A DNA stretch of 64,000 nt from Beggiatoa leptomitoformis (GTDB lineage Bacteria > Pseudomonadota > Gammaproteobacteria > Beggiatoales > Beggiatoaceae). Below, piece after piece: positions 1 to 64,000 of the stretch. The translations under genes were made by a program, and so were the position numbers. The DNA lies in assembly GCF_001305575.3 (NCBI RefSeq), contig NZ_CP012373.2, positions 1,922,001 to 1,986,000 of the forward strand, in the 5' to 3' direction. Each line of letters opens with the position of its first letter. Position 1 is the stretch's first letter. The notes beneath the pieces were generated by a model that was not told the origin of the DNA, did no database searches, and was given only the letters and a program-made list of their open reading frames with translations.

Positions 1-1339
1 TTTTCTTGCCTAAATATTCGGGAGTACGCCCAATCATCAGCCCTGCAATAAAGACGGCTAACACTGCAAAAATCAACATGCCGTATAAACCTGAGCCGAC
101 ACCACCAAATATCACTTCTCCAAACTGCATAAGCACTAAAGGCACAATGCCGCCCAAGGGCATAAATGAATCGTGCATTGCATTCACCGCTCCACAAGAA
201 GTTGCAGTGGTCACTGCGGCAAATAAGGCTGAGGCACTGATACCAAATCGCGTTTCTTTGCCTTCCATATTGCCGCCTGCTTGAAATTCGCTGCGGTTTT
301 GATCAATGCCTAGGGTTTGTAATACGGGGTGTGCTTGTTGTTCGCTGATGAGTACAACACTGCTCATGATGACAAAGACTATCGTCATTGCGCCAAGAAT
401 TGCCCATGCTTGCCGCATATCGCCTACCATTTTTCCAAAGGCAAAACACAATGCCGTTGGAATTAACAAAATCGCCAAGAGTTGAAATATGTTAGAAATA
501 GCGGTGGGATTTTCAAAAGGATGGGCTGAATTGGTATTGAAGAAACCGCCGCCATTTGTGCCCAATAATTTAATTGCTTCTTGTGAAGCCACAGGTCCCA
601 TCGCAAGGCTTTGGATAGGGCTGCTTACGGTTTCCATTAATGGATTGCCTTTTTCATCATTCAGTGCTTGACCTGATGGGGATATTTTCGCTTGGGTATA
701 GCTGACAGGATCAAGTAAAGTCATGTCCTTATACGCGGCGAAGTTTTGAATCACGCCTTGACTCATCAAAAAAATCGCAAATAGTGTGGATAAAGGCAGT
801 AACACATACAAGGTGGAGCGGGTGACATCGACCCAAAAATTGCCGATGGTTTTGGCAGAATGTGAAGAAAAGCCCCGAATCAAAGCATAGGCAACGGCCA
901 TACCTGTGGCGGCGGAGAAAAAATTCTGTCCCGTCAGCACAAGCATTTGCGTTAAATAACTCATGCTAGATTCGCCGCTGTAACCTTGCCAATTGGTGTT
1001 GCTGATGAAACTCACGGCGGTATTAAAGGCGGAATCGGGGCTTACATTACCAAAACCTTGGGGATTTAGCGGCAACCATGTTTGAACCCGTTGCACGGTA
1101 TAAACCGCAAGCGTGCCGATTGCATTGAAAACTAATAACGCCATCGCATAGCTTTTCCAGTTCATATTGGCATGGGCATCAATACCTGCAAGTTGATATA
1201 AGCGATGTTCAACTGCATTCGTCCAAGCCGTGATTGGTTGCGCTTCGCCAACTTTGGCAAGGTAAAATCCCAGCGGATAGGCGCAAGCAAATAAAATTAT
1301 TAGTAAAACACAGGGTAAAAGGATTGAAGACATGCTCAT
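1..1339 (-). CDS. kdpA: Potassium-transporting ATPase subunit KdpA (partial, 3' end outside window)
   Basis: KdpA is the K+-translocating membrane subunit of the Kdp P-type ATPase. The minus strand reads about 446 codons with many hydrophobic helices. It carries selectivity-filter-type stretches such as TNWQGYSGES, GTNGGGFFNTNSAHPFENP and TTATSCGAVNAMHDS, which are typical of KdpA. The family is usually about 560 residues, so roughly 110 C-terminal residues lie beyond the window start. The chosen ATG at 1339 has GGAGG seven bases ahead and overlaps the kdpF stop by one base (TAATG), so the two are probably translationally coupled. An ATG two codons later is the alternative start. kdpB and kdpC would be expected beyond the edge. 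Confidence 0.95.
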   Translation of the reverse strand, partial: MSMSSILLPCVLLIILFACAYPLGFYLAKVGEAQPITAWTNAVEHRLYQLAGIDAHANMNWKSYAMALLVFNAIGTLAVYTVQRVQTWLPLNPQGFGNVSPDSAFNTAVSFISNTNWQGYSGESSMSYLTQMLVLTGQNFFSAATGMAVAYALIRGFSSHSAKTIGNFWVDVTRSTLYVLLPLSTLFAIFLMSQGVIQNFAAYKDMTLLDPVSYTQAKISPSGQALNDEKGNPLMETVSSPIQSLAMGPVASQEAIKLLGTNGGGFFNTNSAHPFENPTAISNIFQLLAILLIPTALCFAFGKMVGDMRQAWAILGAMTIVFVIMSSVVLISEQQAHPVLQTLGIDQNRSEFQAGGNMEGKETRFGISASALFAAVTTATSCGAVNAMHDSFMPLGGIVPLVLMQFGEVIFGGVGSGLYGMLIFAVLAVFIAGLMIGRTPEYLGKK

Positions 1340-1428
1340 TACAAATCCTCCGCATTTAACAGCGCGAAGATTAAATACACGAACAGACCACCAGCGACCA
1401 CTGCACCGATAATATAGATGGTACTCAT
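1339..1428 (-). CDS. kdpF: KdpF, 29-residue Kdp stabilising peptide
   Basis: A 29-codon reading frame begins MSTIYIIGAVVAGG and ends FALLNAEDL. It forms a single transmembrane helix, as in KdpF, the small peptide that stabilises the KdpABC complex in the inner membrane. It sits directly upstream of kdpA, with stop and start overlapping by one base. Its own ATG overlaps the stop of the preceding small gene (ATGA). Size, sequence style and position all agree with KdpF. Confidence 0.9.
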   Translation of the reverse strand: MSTIYIIGAVVAGGLFVYLIFALLNAEDL

Positions 1429-1520
1429 TGACGTTCTCCCAATTTGGCGCATCCTGTCACCAGTGCGCCGCTAATCAGTAGCAATGCCATGATTGCACCC
1501 ACGAAGACGATATCCATCAT
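1425..1520 (-). CDS. Small one-helix peptide heading the kdp operon
   Basis: This is a 31-codon frame starting MMDIVFVGAIMALLLISG, followed by a short polar tail with one Cys (TGCAKLGERQ). TAGGAG lies seven bases ahead of the ATG at 1520, and the stop overlaps the kdpF start (ATGA). The peptide is predicted to span the membrane once. Small peptides of this size often precede kdpF in other proteobacteria, but I cannot name a family. The ribosome site and coupling make it likely to be translated. It may be a second accessory peptide of the Kdp complex; that role is inference. Confidence 0.7.
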   Translation of the reverse strand: MMDIVFVGAIMALLLISGALVTGCAKLGERQ

Positions 1521-1734
1521 TACTCAACTCCTACACAGGGTTATTTCGACAGTAAAAAGCTTATCGAAAAATCTCTAAAAATTGTGTAAAAACTGGGTAG
1601 GGCGGTGTAAAGGAAATGTAAAAATTGGGCGGGAATATTCTGAGAAGTTAAGGAATGGGGAAAATAGTGCAATGGTAGCGTTAGATAATGCCGAATTGTT
1701 CTGATTCTCCACAAAGCGGAGACACAAGAAAAGA

Positions 1735-1924
1735 TTAAGCACCGCGCATTAATTCATAGACAACAAAATAAGCAATGGCACTTTCATAACTGTGTAATTT
1801 AATGCCGCTTAATGTCAGGCTGTCATTGTATTTAATCGTAGTCTTTTCTTTGTTAAAGCGCATTTTTTCGACGCGCCCGTCGATTTTCTCGTTAATTTCT
1901 ACTGCCTGAGCGGGTTTTTCTGTA
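1735..1924 (-). pseudogene. C-terminal remnant resembling a type ISP restriction enzyme/predicted helicase
   Basis: One minus-strand frame reads about 60 codons without a plausible start, ending ...YELMRGA and a stop at 1735. Its middle (GRVEKMRFNKEKTTIKYND, then SLTLSGIKLHSYE) resembles the conserved C-terminal end of large single-chain restriction-helicase proteins, whose usual wording is close to KTTIKYN...LSGIPLEAYEY. The match fades in the last 15 residues. The frame closes upstream at a stop near 1925. I read it as the relic of a much longer gene. The assignment rests on a short similarity recalled from memory, so it is tentative. Confidence 0.4.
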
Positions 1925-1974
1925 TTTTACGGTGTCGCTTTGCAGCTTGGACAAATCAGCTTCTTAACGATCAT
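1892..1974 (-). pseudogene. Possible InsA-like (IS1-type) N-terminal remnant, frameshifted
   Basis: From an ATG at 1974 the minus strand reads MIVKKLICPSCKATP and stops. In the next frame the sequence continues VKYRKTRSGSRN and then stops at 1892. Joined, this looks like the zinc-ribbon start of an IS1-type InsA protein (CPxC, then K-Y-x-K-T-R-S-G). A one-base frameshift and loss of the rest would explain what is left. It abuts and partly overlaps the restriction-helicase relic, so this is a patch of decayed mobile or accessory DNA between kdp and trpS. The evidence is short and the call is tentative. Confidence 0.35.
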
Positions 1975-2253
1975 TCTGTAATTTTCAGTTTTCTTATTTT
2001 AATATCACTGGTTCTTTAAAGTATTACCGTTTTTCGTATATTTCTTGTTCTGGTTCTGATGTCTTTAACCGCTGATGGGTATTATGCTGAATACGTTGGC
2101 AGCGGGATACACGTTTAAAGTGGAAGGACTATCCATTACAATGCTGCTTATGGAAATCAATTTATTATCCACTTTGATTGTACAAATAATTTAATTGGTA
2201 AAATTGGCGTAGGGTATTCACATTTTGTTGTATTGATTTTAAGGAGAATAGGG
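1975..2253. other. Intergenic stretch, no gene recognised
   Basis: Short open stretches on the plus strand are broken by stops and match nothing I recognise. This may be more decayed sequence. The only clear functional signal is the AAGGAG ribosome site at 2241-2246 that serves trpS. Confidence 0.5.
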
Positions 2254-3465
2254 TTGAGTTTAGCTACTTCACAAAGGGTACTGTCTGGCATGCGACCAAC
2301 AGGTCAATTACATTTAGGACATTATCATGGTGTGCTGAAAAATTGGATAAAACTGCAATATGAATACCGCTGTTTTTTCTTTGCCGCTGATTGGCACGCA
2401 TTGACCACGCAATATGATGATGTCAGCTTAATAGCCCCAAGTGTATGGGATATGCTTATTGATTGGCTTTCTGTTGGAATTAACCCCAGTGAAGCGACCT
2501 TATTTATTCAATCTAAAGTACCCGAACATGCAGAACTGCATTTATTGTTGTCTATGTCCACACCGTTAAGTTGGTTGGAACGAGTGCCTACTTATAAAGA
2601 CCAACAGCAGAAGCTTAAAGATAAAGACCTCGCAACCTATGGTTTTCTAGGCTATCCCTTGTTGCAAAGTGCAGATATTTTAATTTACAAAGCAGGGCTT
2701 GTTCCTGTTGGCGAAGATCAAGTGGCCCATGTGGAAATTACACGTGAATTGGCACGACGGTTTAATTTTCTTTACGGACGTGAACCCGATTTTCAAGAAA
2801 AAGCCAAAGAGGCTACACGGAAAATGGGTAAGAAAAATGCAAATTTATATAATGAGTTACGTAAACGTTATCAGGAGCAAGGTGACGGCGAAGCCTTAAG
2901 CACGGCACAAGTGTTAGTGAACGCTCAGCAAAATATTAGCTTAGGCGATAAAAAACGGTTATTAGGCTTTTTAGAGGGTGAAACACGAACTATTTTACCC
3001 GAACCAGAGGCGTTATTAACAGAAACGTCAAAAATGCCGGGGTTGGATGGACAGAAAATGTCTAAATCGTATGGCAATACGATTACCTTACGTGAAACGC
3101 CTGTAAACGTAGAACAAAAAGTCCGCACAATGCCAACAGACCCCGCCCGTGTCCGACGGACTGATGCGGGTGAACCTGAAAAGTGCCCCGTTTGGCAGTT
3201 GCATAAAGTTTATTCACCTGATGATGTGAAAGCATGGGTACAAGAGGGCTGTCGTAGTGCAACTATCGGCTGTATTGAGTGTAAACAACCTGTGATTGAA
3301 GGCATTATAAAAGAACTTGCCCCAATTCAAGAAAAGTGTAAACGTTATCAAGAATCGCCTGAAACTGTTCGTGCGATTATGACGGAAGGTTGTGAAAAAG
3401 CCCGTGCTGTCGCTCGTGAAACGTTAGAGGAAGTAAGACAGGTAATGGGTTTATCATATCGTTAA
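2254..3465 (+). CDS. trpS: Tryptophanyl-tRNA synthetase
   Basis: This enzyme charges tRNA-Trp with tryptophan in the cytoplasm. It is a class I aminoacyl-tRNA synthetase. The signature HLGHYHG (HIGH motif) lies near residue 20, and KMSKS in GQKMSKSYGNTI lies near residue 270. The protein has about 403 residues, the longer TrpRS form. The start is a TTG at 2254, seven bases after AAGGAG. An upstream in-frame TTG at 2233 precedes that ribosome site and is unlikely. The gene stands alone and is followed by a strong terminator. Confidence 0.96.
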   Translation: MSLATSQRVLSGMRPTGQLHLGHYHGVLKNWIKLQYEYRCFFFAADWHALTTQYDDVSLIAPSVWDMLIDWLSVGINPSEATLFIQSKVPEHAELHLLLSMSTPLSWLERVPTYKDQQQKLKDKDLATYGFLGYPLLQSADILIYKAGLVPVGEDQVAHVEITRELARRFNFLYGREPDFQEKAKEATRKMGKKNANLYNELRKRYQEQGDGEALSTAQVLVNAQQNISLGDKKRLLGFLEGETRTILPEPEALLTETSKMPGLDGQKMSKSYGNTITLRETPVNVEQKVRTMPTDPARVRRTDAGEPEKCPVWQLHKVYSPDDVKAWVQEGCRSATIGCIECKQPVIEGIIKELAPIQEKCKRYQESPETVRAIMTEGCEKARAVARETLEEVRQVMGLSYR

Positions 3466-3483
3466 GGTGATGAGACCGTTTGC

Positions 3484-3535
3484 AAACAATGGATAGTACC
3501 GCTTCAAGCTGTATTATCCATTGTTTATTTTTTTG
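3484..3535 (+). terminator. Rho-independent terminator after trpS
   Basis: AAACAATGGATA (3484-3495) and its complement TATCCATTGTTT (3515-3526) form a 12-bp stem, followed by a T-rich run. The loop contains ACCGCTT, shared with another hairpin near 44783. Confidence 0.85.
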
Positions 3536-3648
3536 TCCGTTTGTAAGAAATCTATTCTGTAAGGACGAATAAACCCGTCCTTTCTACCGAAACGTTGTTG
3601 CTCAAACAGTGTATTTTTTTAATTATTTTTCGGCGGAGGCGTAAATAG

Positions 3649-4047
3649 GTGAGCATATTAGGCGGTTGTTATTGTGGAGAAATTCGTTATCACATTGAGC
3701 AAACGACATTGACAGATGTCGCTATTTGTCATTGCTCTATTTGTCGGCGTGTCAGTGGTGGAACAAGTATTACGTGGGCGAGTGTTCCATTAACCGCGTT
3801 TCAATGGACACAAGGTGAACCTGCTATGTATCGCTCCGCGCCAGAATGTGAACGCTATTTTTGTTCTCATTGCGGTACGCAATTAAGTCTTTATACACGT
3901 CTTGCATCTGATACCTTGGATATTAGCGTAACTTCTTTAGATAATCCCTCACTATATGCACCCAATCGACATATTTGGGTTAATAATAAGCTGCCGTGGA
4001 TCATACTGAATGATGGACTAGCACAAGAATCAGAAGAGATTTTATAA
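3649..4047 (+). CDS. GFA/CENP-V-fold zinc-binding protein
   Basis: A 132-residue protein of the GFA family, first named for glutathione-dependent formaldehyde-activating enzyme. Zinc-ligand cysteines are visible as GGCYCGEIRY at the N-terminus, CHCSICRR near residue 28, and CSHCGTQL near residue 70. Most family members have no proven reaction, so only the fold is assigned. The start is GTG at 3649 with CGGAGG nine bases ahead. It is probably monocistronic. Confidence 0.85.
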   Translation: MSILGGCYCGEIRYHIEQTTLTDVAICHCSICRRVSGGTSITWASVPLTAFQWTQGEPAMYRSAPECERYFCSHCGTQLSLYTRLASDTLDISVTSLDNPSLYAPNRHIWVNNKLPWIILNDGLAQESEEIL

Positions 4048-4334
4048 TTTTTTCATTGACCAAAAATATAAAGTCAAGCCTTGTGCTTGTTTTAATTGAT
4101 GTCAGGCTCTTTTTTTATTTTATTTTGTCTATACACTGCAATAAGATGACTTGCGTATTCTGCATTTAACATCGCTTGTGTGATTATTTTCGCTAAGATA
4201 AATGAAACAATATGCGTTATTCAAAAACCACGTAGGTATGAATAAATTTCTCTGCATTGAACATTTATAAGCAATACTTTATGCTTTTTGCATGAAGAAC
4301 CTATTAATATTACTTCCCTTACAGTGCTGATTTT

Positions 4335-5135
4335 ATGCTGACCGCTCATATACGTCCCTTATCTTTTTCCTTATCGTTCGCTACATTATGCCTTGCAGGT
4401 TGTACGGGTATTACAACCAATGATGTTGATCCTTATGAACCTATGAATCGTAAAATTTATGCATTTAACCAAGCGATTGATGATGCTGTTTTACGTCCAG
4501 TTGCGATGACTTATCGGGAAATTACACCAACGCCCTTAAATCAAGGCATTTCTAATGTATTTAGCAATATTGGTGATGTCGTTGTTGTGGTTAATGATGT
4601 ATTGCAACTGAAAGTACCGCAGGCAGCCTCTGACACCATGCGGTTATTATTCAATTCAACCATTGGTATTTTTGGTATTTTAGATGTTGGCACAACGTTT
4701 GGTTTTCCTAAACATTATGAAGATTTTGGGCAAACATTGGGTTATTGGGGGATTGGCGATGGTTCATATATTGTTTTACCCTTTTTTGGTCCTAGTTCCA
4801 CCCGTGACACAGTTGGCTGGGTGGGTGATTTAGCCTTAGACCCGCGCTGGTATGTTGGCAATGGTGATAAAACAAATGGCTTTATTGCAGTAACAAATGT
4901 TGTCAGTGCCGTTGATAAACGAGCAGACTTGATTGGTGTTGAAAAAGTGGTTGACCAAGGTGCATTAGACCAATACATCTACTTGCGTAATGCTTATTTA
5001 CAAAGTCGCCGATTCTTGGTTTATGATGGTAACCCACCAAAACAAGAGTCTTCTGAGGAATTAGATGATTTGTTTAGTGATATAGAAGATAATAAAAACG
5101 AACCAAAAACTAGCACTCCGCCATCGAAGAAATAA
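4335..5135 (+). CDS. mlaA: MlaA/VacJ family lipoprotein
   Basis: MlaA is the outer-membrane component of the Mla phospholipid transport system, which keeps phospholipids out of the outer leaflet. The 266-residue product has a signal peptide with lipobox LAGC near residue 22. It then has the family features DPYEPMNRKIYAFN, DFGQTLGYWG and LPFFGPSSTRD. The last 30 residues are acidic and polar (DDLFSDIEDNKNEPK), a low-complexity tail. The other mla genes are not adjacent, which is common for mlaA. Confidence 0.93.
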   Translation: MLTAHIRPLSFSLSFATLCLAGCTGITTNDVDPYEPMNRKIYAFNQAIDDAVLRPVAMTYREITPTPLNQGISNVFSNIGDVVVVVNDVLQLKVPQAASDTMRLLFNSTIGIFGILDVGTTFGFPKHYEDFGQTLGYWGIGDGSYIVLPFFGPSSTRDTVGWVGDLALDPRWYVGNGDKTNGFIAVTNVVSAVDKRADLIGVEKVVDQGALDQYIYLRNAYLQSRRFLVYDGNPPKQESSEELDDLFSDIEDNKNEPKTSTPPSKK

Positions 5136-5224
5136 TTTTTCTCCTAGCGGCAACAAGTGTTTTTTAGCCTATAAAATTGCGGTTAATTCCCTCAATTAGA
5201 AAAATCACAAGAAGCCAGAACGCA

Positions 5225-5434
5225 ATGGAAAACGCTGATCTACGATTATTTGAAAACCATCTGGATGAATTATTAGCCATTTGTGTGCAATTGGCAGAAG
5301 AAAATCGACAATTGCGTCAACAACAAGACCGTTTGCTAGAAGAACGGACAGTGTTATTGGAAAAAAACCAATTAGCGCGAAATCGTGTTGAGGCGATGAT
5401 TGAACGCTTAAAAACTTTGGAAATAAATGTATGA
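5225..5434 (+). CDS. Short coiled-coil protein (TIGR02449-like, ZapB-like)
   Basis: A 69-residue, highly charged helical protein (AEENRQLRQQQDRLLEERTV) predicted to be a coiled coil throughout. Small proteins of this type (family TIGR02449) typically sit just before zapA in gammaproteobacteria and resemble the division factor ZapB. The ATG at 5225 gives the normal family length. A TTG at 5177 would add 16 residues of different character and is less likely. The stop overlaps the zapA start by four bases. A link to Z-ring assembly is inferred from the neighbour. Confidence 0.75.
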   Translation: MENADLRLFENHLDELLAICVQLAEENRQLRQQQDRLLEERTVLLEKNQLARNRVEAMIERLKTLEINV

Positions 5435-5745
5435 GCAGTTATAGCGGCAAAACAATTCCTGTCAGCTTGCATATTTTAGATAAAGATTATGTTGTTGCCT
5501 GTCCTGAAGAGGAAAAAGAAACGTTAATTGCATCTGCTAATTACCTAAATAAAAAGGTGAAAGAAGTCCGTGATGGTGGCAAGGTCGTAAGTACGGAACG
5601 TATCGTTGTAGTAAGCGCACTCAATATTATTCATGAGTATTTTCGCTATAAGCAAGGGTATGAGACGGAGAATAACGGCTTAAAAAATCAGATAAACTCG
5701 CTACAAGAAAAAATTAATCTTGCCTTACATGAAATAAAGCGGTAG
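5431..5745 (+). CDS. zapA: Cell division protein ZapA
   Basis: ZapA binds FtsZ and bundles protofilaments at the division site. The 104-residue product has the N-terminal globular part (SLHILDKDYVVACPEEEKE) with the family stretch ASANYLNKKVKEVR. Its C-terminal half is a coiled coil (GLKNQINSLQEKINLALHEI). It overlaps the upstream coiled-coil gene by ATGA and is followed directly by 6S RNA, the standard arrangement in gammaproteobacteria. Confidence 0.93.
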   Translation: MSSYSGKTIPVSLHILDKDYVVACPEEEKETLIASANYLNKKVKEVRDGGKVVSTERIVVVSALNIIHEYFRYKQGYETENNGLKNQINSLQEKINLALHEIKR

Positions 5746-5787
5746 TCTTGAAATCAAGGCTTCTCTCAATCTGAGAAGCAAAGCAAA

Positions 5788-5976
5788 ATGTAACGTTTTC
5801 GGCATCCCCTGCCCGTGTTGTGAGGGCTTTAAAAACTCTTGAACCTAACTTCACATCTTGGGAATAGAGAGTTAAATGATCTTGTTGTGCATGCCCATCT
5901 TGTCATGGGAAGCCTGAAAGGTCGCTCGACGTACCCACTTGAACCACCCGGTTCAGAGATGTCGCCGTAGCAAAAT
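5788..5976 (+). ncRNA. ssrS: 6S RNA
   Basis: This follows zapA, the usual place for ssrS. The 3' half contains GGGAAGCCTGAAAGGTCG and then CACTTGAACC-ACCC-GGTTCAG, closely paralleling the conserved GAAGCCTTAAAACTGCGACGA and CCTTGAACCAAGGGTTCAAGG of E. coli 6S RNA. The closing stem pairs GGCATC near 5801 with GATGTC near 5960. 6S RNA mimics an open promoter and binds sigma70 RNA polymerase. The exact ends were not determined and could be off by 10-20 bases. The 5-formyltetrahydrofolate cyclo-ligase gene that often follows is absent. Confidence 0.85.
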
Positions 5977-6077
5977 AGGTAGGTGGATGCTTTTCCTCTT
6001 GTTTATCCCTTCATCATTCTGCAGTTGACCGTTTAAATCAATCCTCTAATCTTCGTTTTATTAACGTATTAAAATAC

Positions 6078-6105
6078 TAAAAAAAAGGGCGCAGTATCCG
6101 CACCC
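6078..6105 (-). terminator. Terminator after FKBP gene
   Basis: On the minus strand GGGTGC and GCGCCC form a stem around a short loop, followed by eight Ts. It lies just past the stop of the FKBP gene. Confidence 0.75.
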
Positions 6106-6114
6106 TAACAGTTC

Positions 6115-6459
6115 TTACAATATCGCTAATAATTCTACTTCAAAAATTAACGTTGCATTAGGTGGAATGACACCGCCCGCACCTCGCGCGCCATAGCCTA
6201 GTTGTGGTGGAATTGTTAATTTACGTGTTCCCCCAATTTTCATGCCTTGAACACCTTCATCCCATCCTGCAATAACTTGTCGCCCACCTAATATAAATTG
6301 AAATGCTTCGTTGCGTTGTTTGCTAGAATCAAACGGTTGACCATTGGTTAGCCAGCCTGAATAGTGGACAGAGACTTTTTTACCTGCAACCGCTTCCGCG
6401 CCTGTCCCAACGACAGTATCTTCATAAATTAAACCACTTGCTGTTGTTATTTCAGCCAT
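6115..6459 (-). CDS. FKBP-type peptidyl-prolyl isomerase
   Basis: A single-domain FKBP fold of 114 residues that catalyses cis-trans isomerisation of proline bonds. Family landmarks are VSVHYSGWLTNGQPFDSS, FILGGRQVIAGWDEGVQGM, KLTIPPQLGYGARG and IPPNATLIFEVELL. There is no signal peptide, so it should be cytoplasmic. It stands as a single gene or shares a transcript with the exonuclease upstream, with a 60-base gap. Confidence 0.93.
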   Translation of the reverse strand: MAEITTASGLIYEDTVVGTGAEAVAGKKVSVHYSGWLTNGQPFDSSKQRNEAFQFILGGRQVIAGWDEGVQGMKIGGTRKLTIPPQLGYGARGAGGVIPPNATLIFEVELLAIL

Positions 6460-6519
6460 GCTATGTATTCCTTGATTAAATTGATAAGTGTTTATAGAAA
6501 CTTTCTACAACCCTGTTCA

Positions 6520-7131
6520 TCATGCGCCCTTGCAGTAATGGGACATAAAACGCGTTAAAGAGTGAACAGGTATCCGCTGAATTTGTGCCAACAAAGGCAG
6601 GGGAACATGAGATAAGTGATAAGTACAGCATAAATGCGCCAGCATGTGCAACCATAAACGTGCGGTCATTTGTACATCGGCTAAAGCACGATGTGCGTGA
6701 CCATCAGATGGTAACCCTATATATTTTATTAAATCTGTTAATTTATGGGTGGGCGCGTGTGGATAGCATCGTCGTGCTAACAACAAGGAACACAACATTT
6801 CTTGTCGTCGCTGTAAACCAATATGTGCTAACTCAATATCTAAAAACTTGCTATCAAAAACCGCATTATGTGCTACGAGTGGGGTATCACCGATGAATTC
6901 TGCTAATTCGTGCATTACTTGGTGAACAGGGGGGGCTGTACGAATCATTGTATTATTAATGCCTGTCAAGTTTTCAATAAAGGCTGGAATTGAAACACCT
7001 GCATTCATTAAACTTTGATAATGGTCAGTTATTTGACCATTTTTAATTCGTACAGCAGCCACTTCAGTGGGGCGCGCACCATGTTGTGGAGATAAACCCG
7101 TTGTCTCAAAATCAATAATAATGATGTGCAT
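6520..7131 (-). CDS. DnaQ-like 3'-5' exonuclease (DEDDh)
   Basis: The 203-residue protein has the three exonuclease motifs. IIDFETTGL lies at the N-terminus, VAHNAVFDSKFLD near residue 86, and HAHRALADVQMT near residue 145, giving the DEDDh set. It resembles the proofreading epsilon subunit and related RNase T/ExoX proteins. The real dnaQ usually neighbours rnhA, which is not here, so it is best called a DnaQ-like exonuclease. The C-terminal 40 residues are extra and unassigned. Confidence 0.88.
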   Translation of the reverse strand: MHIIIIDFETTGLSPQHGARPTEVAAVRIKNGQITDHYQSLMNAGVSIPAFIENLTGINNTMIRTAPPVHQVMHELAEFIGDTPLVAHNAVFDSKFLDIELAHIGLQRRQEMLCSLLLARRCYPHAPTHKLTDLIKYIGLPSDGHAHRALADVQMTARLWLHMLAHLCCTYHLSHVPLPLLAQIQRIPVHSLTRFMSHYCKGA

Positions 7132-7181
7132 GATGCAACCATGTTTGTGTGTTTTATTATAGTGCAGTTTAAAAGTTTTTA

Positions 7182-7198
7182 TGCACTTATTTAGTGCA
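7182..7198. promoter_or_regulatory. NtrC-type enhancer palindrome
   Basis: TGCACTTATTTAGTGCA is a perfect 17-bp inverted repeat. It has the TGCAC...GTGCA arms and spacing of NtrC (GlnG) binding sites. It lies about 370 bp upstream of glnK, whose transcription is NtrC-dependent in many proteobacteria. It is also 51 bp upstream of the divergent exonuclease gene. Confidence 0.6.
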
Positions 7199-7272
7199 AA
7201 AAATATTTGCCTATTTGCTGTGTTTAGACGATAAACAGTTATAATATAATGTTTTTAAATAAAAATAAAGCA

Positions 7273-7288
7273 TGGCATAGTTATTGTA
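7273..7288 (+). promoter_or_regulatory. Candidate sigma54 promoter for glnK-amt (imperfect)
   Basis: TGGCATAGTTATTGTA has the -24 box and correct spacing, but the -12 dinucleotide is GT instead of GC. It lies about 75 bp downstream of the NtrC-like palindrome. A second candidate at 7434-7451 (TGGCAC...TTTGCA) has both boxes but two extra bases between them. Neither is convincing alone. Confidence 0.3.
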
Positions 7289-7555
7289 TTTGTGTAAACA
7301 CCTCAATTATAGGTAAACGGTATTCTGCGTTTATCGCACAAAATTATGGATTGTAAGCGGTATCTGGTTTTATCAAAAAAATCGCTTTTTTTACGTTACT
7401 ATTCGTTGTTTTGCTGTTTCTGCTGTAACATATTGGCACATTTTCTTTGCAGGTTTTATCAAAAAAGATGCAAGAATTGTGAAAATGTAATTGCAATTGT
7501 GAAAATAGGCTCATGTGAGAGCATTTAATTTTTCTTTTATTTTATTTACCGTTAG

Positions 7556-7906
<351 letters not shown>

Positions 7907-7954
7907 CAAATATATCCCTTTATTTATTCTTGAATATCCGTAGGGAGTTTAATA

Positions 7955-9244
7955 ATGCCTTTAGAAGTCGCGGGTGCGTCCACGTCTATTGAGATACGTT
8001 ATGCACTGGATACTTTTTACCTGTTAATGACGGGGATTCTCGTTATGTTTATGGCAGCAGGCTTTGCGATGTTAGAAGCAGGGCTTGTCCGCGCTAAAAA
8101 TACAGCCGAGATTTTAACTAAAAATATTACGTTATATGCCGTTGCCTGCATTATGTATATGTTGGTTGGTTATAACCTTATGTATCCAGGAGAAAATACC
8201 ATTATTGCAGGTATTTTGCCTCATTTTACGTTTTTACTGGGTGGTGAACAAACCGCCGAAAGTATCTTAGCGGGAACAGCTAGTAAAGCGTATGCGTTGA
8301 AAGCAGATTTCTTTTTCCAAGTTGTTTTCGTGGCAACTTCTATGTCAGTCGTTTCAGGTGCGGTTGCTGAACGGATGAAATTGTGGGCATTTTTAGTATT
8401 TGCCGTTGTCATGACAGGCTTTATTTATCCCATTCAAGGTTATTGGAAATGGGGTGGCGGTTGGTTAGAAGCTATTCCTTTTTTAAGTAATGCCTCTTTT
8501 AAAGATTTTGCAGGGTCTGGGATTGTGCATCTGTGTGGTGCGACAGCGGCATTAGCAGGTGTACTGTTGTTAGGTGCACGTAAAGGTAAATACGGTGCTA
8601 ATGGACAAGTTAATCCAATGCCTGGGGCAAACTTACCGCTTGCAACATTAGGCACAATGATTCTCTGGTTTGGTTGGTTTGGTTTTAATGGGGGTTCACA
8701 ACTTAAACTCAGCACGATTGCCGATGCAAATACAGTTGCTGCCGTTATCGTTAATACAAATATGGCTGCTTGTGGCGGTTTGGTTGCTGCAATTTTAGTG
8801 GCGCGTATTTTGTTTGGTAAAGCTGATTTGAGTATGATTTTGAATGGTATTTTAGCGGGTTTAGTTGCTATTACCGCAGAACCCTCAACGCCTACAGCTT
8901 CTTTTGCTGTCATGATTGGTGCAGTGGGGGGGGTGTTGGTTGTCTTCTCAATTGTGACCTTAGACAAAATGCGGGTAGATGACCCTGTTGGTGCAATTTC
9001 TGTTCATGGTATTGCGGGAGTTTGGGGGTTATTAGCAGTCCCTATTACAAACACCAGTGCTAAATTCTCAGCACAATTTATTGGGGTTTTATCTATTTTT
9101 GGTTGGGTATTTGTTACCAGTTTGATTGTATGGTCTATCTTAAAATTCACCATTGGTATTCGTATGTCAGAAGAAGAAGAATACGAAGGTGCGGATATAT
9201 CAGAATGTGGTTTAGAAGCCTACCCAGAGTTTATGCATAAGTAA
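7955..9244 (+). CDS. amt: Ammonium transporter (Amt), first copy
   Basis: A 429-residue Amt/Rh channel in the inner membrane, conducting ammonium. Both pore histidines are in place: SGIVHLCGATAAL and AISVHGIAGVWG. It starts without a cleavable signal peptide and ends with an acidic tail (MSEEEEYEGADISECG), unlike the second copy. It may belong to a distinct Amt subtype common in aquatic bacteria. It lies 48 bp after glnK, so co-transcription and GlnK gating are likely. Confidence 0.94.
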   Translation: MPLEVAGASTSIEIRYALDTFYLLMTGILVMFMAAGFAMLEAGLVRAKNTAEILTKNITLYAVACIMYMLVGYNLMYPGENTIIAGILPHFTFLLGGEQTAESILAGTASKAYALKADFFFQVVFVATSMSVVSGAVAERMKLWAFLVFAVVMTGFIYPIQGYWKWGGGWLEAIPFLSNASFKDFAGSGIVHLCGATAALAGVLLLGARKGKYGANGQVNPMPGANLPLATLGTMILWFGWFGFNGGSQLKLSTIADANTVAAVIVNTNMAACGGLVAAILVARILFGKADLSMILNGILAGLVAITAEPSTPTASFAVMIGAVGGVLVVFSIVTLDKMRVDDPVGAISVHGIAGVWGLLAVPITNTSAKFSAQFIGVLSIFGWVFVTSLIVWSILKFTIGIRMSEEEEYEGADISECGLEAYPEFMHK

Positions 9245-9334
9245 GTCATTGTAGGAAAAAATATCTATTTCCTCTATTTATATTCAGTTGATGATTGACC
9301 AGTTTATCTTGACTTTAGTAAGGAGAGTTTTTTA

Positions 9335-10771
9335 ATGAAAAAGACGTTATTACAACTATCAGGCATGTTCTTGTTTGTTTTACTTAGTCATGTCGCATTA
9401 GCAGATGACCCTCCCGTTGCCCCTGCTCCTACCACACCAGCAGTAACAACAGAGGCAACAGCAACTCCCGCACCAACACCAACAGAAACCGTTGCAACGC
9501 CAGTAGAAACAGCCGTTCCTGCACCTGCCCCTGTTGCTGAAGCCCCTAAAGTGGATAAAAGCGATATTGCATGGATAATGACATCCGCAGCCCTTGTTTT
9601 ATTGATGACACCGGGACTTGCTTTATTTTATGGCGGTTTAGTGCGTACTAAAAACGCGCTGAATATGTTCATGAAAGTATTTGTTTCTATGGGTCTTATT
9701 TCTGTATTATGGGTTGTTATTGGTTATAGTATTGCCTTCCAACCGAATAATCCCTTCTTTGGTGGCATTGATTGGATGTTGTTAAAGAATGTGGGTTTAA
9801 CACCGCATGATTTTTACGCGACAAGCATTCCACATCAATTATTTATGGTATTCCAAATGATGTTCGCCATTATTACCGTTGCGCTGATTGCTGGCGCGGT
9901 TGCTGAGCGGATGAAATTTGGCAGTTTTGTTATTTTTATGGGTATTTGGAGTTTGGTTGTTTATGCACCCTTAGCACACATGGTTTGGGGGCAAGGTGGA
10001 TATTTATTTGATATGGGTGCATTAGACTTCGCGGGTGGCGCGGTTGTGCATATTTCTTCAGGTTTCTCGGGTTTAATGCTTGCCATTATCTTAGGTAAAC
10101 GGAAAATTAACCATAATGACGATGTCCGTCCTCACAATTTACCCTTTACCTTAGTTGGCATGGGATTGTTGTGGTTTGGCTGGTTTGGTTTTAACGCAGG
10201 TTCTGCCGTTGCATCTAATGAGTTAGCCGTTAGTGCGTTTGTTGTCACTCAAATTGCTTGCGGTACAGCCGCCTTAACATGGTTGTTATTAGAGTCTTTA
10301 GTTTATGGGAAGCCAACGGCATTGGGTTTCGCATCGGGTGCAGTTGCTGGCTTGGTTGCTATTACACCTGCGGCTGGTTTTGTAAACGTTACGGGTGCAT
10401 TAATTTTAGGCGTGACCGTTCCCATCGTGTGTTTAATCGCGATTCGTCTCAAGCACAAATTGGGCTATGATGACACCTTAGATGCCTTTGGTATTCATGG
10501 TGTTGGCGGTGTCTGGGGTGCTGTTTTAACAGGTGTATTAGCCGATCCTAGCATCAATCCTTTGGGTAAAGGGTTAATGTATGGCGGAGAAATGAGCGTA
10601 TTAACCACGCAGTTTATCAGTGTTGGTATTGCCATTGGTATGGCATTGGTAGGTACGTTTATTATTGCCTTTATCATCAAATTAACCATTGGCTTGCGTG
10701 TAGATGATGAATCTGAGCAAAGTGGTTTAGATGTGAATTTACATGGCGAGATGGCATATTCTCGTACTTAA
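9335..10771 (+). CDS. amtB: Ammonium transporter (AmtB), second copy with Pro/Ala/Thr linker
   Basis: A 478-residue Amt channel of the AmtB type. A signal peptide (residues about 1-23, ending HVALA) is followed by roughly 50 residues rich in Pro, Ala and Thr, and then the channel starting at WIMTSAALVLLM. The pore histidines are in GGAVVHISSGFSGL and DAFGIHGVGGVWG. The C-terminal tail (GLRVDDESEQSGLDVNLHGE) is the normal GlnK-interacting type. The linker would lie in the periplasm ahead of helix 1 and is unusually long. AGGAGAG precedes the start. Confidence 0.94.
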   Translation: MKKTLLQLSGMFLFVLLSHVALADDPPVAPAPTTPAVTTEATATPAPTPTETVATPVETAVPAPAPVAEAPKVDKSDIAWIMTSAALVLLMTPGLALFYGGLVRTKNALNMFMKVFVSMGLISVLWVVIGYSIAFQPNNPFFGGIDWMLLKNVGLTPHDFYATSIPHQLFMVFQMMFAIITVALIAGAVAERMKFGSFVIFMGIWSLVVYAPLAHMVWGQGGYLFDMGALDFAGGAVVHISSGFSGLMLAIILGKRKINHNDDVRPHNLPFTLVGMGLLWFGWFGFNAGSAVASNELAVSAFVVTQIACGTAALTWLLLESLVYGKPTALGFASGAVAGLVAITPAAGFVNVTGALILGVTVPIVCLIAIRLKHKLGYDDTLDAFGIHGVGGVWGAVLTGVLADPSINPLGKGLMYGGEMSVLTTQFISVGIAIGMALVGTFIIAFIIKLTIGLRVDDESEQSGLDVNLHGEMAYSRT

Positions 10772-10798
10772 TCGTTTCAAGTTAGTCCTGTAGTAACA

Positions 10799-10836
10799 CA
10801 ACCTGTCAGGTTCTTAAAACTGACAGGTTTTTTATT
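10799..10836. terminator. Bidirectional terminator between amtB and the gspL-like gene
   Basis: AACCTGTCAG (10800-10809) pairs with CTGACAGGTT (10820-10829), followed by a T run. It lies between converging genes. Confidence 0.85.
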
Positions 10837-11902
10837 GCCCTTGCGTTTTATCAGCTTGTGCAAGGTTAGGTTTTTCAGCTTCTACTCGCATACTGATAAT
10901 CAGTTGATTCGCTGTGCGTCCTGATTCGGTTTGTACTTCACGAAAAAGGGGAATATTTTGAAAAGTTTCTACGTAAAAGCGGGGGTCTATAGAAGTTGCT
11001 TCAATTGCAAACTTTAATGTGCCTGTTTGATAAAACCAATCAACTAATTTCACCTTTTGCGGTAATTTTTCGGCAACTTGTGTGAGTAACAGTAATTGTG
11101 TAGGTTGACTATTTAAGCTAAGCAAGCGTTCTAAGCGTTGTTTATCTGCAAGCGTTGCGGTTCGTGCGTCAAGAATGGGGGCTGATTGTCCCATTAAGGC
11201 ATCAATATCCGTTTGAATAGAAATAGTTGCTTGTTGCCATTTCCAAATACTGATTCCTTGCCACATTGCCAGCGTCAACAGTAATGCACTGCCTAACAAA
11301 AACCATAGGCGTTCTTGTCGTAACAGCGCGCCTGAAAATAGTTGATGTGTTTTTGCCCATGTTTTGTCTAAAAAAGGGAATGTTTCCACAGCAGGGACGT
11401 GATCACTTAATGCGAGACCGTGTGCGCGTTGGAATCGTTGCCAATCCAACAATGTCGGCGATGTTTCCCACCAACGGCTTCCTACCAATAAACCCGCTTG
11501 CCAGATTTGTCCTTCTACCCCTTCTAAACAGGATAATAGACGTATTCCATCCATTTTTGGGCGCGGGTATAACACTGTTTCGGGTAGCGAGTGGATTTGT
11601 TTAATCGCATTATCCACTAAGGCTTGTTGGTGGCGGGCTTGTTCCCATACCCAAACTTGCACATGCGCACCTTGCCATGCAATATATTGTTGATATTGAT
11701 TAAATGGACTCCACTGACGAATTTTATGTGTGAGTACGGCATCCCAACGATGAGATGGAACTTCTTGTAAATCAAATAAACGATAATGGCATAGACTGCG
11801 TCCCATCACCCATTCACGCCGTCCGTTACTGGTGAGGGTTGGTGTAATAACATTATGATGGGTTTGCTGGTAGCGTTGTGGCAAAAAGAGGCGTTTCAAC
11901 AT
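10832..11902 (-). CDS. PilN/GspL-like pseudopilus assembly protein
   Basis: About 356 residues. The N-terminal two thirds are cytoplasmic and weakly conserved (LFLPQRY..., HKIRQWSPF). A single membrane helix follows near residue 215 (LWFLLGSALLLTLAMWQ), then a periplasmic PilN-type domain (KQRLERLLSL, AEKLPQKVKLVDWFYQTGTLKFAIEA). This matches GspL/PilN proteins that link the secretion ATPase to the pseudopilus. It follows gspK and overlaps its end by 50 bases if the ATG at 11902 is used. A TTG at 11932 would lengthen the overlap. The ribosome site is weak, fitting coupled translation. Confidence 0.7.
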   Translation of the reverse strand: MLKRLFLPQRYQQTHHNVITPTLTSNGRREWVMGRSLCHYRLFDLQEVPSHRWDAVLTHKIRQWSPFNQYQQYIAWQGAHVQVWVWEQARHQQALVDNAIKQIHSLPETVLYPRPKMDGIRLLSCLEGVEGQIWQAGLLVGSRWWETSPTLLDWQRFQRAHGLALSDHVPAVETFPFLDKTWAKTHQLFSGALLRQERLWFLLGSALLLTLAMWQGISIWKWQQATISIQTDIDALMGQSAPILDARTATLADKQRLERLLSLNSQPTQLLLLTQVAEKLPQKVKLVDWFYQTGTLKFAIEATSIDPRFYVETFQNIPLFREVQTESGRTANQLIISMRVEAEKPNLAQADKTQGQ

Positions 11903-12944
11903 ACTTGGGAGTAGCTTGACTATAGGAGGCAAAAGGGGGTAATTCTACGGCATAAAGTACCTGCCAAGGCATGTTTTTTTCGATAAAGGGGTTCATCCAT
12001 AAATGAATTTGGCGTAATCGTTGGCTTTGTGCGTGCCACAGGGTAAGGCGTAAGTAAGGGCTGGCGAAATATATCATATCTTCCTCTTCCATAAATAATG
12101 GAATACCTGTCAATGTGGTAACCAAGTTTAAAGAGGATAAAGGCTTGTCTTCTCTAGCCGCTAAAATTCGTGCAACTGCTTCGGTGTTTAAACCGTAAAC
12201 AGCTTGTAGAACAAGTGGGGGGGCATTATTAATGTTGGGCAAGCCATTTTGTGAAGTAGAGGTGTTTTGTTCCCATACACCTGATTCCCATAAGTAATTG
12301 AGGTCTTTCCAGCCTAAAATTTGTTTCACTTGTGAGGGGGTTTGTAAACGATGATTTGGCGGTGGGGGTAAATGTTGTTCTGCATACTGATAACTTTCTG
12401 CACCATTTAAGCGATGTAAATCATCTAAGTCTGTAAAGTCTTTTAACTTGTCTAATAAGGGATTTCGTAATTCTGCCTCAATCCCCAGTAGGCCTAAAAA
12501 CCGATATAAAATCGTGTCTGATATCCAATTGACATTAATGAGTCCCGCTTCATCTTGTAAAGCAAAGCGTGCTGAACCAAGCCCTTGATAAACACAGTCA
12601 TTTAGGGTTATTTCTGTATGCGTAACTTCGCTAAAAGTAAAATCATCTTCAATACTGACATCGGCTTTTGCTTTCGTTTCGGTAACAACGGGTTTTAAGG
12701 GGGGAACTGTTAAACCCGCCATGTTATATGTTCTTGTATTTAACAAATATAGCAATGTCGATTGTGTGCTTTGCATATCGACTTCACCTTGAATATTTGC
12801 CTGCATATTTTGCGCAAGATTCACCGCTTGTTCAGTCCATACCGCAAAAGCACTGGCGGCAAGGGTCGCAATTGCAATAATCCATAGGGTTAGAACAAGA
12901 ATAAATCCTTGTTGTTTGTGCGGTAATAGACGGTAGGTTTTCAT
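11853..12944 (-). CDS. gspK: Type II secretion minor pseudopilin GspK-like
   Basis: 363 residues. It has a prepilin-type N-terminus: a short basic leader ending KQQGFILVLTLWIIAIATLAAS, with cleavage expected after the Gly. It then has the large globular K domain with DEAGLINVNW and helix-hairpin-helix-like stretches (NINNAPPLVLQAVYGL, LAAREDKPLSSLN). GspK caps the pseudopilus tip with GspI and GspJ. The genes for I, J and other gsp subunits are not nearby. It lies nine bases after glk in one run of minus-strand genes. Confidence 0.82.
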   Translation of the reverse strand: MKTYRLLPHKQQGFILVLTLWIIAIATLAASAFAVWTEQAVNLAQNMQANIQGEVDMQSTQSTLLYLLNTRTYNMAGLTVPPLKPVVTETKAKADVSIEDDFTFSEVTHTEITLNDCVYQGLGSARFALQDEAGLINVNWISDTILYRFLGLLGIEAELRNPLLDKLKDFTDLDDLHRLNGAESYQYAEQHLPPPPNHRLQTPSQVKQILGWKDLNYLWESGVWEQNTSTSQNGLPNINNAPPLVLQAVYGLNTEAVARILAAREDKPLSSLNLVTTLTGIPLFMEEEDMIYFASPYLRLTLWHAQSQRLRQIHLWMNPFIEKNMPWQVLYAVELPPFASYSQATPKYVETPLFATTLPANPS

Positions 12945-12953
12945 GTTGGTGAT

Positions 12954-13922
12954 TTAACGCATTGCTTGCCATGCTGCACCTAATAGAACAACTTGCTGAT
13001 TTAAAATAATATAAATAGGAATTTGTTCGTTAATGACACGGTAACGTCCTTTTTCATAAAAAGCATTTAAAAAATAAGGTTTTTGTAGTTCTGCTAAAAT
13101 TTTGGGTGCAATACCGCCGCCTAAATAAACCCCGCCATAACTTAGACATTTTAACGCCATATTGCCTGCTTCTGCGCCGTAAAGGCTGGTAAAAATTTCT
13201 AGGGTTTTATTGCATAATGTACTGCTGTTTGTCAGGGCGAAGTGTGAGATTAACGCGCTAGGGTCAGTTGCTTGTTGTAATTGTTGACTAATAATAGGTG
13301 ATTCTTGAGCGTAGCCTTGATTTTTTAGAAAATCATAAATCACTTGCAGACCTGCACCTGAAAGGAGGCGTTCATAACTGACATGATTAAATCGTTGTTG
13401 TAAAAAACGTAACAGTTCAATTTCTAAGTCATTGCGTGGTGCAAAATCAACATGTCCGCCTTCGCTAGCAATGACATGGTGTCGTGTACCATCCCAATAT
13501 AAAAAGGCTTCTCCTAGTCCTGTTCCTGCGGCAATTAAGGCAATATTACCTTGGCGTTTCACCAGAGATGGGGTTAGGGAATAGTATTCGTCGGCAGATA
13601 AATATTGAATGCCATAAGCCATTGCTTCTAAATCATTTAGTAACTTTATTTGTTGGCAGTTTGTTTGCGTTTGTAATTGGGAAATATTGACACTCCAAGG
13701 CAAGTTTAGGGTTTGGCAGTGACCATTGATAACAGGACCTGCGATTCCTAAACAAAGTGCAGTTAGGTTTGGTTGTGTCCGTTGTAAAAAGTCATCTAAA
13801 AGGCTGTAAAAATCATTATATGCCTGTCCCACATAACTGGCTTGGTATTGACAAGACATTGTATTTTCATCATATAAAGCCAGTAGCGTTTTGGTTGCAC
13901 CAATATCCCCTGCAAGAATCAT
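12954..13922 (-). CDS. glk: Glucokinase
   Basis: ATP-dependent phosphorylation of glucose to glucose 6-phosphate. 322 residues of the bacterial glucokinase (Glk) family. The phosphate loop is DIGATKTLLALYD, the substrate region is LNDLEAMAYGI and AAGTGLGEAFLYWDG, the zinc-less SEGGHVDFAPRND signature is present, and GGVYLGGGIAPK lies near the end. The start overlaps the moeB stop by four bases. Its place between moeB and gspK has no evident functional logic. Confidence 0.92.
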   Translation of the reverse strand: MILAGDIGATKTLLALYDENTMSCQYQASYVGQAYNDFYSLLDDFLQRTQPNLTALCLGIAGPVINGHCQTLNLPWSVNISQLQTQTNCQQIKLLNDLEAMAYGIQYLSADEYYSLTPSLVKRQGNIALIAAGTGLGEAFLYWDGTRHHVIASEGGHVDFAPRNDLEIELLRFLQQRFNHVSYERLLSGAGLQVIYDFLKNQGYAQESPIISQQLQQATDPSALISHFALTNSSTLCNKTLEIFTSLYGAEAGNMALKCLSYGGVYLGGGIAPKILAELQKPYFLNAFYEKGRYRVINEQIPIYIILNQQVVLLGAAWQAMR

Positions 13923-14665
13923 GATAGTTGTCCACAGTGAGGACAGTGAGGATTTTTGATGAGTTTTACATAACAGGATTCCGCGCTCATCGCGTCAAAT
14001 AGCAGCATTTGTCCTATTAATGGTTCGCCAATATTCATGAGTAATTTCATTGCTTCTAGTGCTTGCATACTGCCCAATATACCCAAGAGGGGAGCAATAA
14101 CGCCTGTTTGACTACAGGTTTCTATCGGTTCTATTTCATGGTTGAATAAACAGCGGTAACAAGGGCTATTTTTATCGGTGTGAAAAACAGCAATTTGTCC
14201 TTCTAAACGGATAGCCGCACCTGATACAAGTGGTTTATGGGCGTTGACACAAGCGGCGTTAATGGCAAAACGGGTGGTTAGATTGTCTGTACAATCAAGA
14301 ACGACATCCATTTGTTGCACTATTTCTAGTAACGCATGTTCTGTCAGTTGGTGGGCGATGGATGTAATTTGAATGAGCGGGTTTAGGGCTTGTAATTTAG
14401 TCTTAGCCGATTCTACTTTTAAACGTCCAATATCTGCGGTGTTGTGAATAATTTGACGTTGTAAATTAGAGAGTTCAACAGTATCAAAATCACATATATA
14501 TAATTGCCCAATGCCTGCAGCGGCTAAATACATGGCAGCGGGTGAGCCTAATCCCCCCATGCCAATAATTAACACCTTACTTTGTTGTAGTCGTTCTTGT
14601 CCTGTAATGCCTACTTGTGGCAGAAGAATTTGACGGCTATAACGGAGTAGTTGGTTATCATCCAT
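13919..14665 (-). CDS. moeB: ThiF/MoeB family adenylyltransferase
   Basis: An E1-like enzyme that adenylates the C-terminal glycine of MoaD or ThiS. 248 residues. The nucleotide loop is IIGMGGLGSPAAMYL, then FDTVELSNLQRQIIH, VVLDCTDNLTTRFAIN and the zinc cysteine pairs CYRC and CPHCG. Length and sequence suit MoeB of molybdopterin synthesis. ThiF in thiamine synthesis is the alternative, and no moa or thi genes are adjacent to decide. No rhodanese domain is fused. Confidence 0.88.
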   Translation of the reverse strand: MDDNQLLRYSRQILLPQVGITGQERLQQSKVLIIGMGGLGSPAAMYLAAAGIGQLYICDFDTVELSNLQRQIIHNTADIGRLKVESAKTKLQALNPLIQITSIAHQLTEHALLEIVQQMDVVLDCTDNLTTRFAINAACVNAHKPLVSGAAIRLEGQIAVFHTDKNSPCYRCLFNHEIEPIETCSQTGVIAPLLGILGSMQALEAMKLLMNIGEPLIGQMLLFDAMSAESCYVKLIKNPHCPHCGQLS

Positions 14666-14670
14666 TGCGT

Positions 14671-14883
14671 TTAACCTTGAGCTATTTTACGTGGGATTTT
14701 AATATTGACTAAAATCGCCTTGTTTTCTGCAAGAGCGTAGTGGCGAATTTGTTGATTATACAGCGGTAGAAATGCAATCAGCCGACAATATCCATGCGCA
14801 CAAGCAATGAACTCGCCACTACCACAATAATTAATATTAATATGATTGAAGATAACACGAAATAGCAGCGGTTGTGTGTTCAC
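14671..14883 (-). CDS. Small hypothetical protein ahead of moeB
   Basis: A 70-codon frame with a GTG start ends five bases before moeB. It contains NYCGSGEFIACAHGYCRLIAF, with three cysteines in a compact region, and a basic end (VNIKIPRKIAQG). I do not recognise a family. The position in a tight gene run and the non-random composition suggest it is real. No good ribosome site precedes the GTG, so the start or the gene itself is uncertain. Confidence 0.4.
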   Translation of the reverse strand: MNTQPLLFRVIFNHININYCGSGEFIACAHGYCRLIAFLPLYNQQIRHYALAENKAILVNIKIPRKIAQG

Positions 14884-14962
14884 AAAATACTTGATAAAGC
14901 CACTTTATGATTGAGTATAGGTGTTACTCATCTTCATAAAAACGGTAAAACTTAAGTTCCTA

Positions 14963-15349
14963 CTATAATGAAAGATGTGCATCATTCAACGCCAAGTCCT
15001 CATAAAGACTACAGTTTATCCAGTTTGCACCGTCATGTAACATACAAACGTTATACTGTTTGCCACTGCGCCCTTGTACTTCATAATAACAAAGGCTTGT
15101 GCCTAGTTGGTCTTCTGTGATAGCTGTGCGGGCTGTAATGGTTGCTTGTAGTTCTGCTTCTGGTAAGGTAATTCTATCAAGCAATAGTAAGTTTTTCTGT
15201 ACCTCATAAGCATTGCTACGACATTCCTGAGCATGTTGCTGAGCAATTTCACTATAGGGTTTTGCCTCTATAGTTGATATGTGGAAGGATATGTATCCTA
15301 GTGACAGAACAAGAATGCTTACTTTACTTAGTATTGAATAATAACGCAT
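14963..15349 (-). CDS. Small exported protein of unknown function
   Basis: From the ATG at 15349, with GGAG eight bases ahead, it encodes 128 residues. A signal peptide covers about the first 30 (SILVLSLGYISFHISTIEA, then KPYSEIAQQ). The mature part has four cysteines (QECRSN, SLCYYEV, NVCMLHDG, INCSLYED), enough for two periplasmic disulfides. An upstream in-frame ATG at 15394 lacks a ribosome site. No function is recognised. Confidence 0.72.
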   Translation of the reverse strand: MRYYSILSKVSILVLSLGYISFHISTIEAKPYSEIAQQHAQECRSNAYEVQKNLLLLDRITLPEAELQATITARTAITEDQLGTSLCYYEVQGRSGKQYNVCMLHDGANWINCSLYEDLALNDAHLSL

Positions 15350-16106
15350 TAGTACATCTCCACTATAATCTGGTCGGGATTGAGAGGTAAACACACAATA
15401 AATTAATTATTTATGTAGTATGTTTTCAAAATAATAACTTAGAAGTTATTACTTTGTTTTATAAGTGAATAAATTGTTAATTATTGCATGGTATCAGGAT
15501 TACTTTAGGTAGCACTTAGTGGTTGTACTAAATTTAAGATTATGAGTGTCTGTTACAACAATATCATTGATTACTTTATAGTTTTTAAAATATTCATCAT
15601 TAATCTTTAGGTGTTAGGCTGTTTTTTAGTCATTTCTGCTTAATCTTAAAGGTGCATCATTAGATAACAGATATAACCTCTCTTTAAAATTTCCCTGTAA
15701 ATAAAGAAAGTATAAAACTTCAAGTAAATTATGCTTTTATTTGCATACGATGGGGGAAATTTTTTGATGGCACTCTCTAAAAATGTCTAAAAAAATCTCC
15801 AGCCCATACAAGTTTAATCCTCTCTGCGCAATGACTGAATAAGCATATCTACGCATTCATCCCTCTCCATAGATGTTTTTATGCAATGCATTATTTAAAC
15901 TTTTACTTTAATGAGTTAAGTTTTTTTCATCTAGGGTGTCATATTATCGTATTAAAAAATAATATATGATTTATATCATGTTATTATGAGCAGAAATAAT
16001 TTTAATCCGATTCTGTTCTTACCCCATCGCATGTCTTTCTAAACAGTCGCAACTCACCTCAAACCTGCGTATAATTTCCTTTTCAAGATTATGGGAGTGA
16101 TTATAA
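15350..16106. other. AT-rich intergenic region, no gene seen
   Basis: About 750 bases between divergent genes. No reading frame with coding character, tRNA shape or clear repeat was found on either strand. The ndk ribosome site (TGGGAG) is at its right end. Confidence 0.6.
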
Positions 16107-16541
16107 ATGGCAATTGAACATACTTTATCTATTATTAAACCAGATGGTGTTGCAAAGAATATTATTGGAGAAGTCTATTCTCGCTTTGAAAAAGCAGGTT
16201 TACGGATTGTTGCAGCAAAAATGTTGCATTTGACCCGTGAACAAGCAGAAGGTTTTTATGCAGTACATAAAGAAAGACCCTTTTTTAAAGATTTAGTTGA
16301 TTTCATGATTTCTGGTCCTGTAATGGTACAAGTTCTCGAAGGGGAAAATGCCATTCAACAAAATCGTGATTTAATGGGTGCTACCGACCCGAAAAAGGCA
16401 ACACCAGGCACAATTCGTGCTGATTTTGCCGAAACAGTCGATGAAAATGTTGCCCACGGTTCCGATAGTGCTGACAATGCAAAAATTGAAATCGCTTATT
16501 TTTTTACGGATACCGAAATTTATAAACAACGCGCTCGCTAA
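16107..16541 (+). CDS. ndk: Nucleoside diphosphate kinase
   Basis: Transfers the gamma phosphate from ATP to nucleoside diphosphates through a phosphohistidine. 144 residues, full length. The active-site His117 lies in NVAHGSDS, and the N-terminal [13 protein letters not shown] and the nucleotide-binding [18 protein letters not shown] are intact. It heads the conserved ndk-rlmN-pilW order but has its own terminator. Confidence 0.97.
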
Positions 16542-16621
16542 GTAATACTCCCGTAGATTCTACTCCCAATAACGCTATGCTAGTAAACAGCATAAGATAG
16601 GAAATTTTCTCGGGTAAAAAC

Positions 16622-16675
16622 AAACGGGTATAACCAGTATCCCCTGTTTATACTCGTTTTATTTGTTTTTTATTT
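16622..16675 (+). terminator. Terminator after ndk
   Basis: AAACGGGTATAA (16622-16633) pairs, with one G-T wobble, to TTATACTCGTTT (16648-16659), followed by a T-rich stretch. Confidence 0.75.
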
Positions 16676-16717
16676 ACGTGATATGTATCTGCAATATCAC
16701 AGCAAGATGAAGTGCTT

Positions 16718-17845
16718 ATGGAAACTGCTGTTAATTTATTAAATTTTGACCGTCAAGACATGACGACTTTTTTTACTGAACAATTAGGAGAAAAGCCGTT
16801 TCGTGCAACACAACTATTGCAATGGATACATCAGCAAGGTGTTACAAATTTTGACGAGATGACAAATTTTAGTAAGGCATTACGTCAACGACTAACTGAT
16901 ATAGCACATATCACCTTACCAACCGTCATTACTGCGCAAAAATCTACCGATGGCACTCGAAAATGGTTGCTTCAACTGGCAGATGGTAACTGCATTGAGT
17001 CTGTTTTCATCCCTGAAGATGACCGTGGAACACTGTGTATATCCTCACAAGTAGGTTGTGCATTAGATTGCCGTTTTTGTGCAACAGCACAACAAGGTTT
17101 TAACCGCAATTTAACCGTAGGCGAAATTATTGCGCAATTATGGCTAGCCGAACATGCTTTGCGTAAAGAAGGCTGTCAGATTGACACCAACTACGATCGC
17201 GTTATCAGTAATGTTGTCATGATGGGAATGGGCGAACCTTTAGCCAATTTTACTAATGTTGTTAAAGCAATGCAGCTAATGATGGATGATTTTAGCTATG
17301 GATTATCATGGCGACGCATCACCCTCAGTACGGCAGGTGTTGTGCCTGCATTATTGCGATTAAAAGCCGAATGCCCCGTTAATTTAGCGGTTTCCCTACA
17401 CGCGACAAACGACGAATTACGTGACACACTCGTTCCTATCAATAAAAAATATCCTATTGCCGAATTATTAGAAGCCTGTCGGCTATATGTAGAAGAGGAC
17501 AGCCGTCGTCGAGTCACCTTTGAATACGTGATGCTAAAAGGAATTAATGATACACCTGCACATGCACGTGCTTTAGTTAAATTACTCAGCCATGTTCCTT
17601 CAAAAGTTAATCTCATTCCCTTTAATCCTTTTCCACAAACCCATTTTGAACGGTCAGACCCTGCCACAATTAATGCTTTCCGTGATATTTTGATTCAAGC
17701 GGGGATGATTACATTGACAAGAAAGACACGAGGAGATGATATTGATGCGGCATGTGGACAACTCGCTGGAAAAGTACAAGACCGCAGTCGTCGTCAACTA
17801 AAACGTGTTCCAATTATACCGATTAAACAGGAGCATTGCGGATGA
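16718..17845 (+). CDS. rlmN: Dual-specificity 23S rRNA/tRNA methyltransferase RlmN
   Basis: A radical SAM enzyme that makes 2-methyladenosine at A2503 of 23S rRNA and A37 of some tRNAs. 375 residues. The cluster motif CALDCRFC is near residue 115, followed by GMGEPLANF, the [10 protein letters not shown] region and the methylated-cysteine segment DIDAACGQL near the end. The ATG at 16718 is preferred; a GTG two codons earlier is possible. The stop overlaps the pilW start. Confidence 0.95.
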
Positions 17846-18627
17846 GGCTCTATCCGTTTAAGGTATTACTGATAACATTCATGCTGTTACTCAACGCCTG
17901 TAGTAATCAAGTAACAACGACAGAAAATGCCATCGGCGAAAAATACAAAAGTAACGAAAAAGCCGAAATTTACCTGCAACTGGGTGTGCAATACATGCAA
18001 CGCGGACAACGCGGGGACTATGACATTGCCCTAGACCGACTTAAAAAAGCATTGAGTATTGACCCAGACTATCCTGATGCGCACAATGCCATTGCCGTTT
18101 TATACGAGCGGATTGGGCAAACAGAATACGCGAAGATACACTACGAAAAAGCCGTTGCCCTAAATCCACAAGATTCAGATGCACAAAATAACTATGGGCA
18201 ATTTCTCTGCAAGCAAGATAGATGGGCAGAGGCAGATGCTGCTTTTATGAAAGCCCTAGAAAACCCCGTTTATAGAACACCTGAAATCCCTTATATTAAT
18301 GCCGCATTATGTGCCTCGCGCAGCCGTAACTACGATAAAGCAGAAACTTATTTACGTAAGACCATAGAAATAAATAAGAAATTTCCACTTGCTCTGTATC
18401 ACCTAGCCAGCCTGTATTATGAGACAAAACAGTACACAAATGCCCGCGAGTATTTAAAACGCTATCTCGCAATTGCTAAACATACGCCACAAACCCTATG
18501 GTTAGGGATACAAATAGAACGTGCATTACAAGACAAAAATGCAGAAGCAAGCTATGCCATGCAACTTCGTTCACAATTCCCCGATTCAGAACAAACACAG
18601 CTACTTAACCAATCAGAAAGACAATGA
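17842..18627 (+). CDS. pilW: Type IV pilus biogenesis/stability lipoprotein PilW (PilF)
   Basis: A tetratricopeptide-repeat lipoprotein that supports PilQ secretin assembly at the outer membrane. The signal peptide carries lipobox LNAC near residue 18. About five TPR units follow ([56 protein letters not shown] and so on). CAGGAG lies eight bases before the ATG at 17842, which overlaps the rlmN stop. It is coupled by ATGA to rodZ downstream. Confidence 0.9.
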
Positions 18628-20009
18628 ACAGACGGGTTTATCCTTTATCTCCACAAGCCGTTAAATTAGAAACCAATGAAACTAATTTAGACAGCCCACT
18701 ATCAGCAACTCATTCACTACCGCTATCACAAGAGGTTGATATGAATCCGACTAACCAAGCCTCTCGTCTTTACAGTATCAATAAAGACGACCAAGACGAT
18801 TTTACTGATGATGTGCCAGCAGTGTTGACGACCAGTGGAGAAACGCAAGCTGATTCTCAACCCACTATTGTCGAAACAATGGATGATGTCCAACCATTGA
18901 CAACAGAAACAAATAAAACAGATACACCATCTGCGGTTATGGACATACCTGACTTTAGCCAAATGAAACCTGGGGCGCAATTACGTTATATGCGCGAACA
19001 GAACAATTTAAGTGTAGAAAGCGTTGCAGACCGTCTCTATTTAAATTACAGCGTGATTCAAGCCATAGAAGCAGACGATTACACACGCTTACCTTCACGG
19101 GTTTTTGTGCGTGGATATATACGCAGCTATGCTAAACTCCTTGAAATCCCTGCTGAACCACTCTTAGAGTCCTTTGGACAAGCAGAACCCTCTTTATCAA
19201 ATACACCACCGCTTAGACCCCAAGTTAAACAACGCAAACAAATGACCAGTCGTGACTCGTGGGTCATTGTCGGCACCGTAATTATTATTTGTATCCTAAT
19301 GATACTAATGGCATTATGGCGCATATATCCAGAAATTTCCTTACCCTCTTCTGGCTCGCCAAGTAACGAGGCTGACACCAACAATGAAAATGCGTCATTA
19401 CCCGCAAATGTTATTGACGCAAACGGCACGGCAATTCCCATTCCCGTACCCCTCAGTGGCAATACAGCAACAGATACCGTTAGTGGTGAATACAATCCGC
19501 CTTCAGAAACAGGTGGTGACACAGAAAATACAACAGCTACCGCAACGGATGGTAAAACTACATCAATTCCTATTCCATTAGCGATTACGCCCCCAACGTC
19601 TGCGATTGCACCCGCAACACCTATTATTATTCAACCTAACGCGCCTACAGAAACAAGCACGTCCACATTGAATCCAAATGTCATGAAATTAAAATTTGCC
19701 CAAGGCACATGGATTGAAGTTCGTGACAGTAGCAACAAAATATTGTTTGGTGGGACAGCTGCATCAGGTTCAGAAAAAGAATTAACAGGGACACCCCCAT
19801 TCAAATTTAAAGTGGGTAACACACACGGAATCACTATTGAATACAATGGTGAAACTATCAATAGCACCAGCACACCTGTTAAAGTACAACGTCGCTTCAG
19901 TCTAGGGACGGCCCCAACAACGACACCTGCGCCTACTAACAACAGCAACAGTCATACGACATCCACACTCAGTCGTGAACAAGCAACAACTCGTCCGTCT
20001 TTTGAATAA
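18624..20009 (+). CDS. rodZ: RodZ-like helix-turn-helix membrane protein
   Basis: 461 residues. An acidic, low-complexity N-terminal extension of about 110 residues precedes the Cro-type helix-turn-helix (GAQLRYMREQNNLSVESVADRLYL). A single membrane helix (SWVIVGTVIIICILMILMALW) follows near residue 215, then a Thr/Pro-rich periplasmic stretch and a DUF4115 domain (KLKFAQGTWIEVRDSSNKILFGG). RodZ links MreB to the cell wall machinery. The N-terminal extension is longer than in E. coli RodZ. An ATG inside the extension, at 18741, could be an alternative start. It sits between pilW and ispG as in relatives. Confidence 0.88.
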   Translation: MNRRVYPLSPQAVKLETNETNLDSPLSATHSLPLSQEVDMNPTNQASRLYSINKDDQDDFTDDVPAVLTTSGETQADSQPTIVETMDDVQPLTTETNKTDTPSAVMDIPDFSQMKPGAQLRYMREQNNLSVESVADRLYLNYSVIQAIEADDYTRLPSRVFVRGYIRSYAKLLEIPAEPLLESFGQAEPSLSNTPPLRPQVKQRKQMTSRDSWVIVGTVIIICILMILMALWRIYPEISLPSSGSPSNEADTNNENASLPANVIDANGTAIPIPVPLSGNTATDTVSGEYNPPSETGGDTENTTATATDGKTTSIPIPLAITPPTSAIAPATPIIIQPNAPTETSTSTLNPNVMKLKFAQGTWIEVRDSSNKILFGGTAASGSEKELTGTPPFKFKVGNTHGITIEYNGETINSTSTPVKVQRRFSLGTAPTTTPAPTNNSNSHTTSTLSREQATTRPSFE

Positions 20010-20024
20010 TTCTGGTTTAGCAAC

Positions 20025-21152
20025 ATGCACAGCGAAGTAAAAATTAACCGTCGGATTTCTCGTCAAATACGTGTTGGCAACGTCCTTATTGGTGGTAATG
20101 CACCCATTTCTGTACAAAGTATGACCAATACAGAAACCTGTGATGTTAATGCAACTATCGCCCAAATACAGCGGCTAGAAAAAGTTGGGGCTGATATTGT
20201 ACGTGTTTCCGTGCCTAGCATGGATGCAGCCGAAGCCTTTGGTAAAATCAAAAAAGCAGTGGCTGTTCCATTGGTTGCGGATATTCATTTTGACTACAAA
20301 ATCGCTTTGCGTGTTGCCGAGTTAGGAGTGGATTGCCTACGGATTAATCCGGGTAATATTGGTAAAGAAGACCGCATTCGCGCCGTGGTAGAAAGCGCGC
20401 GCGATAAAGGCATCCCTATTCGTATTGGTGTTAATGCGGGTTCTTTAGAAAAAGACTTACAGAAAAAATACCCAGAACCCTGTGCAGAAGCAATTGTTGA
20501 ATCCGCATTGCGTCATGCCGAAATCCTAGCCGCATTAAATTTTCACGACTTCAAAATCAGCGTTAAAGCTTCTGAAGTCTTCATGGCAGTTGATGCTTAC
20601 CGCCTACTAGCCAAACAAATCGACCAACCGCTACACCTCGGTGTCACCGAAGCGGGCGGTTTGCGTTCAGGTACTGTCAAGTCATCAATTGCGCTAGGTA
20701 TGTTACTTGCCGAAGGCATTGGCGATACAATACGCATTTCCCTCGCGGCTGACCCTGTGGAAGAAATCAAAGTTGGGTTTGATATTCTCAAAAGCCTACA
20801 CTTGCGCAGTAAAGGCATTAACCTGATTGCGTGTCCCTCCTGTTCACGCCAAAATTTTGATGTGATTAAGACCGTAAACGAGCTAGAAAACCGCTTAGAA
20901 GATATTTTATCCCCCCTAGATGTTGCCATTATTGGCTGTGTCGTTAATGGACCGGGCGAATCAAAAGCGGTACATGTTGGATTAGCGGGCGGTATGCCCA
21001 ACCATCTACTTTATATTGATGGTAATCCGACACATAAACTAAAAAATGATAATTTAGTTGATGAATTAGAAAGGATTATCCGCGAACGATTGGCAAAAGA
21101 GACTACACCAGCCTCCTCCTCGCGCATCGTTCCAATCAAAAGTGTTGCCTAA
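20025..21152 (+). CDS. ispG: 4-hydroxy-3-methylbut-2-en-1-yl diphosphate synthase IspG
   Basis: Penultimate step of the MEP isoprenoid pathway, using a [4Fe-4S] cluster. 375 residues, the short proteobacterial form. Cluster cysteines are in [11 protein letters not shown] and [11 protein letters not shown]. The TIM-barrel part starts [14 protein letters not shown]. It follows rodZ by 15 bases and ends at a terminator. Confidence 0.96.
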
Positions 21153-21178
21153 TTTTACCAAACGCAAATAATCTCAAA

Positions 21179-21220
21179 CGAATGCACATAGATTTTTAGA
21201 CTATGTGCATTTGTATTTTA
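21179..21220 (+). terminator. Terminator after ispG
   Basis: AATGCACATAG (21181-21191) and CTATGTGCATT (21201-21211) form a perfect 11-bp stem, followed by a T-rich run. Confidence 0.85.
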
Positions 21221-21301
21221 ATCAACGGCGAATAATGAAACACTTATTAGCCATCGCGTTATTCTCCACTTATTTCATAACGTATTTTGTAGGAGTTGTC
21301 C

Positions 21302-22588
21302 TTGTCTAAGTCGATTCAATCTGTACGTGGGATGAACGACATCCTCCCCACCCAAACACCCTACTGGCAAGCCGTAGAAAAAACGATTCGCCGTGTGTTT
21401 GAAAGCTATGGTTATCAAGAAATTCGTACCCCTATTTTAGAAAAAACTGAATTATTCAGTCGCTCAATCGGTGAAGTAACAGATATTGTTGAAAAAGAAA
21501 TGTTCACCTTTATTGACCGTGCAGAAGAAGGGGACAGCGATGTTGAAAGCCTAAGCTTACGTCCAGAAAATACTGCCTCCTGCGTGCGAGCAGGCATAGA
21601 ACATAGCCTATTTTATGGACAAACCCCACGTTTATGGTACAACGGCGCAATGTTTCGCCATGAAAAACCACAAAAAGGGCGTTATCGACAATTCCATCAA
21701 CTGGGTGCAGAAGCCTACGGCATTGCCAGCGCGGACATAGATGCAGAATTAATTATCATGTCAGCCCGTTGTTTCAAGGCATTAGGGTTGACAGATTTAA
21801 CCTTACAACTCAACTCATTAGGCTCAGCCGAAGCCCGCAGTGCTTATCGAGAACGTTTAATTAACTATTTTTCTGCTCACCAAGCACAACTCGATGAAGA
21901 CAGCCAGCGGCGACTACATACCAATCCATTACGCATTTTAGACAGCAAAAATACTGAAATGCAGCCCCTGATTCAAAATGCGCCAAAATTAATCGACCAT
22001 TTAGATACCGATTCAACCACCCATTTTGAACAACTAAAACAACGGCTTGACCTTGCAAATATCAAATACCAAATTAATCCACGCTTAGTGCGCGGGCTAG
22101 ACTACTATAATCGTACTGTATTTGAATGGGTTACAACGGCATTGGGTTCACAAGGGACAGTCTGTGCGGGTGGGCGTTACGACAGCTTAGTAGAACAAAT
22201 CGGTGGACGTGCAACCCCAGCCATTGGCTTTGCGATGGGGTTAGAACGCCTATTAATGTTAGTGGAAAAAAACGGCTTTATCCCTGACAATGCCAACCCA
22301 GATGTTTATTTAGTCATGATGGGACAAGCGGCGATGGAAAACGGGATTCGTTTTGCGGAACAGTTGCGTGACCACCTACCCCAATTACATTTATTAGCGC
22401 ATTGTGGTGGGGGCAATTTTAAAAAACAATTTGAACGCGCTGATAAAAGCGGCGCAAAAATCGCGCTAGTGTTGGGGGATGATGAAGTGGCACAACAACA
22501 AGTCACCGTCAAATACCTGCGTGATGAACGCCCACAAGCGACGTTTGCACAAGCAGAATTGGCTGACCATCTGCGTACTTTGCTATAA
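21302..22588 (+). CDS. hisS: Histidyl-tRNA synthetase
   Basis: Class II synthetase charging tRNA-His. About 428 residues. Motif 2 region is [13 protein letters not shown] with [14 protein letters not shown], the histidine-specific loop is [14 protein letters not shown], and motif 3 is [18 protein letters not shown] at 21302 is six bases after AGGAG and is the likely start. An in-frame TTG at 21296 touches the ribosome site and is unlikely. Downstream yfgM and bamB follow as in relatives. Confidence 0.95.
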
Positions 22589-22688
22589 AATAGCCAAATT
22601 ATCTAATCCATTGACCATATTAAATACAACCGACCTTCTTTGCTGACACTATTAGTCACTGAGATAATAGAAAATAAAGGGAATCATA

Positions 22689-23735
22689 GTGGAATATCAA
22701 TCTGAACAAGAACAAATTGAAGCGATTAAACAATGGTTTAGAGAAAATGGTAGCTCTATTTTAATTGGTGTTGCCATTGGTTTTGGGCTACTATTCGGTT
22801 GGCGTGCTTGGGAAAGTTATGTTGCACAAACCGCCGAAATGTCTTCCATGACTTACGAACAACTGGTTGAAGCGGTAGAAAAAAAGCAATTAGACAGTAG
22901 TCGTGAAACGTTAGAGCGGTTACAAAAAGAACATGGTGATAGCCTTTATGCCATCTTAGGGGCTTTTCAAATTGCGGCTGAAGAAGTAGAAGCAAACAAC
23001 CTGACTGCTGCGCATGAACGGTTACAATGGATTTTAACGCAACCGACTTTACCCGCCTTTATTCATATTGCCCGCCTGCGTAAAGCACAATTGTTTGTTG
23101 CAGAAAATAAGTTAGATGACGCTAGAAAGCTCATTGATGGTATAGCTGTTGGTCAATTTGGCGCAGCTTATGCTGAATTACGCGGTGATATTGCCAGTTT
23201 AGCAGGCCAACTGGATGCTGCAAAAACGGCATATACTAATGCTTTAGAAAATCAAGATTTATCCCCAACGATTAAACAATATATTCAAATCAAGTTAGAC
23301 AACTTAGGCTTATCAGGTGAGCAAGTTATCTCAGCACCGTTCCCTACCTTACCAGAACCCAAATTACCTGATGCCTTACAATCCGATTTAGGTAATCCAA
23401 ATACAGCAACGAAAACCAGCTTAGAAATAAAACCTGCCACTGCAACACCTAATACATCTACGGAGGCAGTCTTAACGATTCCTGCCTCAAATACAGCGGT
23501 AGAAGTAACCCCTATTACCAAAGAAGAGGTGAAATTACCCCCCATGATTCAAGGACAACCCAACGTAGAATCAGCCACTGGTAATGCTGTAACAAATACT
23601 GCACAAAAACGCCTGACGACTCCCATTACCAACGGTAATATTTATTCCTCTACTTTTGGCGATAATGCAGACGATGACACAAACAGTTCTGCAACCCCTG
23701 AATCCGCCACACCAACGCCAACGACGCAGGAATAA
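22689..23735 (+). CDS. yfgM: YfgM-family TPR membrane protein with long C-terminal extension
   Basis: YfgM is an inner-membrane ancillary SecYEG chaperone with periplasmic TPRs. The N-terminus is typical: QEQIEAIKQWFRENGSSIL, then a membrane helix near residues 22-40 (IGVAIGFGLLFGWRAWE), then TPR helices up to about residue 205. The product is 348 residues, against about 205 in E. coli. The extra 140 residues are rich in Thr, Pro, Ala and Asn and look disordered. The GTG start at 22689 has AAGGG upstream. It sits between hisS and bamB as usual. Confidence 0.88.
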   Translation: MEYQSEQEQIEAIKQWFRENGSSILIGVAIGFGLLFGWRAWESYVAQTAEMSSMTYEQLVEAVEKKQLDSSRETLERLQKEHGDSLYAILGAFQIAAEEVEANNLTAAHERLQWILTQPTLPAFIHIARLRKAQLFVAENKLDDARKLIDGIAVGQFGAAYAELRGDIASLAGQLDAAKTAYTNALENQDLSPTIKQYIQIKLDNLGLSGEQVISAPFPTLPEPKLPDALQSDLGNPNTATKTSLEIKPATATPNTSTEAVLTIPASNTAVEVTPITKEEVKLPPMIQGQPNVESATGNAVTNTAQKRLTTPITNGNIYSSTFGDNADDDTNSSATPESATPTPTTQE

Positions 23736-23740
23736 TTGCT

Positions 23741-24889
23741 ATGAAAAGGACACGCTTAACCCTATTATGCGCGTTACTTGTCTCGCTTAATGCCTGCTCT
23801 ATTTTTGGTGATAAAGATAATGCAGAAACCCCCGCCAAGTTAGAAGACTTTACCCCCGCGACAACCGTTTCCGAAATCTGGTCAGCCAATGTGGGCAGTG
23901 GTGCCGACGAGCGTTATTTAAAACTCCAACCTGCTGTTTATAATAATCAAGTATTTGCTGCATCGCCTAAAGGTTATGTCAGCGCGTTTGACTTAAAAAC
24001 AGGGCAAAACCACTGGGAAAAACGCTTAGATGTTGTTATTTCTGGCGGTGTAGGAACAAATCTGGACAGCGTATTTGTCGCCAGTAATAAAGGCGATGTT
24101 ATTGCGTTAGCGATGGCAGATGGTACGGAAAAGTGGCGTGTACAACTTAACAGCGAAGTATTATCCACACCACAAGCAGATGACAGCCATGTAATTGTAC
24201 GCACAATAGACGGCAAAGTTTACAACTTAAATACGCAAAACGGTGCAACCTTATGGGTACAAGAACGCACAGTGCCAACCTTAAGTTTGCGGGGGAACAG
24301 CAACCCTATTTTATTAGCACAGGCTGTGTTAGTGGGATTTGATAATGGACATTTTGCCGCGTTAGATGTCAACACAGGCAAACCATTGTGGGAATCTGCG
24401 GTTGCTATGCCACAAGGACGTTCTGAACTAGAACGGATGGTTGATATAGATGCCGACCCTAAACTTATCAATGACACCATCTATGTAGTGAGCTATCAAG
24501 GACGTAGTGCTGCTATTAATTTGTACAATGGACAACTTGTTTGGCAACGTGAAGTCCCTTCTTATGCAGGCATTGGCGTGGATGATAAAGCTGTTTATGT
24601 CAGTGACCAACGGAGTCATGTCTGGGCATTAGACCGTCATACAGGTGCTTCTTTATGGAAACAAGAAAAACTCCAAGCCCGAGCCTTAACCGCACCCGTT
24701 AGTATGGGTGAATACGTTATTGTTGGTGATTTAGAAGGTTATCTACACTATTTACGCCGTGATGATGGACAATTTGTTGCACGTTATAAAACAGGTAGCG
24801 CGCGAATTCTTACATCACCCATCGTTATCGACAAACAGTTAATCGTTTATACCAGTGGTGGTGAATTACTGCTACTAGAAAACAAATGA
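23741..24889 (+). CDS. bamB: Outer membrane assembly lipoprotein BamB
   Basis: Part of the BAM complex that folds outer-membrane proteins. 382 residues with a lipobox LNAC near residue 18. An eight-bladed beta-propeller follows with PQQ-like repeats (YVSAFDLKTGQNHWEKRLD, IALAMADGTEKWRVQL, VWALDRHTGASLWKQEKL). It lies six bases after yfgM. The GTPase gene der, which commonly comes next, is missing. A terminator follows. Confidence 0.94.
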   Translation: MKRTRLTLLCALLVSLNACSIFGDKDNAETPAKLEDFTPATTVSEIWSANVGSGADERYLKLQPAVYNNQVFAASPKGYVSAFDLKTGQNHWEKRLDVVISGGVGTNLDSVFVASNKGDVIALAMADGTEKWRVQLNSEVLSTPQADDSHVIVRTIDGKVYNLNTQNGATLWVQERTVPTLSLRGNSNPILLAQAVLVGFDNGHFAALDVNTGKPLWESAVAMPQGRSELERMVDIDADPKLINDTIYVVSYQGRSAAINLYNGQLVWQREVPSYAGIGVDDKAVYVSDQRSHVWALDRHTGASLWKQEKLQARALTAPVSMGEYVIVGDLEGYLHYLRRDDGQFVARYKTGSARILTSPIVIDKQLIVYTSGGELLLLENK

Positions 24890-24906
24890 TTAAGTTGAAG
24901 ATTACA

Positions 24907-24947
24907 ACACAGATAACATCACTTTAAACGATGCTATCTGTGTTTTT
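24907..24947 (+). terminator. Terminator after bamB
   Basis: ACACAGATAACATC and GATGCTATCTGTGT form a stem with one bulge, followed by five Ts. Confidence 0.85.
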
Positions 24948-25091
24948 ATATCCTTCTTAATTCTCAGTGAAGGGTTTAAAACCAGCACGTATAGTTAAAA
25001 TCCCCTACAGCCTCCTATCGTCGAGCAGGACTAGAATGATAAGCAAAGGGTTATATACATAACTATTTATTTAAACCCCTCTTCATAACAG

Positions 25092-28000
25092 ATGACACGC
25101 ATGTCTTTTTTCACTGTCTTTACCTCACCACCTACCCGTCGCCATCTGCTTGCCTTTCAAACACTACTTTTTTTACTCTTAAGCACTAGCTGGTTACTCA
25201 GCTTTATACACTGGGAACAACCCTATCAATGGTTAATGATAACCTGCCTAAGCAGTGTCATTGCCTTGCACCTCTTGCTCGGATATTGGATTAGACAAGA
25301 GCATGGCAACACACATATTCTCAAACTTATCCAACAAGATACCCTAGATACCTTATTCGAAAGTGAAAATCGTTTTCAGGCAATTTTTGAAAACGCGCCG
25401 ATTGGCGTTACGTTAGTTGACAACAAAACGCACCATTTTCTACAAGCAAACAATGCAATTTGTCAAATGCTGGGCTATTCCAGAGAAGAACTACTAAGCA
25501 AAACTATTTTTGATATTACCCATCCCGAAGATATAGAACTCAATCGACAACTCTTTGAAACCATATCCCCGCCACACCCTATCATTATTGGCGAAAAACG
25601 ATATTTACATAAAACAGGACATACCATTTGGGCAGCTATCAGCTCCTCTTTACCCCCCAATAGCAGCTATAGAATCACCCATATTCAAGATATTACCGAA
25701 CGCAAACAAGCCGAAGTTGCCCTACGTGAAAGTGAAAACCGCTTTCGTAAAGCCTTTGAAAACGCCCCCATCGGCATGACACTAACGGGGCTAGACCGTC
25801 TAATTCAACAAGCTAACAACAGCTTTTGTATGATGCTTGGTTATCCCGCTAACCGTGTTATTGGCAAAAACGAAGCCGATTTTACACATGCCGAAGACAA
25901 CAACGGTGGACAACAATGGGTTATGCAAGTCTTAGAATATAGCATCAGTCCACACCCACTAGAAAAACGCTATGTACATCGGGATGGGCATATTGTCTGG
26001 GCAGCAATTAGCTCCACGTTACAACGCGATATTAATGGCAAACCCGTTTATTTAATTACCCAAGTTGTCAATATTACCGAACAGAAAAAAGCCGAAGCAG
26101 AGATTAAACGACTAAATATAGAGCTAGAACAAAGGGTTGCTAGAAGAACGGCAGAACTTTCCCTTATCAGTCAAATACTTTCCCTATTCATTCGCAGCAA
26201 TGAATCACCGCTGGTTTTTGAAACCATGCTCCAACGCATTTTAGAACTCACAGAAAGCGAATTTGGTTTTATTGCAGATGTCGTCTATGACACGATTGGA
26301 CAACCCTATTTAAAATGCCATGCCATAGGCTACCTGATTAAACAAAATGAACTATCAGCCCATTTTCAACCGCTTGCTTTAGCCGGGCATCAAATCCGCA
26401 AGTTAGACAATCCATTAGGATTAGTCATCCAACAAGGCGAACGGATGATTATCAACGAATACGCGACAGAAGCTGATGAATTTCCACGTCATTACCCCCC
26501 CGTTCACAACTTTTTAGGCTTACCCCTCTATCGCGGTGAACATCTCATCGGCATGTTAGGGCTACACAATCGCATAACAAACTACAGCGAAGAACTCGCC
26601 GACAGCTTAGAACCGATTATCAGCACCTTTAGCCAATTAATAGAAGCCTTTCACAACGAACAAAAACGTCAACGAGCCGAAGAAGCCCTAAGAAAAAATC
26701 AACAATTTTTACAAACCTTAATAGACAGCCTACCCGTCGCCGTTTTTGTTCGCGATATTCGTGATTGTGGTTTTGAATTTGTTGCGTGGAATAAAGCCTG
26801 TGAACAATTTTTTGGATTTAACGCAGAAACCGTGCTAGGCAAAATGGCACACGATTGTATGCCCATCACACTCGCCAACAAATTAACACAAAGCGATGAA
26901 ATTGTACTAGATTATGGTCAAGCCCTAGAAATTGCTGAAACCCAAATAGACAGCCCCAATTTAGGACATCGAATTTTACAACCTGTCAAAGTTCCTATTT
27001 TTGATGAACAGCATAACCCCTTATATATACTCTGTATTGCAGAAGATATTACCATTCGTAAACACGCCGAAGAAAGCATTGCACAAAAAACCGCCATTTT
27101 AGAAGCGACCTTAGAAAACATGGGACAAGGTATTTTAATGGTGGATAAGCAATGGCGACTAGTTGCTTATAATCAACGTGTTATTGAACTGCTCAAATTT
27201 CCCGCCGAATTTTTAAAACATCGCCCAAATTTTGCCGAGATTGTGCGTAACTGGAACGAACACCACGGCATAAAAGAACACCTCTTACAAGATACCGAAC
27301 TCAACACTCAACAAATGGACAGTTTTACGATAGAAATGCCCATTATTGGCGACAGAGTGATAGAAATGGGACATTTTCCTATTGTGGATGGCGGATTTGT
27401 ACGCACCTTTACCGACATCACTGAACACAAACAAATTGAAGAATCCCTGCGACAAGCTAAAAACCAAGCAGAAGCGGCAAATCGAGCAAAAAGTGCCTTT
27501 TTAGCCAATATGAGCCATGAATTACGCACCCCCATGAATGCCATTCTCGGCTTCTCACAACTCATGCAACGTGACCCCCACATCACCCCAAACCTACAAG
27601 AAAATTTAGAAATTATTAATCGCAGTGGAGAACACCTACTTGCTTTAATCAATGATGTACTAGCCATGTCAAAGATTGAAGCAGGACGAATGATGTTAAA
27701 CGAACAAAACTTCGATTTATACCACCTGCTAGATGGACTACACGACCTATTCCATTTACAAGCCATTAATAAAGATTTAAACGTTATATTTCAAATAGCT
27801 GACAACATACCGCATTATATTCGTACCGATGAAAATAAACTCCGTCAAGTGCTAATCAACCTACTCGGAAATGCAATTAAATTTACCAATCAAGGGGATA
27901 TTACCCTAACCGTTTCTCATGTCAACGCACCCGCAACCAACAACAAAGCCCGTTTACACTTTCAAGTGAAAGACACAGGACCGGGTATTGCCAAACACGA

Positions 28001-28889
28001 AATTACACACCTATTTAAGGCGTTTGGACAAACCAGCACAGGACAACAAGCACAAGAGGGAACGGGTTTAGGTCTGCGTATCAGCCAAGAATTTGTCCGT
28101 TTGATGGAAGGGGAAATCACCGTAGAAAGCTGGCTTGGACAAGGCACAATATTTTCCTTTGAAATCAATGTAACCCTAATTGATGCCAGCGATGTTCCCT
28201 TTAAGGAAACCACACGCCGTATTATAGGGCTTGCACCCGAACAACCCGTTTACCGTCTGCTAGTGGTAGAAGACCGCTGGGAAAATCGTGAACTTATCTG
28301 TCGTTTACTTGAACCACTGGGTTTTGCCGTACAAAAAGCGGCTAATGGACAAGAAGCCGTGGCTATTTGGGCAAAATGGCAACCGCATTTAATTTGGATG
28401 GATATTCGTATGCCTGTGATGGATGGTGTTGCAGCAACGCGCAGTATTAAAGCCCGTAAAACCGCCCAACAAACCATTATCATCGCCTTAACCGCAGGGG
28501 CATTTGAAGAAGAACGTGCTGCAATGTTAGAAGCAGGTTGTGATGATTTTGTCACCAAACCCTTTAGGGAAGAAATTATTTTTGAAAAATTAGCCCAATA
28601 CTTGGGAGTAAAATATCGCTACGCTGAACAAGGTGTTACGCCTTCTCGGGATAATCAAGCAACAACTGCGCAACTAGGAACGCTATACGATTTACCCGTG
28701 ATGATGCAAGCCGCCTTACAAGATGCACTGTATAGCGTGGATTTAGACCAATTAGATACATTACTGACCACGCTCAATGACACCCATCCGCAACTGTCAA
28801 CTGTCTTAAGAGAATGCATTGATAATTTTGAATATGAAAGAGTTTTAGCCGTATTAAAAACACCACTCCCCGATTCCCTACCCCGCTAG
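25092..28889 (+). CDS. Hybrid sensor histidine kinase (PAS-PAS-GAF-PAS-PAS-HisKA-HATPase-REC)
   Basis: 1265 residues. Two membrane helices lie near residues 16-36 and 43-64 with almost no periplasmic part, so sensing is probably cytoplasmic or in the membrane. PAS1 and PAS2 (about 90-205 and 215-333, both with ENAPIG) are followed by a short coiled coil, a GAF domain (about 365-525), and PAS3 and PAS4 (about 535-785). The kinase core has the phospho-acceptor His in [14 protein letters not shown] near 808, the N box LLGNAIKF near 924, and GTGLGLRI. The receiver has Asp near 1103 in [11 protein letters not shown]. No Hpt domain is evident in the 70-residue tail. No partner regulator is adjacent. 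The signal is unknown. Confidence 0.9.
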
Positions 28890-28899
28890 GATTTATATC

Positions 28900-29820
28900 A
28901 TGTCATTACCTACATTTGTTAAGTTAGTAGAGGTTGGAGCGCGTGATGGGTTACAAAATGAATCCCAATTTGTACCAACTGCGCAAAAAATTGAATTTAT
29001 CAACCGTCTCAGCGCGACTGGGTTATCTGTTATTGAAGTAACCAGCTTTGTTTCCCCCAAATGGGTACCACAAATGCGTGATAATACCGCTGTTTTAACA
29101 GGAATAACGCATCAACAAGGCATCAGCTATCCTGTTTTAACCCCAAATTTACAAGGATTTGACATGGCTGTTGCGGCGGGTGCAACCGATGTCGCCATTT
29201 TTGCGGCAGCTTCTGAAAGTTTTTCACAAAAAAATATTAACTGCTCAATTCAAGAAAGCCTCGCGCGTTTTAACCCCCTTTGTCAACGCGCCCAACAAGA
29301 AAATATTCGGGTGCGCGGTTATGTCTCTTGCGTGTTAGGCTGTCCTTATGAAGGAACCATATCCCCTCAAGCCGTTGCAGAAGTCGCTACGCGCTTATAT
29401 GACATGGGTTGTTATGAAATCTCATTAGGCGACACCATAGGCACAGGCACGCCCACAAAAGCCTGTCAAATGCTAGAAGCCGTTGCGACACAGATACCCT
29501 TATCACAACTGGCTGCCCATTTTCATGATACTTATGGACAAGCCCTTGCCAATTTATACGCCGCATTAACCATGGGAATCAGCGTTATAGACAGCTCAGT
29601 TGCAGGATTAGGTGGCTGTCCGTATGCAAAAGGAGCATCGGGCAATGTTGCAACAGAAGATGTTTTATACATGCTCAATGGCTTAGGGATTGAAACAGGC
29701 GTAAATTTAACCGCCTTGTGTCAAGCAGGACAATTTATTAGCCATTATTTGCAACGCCCCTCACGCGCTAAAGTCGCAACCGCTTTGTGTATAACCGATT
29801 ATCCAAATCAAAACGCTTAA
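28900..29820 (+). CDS. mvaB: Hydroxymethylglutaryl-CoA lyase
   Basis: Splits HMG-CoA to acetyl-CoA and acetoacetate, the last step of leucine breakdown. 306 residues with [10 protein letters not shown] at the N-terminus, the metal-site [10 protein letters not shown], and the active-site cysteine loop [19 protein letters not shown]. Other HMGL-like aldolases are excluded by that loop. The neighbours give no pathway context. It follows the kinase gene by 10 bases, so the two may share a transcript. Confidence 0.92.
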
Positions 29821-29842
29821 CATCAACCCTATTTCTGCACTA

Positions 29843-31162
29843 TTAAATAAAATAATAGCTAACTAAATCATAGCAGTACAATACAACTAATGATAATGCT
29901 ATCATCTTTAACGTAAAACGAATATTCCAACGAGTTATTAAATAACTACTCAGATGAAAACGCCCTTGCATCATCAAGTGCATTGCAGAAAAAGGCGTAC
30001 CAGAAACCCCTAACCCCCAGCCCATCAAAAAAGTCATACCCAACAAATTAGGGTCATGCGGAATAGGTAAAAATAAACTGCTTAACGTAGTGATGCTAAT
30101 TAATGGATGCACACCAATCAGGGCAATCAATAAAATAACGAACAACAATAACGTTGCTTCTAACAGTCCAAAATGACTCAACGGTAATTGAATCATCGTT
30201 ATTTGCAAAACACTACTAATGCCTGCTGCCATCACCCCCGCCGCCAGAAATAACAATAATTCGCCTGACATTGTTGGTAAATTATGGGTAATGTGCATAA
30301 AAATCTGATGAAAAGTGGCGGGTAATCCCTGTTGTAAACTTAAAACAATAACAACTAATACAATGGGTAACAACGTAATCAACGTTAAAACAGGTAATTG
30401 CGGAAAAAGAAAATGCACCAACACAACACAAACCGCTAGTAATGACGGTACCCACAAAGAGGCAAAGTGCATAGGATAACCAACAAAATGCTGGCTTTCT
30501 GCTTCACTCACTAGCTCATGTCCTGTCAACCACAATCCACACAACGCTAAGGGCAATCCCATTGCCATCAGTAATAAAAAATTAATATGCGGAATATAAA
30601 GATAAATAACCGCCATCGCTGCAAAAAAAGGCGACCATAAAACCGCCATTGCAAAAGCGCGTGATAAAATAATAGCTTGTTGACGGCTTAAACCAGTTTG
30701 ATGGGCTGCCAAACGGTCGCCCATAATAACCAATACAGACATATTAATAAAAAAACCAAAGAGATGCACACCATACAAAGTCCGTAACAACGCCGCTTTT
30801 CCTGTAGGCAAGGTTTCATGTTTATGTAAGCGTGGTTGTGTTACCAAGCGCAAAAAACCGACCGCAGCCAACATTGCCAATACCGCTTGATTAATAGAAA
30901 CCGCAGCCACTAAAACTGCTGTCTTGCCTTGTGATAAGCTAAAGAACATACAAATAAAGCCTATCGTTAAAATAATCCAAACTTGATATTTTTGCTGACG
31001 AGAGACCCGTTTAAATAATAAAATCCCTGCCAACCATGCACAAATCCCCGCACCTAATGGGCTTACGAAGCCTGTTAAACCGTGAATAGTTGATAAACAA
31101 ATCATAGAAAAAAGTAAAATACCCGCAATGCTTAACACCGCAGAATGTTTTTTATGCGTCAT
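29843..31162 (-). CDS. Polytopic membrane protein, possible ion/carboxylate permease
   Basis: 439 residues with about 11-12 hydrophobic helices and few charges. Stretches such as GVHLFGFFINMSVLVIMGDRLA and MTFLMGWGLGVSGTPFSAMHLM, in two similar halves, suggest a member of the broad ion transporter superfamily that includes ArsB, NhaD and CitM-type carriers. I cannot name a family or substrate. The gene stands alone, converging on HMG-CoA lyase. Confidence 0.6.
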   Translation of the reverse strand: MTHKKHSAVLSIAGILLFSMICLSTIHGLTGFVSPLGAGICAWLAGILLFKRVSRQQKYQVWIILTIGFICMFFSLSQGKTAVLVAAVSINQAVLAMLAAVGFLRLVTQPRLHKHETLPTGKAALLRTLYGVHLFGFFINMSVLVIMGDRLAAHQTGLSRQQAIILSRAFAMAVLWSPFFAAMAVIYLYIPHINFLLLMAMGLPLALCGLWLTGHELVSEAESQHFVGYPMHFASLWVPSLLAVCVVLVHFLFPQLPVLTLITLLPIVLVVIVLSLQQGLPATFHQIFMHITHNLPTMSGELLLFLAAGVMAAGISSVLQITMIQLPLSHFGLLEATLLLFVILLIALIGVHPLISITTLSSLFLPIPHDPNLLGMTFLMGWGLGVSGTPFSAMHLMMQGRFHLSSYLITRWNIRFTLKMIALSLVVLYCYDLVSYYFI

Positions 31163-31686
31163 ATAGTCATATCGTCAAACAAAATAAGATTTAACCGCTT
31201 AAAATTCCCGCTTATTATTGGGAAATGAAAAGGGCGATTGCAAAATAAGCGAGTGCTAAAAAAATAAAAGTGAATCATTTTCCTGATTACGCGATTGTCC
31301 GCATCAGAATTAACAGAATTTATAGCATTATCAATGCAACCCTTTTTATACGGGCTAATACTGACAATCCTAATTTAGACAAATATTAGACGGCTTGCAA
31401 AAATTTAAGCGAAAAATAATGTTATCCATAACTACTTTTGCAAGCGGTTTATGGTGTTTATCCTGTTCTATTTAACACTATCAAGAAATATTTCACCGAA
31501 TGACAGAGTAAATCCGATACCAATTCGTTTAAATTTGCCCTTATAGACAATATGAACATAAAAACGTAGCAATACACAACTTGCACCTGCACAACGGTTG
31601 TCAGTGATGACAAAGCAGTTTAAAGTGACTTACCACTATATTCATCATTCCCCTTACTCTTAAATAGACACACTCCAAAAAAAACC
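31163..31686. other. Intergenic region with an inverted repeat
   Basis: Between divergent genes. GCTTGCAAAA (31393-31402) and its complement TTTTGCAAGC (31436-31445) flank a 33-base interval. This could be an operator or a weak hairpin. No coding sequence is seen. Confidence 0.5.
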
Positions 31687-32730
31687 GTGAAAAATCAAAC
31701 CTCCTTAACTTATCGTGATGCAGGGGTCGACATTGATAATGGCGACGCACTCGTTGAACGCATTAAACCCATCGCCCGTCGTACCCATCGCCCTGAAATG
31801 CTGGGGGGGCTTGGTGGTTTTGGCGCGTTGTTTGAAATCCCCTTAGACCGCTATCGCCAACCTGTTTTAGTGTCTGGTACAGACGGCGTTGGTACAAAAT
31901 TAAAACTCGCCATGCAATTAGGCAAACATGACACGATTGGCATAGATTTAGTCGCCATGTGTGTTAATGATGTGCTGACTTCTGGCGCAGAACCCCTATT
32001 TTTTCTTGACTATTATGCGACAGGCGCGTTAGACGTAGAAACGGCAACCCATGTGATTTCAGGCATCGGCAAAGGCTGTGAATTAGCAGGGGCGGCATTA
32101 GTTGGCGGTGAAACGGCGGAAATGCCGGGAATGTATCACGGAGAAGATTATGATTTAGCTGGTTTTTGTGTTGCTGTAGTAGAAAAAGCTAAGATTATTG
32201 ACGGTAGCCAAGTACAAGCGGGGGATGCGTTGATTGGACTTGCCTCCAGCGGTGTACATTCCAATGGCTATTCTCTTGTGCGCAAATTGCTTGCCTTAAG
32301 CAATGCCGATGTTCATCAAGACTTTTATGGTCGAACCCTAGGCGCAACCTTGCTCGAACCGACGCGCATTTACGTTAAACCACTGTTGCAACTCATTCGT
32401 ACACTACCTGTTCACGCACTTGCCCATATTACAGGCGGGGGTTTAACGGGAAATGTGCCGCGCGTTATTCCTGAAGGTCTATGTGCGCGAATCAATACCA
32501 ATAGCTGGCATCGTCCACCTATTTTTGACTGGTTACAAACACAAGGCAATATTACCGACGAAGAAATGTACCGCACGTTCAACTGTGGTATCGGCATGAT
32601 TGTTTGTGTCGCACAAACTGATTTAGACGCAACCATGCAATGTTTACATGATGCAGGGGAAACCGTGTGGCATATTGGTGAAATCGTCACAGACCCGCAA
32701 CAAACCATCGTATTACATGCTGGGACATGA
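31687..32730 (+). CDS. purM: Phosphoribosylformylglycinamidine cyclo-ligase (AIR synthetase)
   Basis: Fifth step of purine synthesis, FGAM to AIR. 347 residues with [20 protein letters not shown] at the start, [53 protein letters not shown] and [12 protein letters not shown]. The GTG start fits the family N-terminus, though no clear ribosome site precedes it. The stop overlaps purN by four bases (ATGA). Confidence 0.95.
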
Positions 32731-33344
32731 TGGAAAAACTTGCAATTGTCGTATTAATCTCAGGACGAGGCAGTAATTTACAAGCGATAATCGACGCGGC
32801 TGACCCTTTAGTGGACATTCGCGCCGTTATCAGCAATCGCCCTCATGCACAAGGGCTACACATTGCAACCCAAGCAGGTATTCCCTGCGAAATCATAGAC
32901 CATACACAATTTGCCAACCGTGACACCTTCGATACTGCGTTACAAAACTGTATCGACCACTATCAAGCACAATTGGTGGTTTTAGCTGGTTTTATGCGTA
33001 TCTTAACCCCCGATTTTATTCAGCATTATGCAGGACGCTTGATTAATATTCATCCTTCACTTCTGCCCGCATTTAAAGGCTTGCACACACATCGCCAAGC
33101 CTTACAAGCAGGTGTTACAGAACATGGTGCAACCGTACATTTTGTAACCCCCGAATTGGACAGTGGCGCACCTATTTTACAAGGACGTGTCCCTGTGTAT
33201 CCTGATGATACAGAAGAACAACTCGCCCAACGGGTATTAGACATAGAACATCAGATTTATCCACAAGTTATCCATTGGTTTGCCGAACAACGCTTATACC
33301 TGCAAGCACAAACAGCCTATTTAGACAACAAACCGATTAACTAG
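32727..33344 (+). CDS. purN: Phosphoribosylglycinamide formyltransferase
   Basis: Transfers a formyl group from 10-formyl-THF to GAR in purine synthesis. 205 residues. The phosphate loop is [12 protein letters not shown], and the catalytic Asn and His are in [13 protein letters not shown], with Asp in LDSGAPILQ. Overlap with purM shows a purMN operon, the classic arrangement. Confidence 0.95.
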
Positions 33345-33537
33345 ATTTCTTGCAAAGCAATAAAGTATTAAACACGTTTTCCACCCTTAAGAACATGATT
33401 GCACCACATAAAAATATACAGGTGAAACGAGTGATAACCACACAAATAGATACAAGGAACTACCCTTATTGTTTCTTACTGTATTCTTTATCACCCTACG
33501 CTTTAAATTGATACTAACCACTGAAAGGTAGTGATAT

Positions 33538-34161
33538 ATGTCCCAAGAAACGCCAGAAAACAAAAAATCACAATATATTGTGGGCGAAAATGCTGTTGAA
33601 AATCTGACTACAATGTATCGTAATATCATTGTAAACGTAGGGGAAAATGTTGAACGTGATGGTTTGTTAAAAACCCCTGAACGCGCTGCTAAAGCGATAT
33701 TGCGGCTAACCAGTGGTTATCAACAAAATTTGAATGCTATCGTCAATGACGCATTGTTTGAATCAGACAGTGACCAAGTAGTACTCGTTCGTGATATTGA
33801 ATTTTATAGTTTATGTGAACATCACCTACTTCCCTTTTTTGGTAAATGTCATGTTGGTTATTTACCCTGCGGCAAGGTATTAGGACTGTCTAAAGTTGCA
33901 CGTATTGTTGACATGTTTTCCCGTCGCCTACAGATTCAAGAACAACTGACCCATCAAGTTGCCCTTGCGATTCAAGAATGTACAGGTGCTTATGGCGTTG
34001 GTGTGGTAATGGATGCACGCCACATGTGCATGATTATGCGTGGTGTCGAAAAACAAAGCTCCAGCACCACCACTTCTGCAATGCTTGGGACTTTCCGCCA
34101 AAATCCCGCCGCCCGCGCAGAGTTTCTCTCCCTAATAGCCTCTTCTAATTCCAGCCTTTAA
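33538..34161 (+). CDS. folE: GTP cyclohydrolase I
   Basis: Converts GTP to dihydroneopterin triphosphate, the first step of folate synthesis. 207 residues. Zinc and active-site residues are visible in [20 protein letters not shown] and [20 protein letters not shown]. It lies 190 bases after purN with its own upstream region. Confidence 0.95.
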
Positions 34162-34177
34162 TTTCCCCCTTCTGTTA

Positions 34178-34205
34178 GATAAAGACGTGACTGACTACGT
34201 CTTTA
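34178..34205 (+). terminator. Hairpin after folE
   Basis: ATAAAGACGT and ACGTCTTTAT form a perfect 10-bp stem around an 8-base loop. There is no T run, so the terminator role is uncertain. Confidence 0.5.
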
Positions 34206-34367
34206 TCGCTACACATCTCATCAAAAAAATCATTTTATAAATGTCAATATCGTTAAATCCATACTTCGTTATCCTGTCACAGAAAATCCGTATAGTGCGA
34301 TGCTCCCGAAAGTCCATATCTATCATGTGATAGCAAAGACTTAAATTGTAGTGTAGGAGACTCCATC

Positions 34368-37300
34368 ATGCGTAGAACACAATACCCTGATTCATGGGTT
34401 ATCAAAATTAGGCAATACATCACTTCCTTTAGTATTTACACCCTGATTATTTTTGGATTCTTAGCCCAATCAGCAATGGCCGCGCCTAAACTGCTGATTT
34501 CAGGCTATCTTGCTAATCCGCAAAGTACAGATAGCCCTTATGAATATGTCCAACTAATTGCTGTTGAAAACATTGATTTTTCTGTCACCCCCCACGCCGT
34601 TGTTTTTACCAACAATGGCACGGCAACCAGCAACGGCTGGGTAGCAGGTGGCGCGCTCACTTATGGGTTTAACCTCACGACAGGTACACTGAACGCGGGC
34701 GACATTGTCTATGTTGGTGGTTCTGGCAAACTGATTAATGGCAGCGGTAGTACGGATATTTCTAGTGCAACATGGCTAAACGCAATTAACACCGCAACCA
34801 CCGCAGGCAACAGCTTCGGCACAGCCGCATCTAGTGGCGTGTTAGGCAATGGCGGCGGAAATGCAGATGGGATTGCTATTTTTGATGTCGCAGTGAGCAG
34901 TATTACTGCTAGCACAGTCCCTGTAGATGCGGTTTTTTTTGGAACAGGTGTCGGTTCTGCAAAACCCGCAACTGGGGGTTATACATTACCTACCAATGAC
35001 TTATATGATAATGCACAAGGTACATTTGGCAATGGTACAAATACCTTTATTTTTTCAGACCCAGCAGGTTCTGGGTTTACGAAACTAACAGGGGTTTACA
35101 ATACAAATACAGCAACATGGACAACGGCACGTACAGGTTCATCGATTACTTTGTCAACAAGTTCTGTTCTAAGCGATATTACAACTGCTATTACACTCGC
35201 AACAACCGATACCGCCCCTACAGTTATTTCATCAGTCCCTAGTGACAGTGCGACCAATGTCGCAACCAGCAGTACCATCACCTTAAACTTTGACGAACCC
35301 GTTGATTTAACGGCTGCTGCGGTGACAGTAGAGTGTCCTACTGCAACGGCGCAATCTTTTACTGGGTTACCTGCCAATAACGTCAGTACGGTTATCTTAA
35401 CCCCCAGTACGACGCTACCTAATACAACAAGTTGTACCGTAACCGTTATTGCAGGACAAGTGACAGATAAAGACGGTACAGCCGATAATATGGCAACTAA
35501 TCAGATAATTAGTTTTACGACCATTGCCGCTCCTGTAGGTACAGCACCTAGTATTAGTTTTGGTACGAATACAGATGATTATATTGATGGTGGTGTCAGC
35601 ATCGCGCCTGCCTCTCCTTTTGCCATTACAGCCGCACTGAACGATAGCACTGACGCAGTTAAAAACGCAGGGATTGATTTTATTATTGCTGATAGTGATG
35701 GCATTGCTACAACCAGCGTAACGGCGAGTAGTAGTAACAGCAGTGTTGTTCCCAATACCAATTTAACCATTGCAGGTAGTGGTACAGCCGCCGTCAATGT
35801 AAAAATTAATCCCGTTGGTGTTGGTTATAGCACGATTACCGTTACCGTTAGTGATGGCACAAATATGGCTGATTATGTATTGAATTATGCGGTTTCGGCT
35901 GCCTCAACAACACCAACCACAACCCGTTTTCACAGTGGCAAAGCAGATGCCTCCAGCGCAATAGCCATAGACACGGATTACATGCTGGTTGCTGATGATG
36001 AAGACCAAACGATTCGTTTATACAATCGTGCTAATTCAGGATTACCTGTCGCGAGCTTTGATTTCACCAGCAGTTTAGGTCTAAGTGGCAGTTCAGAAGT
36101 GGATATTGAAGCCTCCACCCGTGTTGGGAATAGCCTTTACTGGTTAGGTTCACACAGTAATAACAGTTCGGGAAATGATAAACCCAATCGTGAACGGTTA
36201 TTTACAACAACATTAAGCGGTACAGGCACAACTGCCACACTGACATTTGAGCATTATTATAAATATCTTGAAGACGATTTAATCGCATGGGACAGTAGCA
36301 ATGCACACGGATTAGGTGCAAATTTCTTCGGTCTTAGTGCCAGTGCGGCCGCAGGGGTTATTCCTGAAACAACGGGCGGTTTTAATATAGAAGGTTTTAG
36401 CATTGCCCCAAATAGTACAGATACAGTTTATCTTGCTTTTCGCGCCCCTATCGTTCCTACCAACACACGCACCAAAGCCTTAATTATCCCCGTAACAAAT
36501 TTTACAACGCTTGGCGATGCGTCGGGTGGTGTATCAGGCTCTGCCACGTTTGGCGCACCGATTCAATTGGAATTGGGCGGACGGGGTATTCGGAGCATGG
36601 AATGCAACACAGCCGGATGTTTACTGATTGCAGGCTCTGCGGATGGGACGGGCAATTTTAAACTTTACACATGGTCAGGCAATGCGCTGGATACACCTGA
36701 TGAACGCAGTACGAATTTACCCATTATTACCGATGGCAGTTATGAAACCATTGTGGCATTACCCACAGGTGCAACATTAACCGCTTGGGATAATCAAGAC
36801 GTGCAATTTTTAATCGACACAGGAGACATGATTTATTACGCCGATGGGACGATTGCGAAAGATTTACCCAATAGTAATCATAAAAAATTCCGTAGCGAAA
36901 TTGTGAATTTAGGCACACCGCCTGTTATCAGTAAAATTCATACGTTACAAGGTAATGGTGCGGCTACCAGCCTTACAGGAACGCAAGTAATAGAAGGGAT
37001 TGTTGTTGGTGATTTTCAAGGCAGTACTGAGGGCAAAGGTTTTTATGTTCAAGAAGAAGATGCCGATATTGATGCAGATGTGACAACGTCCGAAGGGATT
37101 TTTGTTTATTGCAATACATGTACAACGGCTGTGAGTGTTGGCGATAAAGTACGAGTAACAGGCACGATTAGCGAATACAGCAATCAAACCCAATTAGGGG
37201 GCACACTAAGCATTAACGTTTTAAGTACAGGAAACAGCTTACCCAGTGCCTCAACGGTTACACTTCCTGTTCCATCAGCCATCGCAGGAGTGGATTATTT

Positions 37301-40300
37301 AGAACGGTTTGAAGGCATGTTAGTGATTTTCTCGCAAACATTGTATGTTTCCAGTAATTACACTTTAGGACGTTATGGTGAAATATTACTGTCCGCAAAT
37401 GGGCGATTGTCACAGCCAACGAATGTCACCACACCGGGTGTTAACGCGAGTACCTTACAAGCGCAAAACCTGCTCAATCAAATTACCTTAGATGACGGTC
37501 TAACCAGCCAAAACCCAGACCCTGCACCACATGGCTTAAGTGCCAGTCATTCAATTCGTGGTGGCGATACCGTGACAGGTTTATCAGGAATTTTAAATTA
37601 CAACTACAACTTATATCGTGTACAACCCACCGCTAGCGTCAGTTTTATCGCCAGTAACCCACGCACGGCAACCCCTACAAGCGTTGGTGGAACGGTAAAA
37701 GTGGCTAGTTTCAATGTCCTAAATTACTTTAATACCTTTACAGCATGTACGCTAGGCGTAGGCGGTACCGCGAATAATGATAATTGCCGTGGTGCAACTG
37801 ATGCGACAGAATTTGCGCGTCAACGGGCAAAAACAATTGCGGCAATTCAAGCAATTAACGCTGATATTGTGGGTATTATGGAAATGGAAAACGATGGCTA
37901 TGATGCAAGCAGTGCGTTACAAGATTTAGTTAATGGTTTAAATAGTGCAATGGGAGCAGATACCTACAGTTTTATCGACCCTGATACAGCACTTAGTACA
38001 GTCAACGTGATGGGAACGGATGCAATTAAAGTTGCCTTGATTTATAAATCCGCTGTTGTTACCCCCGCAGGGGCAGCGATGACTAGCACGGATGCAATTT
38101 TTGACCGTCGTCCTCTAGCACAAACCTTTCAAGTTGGAATAGAAAAATTCACGGTTATTGTCAATCACTTTAAATCTAAAGGCAGTTGTCCTACAACAGG
38201 CACAGATACAGCAAATGAAGACAGTGGCGATGGACAAAGTTGTTGGAATGCAAAACGACAAACACAAGCCACAACCCTGTTGAATTTCATTGATAACACA
38301 GTAAAAGTCAACAGTGGCGATGATGATATATTAATCATTGGTGATTTAAATTCTTATGCTGAAGAAGACCCCATCACGTTAATTAAAGCAGCGGGTTATA
38401 CCAATTTAGTCACCGAACACAGTGGTGTTAATGCCTATGGTTATCAATATGATGGTTTATGGGGCTATTTAGACCATGCGTTAAGCAGTGCTTCACTAAC
38501 CCCACAAATTAATGGCGTAACAGATTGGCACATTAATGCAGATGAACCTATTTCTTTAGATTACAACACAGAGTACAAATCGGCAGGACAACTAACCAGT
38601 TTGTATGCTGCTGATGGTTATCGCTCTTCTGACCACGACCCTGTTGTGATTGGTTTAACCCCCACGGTAGCCTATCAATTAAGCCTTACAACAACAGGCA
38701 CAGGAACGGGAACAATTAGCAGTAGTGGCACACCTGCGGGAACAAGTTGTGGTACAAACTGCTTAACCTATGTCAGTACAAGCACCGTGAATTTGCAGGC
38801 AACACCCACAGGTGGCGCGAGTTTCTCAGGTTGGTCATGTACACCAACATTTGTATCAGGTAATACATTAACGGCTAACACCATTTGTGCTGCAACGTTT
38901 ACGGCAGCGGTTGTTACGCCAGTTACACCGCCCACATCAGGTGACTACAGCTTGGCTATTAAGGTCGTCGGAACAGGCAGTGGCACGATCAGTGGGACAA
39001 GTGCGGGCAATTATCCTAGTGGTACTCGTATCAGCTTAACCGCCCTAGCTAATGCTGATTCAGACTTTATCGGCTGGTCACCCAGCACTTGCGCAGCTAC
39101 ATTTGTGTTAGACGTAAACACAACTTGCACCGCTACGTTTGATTTAAAAGTTATACCGCAACAATACACCCTGAGTTTAACAACAACAGGGACAGGTTCA
39201 GGTGTCATCAGTGGTGCCAATGCGGGTACATATCCCAGTGGAACACTTATTAATCTAAGCGCGATTGCAAATTCTGATTCGCAATTTATCGCTTGGAATA
39301 ATGCACTGTGTGCGAGTCCATTTAATTTGACTGCTGACACAGTATGTATTGCACAATTTGAAAGTAACCCCGTAACCCCACCGCCACCAACAACATTAAG
39401 CTATACCCTTTATTTACAGACTACAGGGACAGGAACAGGGATGATTAATGGCACTGGTGCAGGCATGTACCCCAACGAAACGCTTATTAATCTGAACGCG
39501 ATTGCAAATTCTGATTCGCAATTTATCACTTGGAATAATGCACTGTGTGCAAGTCCGTTTACTTTAACCGCTGATACAAACTGTATTGCACAATTTGATA
39601 AATTACTCCCTACAACACCGCTCACTTACACCCTAACAGTTACACCTTCTCCTTTTGGAACAGTGCAAATGGCAAGCGTGACGTGTCCTGATGACTGCAG
39701 TGTTATCGTAGACAGTGGCACGATACTATCGCTCAACGCGATTGCTAATACAGGTTATCAATTTATCCATTGGACGGGTGATGCAAGCTGCGGTCAAACG
39801 GTAAATATGACAACTAATATCCATTGCGAAGCGGTGTTCATGCCCATTACTACCACAACAGCGACAACGCCACTATGTCCACTGACAGGTACAGTAAACA
39901 CCCTGTGCAATGCCCAATTGCGTGAAATAACCCAAGCACTTACCGTGTTACCACAAGGAAATATCAGCAATCTAGTAATTGCAACAACCGTTCTTAATCA
40001 AGGCTGGTTAAGCAATATTCTCGTTAAAACAACAGGACGTATAACAGGCGGGATTTTAACGGGTTATGTCCATAATCAAGGCATCTTGACAGACATAGAC
40101 TTTAAGGGTGGGTATTTACAAGGTGGGATTTTAGCAGGGGTTATTTTGAATAGTAGTTTAGTTGATGGTTATATTGCCAATGTCCGCTTTATGGAAAATG
40201 CCACACTGACAGGCGGGATTTTACAAGGGCGAATTTATGGCAACCCAAATGCGCCAGCCATGCTTAACAATGTTCGCATTAAAACGGGTAGTCATTTAAG

Positions 40301-40835
40301 CGGTGTGATTTTAGGCGAAAATGTGATAGTTGAAGACAATGTTATCATCGATAAAAACATCATATTACCCCGTTTAGATACCCTTACCGCTTATGATGCA
40401 ACAGGAAAAGTGATAACCGTCGACAGCCAATTTGTTGGTGGTATTTCCGTGCTTAATCAGGCCTATGTTATCAAAACAACCCAAAAATTAGCGGATACGG
40501 TCAACATCAGAGGACGTATATTCGTTGCCCCTGAACATGTGGGAAAAACCGCTGATTTATTTGTATATTCACCCTACTGGTATGCCGATAATCGCTTTAT
40601 TAGCTACTTTATGACAGATAGCAAAGGACAAATCTTTGCGTGGGACGAAAAACCCTTAAACCTAATCCCTTTTAAACAAAGTGTGGTTTTAGAACCCATT
40701 CAAGAAATGGATTTATACACAGGACACTTTGTAGCAATCGGCACGTTAAAAGTGGTTTTTGGTTATCGTTTATCTGACGGAACGCTGGTTATGCACAATG
40801 AACCCAGCACGATACACATAGAAATCCAACCATAG
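34368..40835 (+). CDS. Large secreted ExeM/NucH-type endonuclease with repeats and beta-helix-like C-terminus
   Basis: 2155 residues. A signal peptide (about residues 1-40, ending QSAMAA) is followed by a lamin-tail-like beta domain (KLLISGYLANPQ), an Ig-like Big_5 domain near 281-386 (SSVPSDSATNVATSSTITLN) and a DUF3616-like part near 520-845. Next come an OB-fold near 855-1065 (GIVVGDFQGS, GFYVQEED) and an endonuclease/exonuclease/phosphatase domain near 1110-1430. The last has active-site stretches VASFNVLNYF, GIMEMENDGYD, IGDLNSYAEEDP and SDHDPVVIG. Five cysteine-bearing beta repeats occupy about 1434-1830. The remaining 320 residues are a repetitive, bactofilin-like beta-helix region (TGGILTGYV, QGGILAGVI, TGGILQGRI) ending in a small beta domain. 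The nuclease core matches extracellular DNases. The tail may anchor it to the surface. Confidence 0.88.
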   Translation: MRRTQYPDSWVIKIRQYITSFSIYTLIIFGFLAQSAMAAPKLLISGYLANPQSTDSPYEYVQLIAVENIDFSVTPHAVVFTNNGTATSNGWVAGGALTYGFNLTTGTLNAGDIVYVGGSGKLINGSGSTDISSATWLNAINTATTAGNSFGTAASSGVLGNGGGNADGIAIFDVAVSSITASTVPVDAVFFGTGVGSAKPATGGYTLPTNDLYDNAQGTFGNGTNTFIFSDPAGSGFTKLTGVYNTNTATWTTARTGSSITLSTSSVLSDITTAITLATTDTAPTVISSVPSDSATNVATSSTITLNFDEPVDLTAAAVTVECPTATAQSFTGLPANNVSTVILTPSTTLPNTTSCTVTVIAGQVTDKDGTADNMATNQIISFTTIAAPVGTAPSISFGTNTDDYIDGGVSIAPASPFAITAALNDSTDAVKNAGIDFIIADSDGIATTSVTASSSNSSVVPNTNLTIAGSGTAAVNVKINPVGVGYSTITVTVSDGTNMADYVLNYAVSAASTTPTTTRFHSGKADASSAIAIDTDYMLVADDEDQTIRLYNRANSGLPVASFDFTSSLGLSGSSEVDIEASTRVGNSLYWLGSHSNNSSGNDKPNRERLFTTTLSGTGTTATLTFEHYYKYLEDDLIAWDSSNAHGLGANFFGLSASAAAGVIPETTGGFNIEGFSIAPNSTDTVYLAFRAPIVPTNTRTKALIIPVTNFTTLGDASGGVSGSATFGAPIQLELGGRGIRSMECNTAGCLLIAGSADGTGNFKLYTWSGNALDTPDERSTNLPIITDGSYETIVALPTGATLTAWDNQDVQFLIDTGDMIYYADGTIAKDLPNSNHKKFRSEIVNLGTPPVISKIHTLQGNGAATSLTGTQVIEGIVVGDFQGSTEGKGFYVQEEDADIDADVTTSEGIFVYCNTCTTAVSVGDKVRVTGTISEYSNQTQLGGTLSINVLSTGNSLPSASTVTLPVPSAIAGVDYLERFEGMLVIFSQTLYVSSNYTLGRYGEILLSANGRLSQPTNVTTPGVNASTLQAQNLLNQITLDDGLTSQNPDPAPHGLSASHSIRGGDTVTGLSGILNYNYNLYRVQPTASVSFIASNPRTATPTSVGGTVKVASFNVLNYFNTFTACTLGVGGTANNDNCRGATDATEFARQRAKTIAAIQAINADIVGIMEMENDGYDASSALQDLVNGLNSAMGADTYSFIDPDTALSTVNVMGTDAIKVALIYKSAVVTPAGAAMTSTDAIFDRRPLAQTFQVGIEKFTVIVNHFKSKGSCPTTGTDTANEDSGDGQSCWNAKRQTQATTLLNFIDNTVKVNSGDDDILIIGDLNSYAEEDPITLIKAAGYTNLVTEHSGVNAYGYQYDGLWGYLDHALSSASLTPQINGVTDWHINADEPISLDYNTEYKSAGQLTSLYAADGYRSSDHDPVVIGLTPTVAYQLSLTTTGTGTGTISSSGTPAGTSCGTNCLTYVSTSTVNLQATPTGGASFSGWSCTPTFVSGNTLTANTICAATFTAAVVTPVTPPTSGDYSLAIKVVGTGSGTISGTSAGNYPSGTRISLTALANADSDFIGWSPSTCAATFVLDVNTTCTATFDLKVIPQQYTLSLTTTGTGSGVISGANAGTYPSGTLINLSAIANSDSQFIAWNNALCASPFNLTADTVCIAQFESNPVTPPPPTTLSYTLYLQTTGTGTGMINGTGAGMYPNETLINLNAIANSDSQFITWNNALCASPFTLTADTNCIAQFDKLLPTTPLTYTLTVTPSPFGTVQMASVTCPDDCSVIVDSGTILSLNAIANTGYQFIHWTGDASCGQTVNMTTNIHCEAVFMPITTTTATTPLCPLTGTVNTLCNAQLREITQALTVLPQGNISNLVIATTVLNQGWLSNILVKTTGRITGGILTGYVHNQGILTDIDFKGGYLQGGILAGVILNSSLVDGYIANVRFMENATLTGGILQGRIYGNPNAPAMLNNVRIKTGSHLSGVILGENVIVEDNVIIDKNIILPRLDTLTAYDATGKVITVDSQFVGGISVLNQAYVIKTTQKLADTVNIRGRIFVAPEHVGKTADLFVYSPYWYADNRFISYFMTDSKGQIFAWDEKPLNLIPFKQSVVLEPIQEMDLYTGHFVAIGTLKVVFGYRLSDGTLVMHNEPSTIHIEIQP
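38670..39850 (+). repeat. Five tandem repeats inside the nuclease gene
   Basis: Each unit is about 65-75 codons with the pattern Y-x-L-x-L-TTGTGTG...NL-A-I-A...F-x-x-W...C...A-x-F, like bacterial InlB-type B-repeats with a Cys pair. Units three and four (about 39170-39360 and 39405-39600) are nearly identical at the DNA level, for example both contain ATTCTGATTCGCAATTTATC. This indicates recent duplication. Confidence 0.85.
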
Positions 40836-40853
40836 CTTTTTACACCTGACGCT

Positions 40854-40882
40854 AAGGGCGCGATTCGTCGCGCCTTTATTAT
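40854..40882 (+). terminator. Terminator after nuclease gene
   Basis: AAGGGCGCGA-TTCG-TCGCGCCTT is a GC-rich stem with a stable TTCG loop, followed by TATT. It lies between converging genes and may work both ways. Confidence 0.8.
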
Positions 40883-40911
40883 CAAGTTAAAAAACAGCCT
40901 GAGTTACAAAC

Positions 40912-41943
40912 TTATCCTACGGTAATTAAATACTGACTGGATGTAACCTGCTCTATTTGAATCTTAAGCCCTAAAAACTGCTGAATAATTTCGCAATGCG
41001 TCAATGTGTGTTGACTGGGGGCTACCGTTAAAAATTGCCCTTTGCCTGCAAATGCCAACGGTAATAACAATTGGTCAGCCAAATGCTCGCCTACAGGGAC
41101 ATCCGCCGCTTGATACGCTTGTAATGCCACAATGGCATGTTCTGCCACCGCTTCTGCCTTTAATCCCCGTTGCGCTACACCACTAAATAACTCGCTTACC
41201 TGCGCATAATGCAAAAATAACAATAAGATATTCCCAGTCCCATAACCCGATGCAACTGGCATAAATTTAAGGCAACTATCCGCCCAGCGTAATTTCTTTT
41301 TCACCTGTGCTAATTCACGCTCGGCAACATGTGCGGGAATGCCCGTAATCAACGCTTGCGCTTCTTGTTGTAATAATTCTCCCCGCTGTAATAATGTTAG
41401 TCCCTGCAATACCCTTGTTGGTTGAATATCTACGGTTATTTGTCCACCGCCTTTTGGATAAAACCCATAATTATCTAATGTTGCTGTCACCTGACAACCC
41501 ATTTTTTGTAATAACGGAAATAAAACCGTTGTTAAATATTCAAATGGCGGTGCGGCGGTGTTATGCGTGCCACCCGATAAAACCAAATGCGAAGGATGTT
41601 CTGCTAACAACAAAGGATACAAAACCGTTTGTAAAACCAATGTTGTACTACCCGCTGTCCCGATATTAAAACGATACCGCCCCCCTTGTGCCAAATTCGG
41701 TGTAAACCACAGTTCACCAGAGCCAATAACATCCCCCTCAACATGGGCATTACTGACCATTTTTGCAGCTCGCACAGCCGTTAAGTGTTGCGCCTGTAAA
41801 CCGGGATTTTTGCGTTTGGCGCGAATATGATGAATATGAAATGCTTGTTGCGTATAAATAGATAATGCCAGTGAAGACCGTAAAACTTGCCCACCGCCCT
41901 CACCTTGCGAACCATCAATAGATAAATAACGGGTTTGTAACAT
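40912..41943 (-). CDS. rtcA: RNA 3'-terminal phosphate cyclase
   Basis: Converts an RNA 3'-phosphate to a 2',3'-cyclic phosphate through an adenylated enzyme. About 343 residues from ATG 41943, close to the E. coli length. IDGSQGEGGGQVLRSSLALS lies at the N-terminus, with NIGTAGSTTLVLQT, YPKGGGQI and the nucleophilic-His segment GEHLADQLLLPLA. A GTG at 41979 and an ATG at 41973 are alternatives that add 10-12 residues. The usual partner rtcB and the regulator rtcR are not adjacent. Confidence 0.92.
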   Translation of the reverse strand: MLQTRYLSIDGSQGEGGGQVLRSSLALSIYTQQAFHIHHIRAKRKNPGLQAQHLTAVRAAKMVSNAHVEGDVIGSGELWFTPNLAQGGRYRFNIGTAGSTTLVLQTVLYPLLLAEHPSHLVLSGGTHNTAAPPFEYLTTVLFPLLQKMGCQVTATLDNYGFYPKGGGQITVDIQPTRVLQGLTLLQRGELLQQEAQALITGIPAHVAERELAQVKKKLRWADSCLKFMPVASGYGTGNILLLFLHYAQVSELFSGVAQRGLKAEAVAEHAIVALQAYQAADVPVGEHLADQLLLPLAFAGKGQFLTVAPSQHTLTHCEIIQQFLGLKIQIEQVTSSQYLITVG

Positions 41944-42079
41944 ATATTTTCTGCCAGTAGAGTGAGCAGTCATCGCCACTTATAATCTAATATGTAACAA
42001 TAGACTGTGTTGTCATCAGTGCCAATTTATTCACACTGATACAAATTTTAATTTCATTGTAGGCATAAGGATTGTTGTC

Positions 42080-42787
42080 ATGTTCAGATTTTTTATTTTG
42101 GTTTTACACCTTGGTTGCATTGCCCCTTTATGGGCTGATGATGCCTTTCCGCCCCCGTTTACTGCCCACTACACGGTTTATGCTAAAGGCGTTACCGTTG
42201 GGGAAGGTACACGGCGTTTATATCGCCAAGCTGATGGACGTTATGTCTTTGAAGCAAAAAGTAATACTGTGGGGGTTGCTGCCTTATTTCGGGATGATGT
42301 GATTGAAGAAAAGAGCATTTTTGACTTAATCAACAATAATGCGCGTCCGCTAGAATATATTTATAGCCAACAAGGCTCTAAAAAACAAAAGTTTATTCAT
42401 ATTATTTTTGACTGGGAAAAACACACCGCGCAAAATATTGCCCCTGAAAAACCTTGGGACATTCATATTGAAGATGGCGTAGTGGATATGATGTTGTATC
42501 AAATTATCCTGATGCAAGAATTGCAAGCAGGCAAACGAGATTTACAATACGCCATTGTGGACAAAGGAGAAGTTAAAACCTACATTCCCAAGTATTTGGG
42601 GGACGACATCATTGATACAGGCTTAGGCGAGTTAAATGCCCTTAAATATGAACGCCTATCAGAAAACGGCAAGCGTAAAACAACTATCTGGTCAGCCCCT
42701 AAACTTCACTACTTACCCGTGCGTGTAGAACATGAAGAACGGGGAGATACCTTTAGCCTTGTTTTAGAATCGGTAGAAGGTTTATAA
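42080..42787 (+). CDS. DUF3108 periplasmic protein
   Basis: 235 residues with a signal peptide (ends PLWA, near residue 19). It then has the DUF3108 pattern: FTAHYTVYAKGVTVGEGTRRL, DDVIEEKSIFD and LPVRVEHEERGDTFSLVLESV. The fold is a lipocalin-like beta barrel in this family, and no reaction is known. AAGGA lies eight bases before the ATG. The DUF58 gene follows after three bases, so they form an operon. Confidence 0.85.
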   Translation: MFRFFILVLHLGCIAPLWADDAFPPPFTAHYTVYAKGVTVGEGTRRLYRQADGRYVFEAKSNTVGVAALFRDDVIEEKSIFDLINNNARPLEYIYSQQGSKKQKFIHIIFDWEKHTAQNIAPEKPWDIHIEDGVVDMMLYQIILMQELQAGKRDLQYAIVDKGEVKTYIPKYLGDDIIDTGLGELNALKYERLSENGKRKTTIWSAPKLHYLPVRVEHEERGDTFSLVLESVEGL

Positions 42788-42790
42788 ACT

Positions 42791-44098
42791 GTGCGCCCCG
42801 CTCCTTTACTGCTTTGGTTACTGTTTGGTTGGTTATTGTTTGCGATATGCACCAGCATATTTCCGCGTTTGTTGATGCTATGGGCAATCATGGGCGGTAT
42901 GTTATTAATTATTGCCCTATATGACTTATTGCAACTCTGGATGCAGACTTTTCCACACGTGACCCGTAAAGCAGCGGGGTCATTGGCTTTGGGCGTTTGG
43001 TGTGATGTTGAGCTAACAATTTTTAGCCGATATAAAGCTGACCAACAAATTGAAATAATAGATGATTACCCGCCACAAGCTGATATTGAAAACTTGCCAC
43101 AAACGCTTTATTTACAAGCAAATACAGGGGTTGCCACTCAATATCAATTTTGCCCACAACAGCGTGGCAATTTACATTTTAACGGTGTACACCTACTGCT
43201 GCATTCTTCTCTGCATTTATGGAAACGTTATTATTATCAAGCTATTCCACAAGCCATTAAAGTTTACCCAAATTTTGCAGCGGTGACTAAATACGCTCTA
43301 TTTGCCATAGAAAATCGGTTAGGGCAATTAGGCATTCGTAAACGTCCCCGACGTGGTGAAGGCTTAGAATTTCATCAATTACGCGAATATCGAGCGGGTG
43401 ATTCTTTGCGTCAAATCAATTGGAATGCAACTTCACGCTTAAAAAAGCTTATTTCTAAAGAATATCAAGATGAACGCGACCAACAAATTATCTTTCTTAT
43501 TGATTGCGGACGGCGGATGGCGACACAAGATGGCGCATTATCTCATTTTGACCACACGTTAAATGCCGTTTTATTGTTATCTTACGTTGCCTTACGTCAG
43601 GGTGATGCACTGGGATTATTAACTTTTAGCGGGACAGAATCACGTTGGATTGCACCGCGTAAAGGCATGAATACCGTTAATTTAGTGCTTAATACGCTGT
43701 ACGATTTACAACCGACGCTGCGCACGAGCGACTACTTAAACGCGGTTGAACAATTGCTAAAACATCATCAAAAACGCGCTTTAATTATTCTTATTTCTAA
43801 TTTACGCGATGAAGATAATGAAGAATTAACTATTGCACTCAAACTATTACGTGCAAAACATTTGGTGCTACTGGCCAGTTTACGCGAAAAAATCTTAAAT
43901 GAAGTTTTAGATGCTCCCGTCATGCAGTTTAATGATGCCTTACGTTATGCCGCTATTCATGAATACTTAGGACATCGCTCGCAATCACAAGAAAATTTTA
44001 AAAATAAAGGGGTTATATTCGTAGATACTGAACCTGAACAATTAGCGATTCATATTGTTAATCGGTACTTAGATATTAAACGCGGTGGGATTTTATGA
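42791..44098 (+). CDS. DUF58 domain protein
   Basis: 435 residues. Two membrane helices occupy about residues 4-45 (LLLWLLFGWLLFAICTSIF...), followed by a cytoplasmic part with the DUF58 signature GLEFHQLREYRAGDSLRQINW and a von Willebrand-A-like region (QIIFLIDCGRRM, ALIILISNLRDEDNEE). Such proteins often work with a MoxR AAA ATPase, which is not adjacent here. The GTG start at 42791 is tightly coupled to the DUF3108 gene. Confidence 0.87.
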   Translation: MRPAPLLLWLLFGWLLFAICTSIFPRLLMLWAIMGGMLLIIALYDLLQLWMQTFPHVTRKAAGSLALGVWCDVELTIFSRYKADQQIEIIDDYPPQADIENLPQTLYLQANTGVATQYQFCPQQRGNLHFNGVHLLLHSSLHLWKRYYYQAIPQAIKVYPNFAAVTKYALFAIENRLGQLGIRKRPRRGEGLEFHQLREYRAGDSLRQINWNATSRLKKLISKEYQDERDQQIIFLIDCGRRMATQDGALSHFDHTLNAVLLLSYVALRQGDALGLLTFSGTESRWIAPRKGMNTVNLVLNTLYDLQPTLRTSDYLNAVEQLLKHHQKRALIILISNLRDEDNEELTIALKLLRAKHLVLLASLREKILNEVLDAPVMQFNDALRYAAIHEYLGHRSQSQENFKNKGVIFVDTEPEQLAIHIVNRYLDIKRGGIL

Positions 44099-44194
44099 GG
44101 TCTTGTGTTAAAAAACGCAATTAGCGTGCATCAGGTATATAAGTTGTGTGGTGTGTATCCAATGAGGGACAGCAGGGGATAAGACGATAGGCAT

Positions 44195-44232
44195 AAAAAA
44201 ACCTCAGTACTTTTTAAGTGCTGAGGTTTTTT
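44195..44232. terminator. Bidirectional terminator between DUF58 gene and CRISPR array
   Basis: CCTCAGTACTT (44202-44212) and AAGTGCTGAGG (44216-44226) form an 11-bp stem with one wobble, flanked by A and T runs on both sides. It can end both the DUF58 transcript and a minus-strand CRISPR transcript. Confidence 0.85.
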
Positions 44233-44233
44233 C

Positions 44234-44414
44234 ATTTCAATCGCCTGCATTGGCGAACCGGCTGTTAACGTACACTCGGTATATTCAGCGTCTGCTGGAG
44301 GGTTTCAATCGCCTGCATTGGCGAACCGGCTGTTAACAAACCATATGGGAGTTTGAACAACGGACTGGTTACACGCTTGTTTCAATCGCCTGCATTGGCG
44401 AACCGGCTGTTAAC
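44234..44414 (-). CRISPR. Small CRISPR array: three 36-bp repeats, two spacers
   Basis: Repeats lie at 44234-44269, 44302-44337 and 44379-44414. They are identical except the first base of the leftmost (A for G). On the plus strand each starts GTTTCAATCGCC and ends CGGCTGTTAAC. On the minus strand they end GATTGAAAC, the usual 3' end of many repeats, so transcription is probably leftward. TCGCC...GGCGA inside can form a hairpin. The spacers are 32 bases (44270-44301) and 41 bases (44338-44378). The changed repeat is at the leader-distal end, as expected. No cas genes are in the window. Confidence 0.92.
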
Positions 44415-44780
44415 CCCGACGCTGAAAATAATCTCATAATTTATCGTAGCTTGCAAGCCCTTTTTTGAACGTTTTTTTCCTCTAAAAAGTAGAACTCTTT
44501 TGCACGTTTTTTGCATAGATTTTTTATTCATAAAATCAATAAGTTATAACAATCTTTTTTTCAAAAATCATCGCTTTTTCGACACCTCGAAAAGTAGAAC
44601 TCTCTTCTTGATTTTAAAGGATTTCCTCTTATTTTATGGAAAACTGCTCAGTCGTGCTTAGTTCAAAACACACTTTAAAAATCGGTTTTTTCTTCTAATC
44701 GCGATTCCGTCAATAAAAGCGAACATCTGATTTTTCGCACCATAACGCACTAATATTATTACAAACAAAGCCATTTAGTC
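44415..44780 (-). promoter_or_regulatory. Probable CRISPR leader (AT-rich)
   Basis: This AT-rich, gene-free tract adjoins the intact end of the array. AAAAGTAGAACTCT occurs at 44485-44498 and again at 44590-44603, exactly 105 bases apart. A leader would hold the array promoter and sites for spacer acquisition. No promoter boxes were assigned. Confidence 0.5.
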
Positions 44781-44782
44781 AT

Positions 44783-44820
44783 ACGGATACCACCGCTTTA
44801 AACAATAGTATCCGTCTTTT
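44783..44820 (+). terminator. Hairpin downstream of purA
   Basis: ACGGATAC (44783-44790) and GTATCCGT (44808-44815) form a stem followed by CTTTTT on the plus strand. The T run suits plus-strand transcripts, not purA. The loop contains ACCGCTT, as in the hairpin after trpS. Confidence 0.55.
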
Positions 44821-44847
44821 TAACACGCATTCTACATAAATAATACT

Positions 44848-46155
<1,308 letters not shown>

Positions 46156-46340
46156 CTAAACTTTAGAAGTAGGTGAAATAAGTCTGCGAAGTTATTTATA
46201 TTGAATAAGTCGAGCGGTGGATAATTTATTATTTCTGTCTGAATCAAGATATTCAGAATTAACTTTGTTAAAAGTAGCCTGCTATTTGTCTTTATAATGC
46301 GGTTAATTTTGAACAGCCTGATTCAGACATTTTATTGTAT

Positions 46341-47513
46341 TTAATCAATATTACGAACTTGCCATTGTCCTGCTTGCCAACATAATTCGCGGTTACAACC
46401 CATTGCCAGCGCATCACCCTGTTGATTAGGTAAGGCTTGAATAACATTTTCCCCAACTTGACGAAGTTGTTGGATATGGGTTTGTAACGCAGCATCTAAT
46501 CCTGCTGGCGCAAAAATGGCGGTTTTTCTGATGGGTGGAATGGTGGTTAGTTCTGCCAGAATGCGTAAATCGGTACTGAAACCTGTGGCAGGACGGGCAT
46601 TGCCAAAGGCTTTACCAATATTGTCGTAACGCCCACCCAGTGCAATAGCTTGTCCATGTTCAGGCACATAAGCAGCAAATACTAACCCTGTGTAGTAGTT
46701 GTAACCTCTTAATTCCGCAAGGTCAAAATGCAAGGTAAAATTGCTTAAGTGCTTATTGAGCTGTTCTAGGCTATTTAATGCCTCTAGGACTTCAGCAGGT
46801 GCTGGGGCAAGGGCTTGACGCGCTTCTGCAAGAATACTGACATCACCATTAAGTTCAATTAAGGCAGTGAGTTGTTGTTGTAATAGGGGTGATACTTGCC
46901 ATATCGTTAATAAATCATGAATTTCTGTGCGCGATTTGCGTTGAATGGCGGCAAAAAGTTGGCTTTCTTGCTCACTGTTTAAGTGGGCTTGTTCGACTAA
47001 GGCGCGATAAATCCCCACATGTCCAACATCCACATGAAAGGCTTGTACACCCGTTGTTTTTAGGGTGGTCAGCAGGAGGGATAAAATTTCTGCATCGCTT
47101 TCTATCCCTGCATGTCCGTATAGTTCTACACCGACTTGTAGCAGGGAACGAGTACCTGTAAACCCTGTTGGACGGGTATGTAATACAGTGCCAAGATAGC
47201 AAAGACGACTCGGTATCTCACGTTTTAAGCGATGCGCATCAATCCGTGCGGCTTGTGGGGTCATGTCTGCTCGAATACCCATTAAACGCCCATTTAATTG
47301 GTCTATCAATTTAAAGGTTTGTAAATCGAGGTCATGACCTGCGCCAACGAGGAGGGAATCTAAATATTCAATCATGGGAGGAATGATAAGTTCATAACCC
47401 CATGTTGTATAAAGGTCTAAGAGTGTGCGGCGCAAGTGTTCCAGATGTGCCGCTTCTTCAGGCAGGGCATCGGTAATACCTGCGGGGAGTAACCAGCGAT
47501 CCTGATGATTCAT
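46341..47513 (-). CDS. hisZ: ATP phosphoribosyltransferase regulatory subunit HisZ
   Basis: A HisRS-like protein that lacks aminoacylation function and pairs with short-form HisG in histidine synthesis. 390 residues beginning DRWLLPAGITDALPEEA, with motif 2-like RADMTPQAARIDAH, RGYNYYTGLVFAAYVPEHG and LGGRYDNIGKAFG. The neighbouring yjeT and purA confirm HisZ over hisS. It abuts yjeT with a one-base overlap. Confidence 0.93.
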   Translation of the reverse strand: MNHQDRWLLPAGITDALPEEAAHLEHLRRTLLDLYTTWGYELIIPPMIEYLDSLLVGAGHDLDLQTFKLIDQLNGRLMGIRADMTPQAARIDAHRLKREIPSRLCYLGTVLHTRPTGFTGTRSLLQVGVELYGHAGIESDAEILSLLLTTLKTTGVQAFHVDVGHVGIYRALVEQAHLNSEQESQLFAAIQRKSRTEIHDLLTIWQVSPLLQQQLTALIELNGDVSILAEARQALAPAPAEVLEALNSLEQLNKHLSNFTLHFDLAELRGYNYYTGLVFAAYVPEHGQAIALGGRYDNIGKAFGNARPATGFSTDLRILAELTTIPPIRKTAIFAPAGLDAALQTHIQQLRQVGENVIQALPNQQGDALAMGCNRELCWQAGQWQVRNID

Positions 47514-47701
47514 TAATGGATAAGGTAAAGTAAGAGTAAACCGAATAACATGCTAACAAAACCCATCATACGCAGGGTTTTATCGTTCAATTCAGCCACC
47601 GCACGGAGCGTCTGGCGAAACCTTGACGGATTAAGAAAGGGTGTCATACCTTCAATAACCATCAGTAGGGCGAAGGCAATACCAAATTCAGTCCAGATCA
47701 T
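47513..47701 (-). CDS. yjeT: DUF2065 inner membrane protein YjeT
   Basis: A 62-residue protein with two hydrophobic helices (FGIAFALLMVIEGMTPFLNP and MMGFVSMLFGLLLLYLI) and the family segment NPSRFRQTLRAVAELND. It is usually encoded between hflC and hisZ or purA, as here. Function unknown. Confidence 0.88.
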   Translation of the reverse strand: MIWTEFGIAFALLMVIEGMTPFLNPSRFRQTLRAVAELNDKTLRMMGFVSMLFGLLLLYLIH

Positions 47702-47758
47702 GTAAGAAAAATAACCGCATTAAGATAACCGTGATGAAGTGCCATGAGTTGACATGAT

Positions 47759-47812
47759 AACGGATACTTGTGGCTGTATCGGTCGCTTAGTGACACAGCG
47801 TAAAGTATCCGT
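47759..47812. repeat. Intergenic stem-loop with ACGGATACTT arms
   Basis: AACGGATACTT and its complement AAGTATCCGT close a long hairpin between hflC and yjeT. The arm sequence matches the hairpin at 44783-44815. It may attenuate the operon. Confidence 0.5.
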
Positions 47813-47831
47813 CGTTTATCAATCAAGATTA

Positions 47832-48716
47832 TTATTCTTTCGGGGCTATAATAGGGTCTAAGCCTTTAAAGAATTTAAAAAAGTCTGAGTTTGGTTCAAT
47901 AACCAATACATCATCTTTTGAATTAAAAACTTCACGGTAAGCGTTTAAGCTACGGGTCAGCGTATAGAAATCAACATTGCGATTAAAGGCACGCGCATAA
48001 ATTTCAGTGGCTGTTGCGTCTCCTTCCCCACGAATTTGCTCAGCATCACGTTCAGCTTTAGAGATAATTTCCATATTTTCTCTGTCTGCCTCTGCACGAA
48101 TTCGAACGGCTGCGGCTTCCCCACGTGAACGCAATTCTTTTGCGACTTGTTCCCGTGCTGCATCCATCCGTTGATAAACAGATGTACTGACATCATCGGG
48201 CAAGTTGATTTGTTTAATCCGCACGTCAACAACTTCAATCCCGAATTCACTACCACGACGATTTGCCTCAGCCGTGATAATGTCCATGATTTTCGCTCTA
48301 TCACCCGAAACCACTTCTTGAATCGTGCGTTTACCAAATTCACTGCGTAAACCATCGGCAATAAATTCTGACAAGCGTCGTCCTGCATTGATTGGATTAC
48401 CACCTACGCTTTTTAAATAGGCTTCTGTATCCGTAATGCGCCATTTGATAAAGGAGTCAACAATCAGATTTTTTTGTTCTCCCGTTAAAAAATGTTGCGG
48501 ATTAGAATCAAACGATTGAATACGACCATCAAACTTACGAATCGTTTGGAAAAACGGGATTTTAAAATGCAGTCCCGGACTATAATCCGCCTTAACCACC
48601 CGTCCGAATTGGAGTTTTAAAGCCTTTTCCGTTTCTTGTACATAAAAAAGGGACATCATCATAATTAATAAAACAACAATACTGATAACCCCAAGAACCA
48701 TTTTATTTTGTAACAT
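47832..48716 (-). CDS. hflC: HflC, FtsH protease modulator
   Basis: SPFH (band 7) protein, 294 residues. A membrane anchor near residues 8-25 (GVISIVVLLIMMMSLFYV) is followed by VQETEKALKLQFGRVVKADY, then a long helix with DVRIKQINLPDDVSTSVYQRM and EGDATATEIYARAF. HflK and HflC form a periplasmic cage around FtsH and regulate membrane-protein turnover. The start overlaps the hflK stop by one base. Confidence 0.95.
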   Translation of the reverse strand: MLQNKMVLGVISIVVLLIMMMSLFYVQETEKALKLQFGRVVKADYSPGLHFKIPFFQTIRKFDGRIQSFDSNPQHFLTGEQKNLIVDSFIKWRITDTEAYLKSVGGNPINAGRRLSEFIADGLRSEFGKRTIQEVVSGDRAKIMDIITAEANRRGSEFGIEVVDVRIKQINLPDDVSTSVYQRMDAAREQVAKELRSRGEAAAVRIRAEADRENMEIISKAERDAEQIRGEGDATATEIYARAFNRNVDFYTLTRSLNAYREVFNSKDDVLVIEPNSDFFKFFKGLDPIIAPKE

Positions 48717-49918
48717 TAGGGGTTTCCTCTGGTAGTGGTGCGATTATCATCACGAGAGGGTCTCTCAATAGGCTGTAAAGTGGATGATTGCGGAAATACG
48801 GTAAAGGGTGGCAGTGCTGTCGCGCTAGGCACGGCAGGTTGTGTTGTGTCCGTTGGTACAGTCGTGACGGTACGACCTGCGAATAACTTATCTAACGGCA
48901 ACAACATAACGTTATTTCCACCTTTTACATCAACCATTACTTTTGTTGAGTTACTTAATACAGACTCTATGGTTTCTATATACAGACGTTTACGAGTAAT
49001 TTCAGGGGCTTTTTCATACTCAGTTAAGATGCTGAGAAAGCGTTGAGTTTGACCTTCTGCCCGTGCAATAACCACTGCTTTATAGGCTTGTGCTTCTTGC
49101 CGTAAAAGCTCGGATTGTCCTGTTGCACGCTGTAATACGCCATTTGCATAGGCTTGCGCACGGTTTTTGTCACGTTCTTCATCTTCTCGTGCTTTAATAA
49201 CATCAGCAAATGCGGCTTGTACGGCGGTAGGCGGTTGGGCATTTTGCATATTAACGCTAATGACAACCAAACCCGTTTTATAACGGTCGATAATCACTTG
49301 GATTAAGTCTTTAGTTTTCAGTGTCACTTTATCGCGTTCACTGGTTAAGACCTTTTCCATTTCGCTTGTGCCAACCACTTCACGCAAAGAACTTTCGGTA
49401 GCTTGTTGTAACGTACCGTCAGGGTCATTAACGTTGAATAGATAATCCCGTGCATTTGCAACACGGTATTGCACAACCAATTCAATATCAACAATATTTT
49501 CGTCCTGAGTCAACATTAAGGCACGGTGAGTGATAGCGCGAACTTGTTCAACATTGACTTTCTGAACGCTTTCAATCGGGTAAGGGAAGTGCCAATTTAA
49601 ACCTTGCGTTGTTGTATTGATATAGCGACCAAAACGAGTTTCTACCCCTTGTTCAGCAGGTTGCACAACGTACCAGCCAAACATACTCCAGAGAAAGAGT
49701 AATCCAACTGCAATCATTGCCAGCAATGACCAACTAAGACCTTTGCCCATATCCCCCATATTGCCCATGCCAGAACCACCCGAACCGCCACCAAACAAAC
49801 TATTCAGTTTGTCTTGTATTTTTTTCAGGATTTCATCCAGATCGGGAGGGCCTTGCTCGTTTTTACGATGTCCCCAAGGGTCTTTATTACCGTTATTACC
49901 CGGCTCGTTCCAAGCCAT
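48716..49918 (-). CDS. hflK: HflK, FtsH protease modulator
   Basis: SPFH protein of 400 residues. A Gly-rich N-terminal cytoplasmic part (FGGGSGGSGMGNMGDMGKG) precedes one membrane helix and the band-7 domain (WYVVQPAEQGVETRFGRYI, VVQYRVANARDYLF). A Thr/Pro-rich end follows. It is the partner of hflC, directly downstream. In relatives hflX precedes hflK directly; here about 1.1 kb of other genes separates them. Confidence 0.95.
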   Translation of the reverse strand: MAWNEPGNNGNKDPWGHRKNEQGPPDLDEILKKIQDKLNSLFGGGSGGSGMGNMGDMGKGLSWSLLAMIAVGLLFLWSMFGWYVVQPAEQGVETRFGRYINTTTQGLNWHFPYPIESVQKVNVEQVRAITHRALMLTQDENIVDIELVVQYRVANARDYLFNVNDPDGTLQQATESSLREVVGTSEMEKVLTSERDKVTLKTKDLIQVIIDRYKTGLVVISVNMQNAQPPTAVQAAFADVIKAREDEERDKNRAQAYANGVLQRATGQSELLRQEAQAYKAVVIARAEGQTQRFLSILTEYEKAPEITRKRLYIETIESVLSNSTKVMVDVKGGNNVMLLPLDKLFAGRTVTTVPTDTTQPAVPSATALPPFTVFPQSSTLQPIERPSRDDNRTTTRGNP

Positions 49919-50069
49919 GTATGCTACTCCGTATTTGTTTGAATTAAATCGTTAAGTAATCATCTCACAACTAGCGTTTTTGTAGCGCATCTGCTTTAAC
50001 AAAAACAATGCCGTGCCAGAATCTTGTTTAGCAATGTGCCATTACACACCCGTATTTATCATGCTTTTT

Positions 50070-50375
50070 TTAGTCCGCAAAATTGTACTCTGATTCTTTA
50101 ATAAAGCCTGATTCTGTAATAACTTTGCATCCGAAACGACCATAGGTTTTGGTTTCAACAACGTAGTTAATACCTGATTCTTTTAACTTAAACGAAGACA
50201 GCCCATGTGTTAAGGCAAACGCTTGCAGTTCTTTTGTGGTCATTCCCTGCTGAATTTCAGCACATACCGCACGTATCCTAGACTCTGCACTTGCGAAATT
50301 GTATGTGTAATATGAGATTCCACCCAGTATTGCGATGCCAAAAATTGTATTAATTGCTTTTCTAAACCGACCCAT
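50070..50375 (-). CDS. Conserved-type hypothetical membrane-anchored protein
   Basis: 101 residues with one N-terminal membrane helix (AINTIFGIAILGGISYYTY). A small soluble domain follows, with VCAEIQQGMTTKELQAFALTHGL and VETKTYGRFGCKVITESG. The layout faintly recalls SmpA/BamE-like small domains, but there is no lipobox. Two cysteines could pair in the periplasm. It lies between hflK and the toxin-antitoxin pair. Function unknown. Confidence 0.65.
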   Translation of the reverse strand: MGRFRKAINTIFGIAILGGISYYTYNFASAESRIRAVCAEIQQGMTTKELQAFALTHGLSSFKLKESGINYVVETKTYGRFGCKVITESGFIKESEYNFAD

Positions 50376-50488
50376 AATGGTTTCGTTTTACTGAACCTAC
50401 AGTCAAAACGTAGCTTGAACACAAGAAATACTGATGAAATCTGCACCGTGTAAGTAGCAAAACCATCAGCCGAAGCATCAAACCATAT

Positions 50489-50704
50489 CTAGCTTATTAG
50501 TTGAATTGAAATTTCTATGTCTTTTTTAAGAAGTGCATTAATCATTTCATTTAAAGAAAAAGATTGATCTTTAGCCCGTGCCCGTAATTTTTGAATAAAA
50601 AAGGCTTTTACCTCATTATCTAAATAAATGGGGATATCTAATTCTTCTAGTGGTCTATAAAACTTTCCTTGTTCAGCATTGCTGAAATCATATTTATCTT
50701 TCAT
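50489..50704 (-). CDS. brnA: BrnA-like antitoxin
   Basis: 71 residues beginning MKDKYDFSNAEQGKFYRPLE, then IPIYLDNEVKAFFIQKLRARA and the ribbon-helix-helix-like end SFSLNEMINALLKKDIEI. This is the antitoxin type that follows BrnT toxins, binding the toxin and repressing the operon. The ATG at 50704 overlaps the brnT stop (ATGA). A GTG three codons earlier is less likely. The gene appears intact. Confidence 0.8.
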   Translation of the reverse strand: MKDKYDFSNAEQGKFYRPLEELDIPIYLDNEVKAFFIQKLRARAKDQSFSLNEMINALLKKDIEISIQLIS

Positions 50705-50994
50705 TTTAGACACCTTTGCTGATAGGTTTGTTTTTCTTTTTTGGTCGCTTTGCGAGCACTGATGATGCGCACGACCTCTTCACCATTATTATTTTTAAAA
50801 GTATGGACGACAAGCAAAATAACATCATTAAGTGATTTGCCTAATAGTATCTACCTGTCCTCATGATCAGAATGTTCACTATCATATAAGGTTAATGCGA
50901 AGGGATCTGCAAAAACGTAAGCGGCTTGCTCAAACGAAATGCTATGTTTTTGTATGTTAATGGCTTCTTTTGTCGTATCCCATTCAAATTTCAT
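50701..50994 (-). pseudogene. brnT: BrnT-like toxin with an in-frame stop
   Basis: One frame gives a full-length BrnT ribonuclease toxin of about 97 residues: MKFEWDTTKEAINIQKHSI at the start, the expected EDR near residue 47, and RIISARKATKKEKQTYQQR at the end. Codon 48 is TAG (50851-50853), where family members have an aromatic residue (EDRW/Y-I). One base change would explain it. The rest of the frame is undamaged, so the mutation looks recent. It could also be a sequencing error. Truncated protein would lack the catalytic second half. Confidence 0.8.
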
Positions 50995-51032
50995 GCGTTA
51001 TGGAGTGCTTTCCACGATCAAAAATCGTTATT

Positions 51033-52337
51033 CTAGGAAGCTTTAGGCAGACCTGTAGGCTCATCCACTACTTGTAAATCTTTTTCTGATTCAAGTAATT
51101 GAGTTAAAGTCTTGGGTAAGAGTTGGATTTTTAGCAAACTATCACCATTCTCGGCATGTTCTTCTTCTAAAACAGTACTGATTTGGTATAAACGCGAGCG
51201 TAATTGTCCATTATTTGCGGGAACACACACCCATTGTTGAATATTTATTTCATGCAATTGTTCGCTAAGTGCCATAAACAACAGATCAATACCTGCACCC
51301 GTAACCGCAGAAAGCCATACCTTGCAGATACGCCCTGATTCATCACGCTCTACATGCGGTTGTTCATCGCCGAGTTTATCAACCTTGTTATACACCAAAA
51401 TTTGGCTGACATGTCGCGCTTCAATATCAGTTAGCACCTGATTAACTTGAGAAATTCTATCTTGTCGTTCAGGGTCACTGGCATCTACAACATGTAATAA
51501 TAAAGTGGCTAAACGGGTTTCATCTAAGGTCGCACGAAAGGCAGCTACCAAATCATGGGGGAGTTGTTGAATAAATCCAACGGTATCCGCCAAAATAAGT
51601 GGCGTTTTATCAGGTAAATCAATTCGTCGCAAGGTTGCATCTAGGGTTGCAAACAGTTGGTTTGCCGCGTAAACATTAGCGTTGGTTAAGCGATTAAATA
51701 AAGTGGACTTTCCTGCATTCGTATAACCTACAAGAGAAATAACAGGAATTTCAGCGCGTTGTCTTGCACGTCGACTAATTTCTCGCTGTTGATTTACTTT
51801 TTCTAACCGTTTATGAATATTTTTAATCCGTCCTGCAATTAAACGACGGTCTAATTCTAATTGGGTTTCACCGGGTCCACGCAACCCAATCCCCCCTTTT
51901 TGCCGTTCCAAATGTGTCCAACCACGAATTAAACGGGTGGATAAATGCTGTAACTGCGCCAATTCAACTTGTAATTTACCTTCAAATGAGCGCGCTCGTT
52001 GCGCAAAAATATCCAAAATAAGTCCTGTTCTGTCTAATACACGACATTGCAAGGCTTTTTCTAAGTTACGTTCTTGAATCGGACTTAGCGAGTGGTTAAA
52101 CAAAACAATTTCAATATCATTGGCTTTAATTGCGTCAAGAATCTCCTGCAATTTGCCTTTACCGACAAATAAGGCAGGGTCTGGCATTGGACGAGTGCCT
52201 GTAATTTGAAGGATAGGAATAGCACCCGCTGAACTGGCAAGCTCGGTAAATTCTTCCAAACTGGCTTGTTCAGTAAATTGATGAATGGTGATATGCACTA
52301 ATAAGGCACGTTCCCCTGTGCGCGGGCGTTCAAACAC
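51033..52337 (-). CDS. hflX: GTPase HflX
   Basis: Ribosome-associated GTPase that splits stalled 70S ribosomes. 434 residues. The HflX N-terminal domain (LFVGKGKLQEI, FNHSLSPIQERNLEK) is followed by the coiled segment GPGETQLELDRRLI. G motifs follow: GYTNAGKSTLFN, ADTVGFIQQLPHDLVAAF and NKVDKL. The GTG start at 52337 has a weak ribosome site. Next to hfq and miaA as in relatives. Confidence 0.95.
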   Translation of the reverse strand: MFERPRTGERALLVHITIHQFTEQASLEEFTELASSAGAIPILQITGTRPMPDPALFVGKGKLQEILDAIKANDIEIVLFNHSLSPIQERNLEKALQCRVLDRTGLILDIFAQRARSFEGKLQVELAQLQHLSTRLIRGWTHLERQKGGIGLRGPGETQLELDRRLIAGRIKNIHKRLEKVNQQREISRRARQRAEIPVISLVGYTNAGKSTLFNRLTNANVYAANQLFATLDATLRRIDLPDKTPLILADTVGFIQQLPHDLVAAFRATLDETRLATLLLHVVDASDPERQDRISQVNQVLTDIEARHVSQILVYNKVDKLGDEQPHVERDESGRICKVWLSAVTGAGIDLLFMALSEQLHEINIQQWVCVPANNGQLRSRLYQISTVLEEEHAENGDSLLKIQLLPKTLTQLLESEKDLQVVDEPTGLPKAS

Positions 52338-52423
52338 GAGACTTTATACCCCTTGTAAATTTGTGATAATCACCTAGAACATTCACATTATATTTATCAG
52401 CGATTATCACAAATCGCTAATAT

Positions 52424-52669
52424 CTAACCATTCTCATCTTGCATTAAATCTTCATGCGGAATCTTAACATTGCGTGCAGGAACGATTGTAGAAATCGCAT
52501 GTTTATAAACCATTTGGCTAACAGCATTTTTGAGTAAGACTACAAATTGGTCAAAAGATTCAATTTGCCCTTGCAGTTTAATACCATTGACCAAGTAAAT
52601 AGACACTGGCACACGTTCTTTACGCAAGGCATTCAAAAAAGGGTCTTGCAATGACTGCCCTTTACTCAT
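52424..52669 (-). CDS. hfq: RNA chaperone Hfq
   Basis: 81 residues. Sm1 motif [33 protein letters not shown], and Sm2 motif [12 protein letters not shown] are intact. The hexamer pairs small RNAs with mRNAs. The C-terminal tail is very short ([15 protein letters not shown]). GGAG precedes the ATG. It lies between miaA and hflX, as usual. Confidence 0.96.
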
Positions 52670-52741
52670 AGTTTTATTCTCCGTCTTATTATCTTCTTAA
52701 TAGGACATTCGTTTTTTTAGAGTGGTTAATTGAGCCACCCG

Positions 52742-53701
52742 CTACTTTATTATTGACGTACTTTGAGAAAGCATGGGGATTTTTACAAGCCTTTTCAACA
52801 CGTGTTCGGTCATATCGGTTTGTTGGCTATCAAACCAAGTAGCATCCGCCTCAGCCCGTAACCACGTTAATTGCCGTTTAGCAAGCTGACGTGTTGCCGT
52901 AATGCTTTGTTCAACCATACCCGCGTAATCCAACTCTCCTGCAAGATACTGCCATACTTGGCGATAACCCACCGCTCGCATGGCGGGCAAACTCAAGTGC
53001 AAATCGCCACGTTTAAACAAGGTTTCTACTTCATTGACTAGCCCTTGTTCCAACATGAGTTTAAACCGCTTTGCTATTTTAGCATGTAATACTTCTCTCT
53101 GCGCAGGTGCAATAACGAATTTAAGCACATGGGGCAATGACCATGCTTTCTCCGTATTTGCGTACCATTCAGTCATTGAAACGCCAGAAATTTCATACAC
53201 TTCTAAAGCACGCTGAATCCGTTGCGGGTCGTTGGGGTGAATCCGTTGCGCCGCGACTGGGTCAACCTGTGCAAGACGCGCATGTAATGCCGCTAATCCA
53301 AATGTTTCCAGTTCTTGATTTAAACGCTCTCGCACGCAAGCATCGGCTGGCGGTAAATCAGATAATCCCTGTTGTAAACTACGAAAATACAAGCCTGTAC
53401 CACCCACTAATAAAGGAATTTTCCCCTTAGCCTGAATATGTTGAATATGTGCTAATGCCTCTTTGCAAAAACGGGCAGTGGAATAAGCCTCTAGGGGGTC
53501 GCAAATATCAATCAGATGATGCGGTGCAATCGACAAAATATCCGCCGTTGGTTTCGCCGTCCCGATGTCCATCCCGCGATAAACCAGAGCAGAATCCACA
53601 CTAATAATTTCACAAGGAAATTGTTGAATAATGGCTACTGCAAGGTCAGTTTTACCTGCGGCAGTGGGGCCCATCAGAAAAATGCAGGGAATTTCGTTCA
53701 T
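52742..53701 (-). CDS. miaA: tRNA dimethylallyltransferase MiaA
   Basis: Adds a dimethylallyl group to A37 of tRNAs reading U-starting codons. About 319 residues from ATG 53701. The P-loop is GPTAAGKTDLAVAI, then SVDSALVYRGMDIGTAKPT, HHLIDICDP and GGTGLYFRSL. An upstream start at 53734 would add 11 atypical residues. It heads the miaA-hfq-hflX run. Confidence 0.95.
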   Translation of the reverse strand: MNEIPCIFLMGPTAAGKTDLAVAIIQQFPCEIISVDSALVYRGMDIGTAKPTADILSIAPHHLIDICDPLEAYSTARFCKEALAHIQHIQAKGKIPLLVGGTGLYFRSLQQGLSDLPPADACVRERLNQELETFGLAALHARLAQVDPVAAQRIHPNDPQRIQRALEVYEISGVSMTEWYANTEKAWSLPHVLKFVIAPAQREVLHAKIAKRFKLMLEQGLVNEVETLFKRGDLHLSLPAMRAVGYRQVWQYLAGELDYAGMVEQSITATRQLAKRQLTWLRAEADATWFDSQQTDMTEHVLKRLVKIPMLSQSTSIIK

Positions 53702-53797
53702 TGAATTAAGTTTTTGTAAAATTAAGTATTGCAAGAATATTGATAGTGACTAAAATAACAGACTGAATTAACTAACTTTCATTCAAAAGGACTCACG

Positions 53798-53911
53798 ATG
53801 CGTTTGTTACATCATTTGGGTGATTCACCATCATTAAATGGCGACAAATGGCACTCCCATACAAACCAGCTGGGGAATTTTAGCTTCAACGCTTATTACG
53901 CAAGGGGCTAA
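53798..53911 (+). other. Short open frame, possible remnant
   Basis: 37 codons from an ATG with AAAGGA nearby, starting MRLLHHLGDSPSLNG, with no recognised family. It precedes the protease-propeptide relic and may be its damaged start. Confidence 0.25.
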
Positions 53912-53922
53912 GCTCCTGAGCA

Positions 53923-54204
53923 AAAAAATGTGATGAAACCACAATCCGCCAGTTTCTCAGCACAAATCGACAACTATTACGGATTGATAACCCAGACCAT
54001 GAATTTATTTTGAGCCGTCACAATACCGATAACCCACAACGAACACAATTGCGCTCTAAACGGTACTATAAAAGGCCTCTAATTTATCTGACTGAAATTA
54101 TTTTATATTTAGAGCCATCTCACGTTAAACAATCGTTATATTCGACACGAATACATACCCAAATAGATATAACGCCCAGACCACTTGCAACACAATATGC
54201 GTAA
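53923..54204 (+). pseudogene. Remnant of M4 (thermolysin-like) protease propeptide
   Basis: One plus-strand frame reads TTIRQFLSTNRQLLRID, then HEFILSRHNTDNPQRTQLR, RYYKRPLIYLTEIILYLEPS and IDITPRPLA before a stop. This follows the pattern of the FTP propeptide domain of secreted M4 metalloproteases (FL..N..L...DNP, T.LR...Y.G.PV...E.I.HL, ...I...P.L). An in-frame stop precedes it at 53917, there is no plausible start, and no catalytic HExxH domain follows. I read it as the eroded front of a protease gene. Confidence 0.5.
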
Positions 54205-54364
54205 CATCGCGTCAAGCGGTGTTACGCCTAATGCCCCTGTTATTTCAATGATATGCACTAAGACCGACCAAACCAAAATTTTCACATCTAACCCAATTGT
54301 TGGAATTACAGATAAAATGGCTCCAAACTCTGTAAATACTGCTAATCCTGATTGTCCGATTTAA
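54197..54364 (+). other. Short open frame of unknown nature
   Basis: 55 codons (MRNIASSGVTPNAPVISMIC...). It has two cysteines, and no ribosome site or family was recognised. It is probably part of the same decayed stretch ahead of gspF. Confidence 0.25.
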
Positions 54365-54403
54365 ACAGTTTTTACCCAACATACCCACAGTAACCCATAC
54401 CCC

Positions 54404-55612
54404 ATGACTGCCTTTGATTACACAGCCTTAGATAAACAAGGACGTACCCGTAAAGGGGTACTAGAAGGAGATACCCCACGTCAAATTCGTCAACAATTGC
54501 GTGAACAAGGGTTAACACCGTTAGTCATTGAAACGGTAATACAAGCCCGTCAACAACAACGACGACAACGGGGAATTCGAGTGAGTGCGACAGACTTAGC
54601 GTTGATAACTCGCCAACTCGCAACACTGGTTCATTCAGGTCTAGCCCTAGAGGAAACCCTCCGTGCGGTCGCCGAACAAACGGATAAACAACGTATAAAA
54701 AGTTTATTATTAGCTGTGCGCTCGCGTGTGTTAGAAGGACACAGTTTAGCCGAAGGGTTAAGCGATTTTCCCCATGTTTTTCCTGAATTATTTCGTGCAA
54801 CAGTATCAGCAGGCGAACAATCAGGACATTTAGATATCGTCTTAGAACGTTTAGCAGAATATACAGAAAATCGCCAATATATGCGCCAAAAGACATTAAT
54901 GGCGTTATTTTACCCCGCATTATTAACAGGTGTCGCACTCTTAGTCGTTATCGGTTTACTAGCCTATGTCGTACCACAAGTCGTGCAAGTATTTGCTAAT
55001 ATTAAAAAAGAATTACCTTTTTTAACTCGTGCATTGATTCAAGTGAGCGATTTTCTCAGAGAATGGGGAATCGTTTTATTAATCCTATTAGGCAGTAGCA
55101 TTGCTGGCGGGCGTTATCTCCTCCGTTATGATAAATTTTTATTTCAATACCATCGCTTATTATTAAAACTACCCTTAATTTCACGAATAGAACGGGGTAT
55201 GAATGTTGCCCGTTTCACGCGCACCTTAAGCATTTTGACAGAAAGCGGCGTACCCGTTTTAGATGCCTTACGCATCACGGCACAAGTCGTTTCGAATCGT
55301 CAAATGCGCCAAGCGGTTGAAGAAGTAACGAATAAAGTACGTGAAGGTAGTAGTTTACACACCGCACTTGCCGCAACAGGTTTATTTCCCCCCATGACGG
55401 TTTATTTAATTGCCAGTGGCGAAGCCAGCGGTGCATTAGAAAAAATGTTAGAACGCGCAGCAATTACCCAAGAACGTGAGTTAGAAACCTTAATCGGTAT
55501 GTTATTAGCCTTGTTTGAACCATTGCTCATTTTAGTCATGGGTGGAATTGTCCTTGTTATCGTCTTAGCAATATTACTCCCTATTTTTGAATTAAATCAG
55601 CTTGTTAAATAA
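54404..55612 (+). CDS. gspF: Type II secretion inner-membrane protein GspF
   Basis: 402 residues with the N-terminal region FDYTALDKQGRTRKGVLEGD. Two T2SSF domains follow, about residues 68-190 (LALITRQLATLVHSGLALEETL) and 270-392 (FTRTLSILTESGVPVLDALR), with three membrane helices. GspF is the platform protein under the pseudopilus. PilC of type IV pili is similar, but the KQGRTRKGVLEGD start and IR(V)SATDL fit GspF better. No other gsp genes are adjacent; gspK and a gspL-like gene are 42 kb away. Confidence 0.88.
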   Translation: MTAFDYTALDKQGRTRKGVLEGDTPRQIRQQLREQGLTPLVIETVIQARQQQRRQRGIRVSATDLALITRQLATLVHSGLALEETLRAVAEQTDKQRIKSLLLAVRSRVLEGHSLAEGLSDFPHVFPELFRATVSAGEQSGHLDIVLERLAEYTENRQYMRQKTLMALFYPALLTGVALLVVIGLLAYVVPQVVQVFANIKKELPFLTRALIQVSDFLREWGIVLLILLGSSIAGGRYLLRYDKFLFQYHRLLLKLPLISRIERGMNVARFTRTLSILTESGVPVLDALRITAQVVSNRQMRQAVEEVTNKVREGSSLHTALAATGLFPPMTVYLIASGEASGALEKMLERAAITQERELETLIGMLLALFEPLLILVMGGIVLVIVLAILLPIFELNQLVK

Positions 55613-55643
55613 TCAATAATTTATTTTTCTAAGAGCAAATTGC

Positions 55644-56438
55644 ATGTTAATACGCCTATTTCTCACATGGCTGGGATTGCTTGGGTTTTATTGGGTTCAT
55701 GTATGGCTTGATTGCTGGCTTGTGATACTCGCTTTATTACCGATTGTTGGCATCATCGCCATTAGCATGTTGGAATCAGCTTTAGTTCATCGGCGTGCAT
55801 TTATAAATACCTATTTAAATCCAGATAATTGGCTTTATCGCCTGTTACGGGGTGGTTTTATCATGGCAACATGGCAAATTATAAAAGCACTGTTTTTTGG
55901 CTTATTTTTGCTAGTAGAAGTGATTTCGTGGGATTTTTGGGTGTGGCTGGTTTTATTGATTGACGTTGTTTTTATATTCATTGCATACCGAGTAATCAAT
56001 AATTGTTTAGCAATTTATTTCCGCCCTGCTTACAGCACCATTATCAGTCGTCATTATCTTGTTATAATTAATACGGTTTTATTTTCAATCATCCTTACCA
56101 TCGTGAGCTTTTACACGCCACACGCTGATTATCGCGAAATCACATGGCAACTAGCTGTTGATTATGAAACCACAAAAATACAAATTGCCTGCGACGAATT
56201 TGCAACCTTAGCACGGCTTTCCGTTACAAAAAATACGCTTAGTTGGTGGTTAGCCCAGCATTATTTAACAGGCACAAACACATCCCCACAAATTGCAATC
56301 GGTGCATGGTTATTGTTTTTACTGAGTTCCACTGCGTTTATGTGGGGTTATAGTCGTTTATTATTGGGCGCGCTGGTTTCACCCAGTCGGGTTTTTGACT
56401 TGTTGGATAATAAGAGCTTAGACCGCTCGCAAGAGTAG
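55644..56438 (+). CDS. Polytopic membrane protein of unknown function
   Basis: 264 residues with about six hydrophobic helices, very rich in Trp, Leu and Ile (e.g. WDFWVWLVLLIDVVFIFIAY). A soluble loop of about 60 residues lies between the fourth and last helix pairs (ITWQLAVDYETTKIQIACDE). It is probably co-transcribed with gspF, which ends 31 bases upstream. No family was recognised. A role beside GspF is only suggested by position. Confidence 0.6.
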   Translation: MLIRLFLTWLGLLGFYWVHVWLDCWLVILALLPIVGIIAISMLESALVHRRAFINTYLNPDNWLYRLLRGGFIMATWQIIKALFFGLFLLVEVISWDFWVWLVLLIDVVFIFIAYRVINNCLAIYFRPAYSTIISRHYLVIINTVLFSIILTIVSFYTPHADYREITWQLAVDYETTKIQIACDEFATLARLSVTKNTLSWWLAQHYLTGTNTSPQIAIGAWLLFLLSSTAFMWGYSRLLLGALVSPSRVFDLLDNKSLDRSQE

Positions 56439-56647
56439 CTCAGACAATGCTGTTTTGTTATCCATTACGCATTTTTACTTTACACTTTTGCAAATAATCT
56501 AAATCAGGATTTTTAGCACTAATCCATATTTAAAGAGGATAATTTTTATTCAGACAGTCTCTTAATCAAGAAAGTAACTTATTCTTAGCTTCTTTGACAC
56601 TACCCGTATTAGAATTAACGTTTTTTCTTGTTTGCAAGAGGTTGGTT

Positions 56648-58684
56648 ATGACAGCGTTAAATGCCCCACAACGCGAAGCAATTCGTTATATAGATAGCCC
56701 TTTATTGGTTTTAGCAGGGGCTGGGAGCGGTAAAACGCGCGTCATTACTCATAAAATAGCCTATCTTATTCAAGATATTGGGATGAACCCCAAAAATATT
56801 GCTGCCGTTACTTTTACGAATAAAGCCGCTCGTGAAATGAAAGCGCGAGTCAGCCAACTTCTCAATAGCAAAGAAACACGTGGTTTAACCGTGTCCACCT
56901 TTCACACCTTAGGGCTTAATATCGTCCGTAAATCACACAAAGCCTTAGGCTATAAAACGGGCATGACTATTATGGATTCCCAAGACAGTGCAGGCATTTT
57001 GCGTGATTTGTTAGACGATGACTATAAACCCGATAAAGACTTTATTAACACCGCTCAGCACACTATCAGCCGTTGGAAAAATGCACTTATCTTGCCTGAA
57101 GAGGCATTAGCTCAAGCTAATCATGATACCCATTTGCAAATAGCCCAACTCTACGCTAACTACCAAAAACAGCTTAAAGCCTATAATGCTGTTGACTTTG
57201 ATGACCTAATTGCCCTACCCGTTCTACTATTTACCGAACATCCTGACATTCGTGAACAGTGGCAAAACGAGCTGCGCTATCTACTGGTTGATGAATACCA
57301 AGACACTAATACCAGCCAATATCAACTTGTTCGCCTCATCACCGGTGTTCGTGGTGCGCTAACCGTGGTGGGTGATGATGACCAATCTATCTACGCATGG
57401 CGTGGCGCGCAACCTGAAAATTTACAACAGCTAACTAAAGATTATCCACGATTAAAAATTATAAAACTTGAGCAAAATTATCGCTCTAGCAACCGCATAT
57501 TGCGTGCAGCAAACCGACTAATTGCCAATAACCCCCACACGATTATCAAGCAATTGTGGAGCGAAAAAGGCTTAGGTGATGAAATCCGTGTGTTATGTGC
57601 GCGTGATGATAATGATGAAGCAGAACGTGTTGTAAGCGAACTCATTCGCCATAAATTCCAACATCGCACCCAATTTAAGGACTACGCCATTTTATATCGC
57701 GGTAATCACCAATCTCGTTTATTTGAGGAAGTCCTTCGTACTCATCGAATACCCTACTATATCAGCGGGGGGACTTCATTTTTTGCACGTACCGAGATAA
57801 AAGACATCATGGCGTATTTACGCTTACTGGTGAATCATGATGATGATGCCGCGTTTATTCGTATTGCTAATACCCCGCGTCGGGAAATTGGTACAACAAC
57901 CTTAGAAAAACTTGGAACTTATGCGAATAGTCGTCGCATTAGCCTAGTTAGTGCTAGCTTTGAATTGGGATTAGAAAGCCTTTTAAACTCAAGAGCCTTA
58001 TTCCATCTTCGCCACTTCACCCGCTGGGTTATTGATATGGGTTACCGCGCCCAACGCGAAGCCCCCGCCACCATCGCCCGCGAAGTTGTTACCTTGATTG
58101 GTTATAAAGATTGGTTACGTAATAGTTGTAACGACGTAAAAACGGCAGATAATCGCATGGAAAACGTGGAGGAGTTATTGAGTTGGTTAGCAAAATTAGG
58201 CGAACAAGAAAAAAATTTAACGGAAATCGTCTCACATATCACACTGATGGATATGTTAGAACGACAAAACGAAGAAAATGAAATGGATAGTGTTGCATTG
58301 ATGACTTTGCACGCGGCTAAAGGCTTAGAATTTCCACACGTATTTATAGTCGGTATGGAAGAAAATTTATTGCCACATCAAAATAGTACAGATGAAGCAA
58401 GTATTTTAGAAGAACGTCGTTTAGCCTATGTAGGCATCACCCGTGCGCAAAAAAGTTTAATCATGACGTTGACACAGAAACGCCGTCGTTACGGTGAAAT
58501 GATAGACACCGAACCCAGCCGTTTTTTACAGGAGTTACCCGCAGAAGATTTGCTTTGGGAAGGGATGCCATTATTAACAAAACATCCACATCAACGCCAA
58601 AGCGTGCCAAAAACAGAGGCGGAGAAGAAAGCGACGGGAGCGGCTCACATGGCACATCTGCGGGCGATGCTGGAGAAAAAGTAG
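56648..58684 (+). CDS. rep: ATP-dependent DNA helicase Rep
   Basis: UvrD/Rep-family 3'-5' helicase of 678 residues that helps replication forks past obstacles. Motifs: I LAGAGSGKTRVITHKI, Ia VTFTNKAAREM, II LLVDEYQDTN, III GDDDQSIYAWRGA, IV EQNYRSSNRIL, V LMTLHAAKGLEF and VI RRLAYVGITRAQ. Length and NAPQREAIRYIDSPLLVLAG fit Rep better than UvrD. AGAGG lies six bases before the ATG at 56648. An upstream in-frame start at 56594 is unlikely. Confidence 0.93.
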   Translation: MTALNAPQREAIRYIDSPLLVLAGAGSGKTRVITHKIAYLIQDIGMNPKNIAAVTFTNKAAREMKARVSQLLNSKETRGLTVSTFHTLGLNIVRKSHKALGYKTGMTIMDSQDSAGILRDLLDDDYKPDKDFINTAQHTISRWKNALILPEEALAQANHDTHLQIAQLYANYQKQLKAYNAVDFDDLIALPVLLFTEHPDIREQWQNELRYLLVDEYQDTNTSQYQLVRLITGVRGALTVVGDDDQSIYAWRGAQPENLQQLTKDYPRLKIIKLEQNYRSSNRILRAANRLIANNPHTIIKQLWSEKGLGDEIRVLCARDDNDEAERVVSELIRHKFQHRTQFKDYAILYRGNHQSRLFEEVLRTHRIPYYISGGTSFFARTEIKDIMAYLRLLVNHDDDAAFIRIANTPRREIGTTTLEKLGTYANSRRISLVSASFELGLESLLNSRALFHLRHFTRWVIDMGYRAQREAPATIAREVVTLIGYKDWLRNSCNDVKTADNRMENVEELLSWLAKLGEQEKNLTEIVSHITLMDMLERQNEENEMDSVALMTLHAAKGLEFPHVFIVGMEENLLPHQNSTDEASILEERRLAYVGITRAQKSLIMTLTQKRRRYGEMIDTEPSRFLQELPAEDLLWEGMPLLTKHPHQRQSVPKTEAEKKATGAAHMAHLRAMLEKK

Positions 58685-58720
58685 ATATTCAGGTGATTGC
58701 GAATAAATTTGTACCTATTT

Positions 58721-59341
58721 TCACAGCCCTTTCCAGCGTTGTTTGACCGCTGCTTGATGTAATGCTAGCCATTGCAAGGCAATAATGGCTGGTGATGAAC
58801 GAATAACGCCATTATCAATCAACGCAAGTGCCTCAGTCACAGAAACAACATGCGCTTGAATATCTTCATTTTCATCAGCTAAACCATGCACACCGCCGAC
58901 TTTGCTTGCATCCACTTGTCCGCAAAATAGTTGACATGTTTCTGTCGTTCCGCCCGGACTTAGTAATATATTATGTAAGGGAATCACATTAGTAACGACA
59001 CAGCCTGCTTCTTCTTCTGCCTCACGGTGGGCAACATCAAGCGGGGTTTCGTTGGGTTCAATAATGCCTGCAATAATTTCCCATAGCCATGATTGTTCAG
59101 GATTTTCTAAGTTTAATGCCCCTGTTCTAAATTGTTCAACTAATACAACTTGTTCAAGAATAGGGTCGTATGGTAGTAAGGCGACCGCGTGACCACGTTC
59201 GAATACTTCGCGGGTAATATCACCACTCCAACCGCCGCGAAATAACGTATGGCGCAATTGGTATTTAACAATTTTAAAATAGCCATTATAGGCGATGGTT
59301 TTATTGAGTAATTCTATTTGTTTGGGGAAGGGAGGAGACAC
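58721..59341 (-). CDS. nudF: ADP-ribose pyrophosphatase (Nudix)
   Basis: 206 residues with the Nudix box in GIIEPNETPLDVAHREAEEEAG and the upstream EQFRTGALN and LWEIIAGI typical of ADP-sugar hydrolases. It splits ADP-ribose to AMP and ribose 5-phosphate. The C-terminal helix with DNGVIRSSPAIIALQWLALH is normal. The gene converges on rep. Confidence 0.9.
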   Translation of the reverse strand: MSPPFPKQIELLNKTIAYNGYFKIVKYQLRHTLFRGGWSGDITREVFERGHAVALLPYDPILEQVVLVEQFRTGALNLENPEQSWLWEIIAGIIEPNETPLDVAHREAEEEAGCVVTNVIPLHNILLSPGGTTETCQLFCGQVDASKVGGVHGLADENEDIQAHVVSVTEALALIDNGVIRSSPAIIALQWLALHQAAVKQRWKGL

Positions 59342-59407
59342 AGAAAATTCCTAATATTAGGCGGTTTATGCAGGTGTTTTTTTAGCGATGGAAACAGTAA
59401 AAACGAT

Positions 59408-59434
59408 AAAAAAGGGGAAAAATCCCCTTTTTTT
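59408..59434 (-). terminator. Terminator after small exported peptide gene
   Basis: AAAAGGGG and CCCCTTTT form a stem around AAAAAT. On the minus strand it is followed by T-rich sequence. Confidence 0.8.
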
Positions 59435-59444
59435 AATCTAACAC

Positions 59445-59594
59445 TTACTCAGGGTCTTTTTTATCAACATCACCACATGCAATAACTTGGGTATCTGTTG
59501 CAATCATGCCTGTAACAGATGTTTGTGCAAATGTTGTTGCACTGGTCAGTAAAGCCGCAATAAAAACCATACTTAATAGTGATTTAATCATCAT
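59445..59594 (-). CDS. Very small exported peptide
   Basis: 49 codons. GAGG lies seven bases before the ATG at 59594. The signal peptide is MMIKSLLSMVFIAALLTSA, with likely cleavage after TFA. The mature part is only about 26 residues (QTSVTGMIATDTQVIACGDV, then acidic) with one Cys. It is followed by a clear terminator, so it is likely a real transcription unit. No family recognised. Confidence 0.65.
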   Translation of the reverse strand: MMIKSLLSMVFIAALLTSATTFAQTSVTGMIATDTQVIACGDVDKKDPE

Positions 59595-59736
59595 AAACGA
59601 ACCTCTACTGAAACGATTGTGAAGGTTATCTGATTATGGTTATCCATCGCTAGGCTTTCAAGGGTTTTATAGTTAATAGACCGATGCGTATATAAGGCTT
59701 AACTATTCATTTTATTCATTGAATAGTAACAGGTCA

Positions 59737-60483
59737 TTATTTTGCCTGTCCTTGATTGGCGACCGAATTAACGGCTGCTTCTACGGCTGCTTGGTCGCCC
59801 AAGTAATAGTGTTTGATGGGCTTACAATTTTCGTCTAATTCATAGACTAAAGGAATAGCGGTGGGAATATTTAAGCCCACAATATCTGTTTCCGACACAT
59901 TGTCCAAATATTTGATTAGTGAACGAATACTATTGCCATGTGCAACGATAATGATTTTTTTGCCCGCTTTAATATTAGGCACAATGGTTTCTTCCCAATA
60001 AGGCACAAAACGGCTGACGGTTTCTTTTAAACTTTCTGTCAGGGGCAATTCTGCTTCACTGAGGCTGTGATAACGTGGGTCGTTACCTGCATAACGTGCA
60101 TCCGTCTTTTCTAAGGCAGGGGGTGGAACATCATAGCTACGTCGCCATACCTTAACCATTTCCTCACCATGTTGTTGCGCGACTTCGGTTTTATTTAGTC
60201 CTTGTAACGCGCCATAATGCCGTTCGTTTAATCGCCAGTTGCGATAGACAGGAATCCACATTAAATCCATTTGGTCTAAAGTAATCCACAGGGTACGAAT
60301 GGCTCTTTTCAACACGGAAGTATAGGCAATATCAAATATAAAGCCTTCTTTTTTCAAAAGTTGTCCTGCTTGTGTTGCTTCTTCTAATCCTTTAGCAGAC
60401 AGTTCAACATCTGTCCAACCTGTGAAGCGGTTTTCTTTATTCCAAACACTTTCACCGTGTCTGAGTAAAACGATTTTGTACAT
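59737..60483 (-). CDS. gpmA: 2,3-bisphosphoglycerate-dependent phosphoglycerate mutase
   Basis: Interconverts 3- and 2-phosphoglycerate in glycolysis. 248 residues. The phosphohistidine is in [10 protein letters not shown], then [34 protein letters not shown] and the second His in [10 protein letters not shown]. All are typical of GpmA, not the metal-dependent GpmI. Single gene. Confidence 0.96.
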
Positions 60484-60981
60484 AGTAAACTCTTTTAATA
60501 GGTTGATAAGTCAAATTTAGTAAGTGGTTTAAAGTCTATTCTTTTAACGATTTTTAGGAGAAAAAGGCTTTCTGGGTATAAAAATGAAATTTATATAGGT
60601 AGATAGTGCTTTTTAGGGCAATATTATATTGTGTACTGAGGGAAAAAAGTTGGTTTTAATCATGGTCTCTGATTTAAAATAATATCTTGTCCTGTAAGTA
60701 GGTTAGATTAATTAATCAGGCGATTAATTTTAACCCGAAATAGGAGAATGTCCAGATATTTACCTACATTTTGGTGGTTTTTTTACATTAGAATATTAAA
60801 ATATATTAATTAAAAATTAAGCCATGAATATAAACCAACGATTTACACAAGTTTGTTATATAATAAGAGCGTAGAGAAGCAAAATAGCGAACATGCTTTA
60901 TAAAAAGACGGACTGCATAGCAGATAACTTGAAATAGCTAGCATTTGGCAATATTTAATAGTAGCAAATAGCAGGCTTTGT
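60484..60981. other. AT-rich intergenic region upstream of arsR
   Basis: Divergent promoter region for gpmA and the ArsR gene. It contains AATATTAAAATATATTAATT near 60791, an AT-rich imperfect palindrome that could be an operator. No gene is seen. Confidence 0.45.
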
Positions 60982-60996
60982 GTGGAAACAGAATTT

Positions 60997-61320
60997 ATGG
61001 CAGAGAACATTCAACCGATTGCGCTGATTACCCACGATGATGATATTGAACGTGCAGCGCGTTCGATGAAAGCAATGTCTCATCCCTTGCGATTAAAAAT
61101 TTTATGCACATTGGGTGAGAATGAATTAAGCGTACAAGACATTGTAGAACAAGTCGGTACGTCACAAAGTAATATTTCACAACATTTAGCCATTTTGCGG
61201 GATAAGGGTATTTTAACATCACGTAAAGATGCAAATCGTGTTTATTATCGTGTAGGTGATGCGCGAACCCTTCGTTTAATCAGTATGATGCGTGAAGTTT
61301 TTTGCTCGTTTTGTAGCTAA
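60997..61320 (+). CDS. ArsR/SmtB-family regulator, BigR/SqrR-like
   Basis: About 107 residues from ATG 60997, or 112 from a GTG at 60982. Winged helix with SHPLRLKILCTLGENELSVQ, recognition helix SQSNISQHLAILRDKGILTS and wing RKDANRVYYRV. One Cys lies in helix 2 (ILCTL) and two at the end (FCSFCS). BigR and SqrR repressors, which sense persulfide, carry cysteines at the same two places. The CxC metal motif of classical ArsR is absent. A terminator separates it from the downstream rhodanese gene, but both could answer to sulfur. Confidence 0.8.
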   Translation: MAENIQPIALITHDDDIERAARSMKAMSHPLRLKILCTLGENELSVQDIVEQVGTSQSNISQHLAILRDKGILTSRKDANRVYYRVGDARTLRLISMMREVFCSFCS

Positions 61321-61337
61321 TGACTTGCATGAAATAT

Positions 61338-61383
61338 AATGATCCCCCTCTCAAACGGATTGAGTTGGGGATTATTCTTTTGT
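61338..61383 (+). terminator. Terminator after arsR
   Basis: AATGATCCCC (61338-61347) and GGGGATTATT (61367-61376) pair, with inner CTCAA/TTGAG, followed by CTTTTG. Confidence 0.75.
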
Positions 61384-61444
61384 ATCGTGGGCACAAATTT
61401 ATTTGCCCCTCATTTCTATAGATTAACTGTGGAGAAATAAACGA

Positions 61445-61915
61445 ATGGGACAATTGATGGAATTTGTAGGCAATCATCCTTTTTTATTTATAGCGTTGTT
61501 TGTGGTTACGGGGATGTTAGCGTGGCACACACTAAATAGTTTACAAGGTGGGGTTTCATTACAGCCTCAAGAAGTAACCATGAAAATCAATCATGATGAT
61601 GCCATTGTGGTTGATGTGCGGGAAGAGAGTGAATATATTCAAGGGCATATCATTAACTCACTGCATATTCCCTTGGGCAGTTTGGAAGGCAAATTGAATC
61701 GATTAGAAAAATACCGTTCTCGCCCAATCGTCGTCAGTTGCATGTCTGGACAACGCTCTGCAAGTGCCGTAGGGATTCTCAAGAAAAATGGTTTCGAGAA
61801 TGTGTATAATTTGGGCGGCGGAATAATGGCATGGCAAAACGCAAATTTACCCGTAACCAAAGGCAAGGAAAGCAAAGAGAAGCTTGGAACAGAAGTGACT
61901 ATTGAAAAAGCTTAA
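61445..61915 (+). CDS. yibN: Membrane-anchored rhodanese, YibN-like
   Basis: 156 residues with one N-terminal membrane helix (NHPFLFIALFVVTGMLAW). The rhodanese domain has VVDVREESEYIQGHI, and the active-site Cys is in SCMSGQRSASA, able to carry a persulfide. It precedes secB and gpsA as yibN does in enterics; the glutaredoxin gene grxC normally between them is absent. In a sulfur oxidiser it may handle sulfane sulfur. Confidence 0.88.
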   Translation: MGQLMEFVGNHPFLFIALFVVTGMLAWHTLNSLQGGVSLQPQEVTMKINHDDAIVVDVREESEYIQGHIINSLHIPLGSLEGKLNRLEKYRSRPIVVSCMSGQRSASAVGILKKNGFENVYNLGGGIMAWQNANLPVTKGKESKEKLGTEVTIEKA

Positions 61916-61975
61916 TAAATACGCGCTATATGTAAAATATCGCATTCGTTTTTTTATTTTTTGAGGAGTGTAACT

Positions 61976-62455
61976 GTGGCAGACGAAAATCAACAAGTAC
62001 AAGAAAATTTTCAAATTGGTACGATTTATATTAAAGATGTCTCTTTTGAAACCACCAGCTCTCCCGACGTGTGGAATGCACAAGGGAAATTAGCCCCAGA
62101 AACAGAAATTAGCAGTAGTATTAATGTTCTACGTCAAGATGTCTATGAAGTCATCCTGAAAATTAATGTAACAGTTAAAGTAGAAGACAGCACTGCATTT
62201 ATTATTGAAATTCAACAAGCTGGTGTTTTTGTGGTTCAAGGCTTTATTCCTGAACGCTTAAATTACATGTTGCACAGCTATTGCCTAAATATCCTCTTTC
62301 CTTACGCCCGTGCGAATGTTGCCGACCTCGTCATGCGTGGCGGATTCCCTCCTTTAACACTTGGCATCATGAATTTCGACGCGATGTATGCGCAACGGAT
62401 GCAACAACTCCGTGACGAAGCTGCTGCTAAAAGCACAACAACAGCAACTGCCTAA
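61976..62455 (+). CDS. secB: Protein-export chaperone SecB
   Basis: Tetrameric chaperone that keeps preproteins unfolded and hands them to SecA. 159 residues with IGTIYIKDVSFETTSSP, EVILKINVTVK, QAGVFVVQGF, LFPYARANVADLVMRGGFPP and the tail NFDAMYAQRMQQ. The GTG at 61976 lies seven bases after GAGGAG; an earlier in-frame start at 61961 overlaps that site. Confidence 0.95.
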   Translation: MADENQQVQENFQIGTIYIKDVSFETTSSPDVWNAQGKLAPETEISSSINVLRQDVYEVILKINVTVKVEDSTAFIIEIQQAGVFVVQGFIPERLNYMLHSYCLNILFPYARANVADLVMRGGFPPLTLGIMNFDAMYAQRMQQLRDEAAAKSTTTATA

Positions 62456-62483
62456 TTTCCTATCACTTGATAAAACACGTTGC

Positions 62484-63488
62484 ATGTTATTGCCGTCCGC
62501 CTTATTAGTTTTCGGGGCAGGGTCATGGGGAACTGCATTAGCCCTTGTACTTGCCCGCCAACACTATCCCGTTTATTTATGGGGCAAAAACCCTGACCAT
62601 GTTCGCACAATGCAGGAACAACGCTGTAATGCGCGGTTTCTGCCAAATGCGGCTTTTCCTGATAACCTGCAAGCTGTGACAGATTTCGCTACGCTTATGC
62701 CTGCGGTGCAAGATATTATTATCGTTGTTCCCAGTCATGGTTTTCGGGAAACCTTACAAAAAATTAAACCCTATGTCACATCTCAACACCGCCTATGCTG
62801 GGCGACAAAAGGGCTAGAATATCAAACAGGGCTACTATTACATGAAGTTGCCCGTGCAGAATTAGGCGAAAATATTCCGTTAGCGGTATTGTCAGGTCCT
62901 TCATTTGCGAGTGAAGTCGCCGCAGCGTTACCAACGGCTGTTACCATTGCGACAAATGATACGGCTTATGCACGTCATCTTGCCCAATTGTTTCATCACT
63001 CCTCGTTTCGTGCTTATACCAGCAACGATATGGTTGGCGTGCAAATTGGCGGCGCGGTGAAAAACGTAATTGCCATTGCGACAGGTATTGCTGACGGACT
63101 AAAAATGGGTGCAAATACCCGAGCGGCTCTAATAACACGGGGACTTAGTGAAATCGTGCGCTTAGGAACAGCACTGGGTGGACAGCGTGAAACCTTTATG
63201 GGATTAGCGGGATTAGGCGATTTAGTTTTAACCTGTACAGATAACCAATCGCGTAATCGACGTTTTGGCTACTATCTTGCGCAGGGAACAGACATTACCA
63301 GCGCACAAGCGCAAGTTGGACAAGTGGTTGAGGGCGTACACGCCGCGACTATCACTCACCAACTAGCACAAAAACACGCGGTAGAAATGCCGATTGTAGA
63401 ACATGTCAACCACGTTTTAACAGGACAATGCACGCTATTAGAAGCTGCACAAGCCCTGTTAGCCCGCGAACCGAAGCCAGAAATGTGA
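62484..63488 (+). CDS. gpsA: NAD(P)+ glycerol-3-phosphate dehydrogenase
   Basis: Makes sn-glycerol 3-phosphate from dihydroxyacetone phosphate for phospholipid synthesis. 334 residues. Nucleotide-binding VFGAGSWGTALALVLA, then VLSGPSFASEVA, catalytic-Lys region GGAVKNVIAIATGIADGL and GLAGLGDLVLTC. ATG 62484 gives the normal N-terminus, although its ribosome site is weak. It follows secB by 28 bases. Confidence 0.95.
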   Translation: MLLPSALLVFGAGSWGTALALVLARQHYPVYLWGKNPDHVRTMQEQRCNARFLPNAAFPDNLQAVTDFATLMPAVQDIIIVVPSHGFRETLQKIKPYVTSQHRLCWATKGLEYQTGLLLHEVARAELGENIPLAVLSGPSFASEVAAALPTAVTIATNDTAYARHLAQLFHHSSFRAYTSNDMVGVQIGGAVKNVIAIATGIADGLKMGANTRAALITRGLSEIVRLGTALGGQRETFMGLAGLGDLVLTCTDNQSRNRRFGYYLAQGTDITSAQAQVGQVVEGVHAATITHQLAQKHAVEMPIVEHVNHVLTGQCTLLEAAQALLAREPKPEM

Positions 63489-63493
63489 TAATA

Positions 63494-64000
63494 ATGAGCG
63501 ATAAATCAATTGAAGCCCGCGCTTTACTATTGGAAAATAAACACGGCGTACTCTCCACCTTATTAGCAGACGACCCACAATATCCATTCGGTTCAATCGT
63601 CCCTTACTGTTTGGACAGACTAGGCAACCCGCTGATTCTCATTAGCCGATTAGCCCAACATAGTAAAAATATTTTGGCACACCCTAAGGTTTCGCTCACC
63701 ATTAACCAAGCAACCACAGGTAATGTGCTAATGGCACCGCGTTTAACCTGTTTAGCGGATGTCGGTTCGCTGGCAACGGATGATGAAGACAGTAAAACAC
63801 GTTACTATCGTTATTATCCTGAAGGTGAAGCGTATCACCAACAACTGGATTTTCATTTTTATCGCCTCATTATTAAAAAAGCCCTTTATATTGGCGGATT
63901 TGGACGAATAGAATGGTTAGCCAGTGATGAATTGGTCAAACCCAATCCATTAAGTGCAGAAGAAGAACAGCAAGTGCTGACACACTTTAATACAGAACAT
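63494..64000 (+). CDS. HugZ-like heme-utilisation/PNPOx-fold protein (partial)
   Basis: 169 codons to the window end, open at the 3' side. It starts SDKSIEARALLLENKHGVLSTL and has the flavin-binding split-barrel pattern (GSIVPYCLDRLGNPLILISRLAQHSKNI, then VSLTINQ) and FYRLIIKKALYIGGFGRIEWL. This layout is typical of HugZ-family heme oxygenases and related pyridoxamine-phosphate-oxidase-fold proteins. The C-terminal DUF2470-type part would lie outside. The ATG is five bases after gpsA. Confidence 0.8.
   Translation, partial: MSDKSIEARALLLENKHGVLSTLLADDPQYPFGSIVPYCLDRLGNPLILISRLAQHSKNILAHPKVSLTINQATTGNVLMAPRLTCLADVGSLATDDEDSKTRYYRYYPEGEAYHQQLDFHFYRLIIKKALYIGGFGRIEWLASDELVKPNPLSAEEEQQVLTHFNTEH

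Follow-up and report, generated by a model that had tools for sequence, protein, structure and literature searches.

To our knowledge, the way in which the surface and slime of filamentous and giant sulfur bacteria are furnished is largely unknown. A gene of Beggiatoa leptomitoformis codes for a predicted exported nuclease with a long C-terminal tail. It was analysed within a window of 64,000 nucleotides (contig NZ_CP012373.2, positions 1,922,001 to 1,986,000 of the forward strand) of the complete genome of 4,265,317 bases; coordinates below are those of the window. A plausible ribosome site (TAGGAG..ATG) precedes the reading frame and a Sec-type signal peptide with a predicted cut between AMA and AP is legible in the translation, in agreement with the secreted composite protein of 2155 residues described in the initial annotation. 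The flanking genes are of the housekeeping type, namely AIR synthase, formyltransferase and GTP cyclohydrolase I upstream and RNA 3'-phosphate cyclase, DUF3108 and DUF58 downstream, and no partner gene was seen in this neighbourhood. Elsewhere in the window, a reading frame of 439 amino acids (29843-31162, minus strand) had no Pfam match at E<=0.01. The parts of the protein are as follows.

34368-40835, plus strand: whole reading frame, 2155 residues, uninterrupted
34368-34484, plus strand: signal peptide, residues 1-39, read by eye in the translation, ribosome site upstream
34485-35207, plus strand: N-terminal region, residues 40-280, lamin-tail-like by eye alone
35208-35522, plus strand: Big_5 Ig-like domain, residues 281-385 (Pfam PF13205, E 6.1e-15)
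35928-36977, plus strand: DUF3616 region, about residues 521-870, best stretch 665-775 (Pfam PF12275, E 1.1e-7)
36990-38660, plus strand: ExeM/NucH endonuclease, residues 875-1431 (NCBIfam NF033681, catalytic motifs)
38673-39854, plus strand: five Cys-bearing InlB B-type repeats, about residues 1436-1829 (Pfam PF18998 in four significant stretches, fifth unit by eye)
39867-40358, plus strand: predicted beta-helix solenoid, about residues 1834-1997 (AlphaFold2; fold likeness to Ag43/TibA; kept with the end domain elsewhere)
40359-40832, plus strand: end domain, a predicted Ig-like beta-sandwich, residues 1998-2155 (predicted structure; common C-terminal module)

The Ig-like and DUF3616-like domains that had been placed ahead of the nuclease, and the Cys-bearing repeats placed behind it, were recovered with Pfam to the extent listed. 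The lamin-tail-like domain proposed for residues ~40-280 was not, as this stretch has no Pfam match at E<=1 and is only 25% identical to the orthologue of the same genus.

The nuclease core itself is clear. Its match to the ExeM/NucH model NF033681 reaches 633.9 bits against a cut-off of 300, a Pfam EEP nuclease match covers residues 1139-1423, and the motifs NVLNYF, MEMEN, NHFKSK, GDLNSY, DHAL and SDHDPV are all present. Loss of catalytic residues, which would have spoken against the DNase proposed at the outset, was not observed, and the key residues of these motifs of the EEP/DNase I-like fold are also retained in the same-genus orthologue. In a sequence search of the PDB, 9sf8 and 9sf9 were the sole relatives found. 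Judged by its sequence, the gene product is predicted to be an exported DNase with an intact ExeM/NucH core.

In nuclease core, motifs and signal peptide the protein resembles the known ExeM/NucH endonucleases (NF033681; Shewanella oneidensis ExeM, PMC6085458), to which it adds long N-terminal domains, InlB-type repeats and a predicted tail of beta-helix and beta-sandwich. ExeM of S. oneidensis is anchored in the membrane by its C-terminus, where a GlyGly motif is found (PMC6085458), whereas the Beggiatoa protein has no GlyGly-CTERM end: it terminates in ..STIHIEIQP, where GG, hydrophobic helix and basic residues are absent, and scores 299.6 bits with the GlyGly-CTERM ExeM model NF033680, below the cut-off of 1300. 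No rhombosortase (TIGR03902) over the cut-off was found in its own genome, the best match (48 bits against 84) being at the level of a general rhomboid, and for Beggiatoa sp. PS, too, Haft and Varghese list none (PMC3237569). A GspD secretin is encoded in the genome, well over the cut-off.

The tail falls outside the NCBIfam ExeM models and is missing from most ExeM proteins of the order with a visible C-terminus, so that its description as foreign to known ExeM proteins holds. ExeM was identified above the cut-off in 16 of the 42 genomes of the order; among the 14 such proteins with a visible C-terminus, four carry solenoid and end domain (the present protein, that of the same genus and those of genomes G015 and G019) and ten lack this tail, three of them ending directly after the nuclease with no anchor. 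Since some carry it and others do not, the tail appears to be exchanged on the ExeM enzyme, which indicates that ExeM-type DNases swap their ends between lineages. When the two species of the genus are compared, no other part of the protein is as well conserved as the tail, with 72% identity in the solenoid and 69% in the end domain against 57% in the EEP core and 25% at the N-terminus. At another locus (L072), a protein shares the N-terminal region, the repeats and the tail with the DNase protein and has no nuclease.

The tail had been taken for a single bactofilin-like solenoid of 320 residues, a description that did not survive structure prediction. An AlphaFold2 model of residues 1830-2155, built with 28 related sequences (mean pLDDT 94.7, pTM 0.83), shows a beta-helix up to about residue 1997 followed by a compact beta-sandwich (~1998-2151), and the end domain modelled alone (pLDDT 94.7) again folds as an Ig-like beta-sandwich. 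In these models the tail consists of two parts, a beta-helix of ~165 residues and a separate Ig-like beta-sandwich of ~155 residues. Neither the protein nor 28 tail and end-domain relatives gave a bactofilin match with Pfam at E<=1, the solenoid showing just weak hexapeptide-repeat matches; bactofilin structures are not among the fold matches listed for the solenoid, an absence from the list that does not imply exclusion. Its nearest folds are autotransporter passengers, namely Ag43 (4kh3, Z 11.5, rmsd 3.7, 155 residues aligned) and TibA (4q1q, Z 11.4), followed by a pentapeptide protein (Z 9.2), phage tailspikes (Z ~9) and other beta-helices at 8-9.

As the passengers of Ag43 and TibA are self-associating, the beta-helix may stack or zip in the manner of Ag43, and the DNase would then polymerise or link filaments. 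Such self-association of the solenoid is possible, but as the explanation of the tail it is improbable, for beta-helices are widely alike, as the scores of the tailspikes and pentapeptide proteins illustrate, the solenoid is short, and in the same genome the end domain mostly occurs without it; with the bactofilin match also missing, the suggestion that the tail polymerises found no support. In its predicted fold the solenoid comes nearest to the beta-helices of Ag43/TibA (PMC8993888), but the Beggiatoa tail is short, is joined to a beta-sandwich, is used by varied proteins and lacks a C-terminal translocator barrel, the predicted protein end being the beta-sandwich.

For the end domain, nothing convincing was found by sequence in Pfam, NCBIfam or PDB, and no description of it in the open-access literature searched. 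A match of the tail to a known sorting or passenger domain, regarded beforehand as an argument against its being a new element, was not found for the end domain by sequence and is limited, for the solenoid, to the fold likeness given above. The best Foldseek matches of the end domain are the C-terminal carbohydrate (O-antigen)-binding domains of Wzt (E 4.4e-4, TM up to 0.51). Wzt, however, is part of a cytoplasmic ABC transporter and only ~10% identical, and other Ig-like folds score equally: in VIA-align Wzt (Z 8.1-8.3) is tied with ester-bond adhesin repeats (Z 8.0-8.5 overall), so that the kinship of the end domain is not settled.

The main point escaped the initial annotation: the end domain recurs as a module throughout the genome and throughout the family. 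The search for the tail on other proteins of the same genome, suggested there, was positive for the end domain, which occurs at 21 places with the tail as query (own locus included) and at 22 by profile. Most of these copies lack the solenoid, and for this reason the view that the end domain does no more than cap the beta-helix was discarded. Across the order the end domain was found in 40 of 42 genomes, including all 30 good ones, with 2 to 54 matches per positive genome (~645 when summed), and Thiomargarita, Thioploca, Parabeggiatoa and Marithrix are among the named records that carry it. Beyond the order it is very rare: the own genome was the only match among 398 genomes sampled from the phylum, and among 369 of the class it was found in four of the family and in two others, where the match was strong in one case (4e-21) and weak in the other (2.5e-5). 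Outside the order, an exported protein and a sulfatase have the domain at their end or close to it, and one copy follows closely on a signal peptide. Nothing points to an origin from phages or plasmids, since the whole protein had no relative in the viral-contig search and the end domain did not turn up in phage and plasmid collections at the sensitivity applied. The end domain is also present, together with Beggiatoaceae-like secreted proteins, on two short contigs (L099, L103) assigned to an 'Anaerolineaceae' MAG (4572_78); they are probably mis-binned and were therefore not counted as spread of the domain.

The position of the end domain is strongly biased. Among 77 distinct proteins or fragments whose stop is visible, 70 have no more than 20 residues between the domain and the stop, and 36 have exactly 3, the distance being near-fixed at 2-5 residues; the sample comprises the best-scoring loci with orthologues included, so these counts are not independent. 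Among 65 complete frames, 58 copies are C-terminal, five N-terminal and two were classed as internal, of which that in L036 in fact ends 22 residues before the stop and that in L012 is clearly internal. L012 (2856-7850) encodes a protein of 1664 amino acids with choice-of-anchor I, phytase-like and NadN-type nucleotidase parts and the end domain mid-protein. Some proteins carry tandem copies. The N-terminal and internal copies led to the rejection of a sorting signal bound strictly to the C-terminus, and the N-terminal and tandem ones favour a domain that binds over a signal that is processed. All three kinds of copy also weaken the idea that the end domain serves the type II or another outer-membrane machine as a recognition signal for export, with the proteins then released to the medium. 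The extreme C-terminal place of most copies, the signal-peptide-like N-termini of most complete frames and the GspD of the genome would agree with it, but some ExeM proteins of the same order have no end domain, and we know of no portable folded C-terminal domain that serves type II secretion as a shared signal; this role is unlikely.

The end domain is reused on unrelated proteins, mostly at their extreme C-terminus. In the own genome it is found, in the manner of a generic portable module of exported proteins, on Big_1/invasin, NadN-type 5'-nucleotidase, VPS10/BNR, LRR, HYDIN-type Ig, sulfatase (two copies), InlB-repeat, RCC1 and papain proteins. The full unit of solenoid and end domain (query ~2-318 of 322) is reused in relatives as the C-terminus of many proteins, with NHL or two-component propellers among its passengers. 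Choice-of-anchor domains, which occur with varying C-terminal anchors, precede the end domain in L012 (I), L020 (D) and L075 (Q). The domain could also be an accessory resembling a carbohydrate-binding module, directed at substrates or foreign polymers such as detritus, mat polysaccharide or minerals and not at the own cell; its independence of position, the tandem copies and an Ig-like sandwich near the glycan-binding domain of Wzt and other binding folds are in line with this. We consider it rather unlikely all the same, as one common target agrees better with passengers whose substrates differ widely or are lacking (LRR, RCC1, BNR, nuclease, protease), and the near-fixed distance to the stop is at odds with it.

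Portability, position, the choice-of-anchor neighbours and the missing classical anchor together point to a surface-retention module, and we hold it an even call, on these sequence grounds, that the tail is a portable module keeping the DNase at the cell surface in place of the usual anchor. Counted in its favour are the occurrence in 40 of the 42 genomes of the order with near absence elsewhere, the unrelated passengers, the full tail as C-terminus of many proteins in relatives, the high conservation of the tail between the two species of the genus, the lack of GlyGly-CTERM and of a rhombosortase over the cut-off, the presence of GspD and the place of Wzt among the nearest folds; the N-terminal and internal copies, the borderline and tied Wzt likeness and the ExeM proteins of the order without any anchor were counted against it. 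The DNase would pass through the envelope with the help of Sec and of the type II system encoded in its genome, whereupon the end domain would bind a component of the own cell surface or slime and the enzyme would stay on the filament, the solenoid acting as a rigid spacer or stalk, possibly with a self-association face. The ligand may be a glycan, for example O-antigen or a sheath polysaccharide, a guess prompted by the borderline Wzt likeness. In the Beggiatoa lineage the module would stand in for the GlyGly-CTERM anchor of Shewanella ExeM. As in the GlyGly-CTERM/rhombosortase and other C-terminal anchor systems (PMC3237569), a genome places one module, here mostly C-terminal, on many exported proteins that are otherwise unrelated; in contrast to GlyGly-CTERM, the end domain is predicted to be folded, has ~155 residues with no membrane helix or basic end, and is sometimes N-terminal or tandem. 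Unlike the rhombosortase systems it has no known processing enzyme, and neither a partner enzyme nor a receptor was found for it, which also counts against retention.

The C-terminal, portable position on many unrelated exported proteins is consistent with the display on filament or sheath proposed initially. More tentatively, the end domain may belong to an undescribed display system of the Beggiatoaceae, which through a surface glycan of the lineage would dress the filament with dozens of enzymes and adhesins including the DNase. Occurring in nearly all genomes of the family, with up to ~50 matches in a genome and with no Pfam or NCBIfam entry found, the domain would offer a handle on the surface proteome.

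Some further loci deserve mention. Two tandem, near-identical sulfatase genes for 724 amino acids each (L021, 1750-3924 and 4129-6303; G000:C1 ~659749-664302) both end in the end domain, and a weak relative outside the order (L141) has the same layout. A protein of 1059 amino acids (L024, 9135-12314; G000:C1 ~3.554-3.557 Mb) has repeated N-terminal domains, a piece of the solenoid and no recognised end domain, and a frame of 2313 amino acids near it also matches the solenoid.
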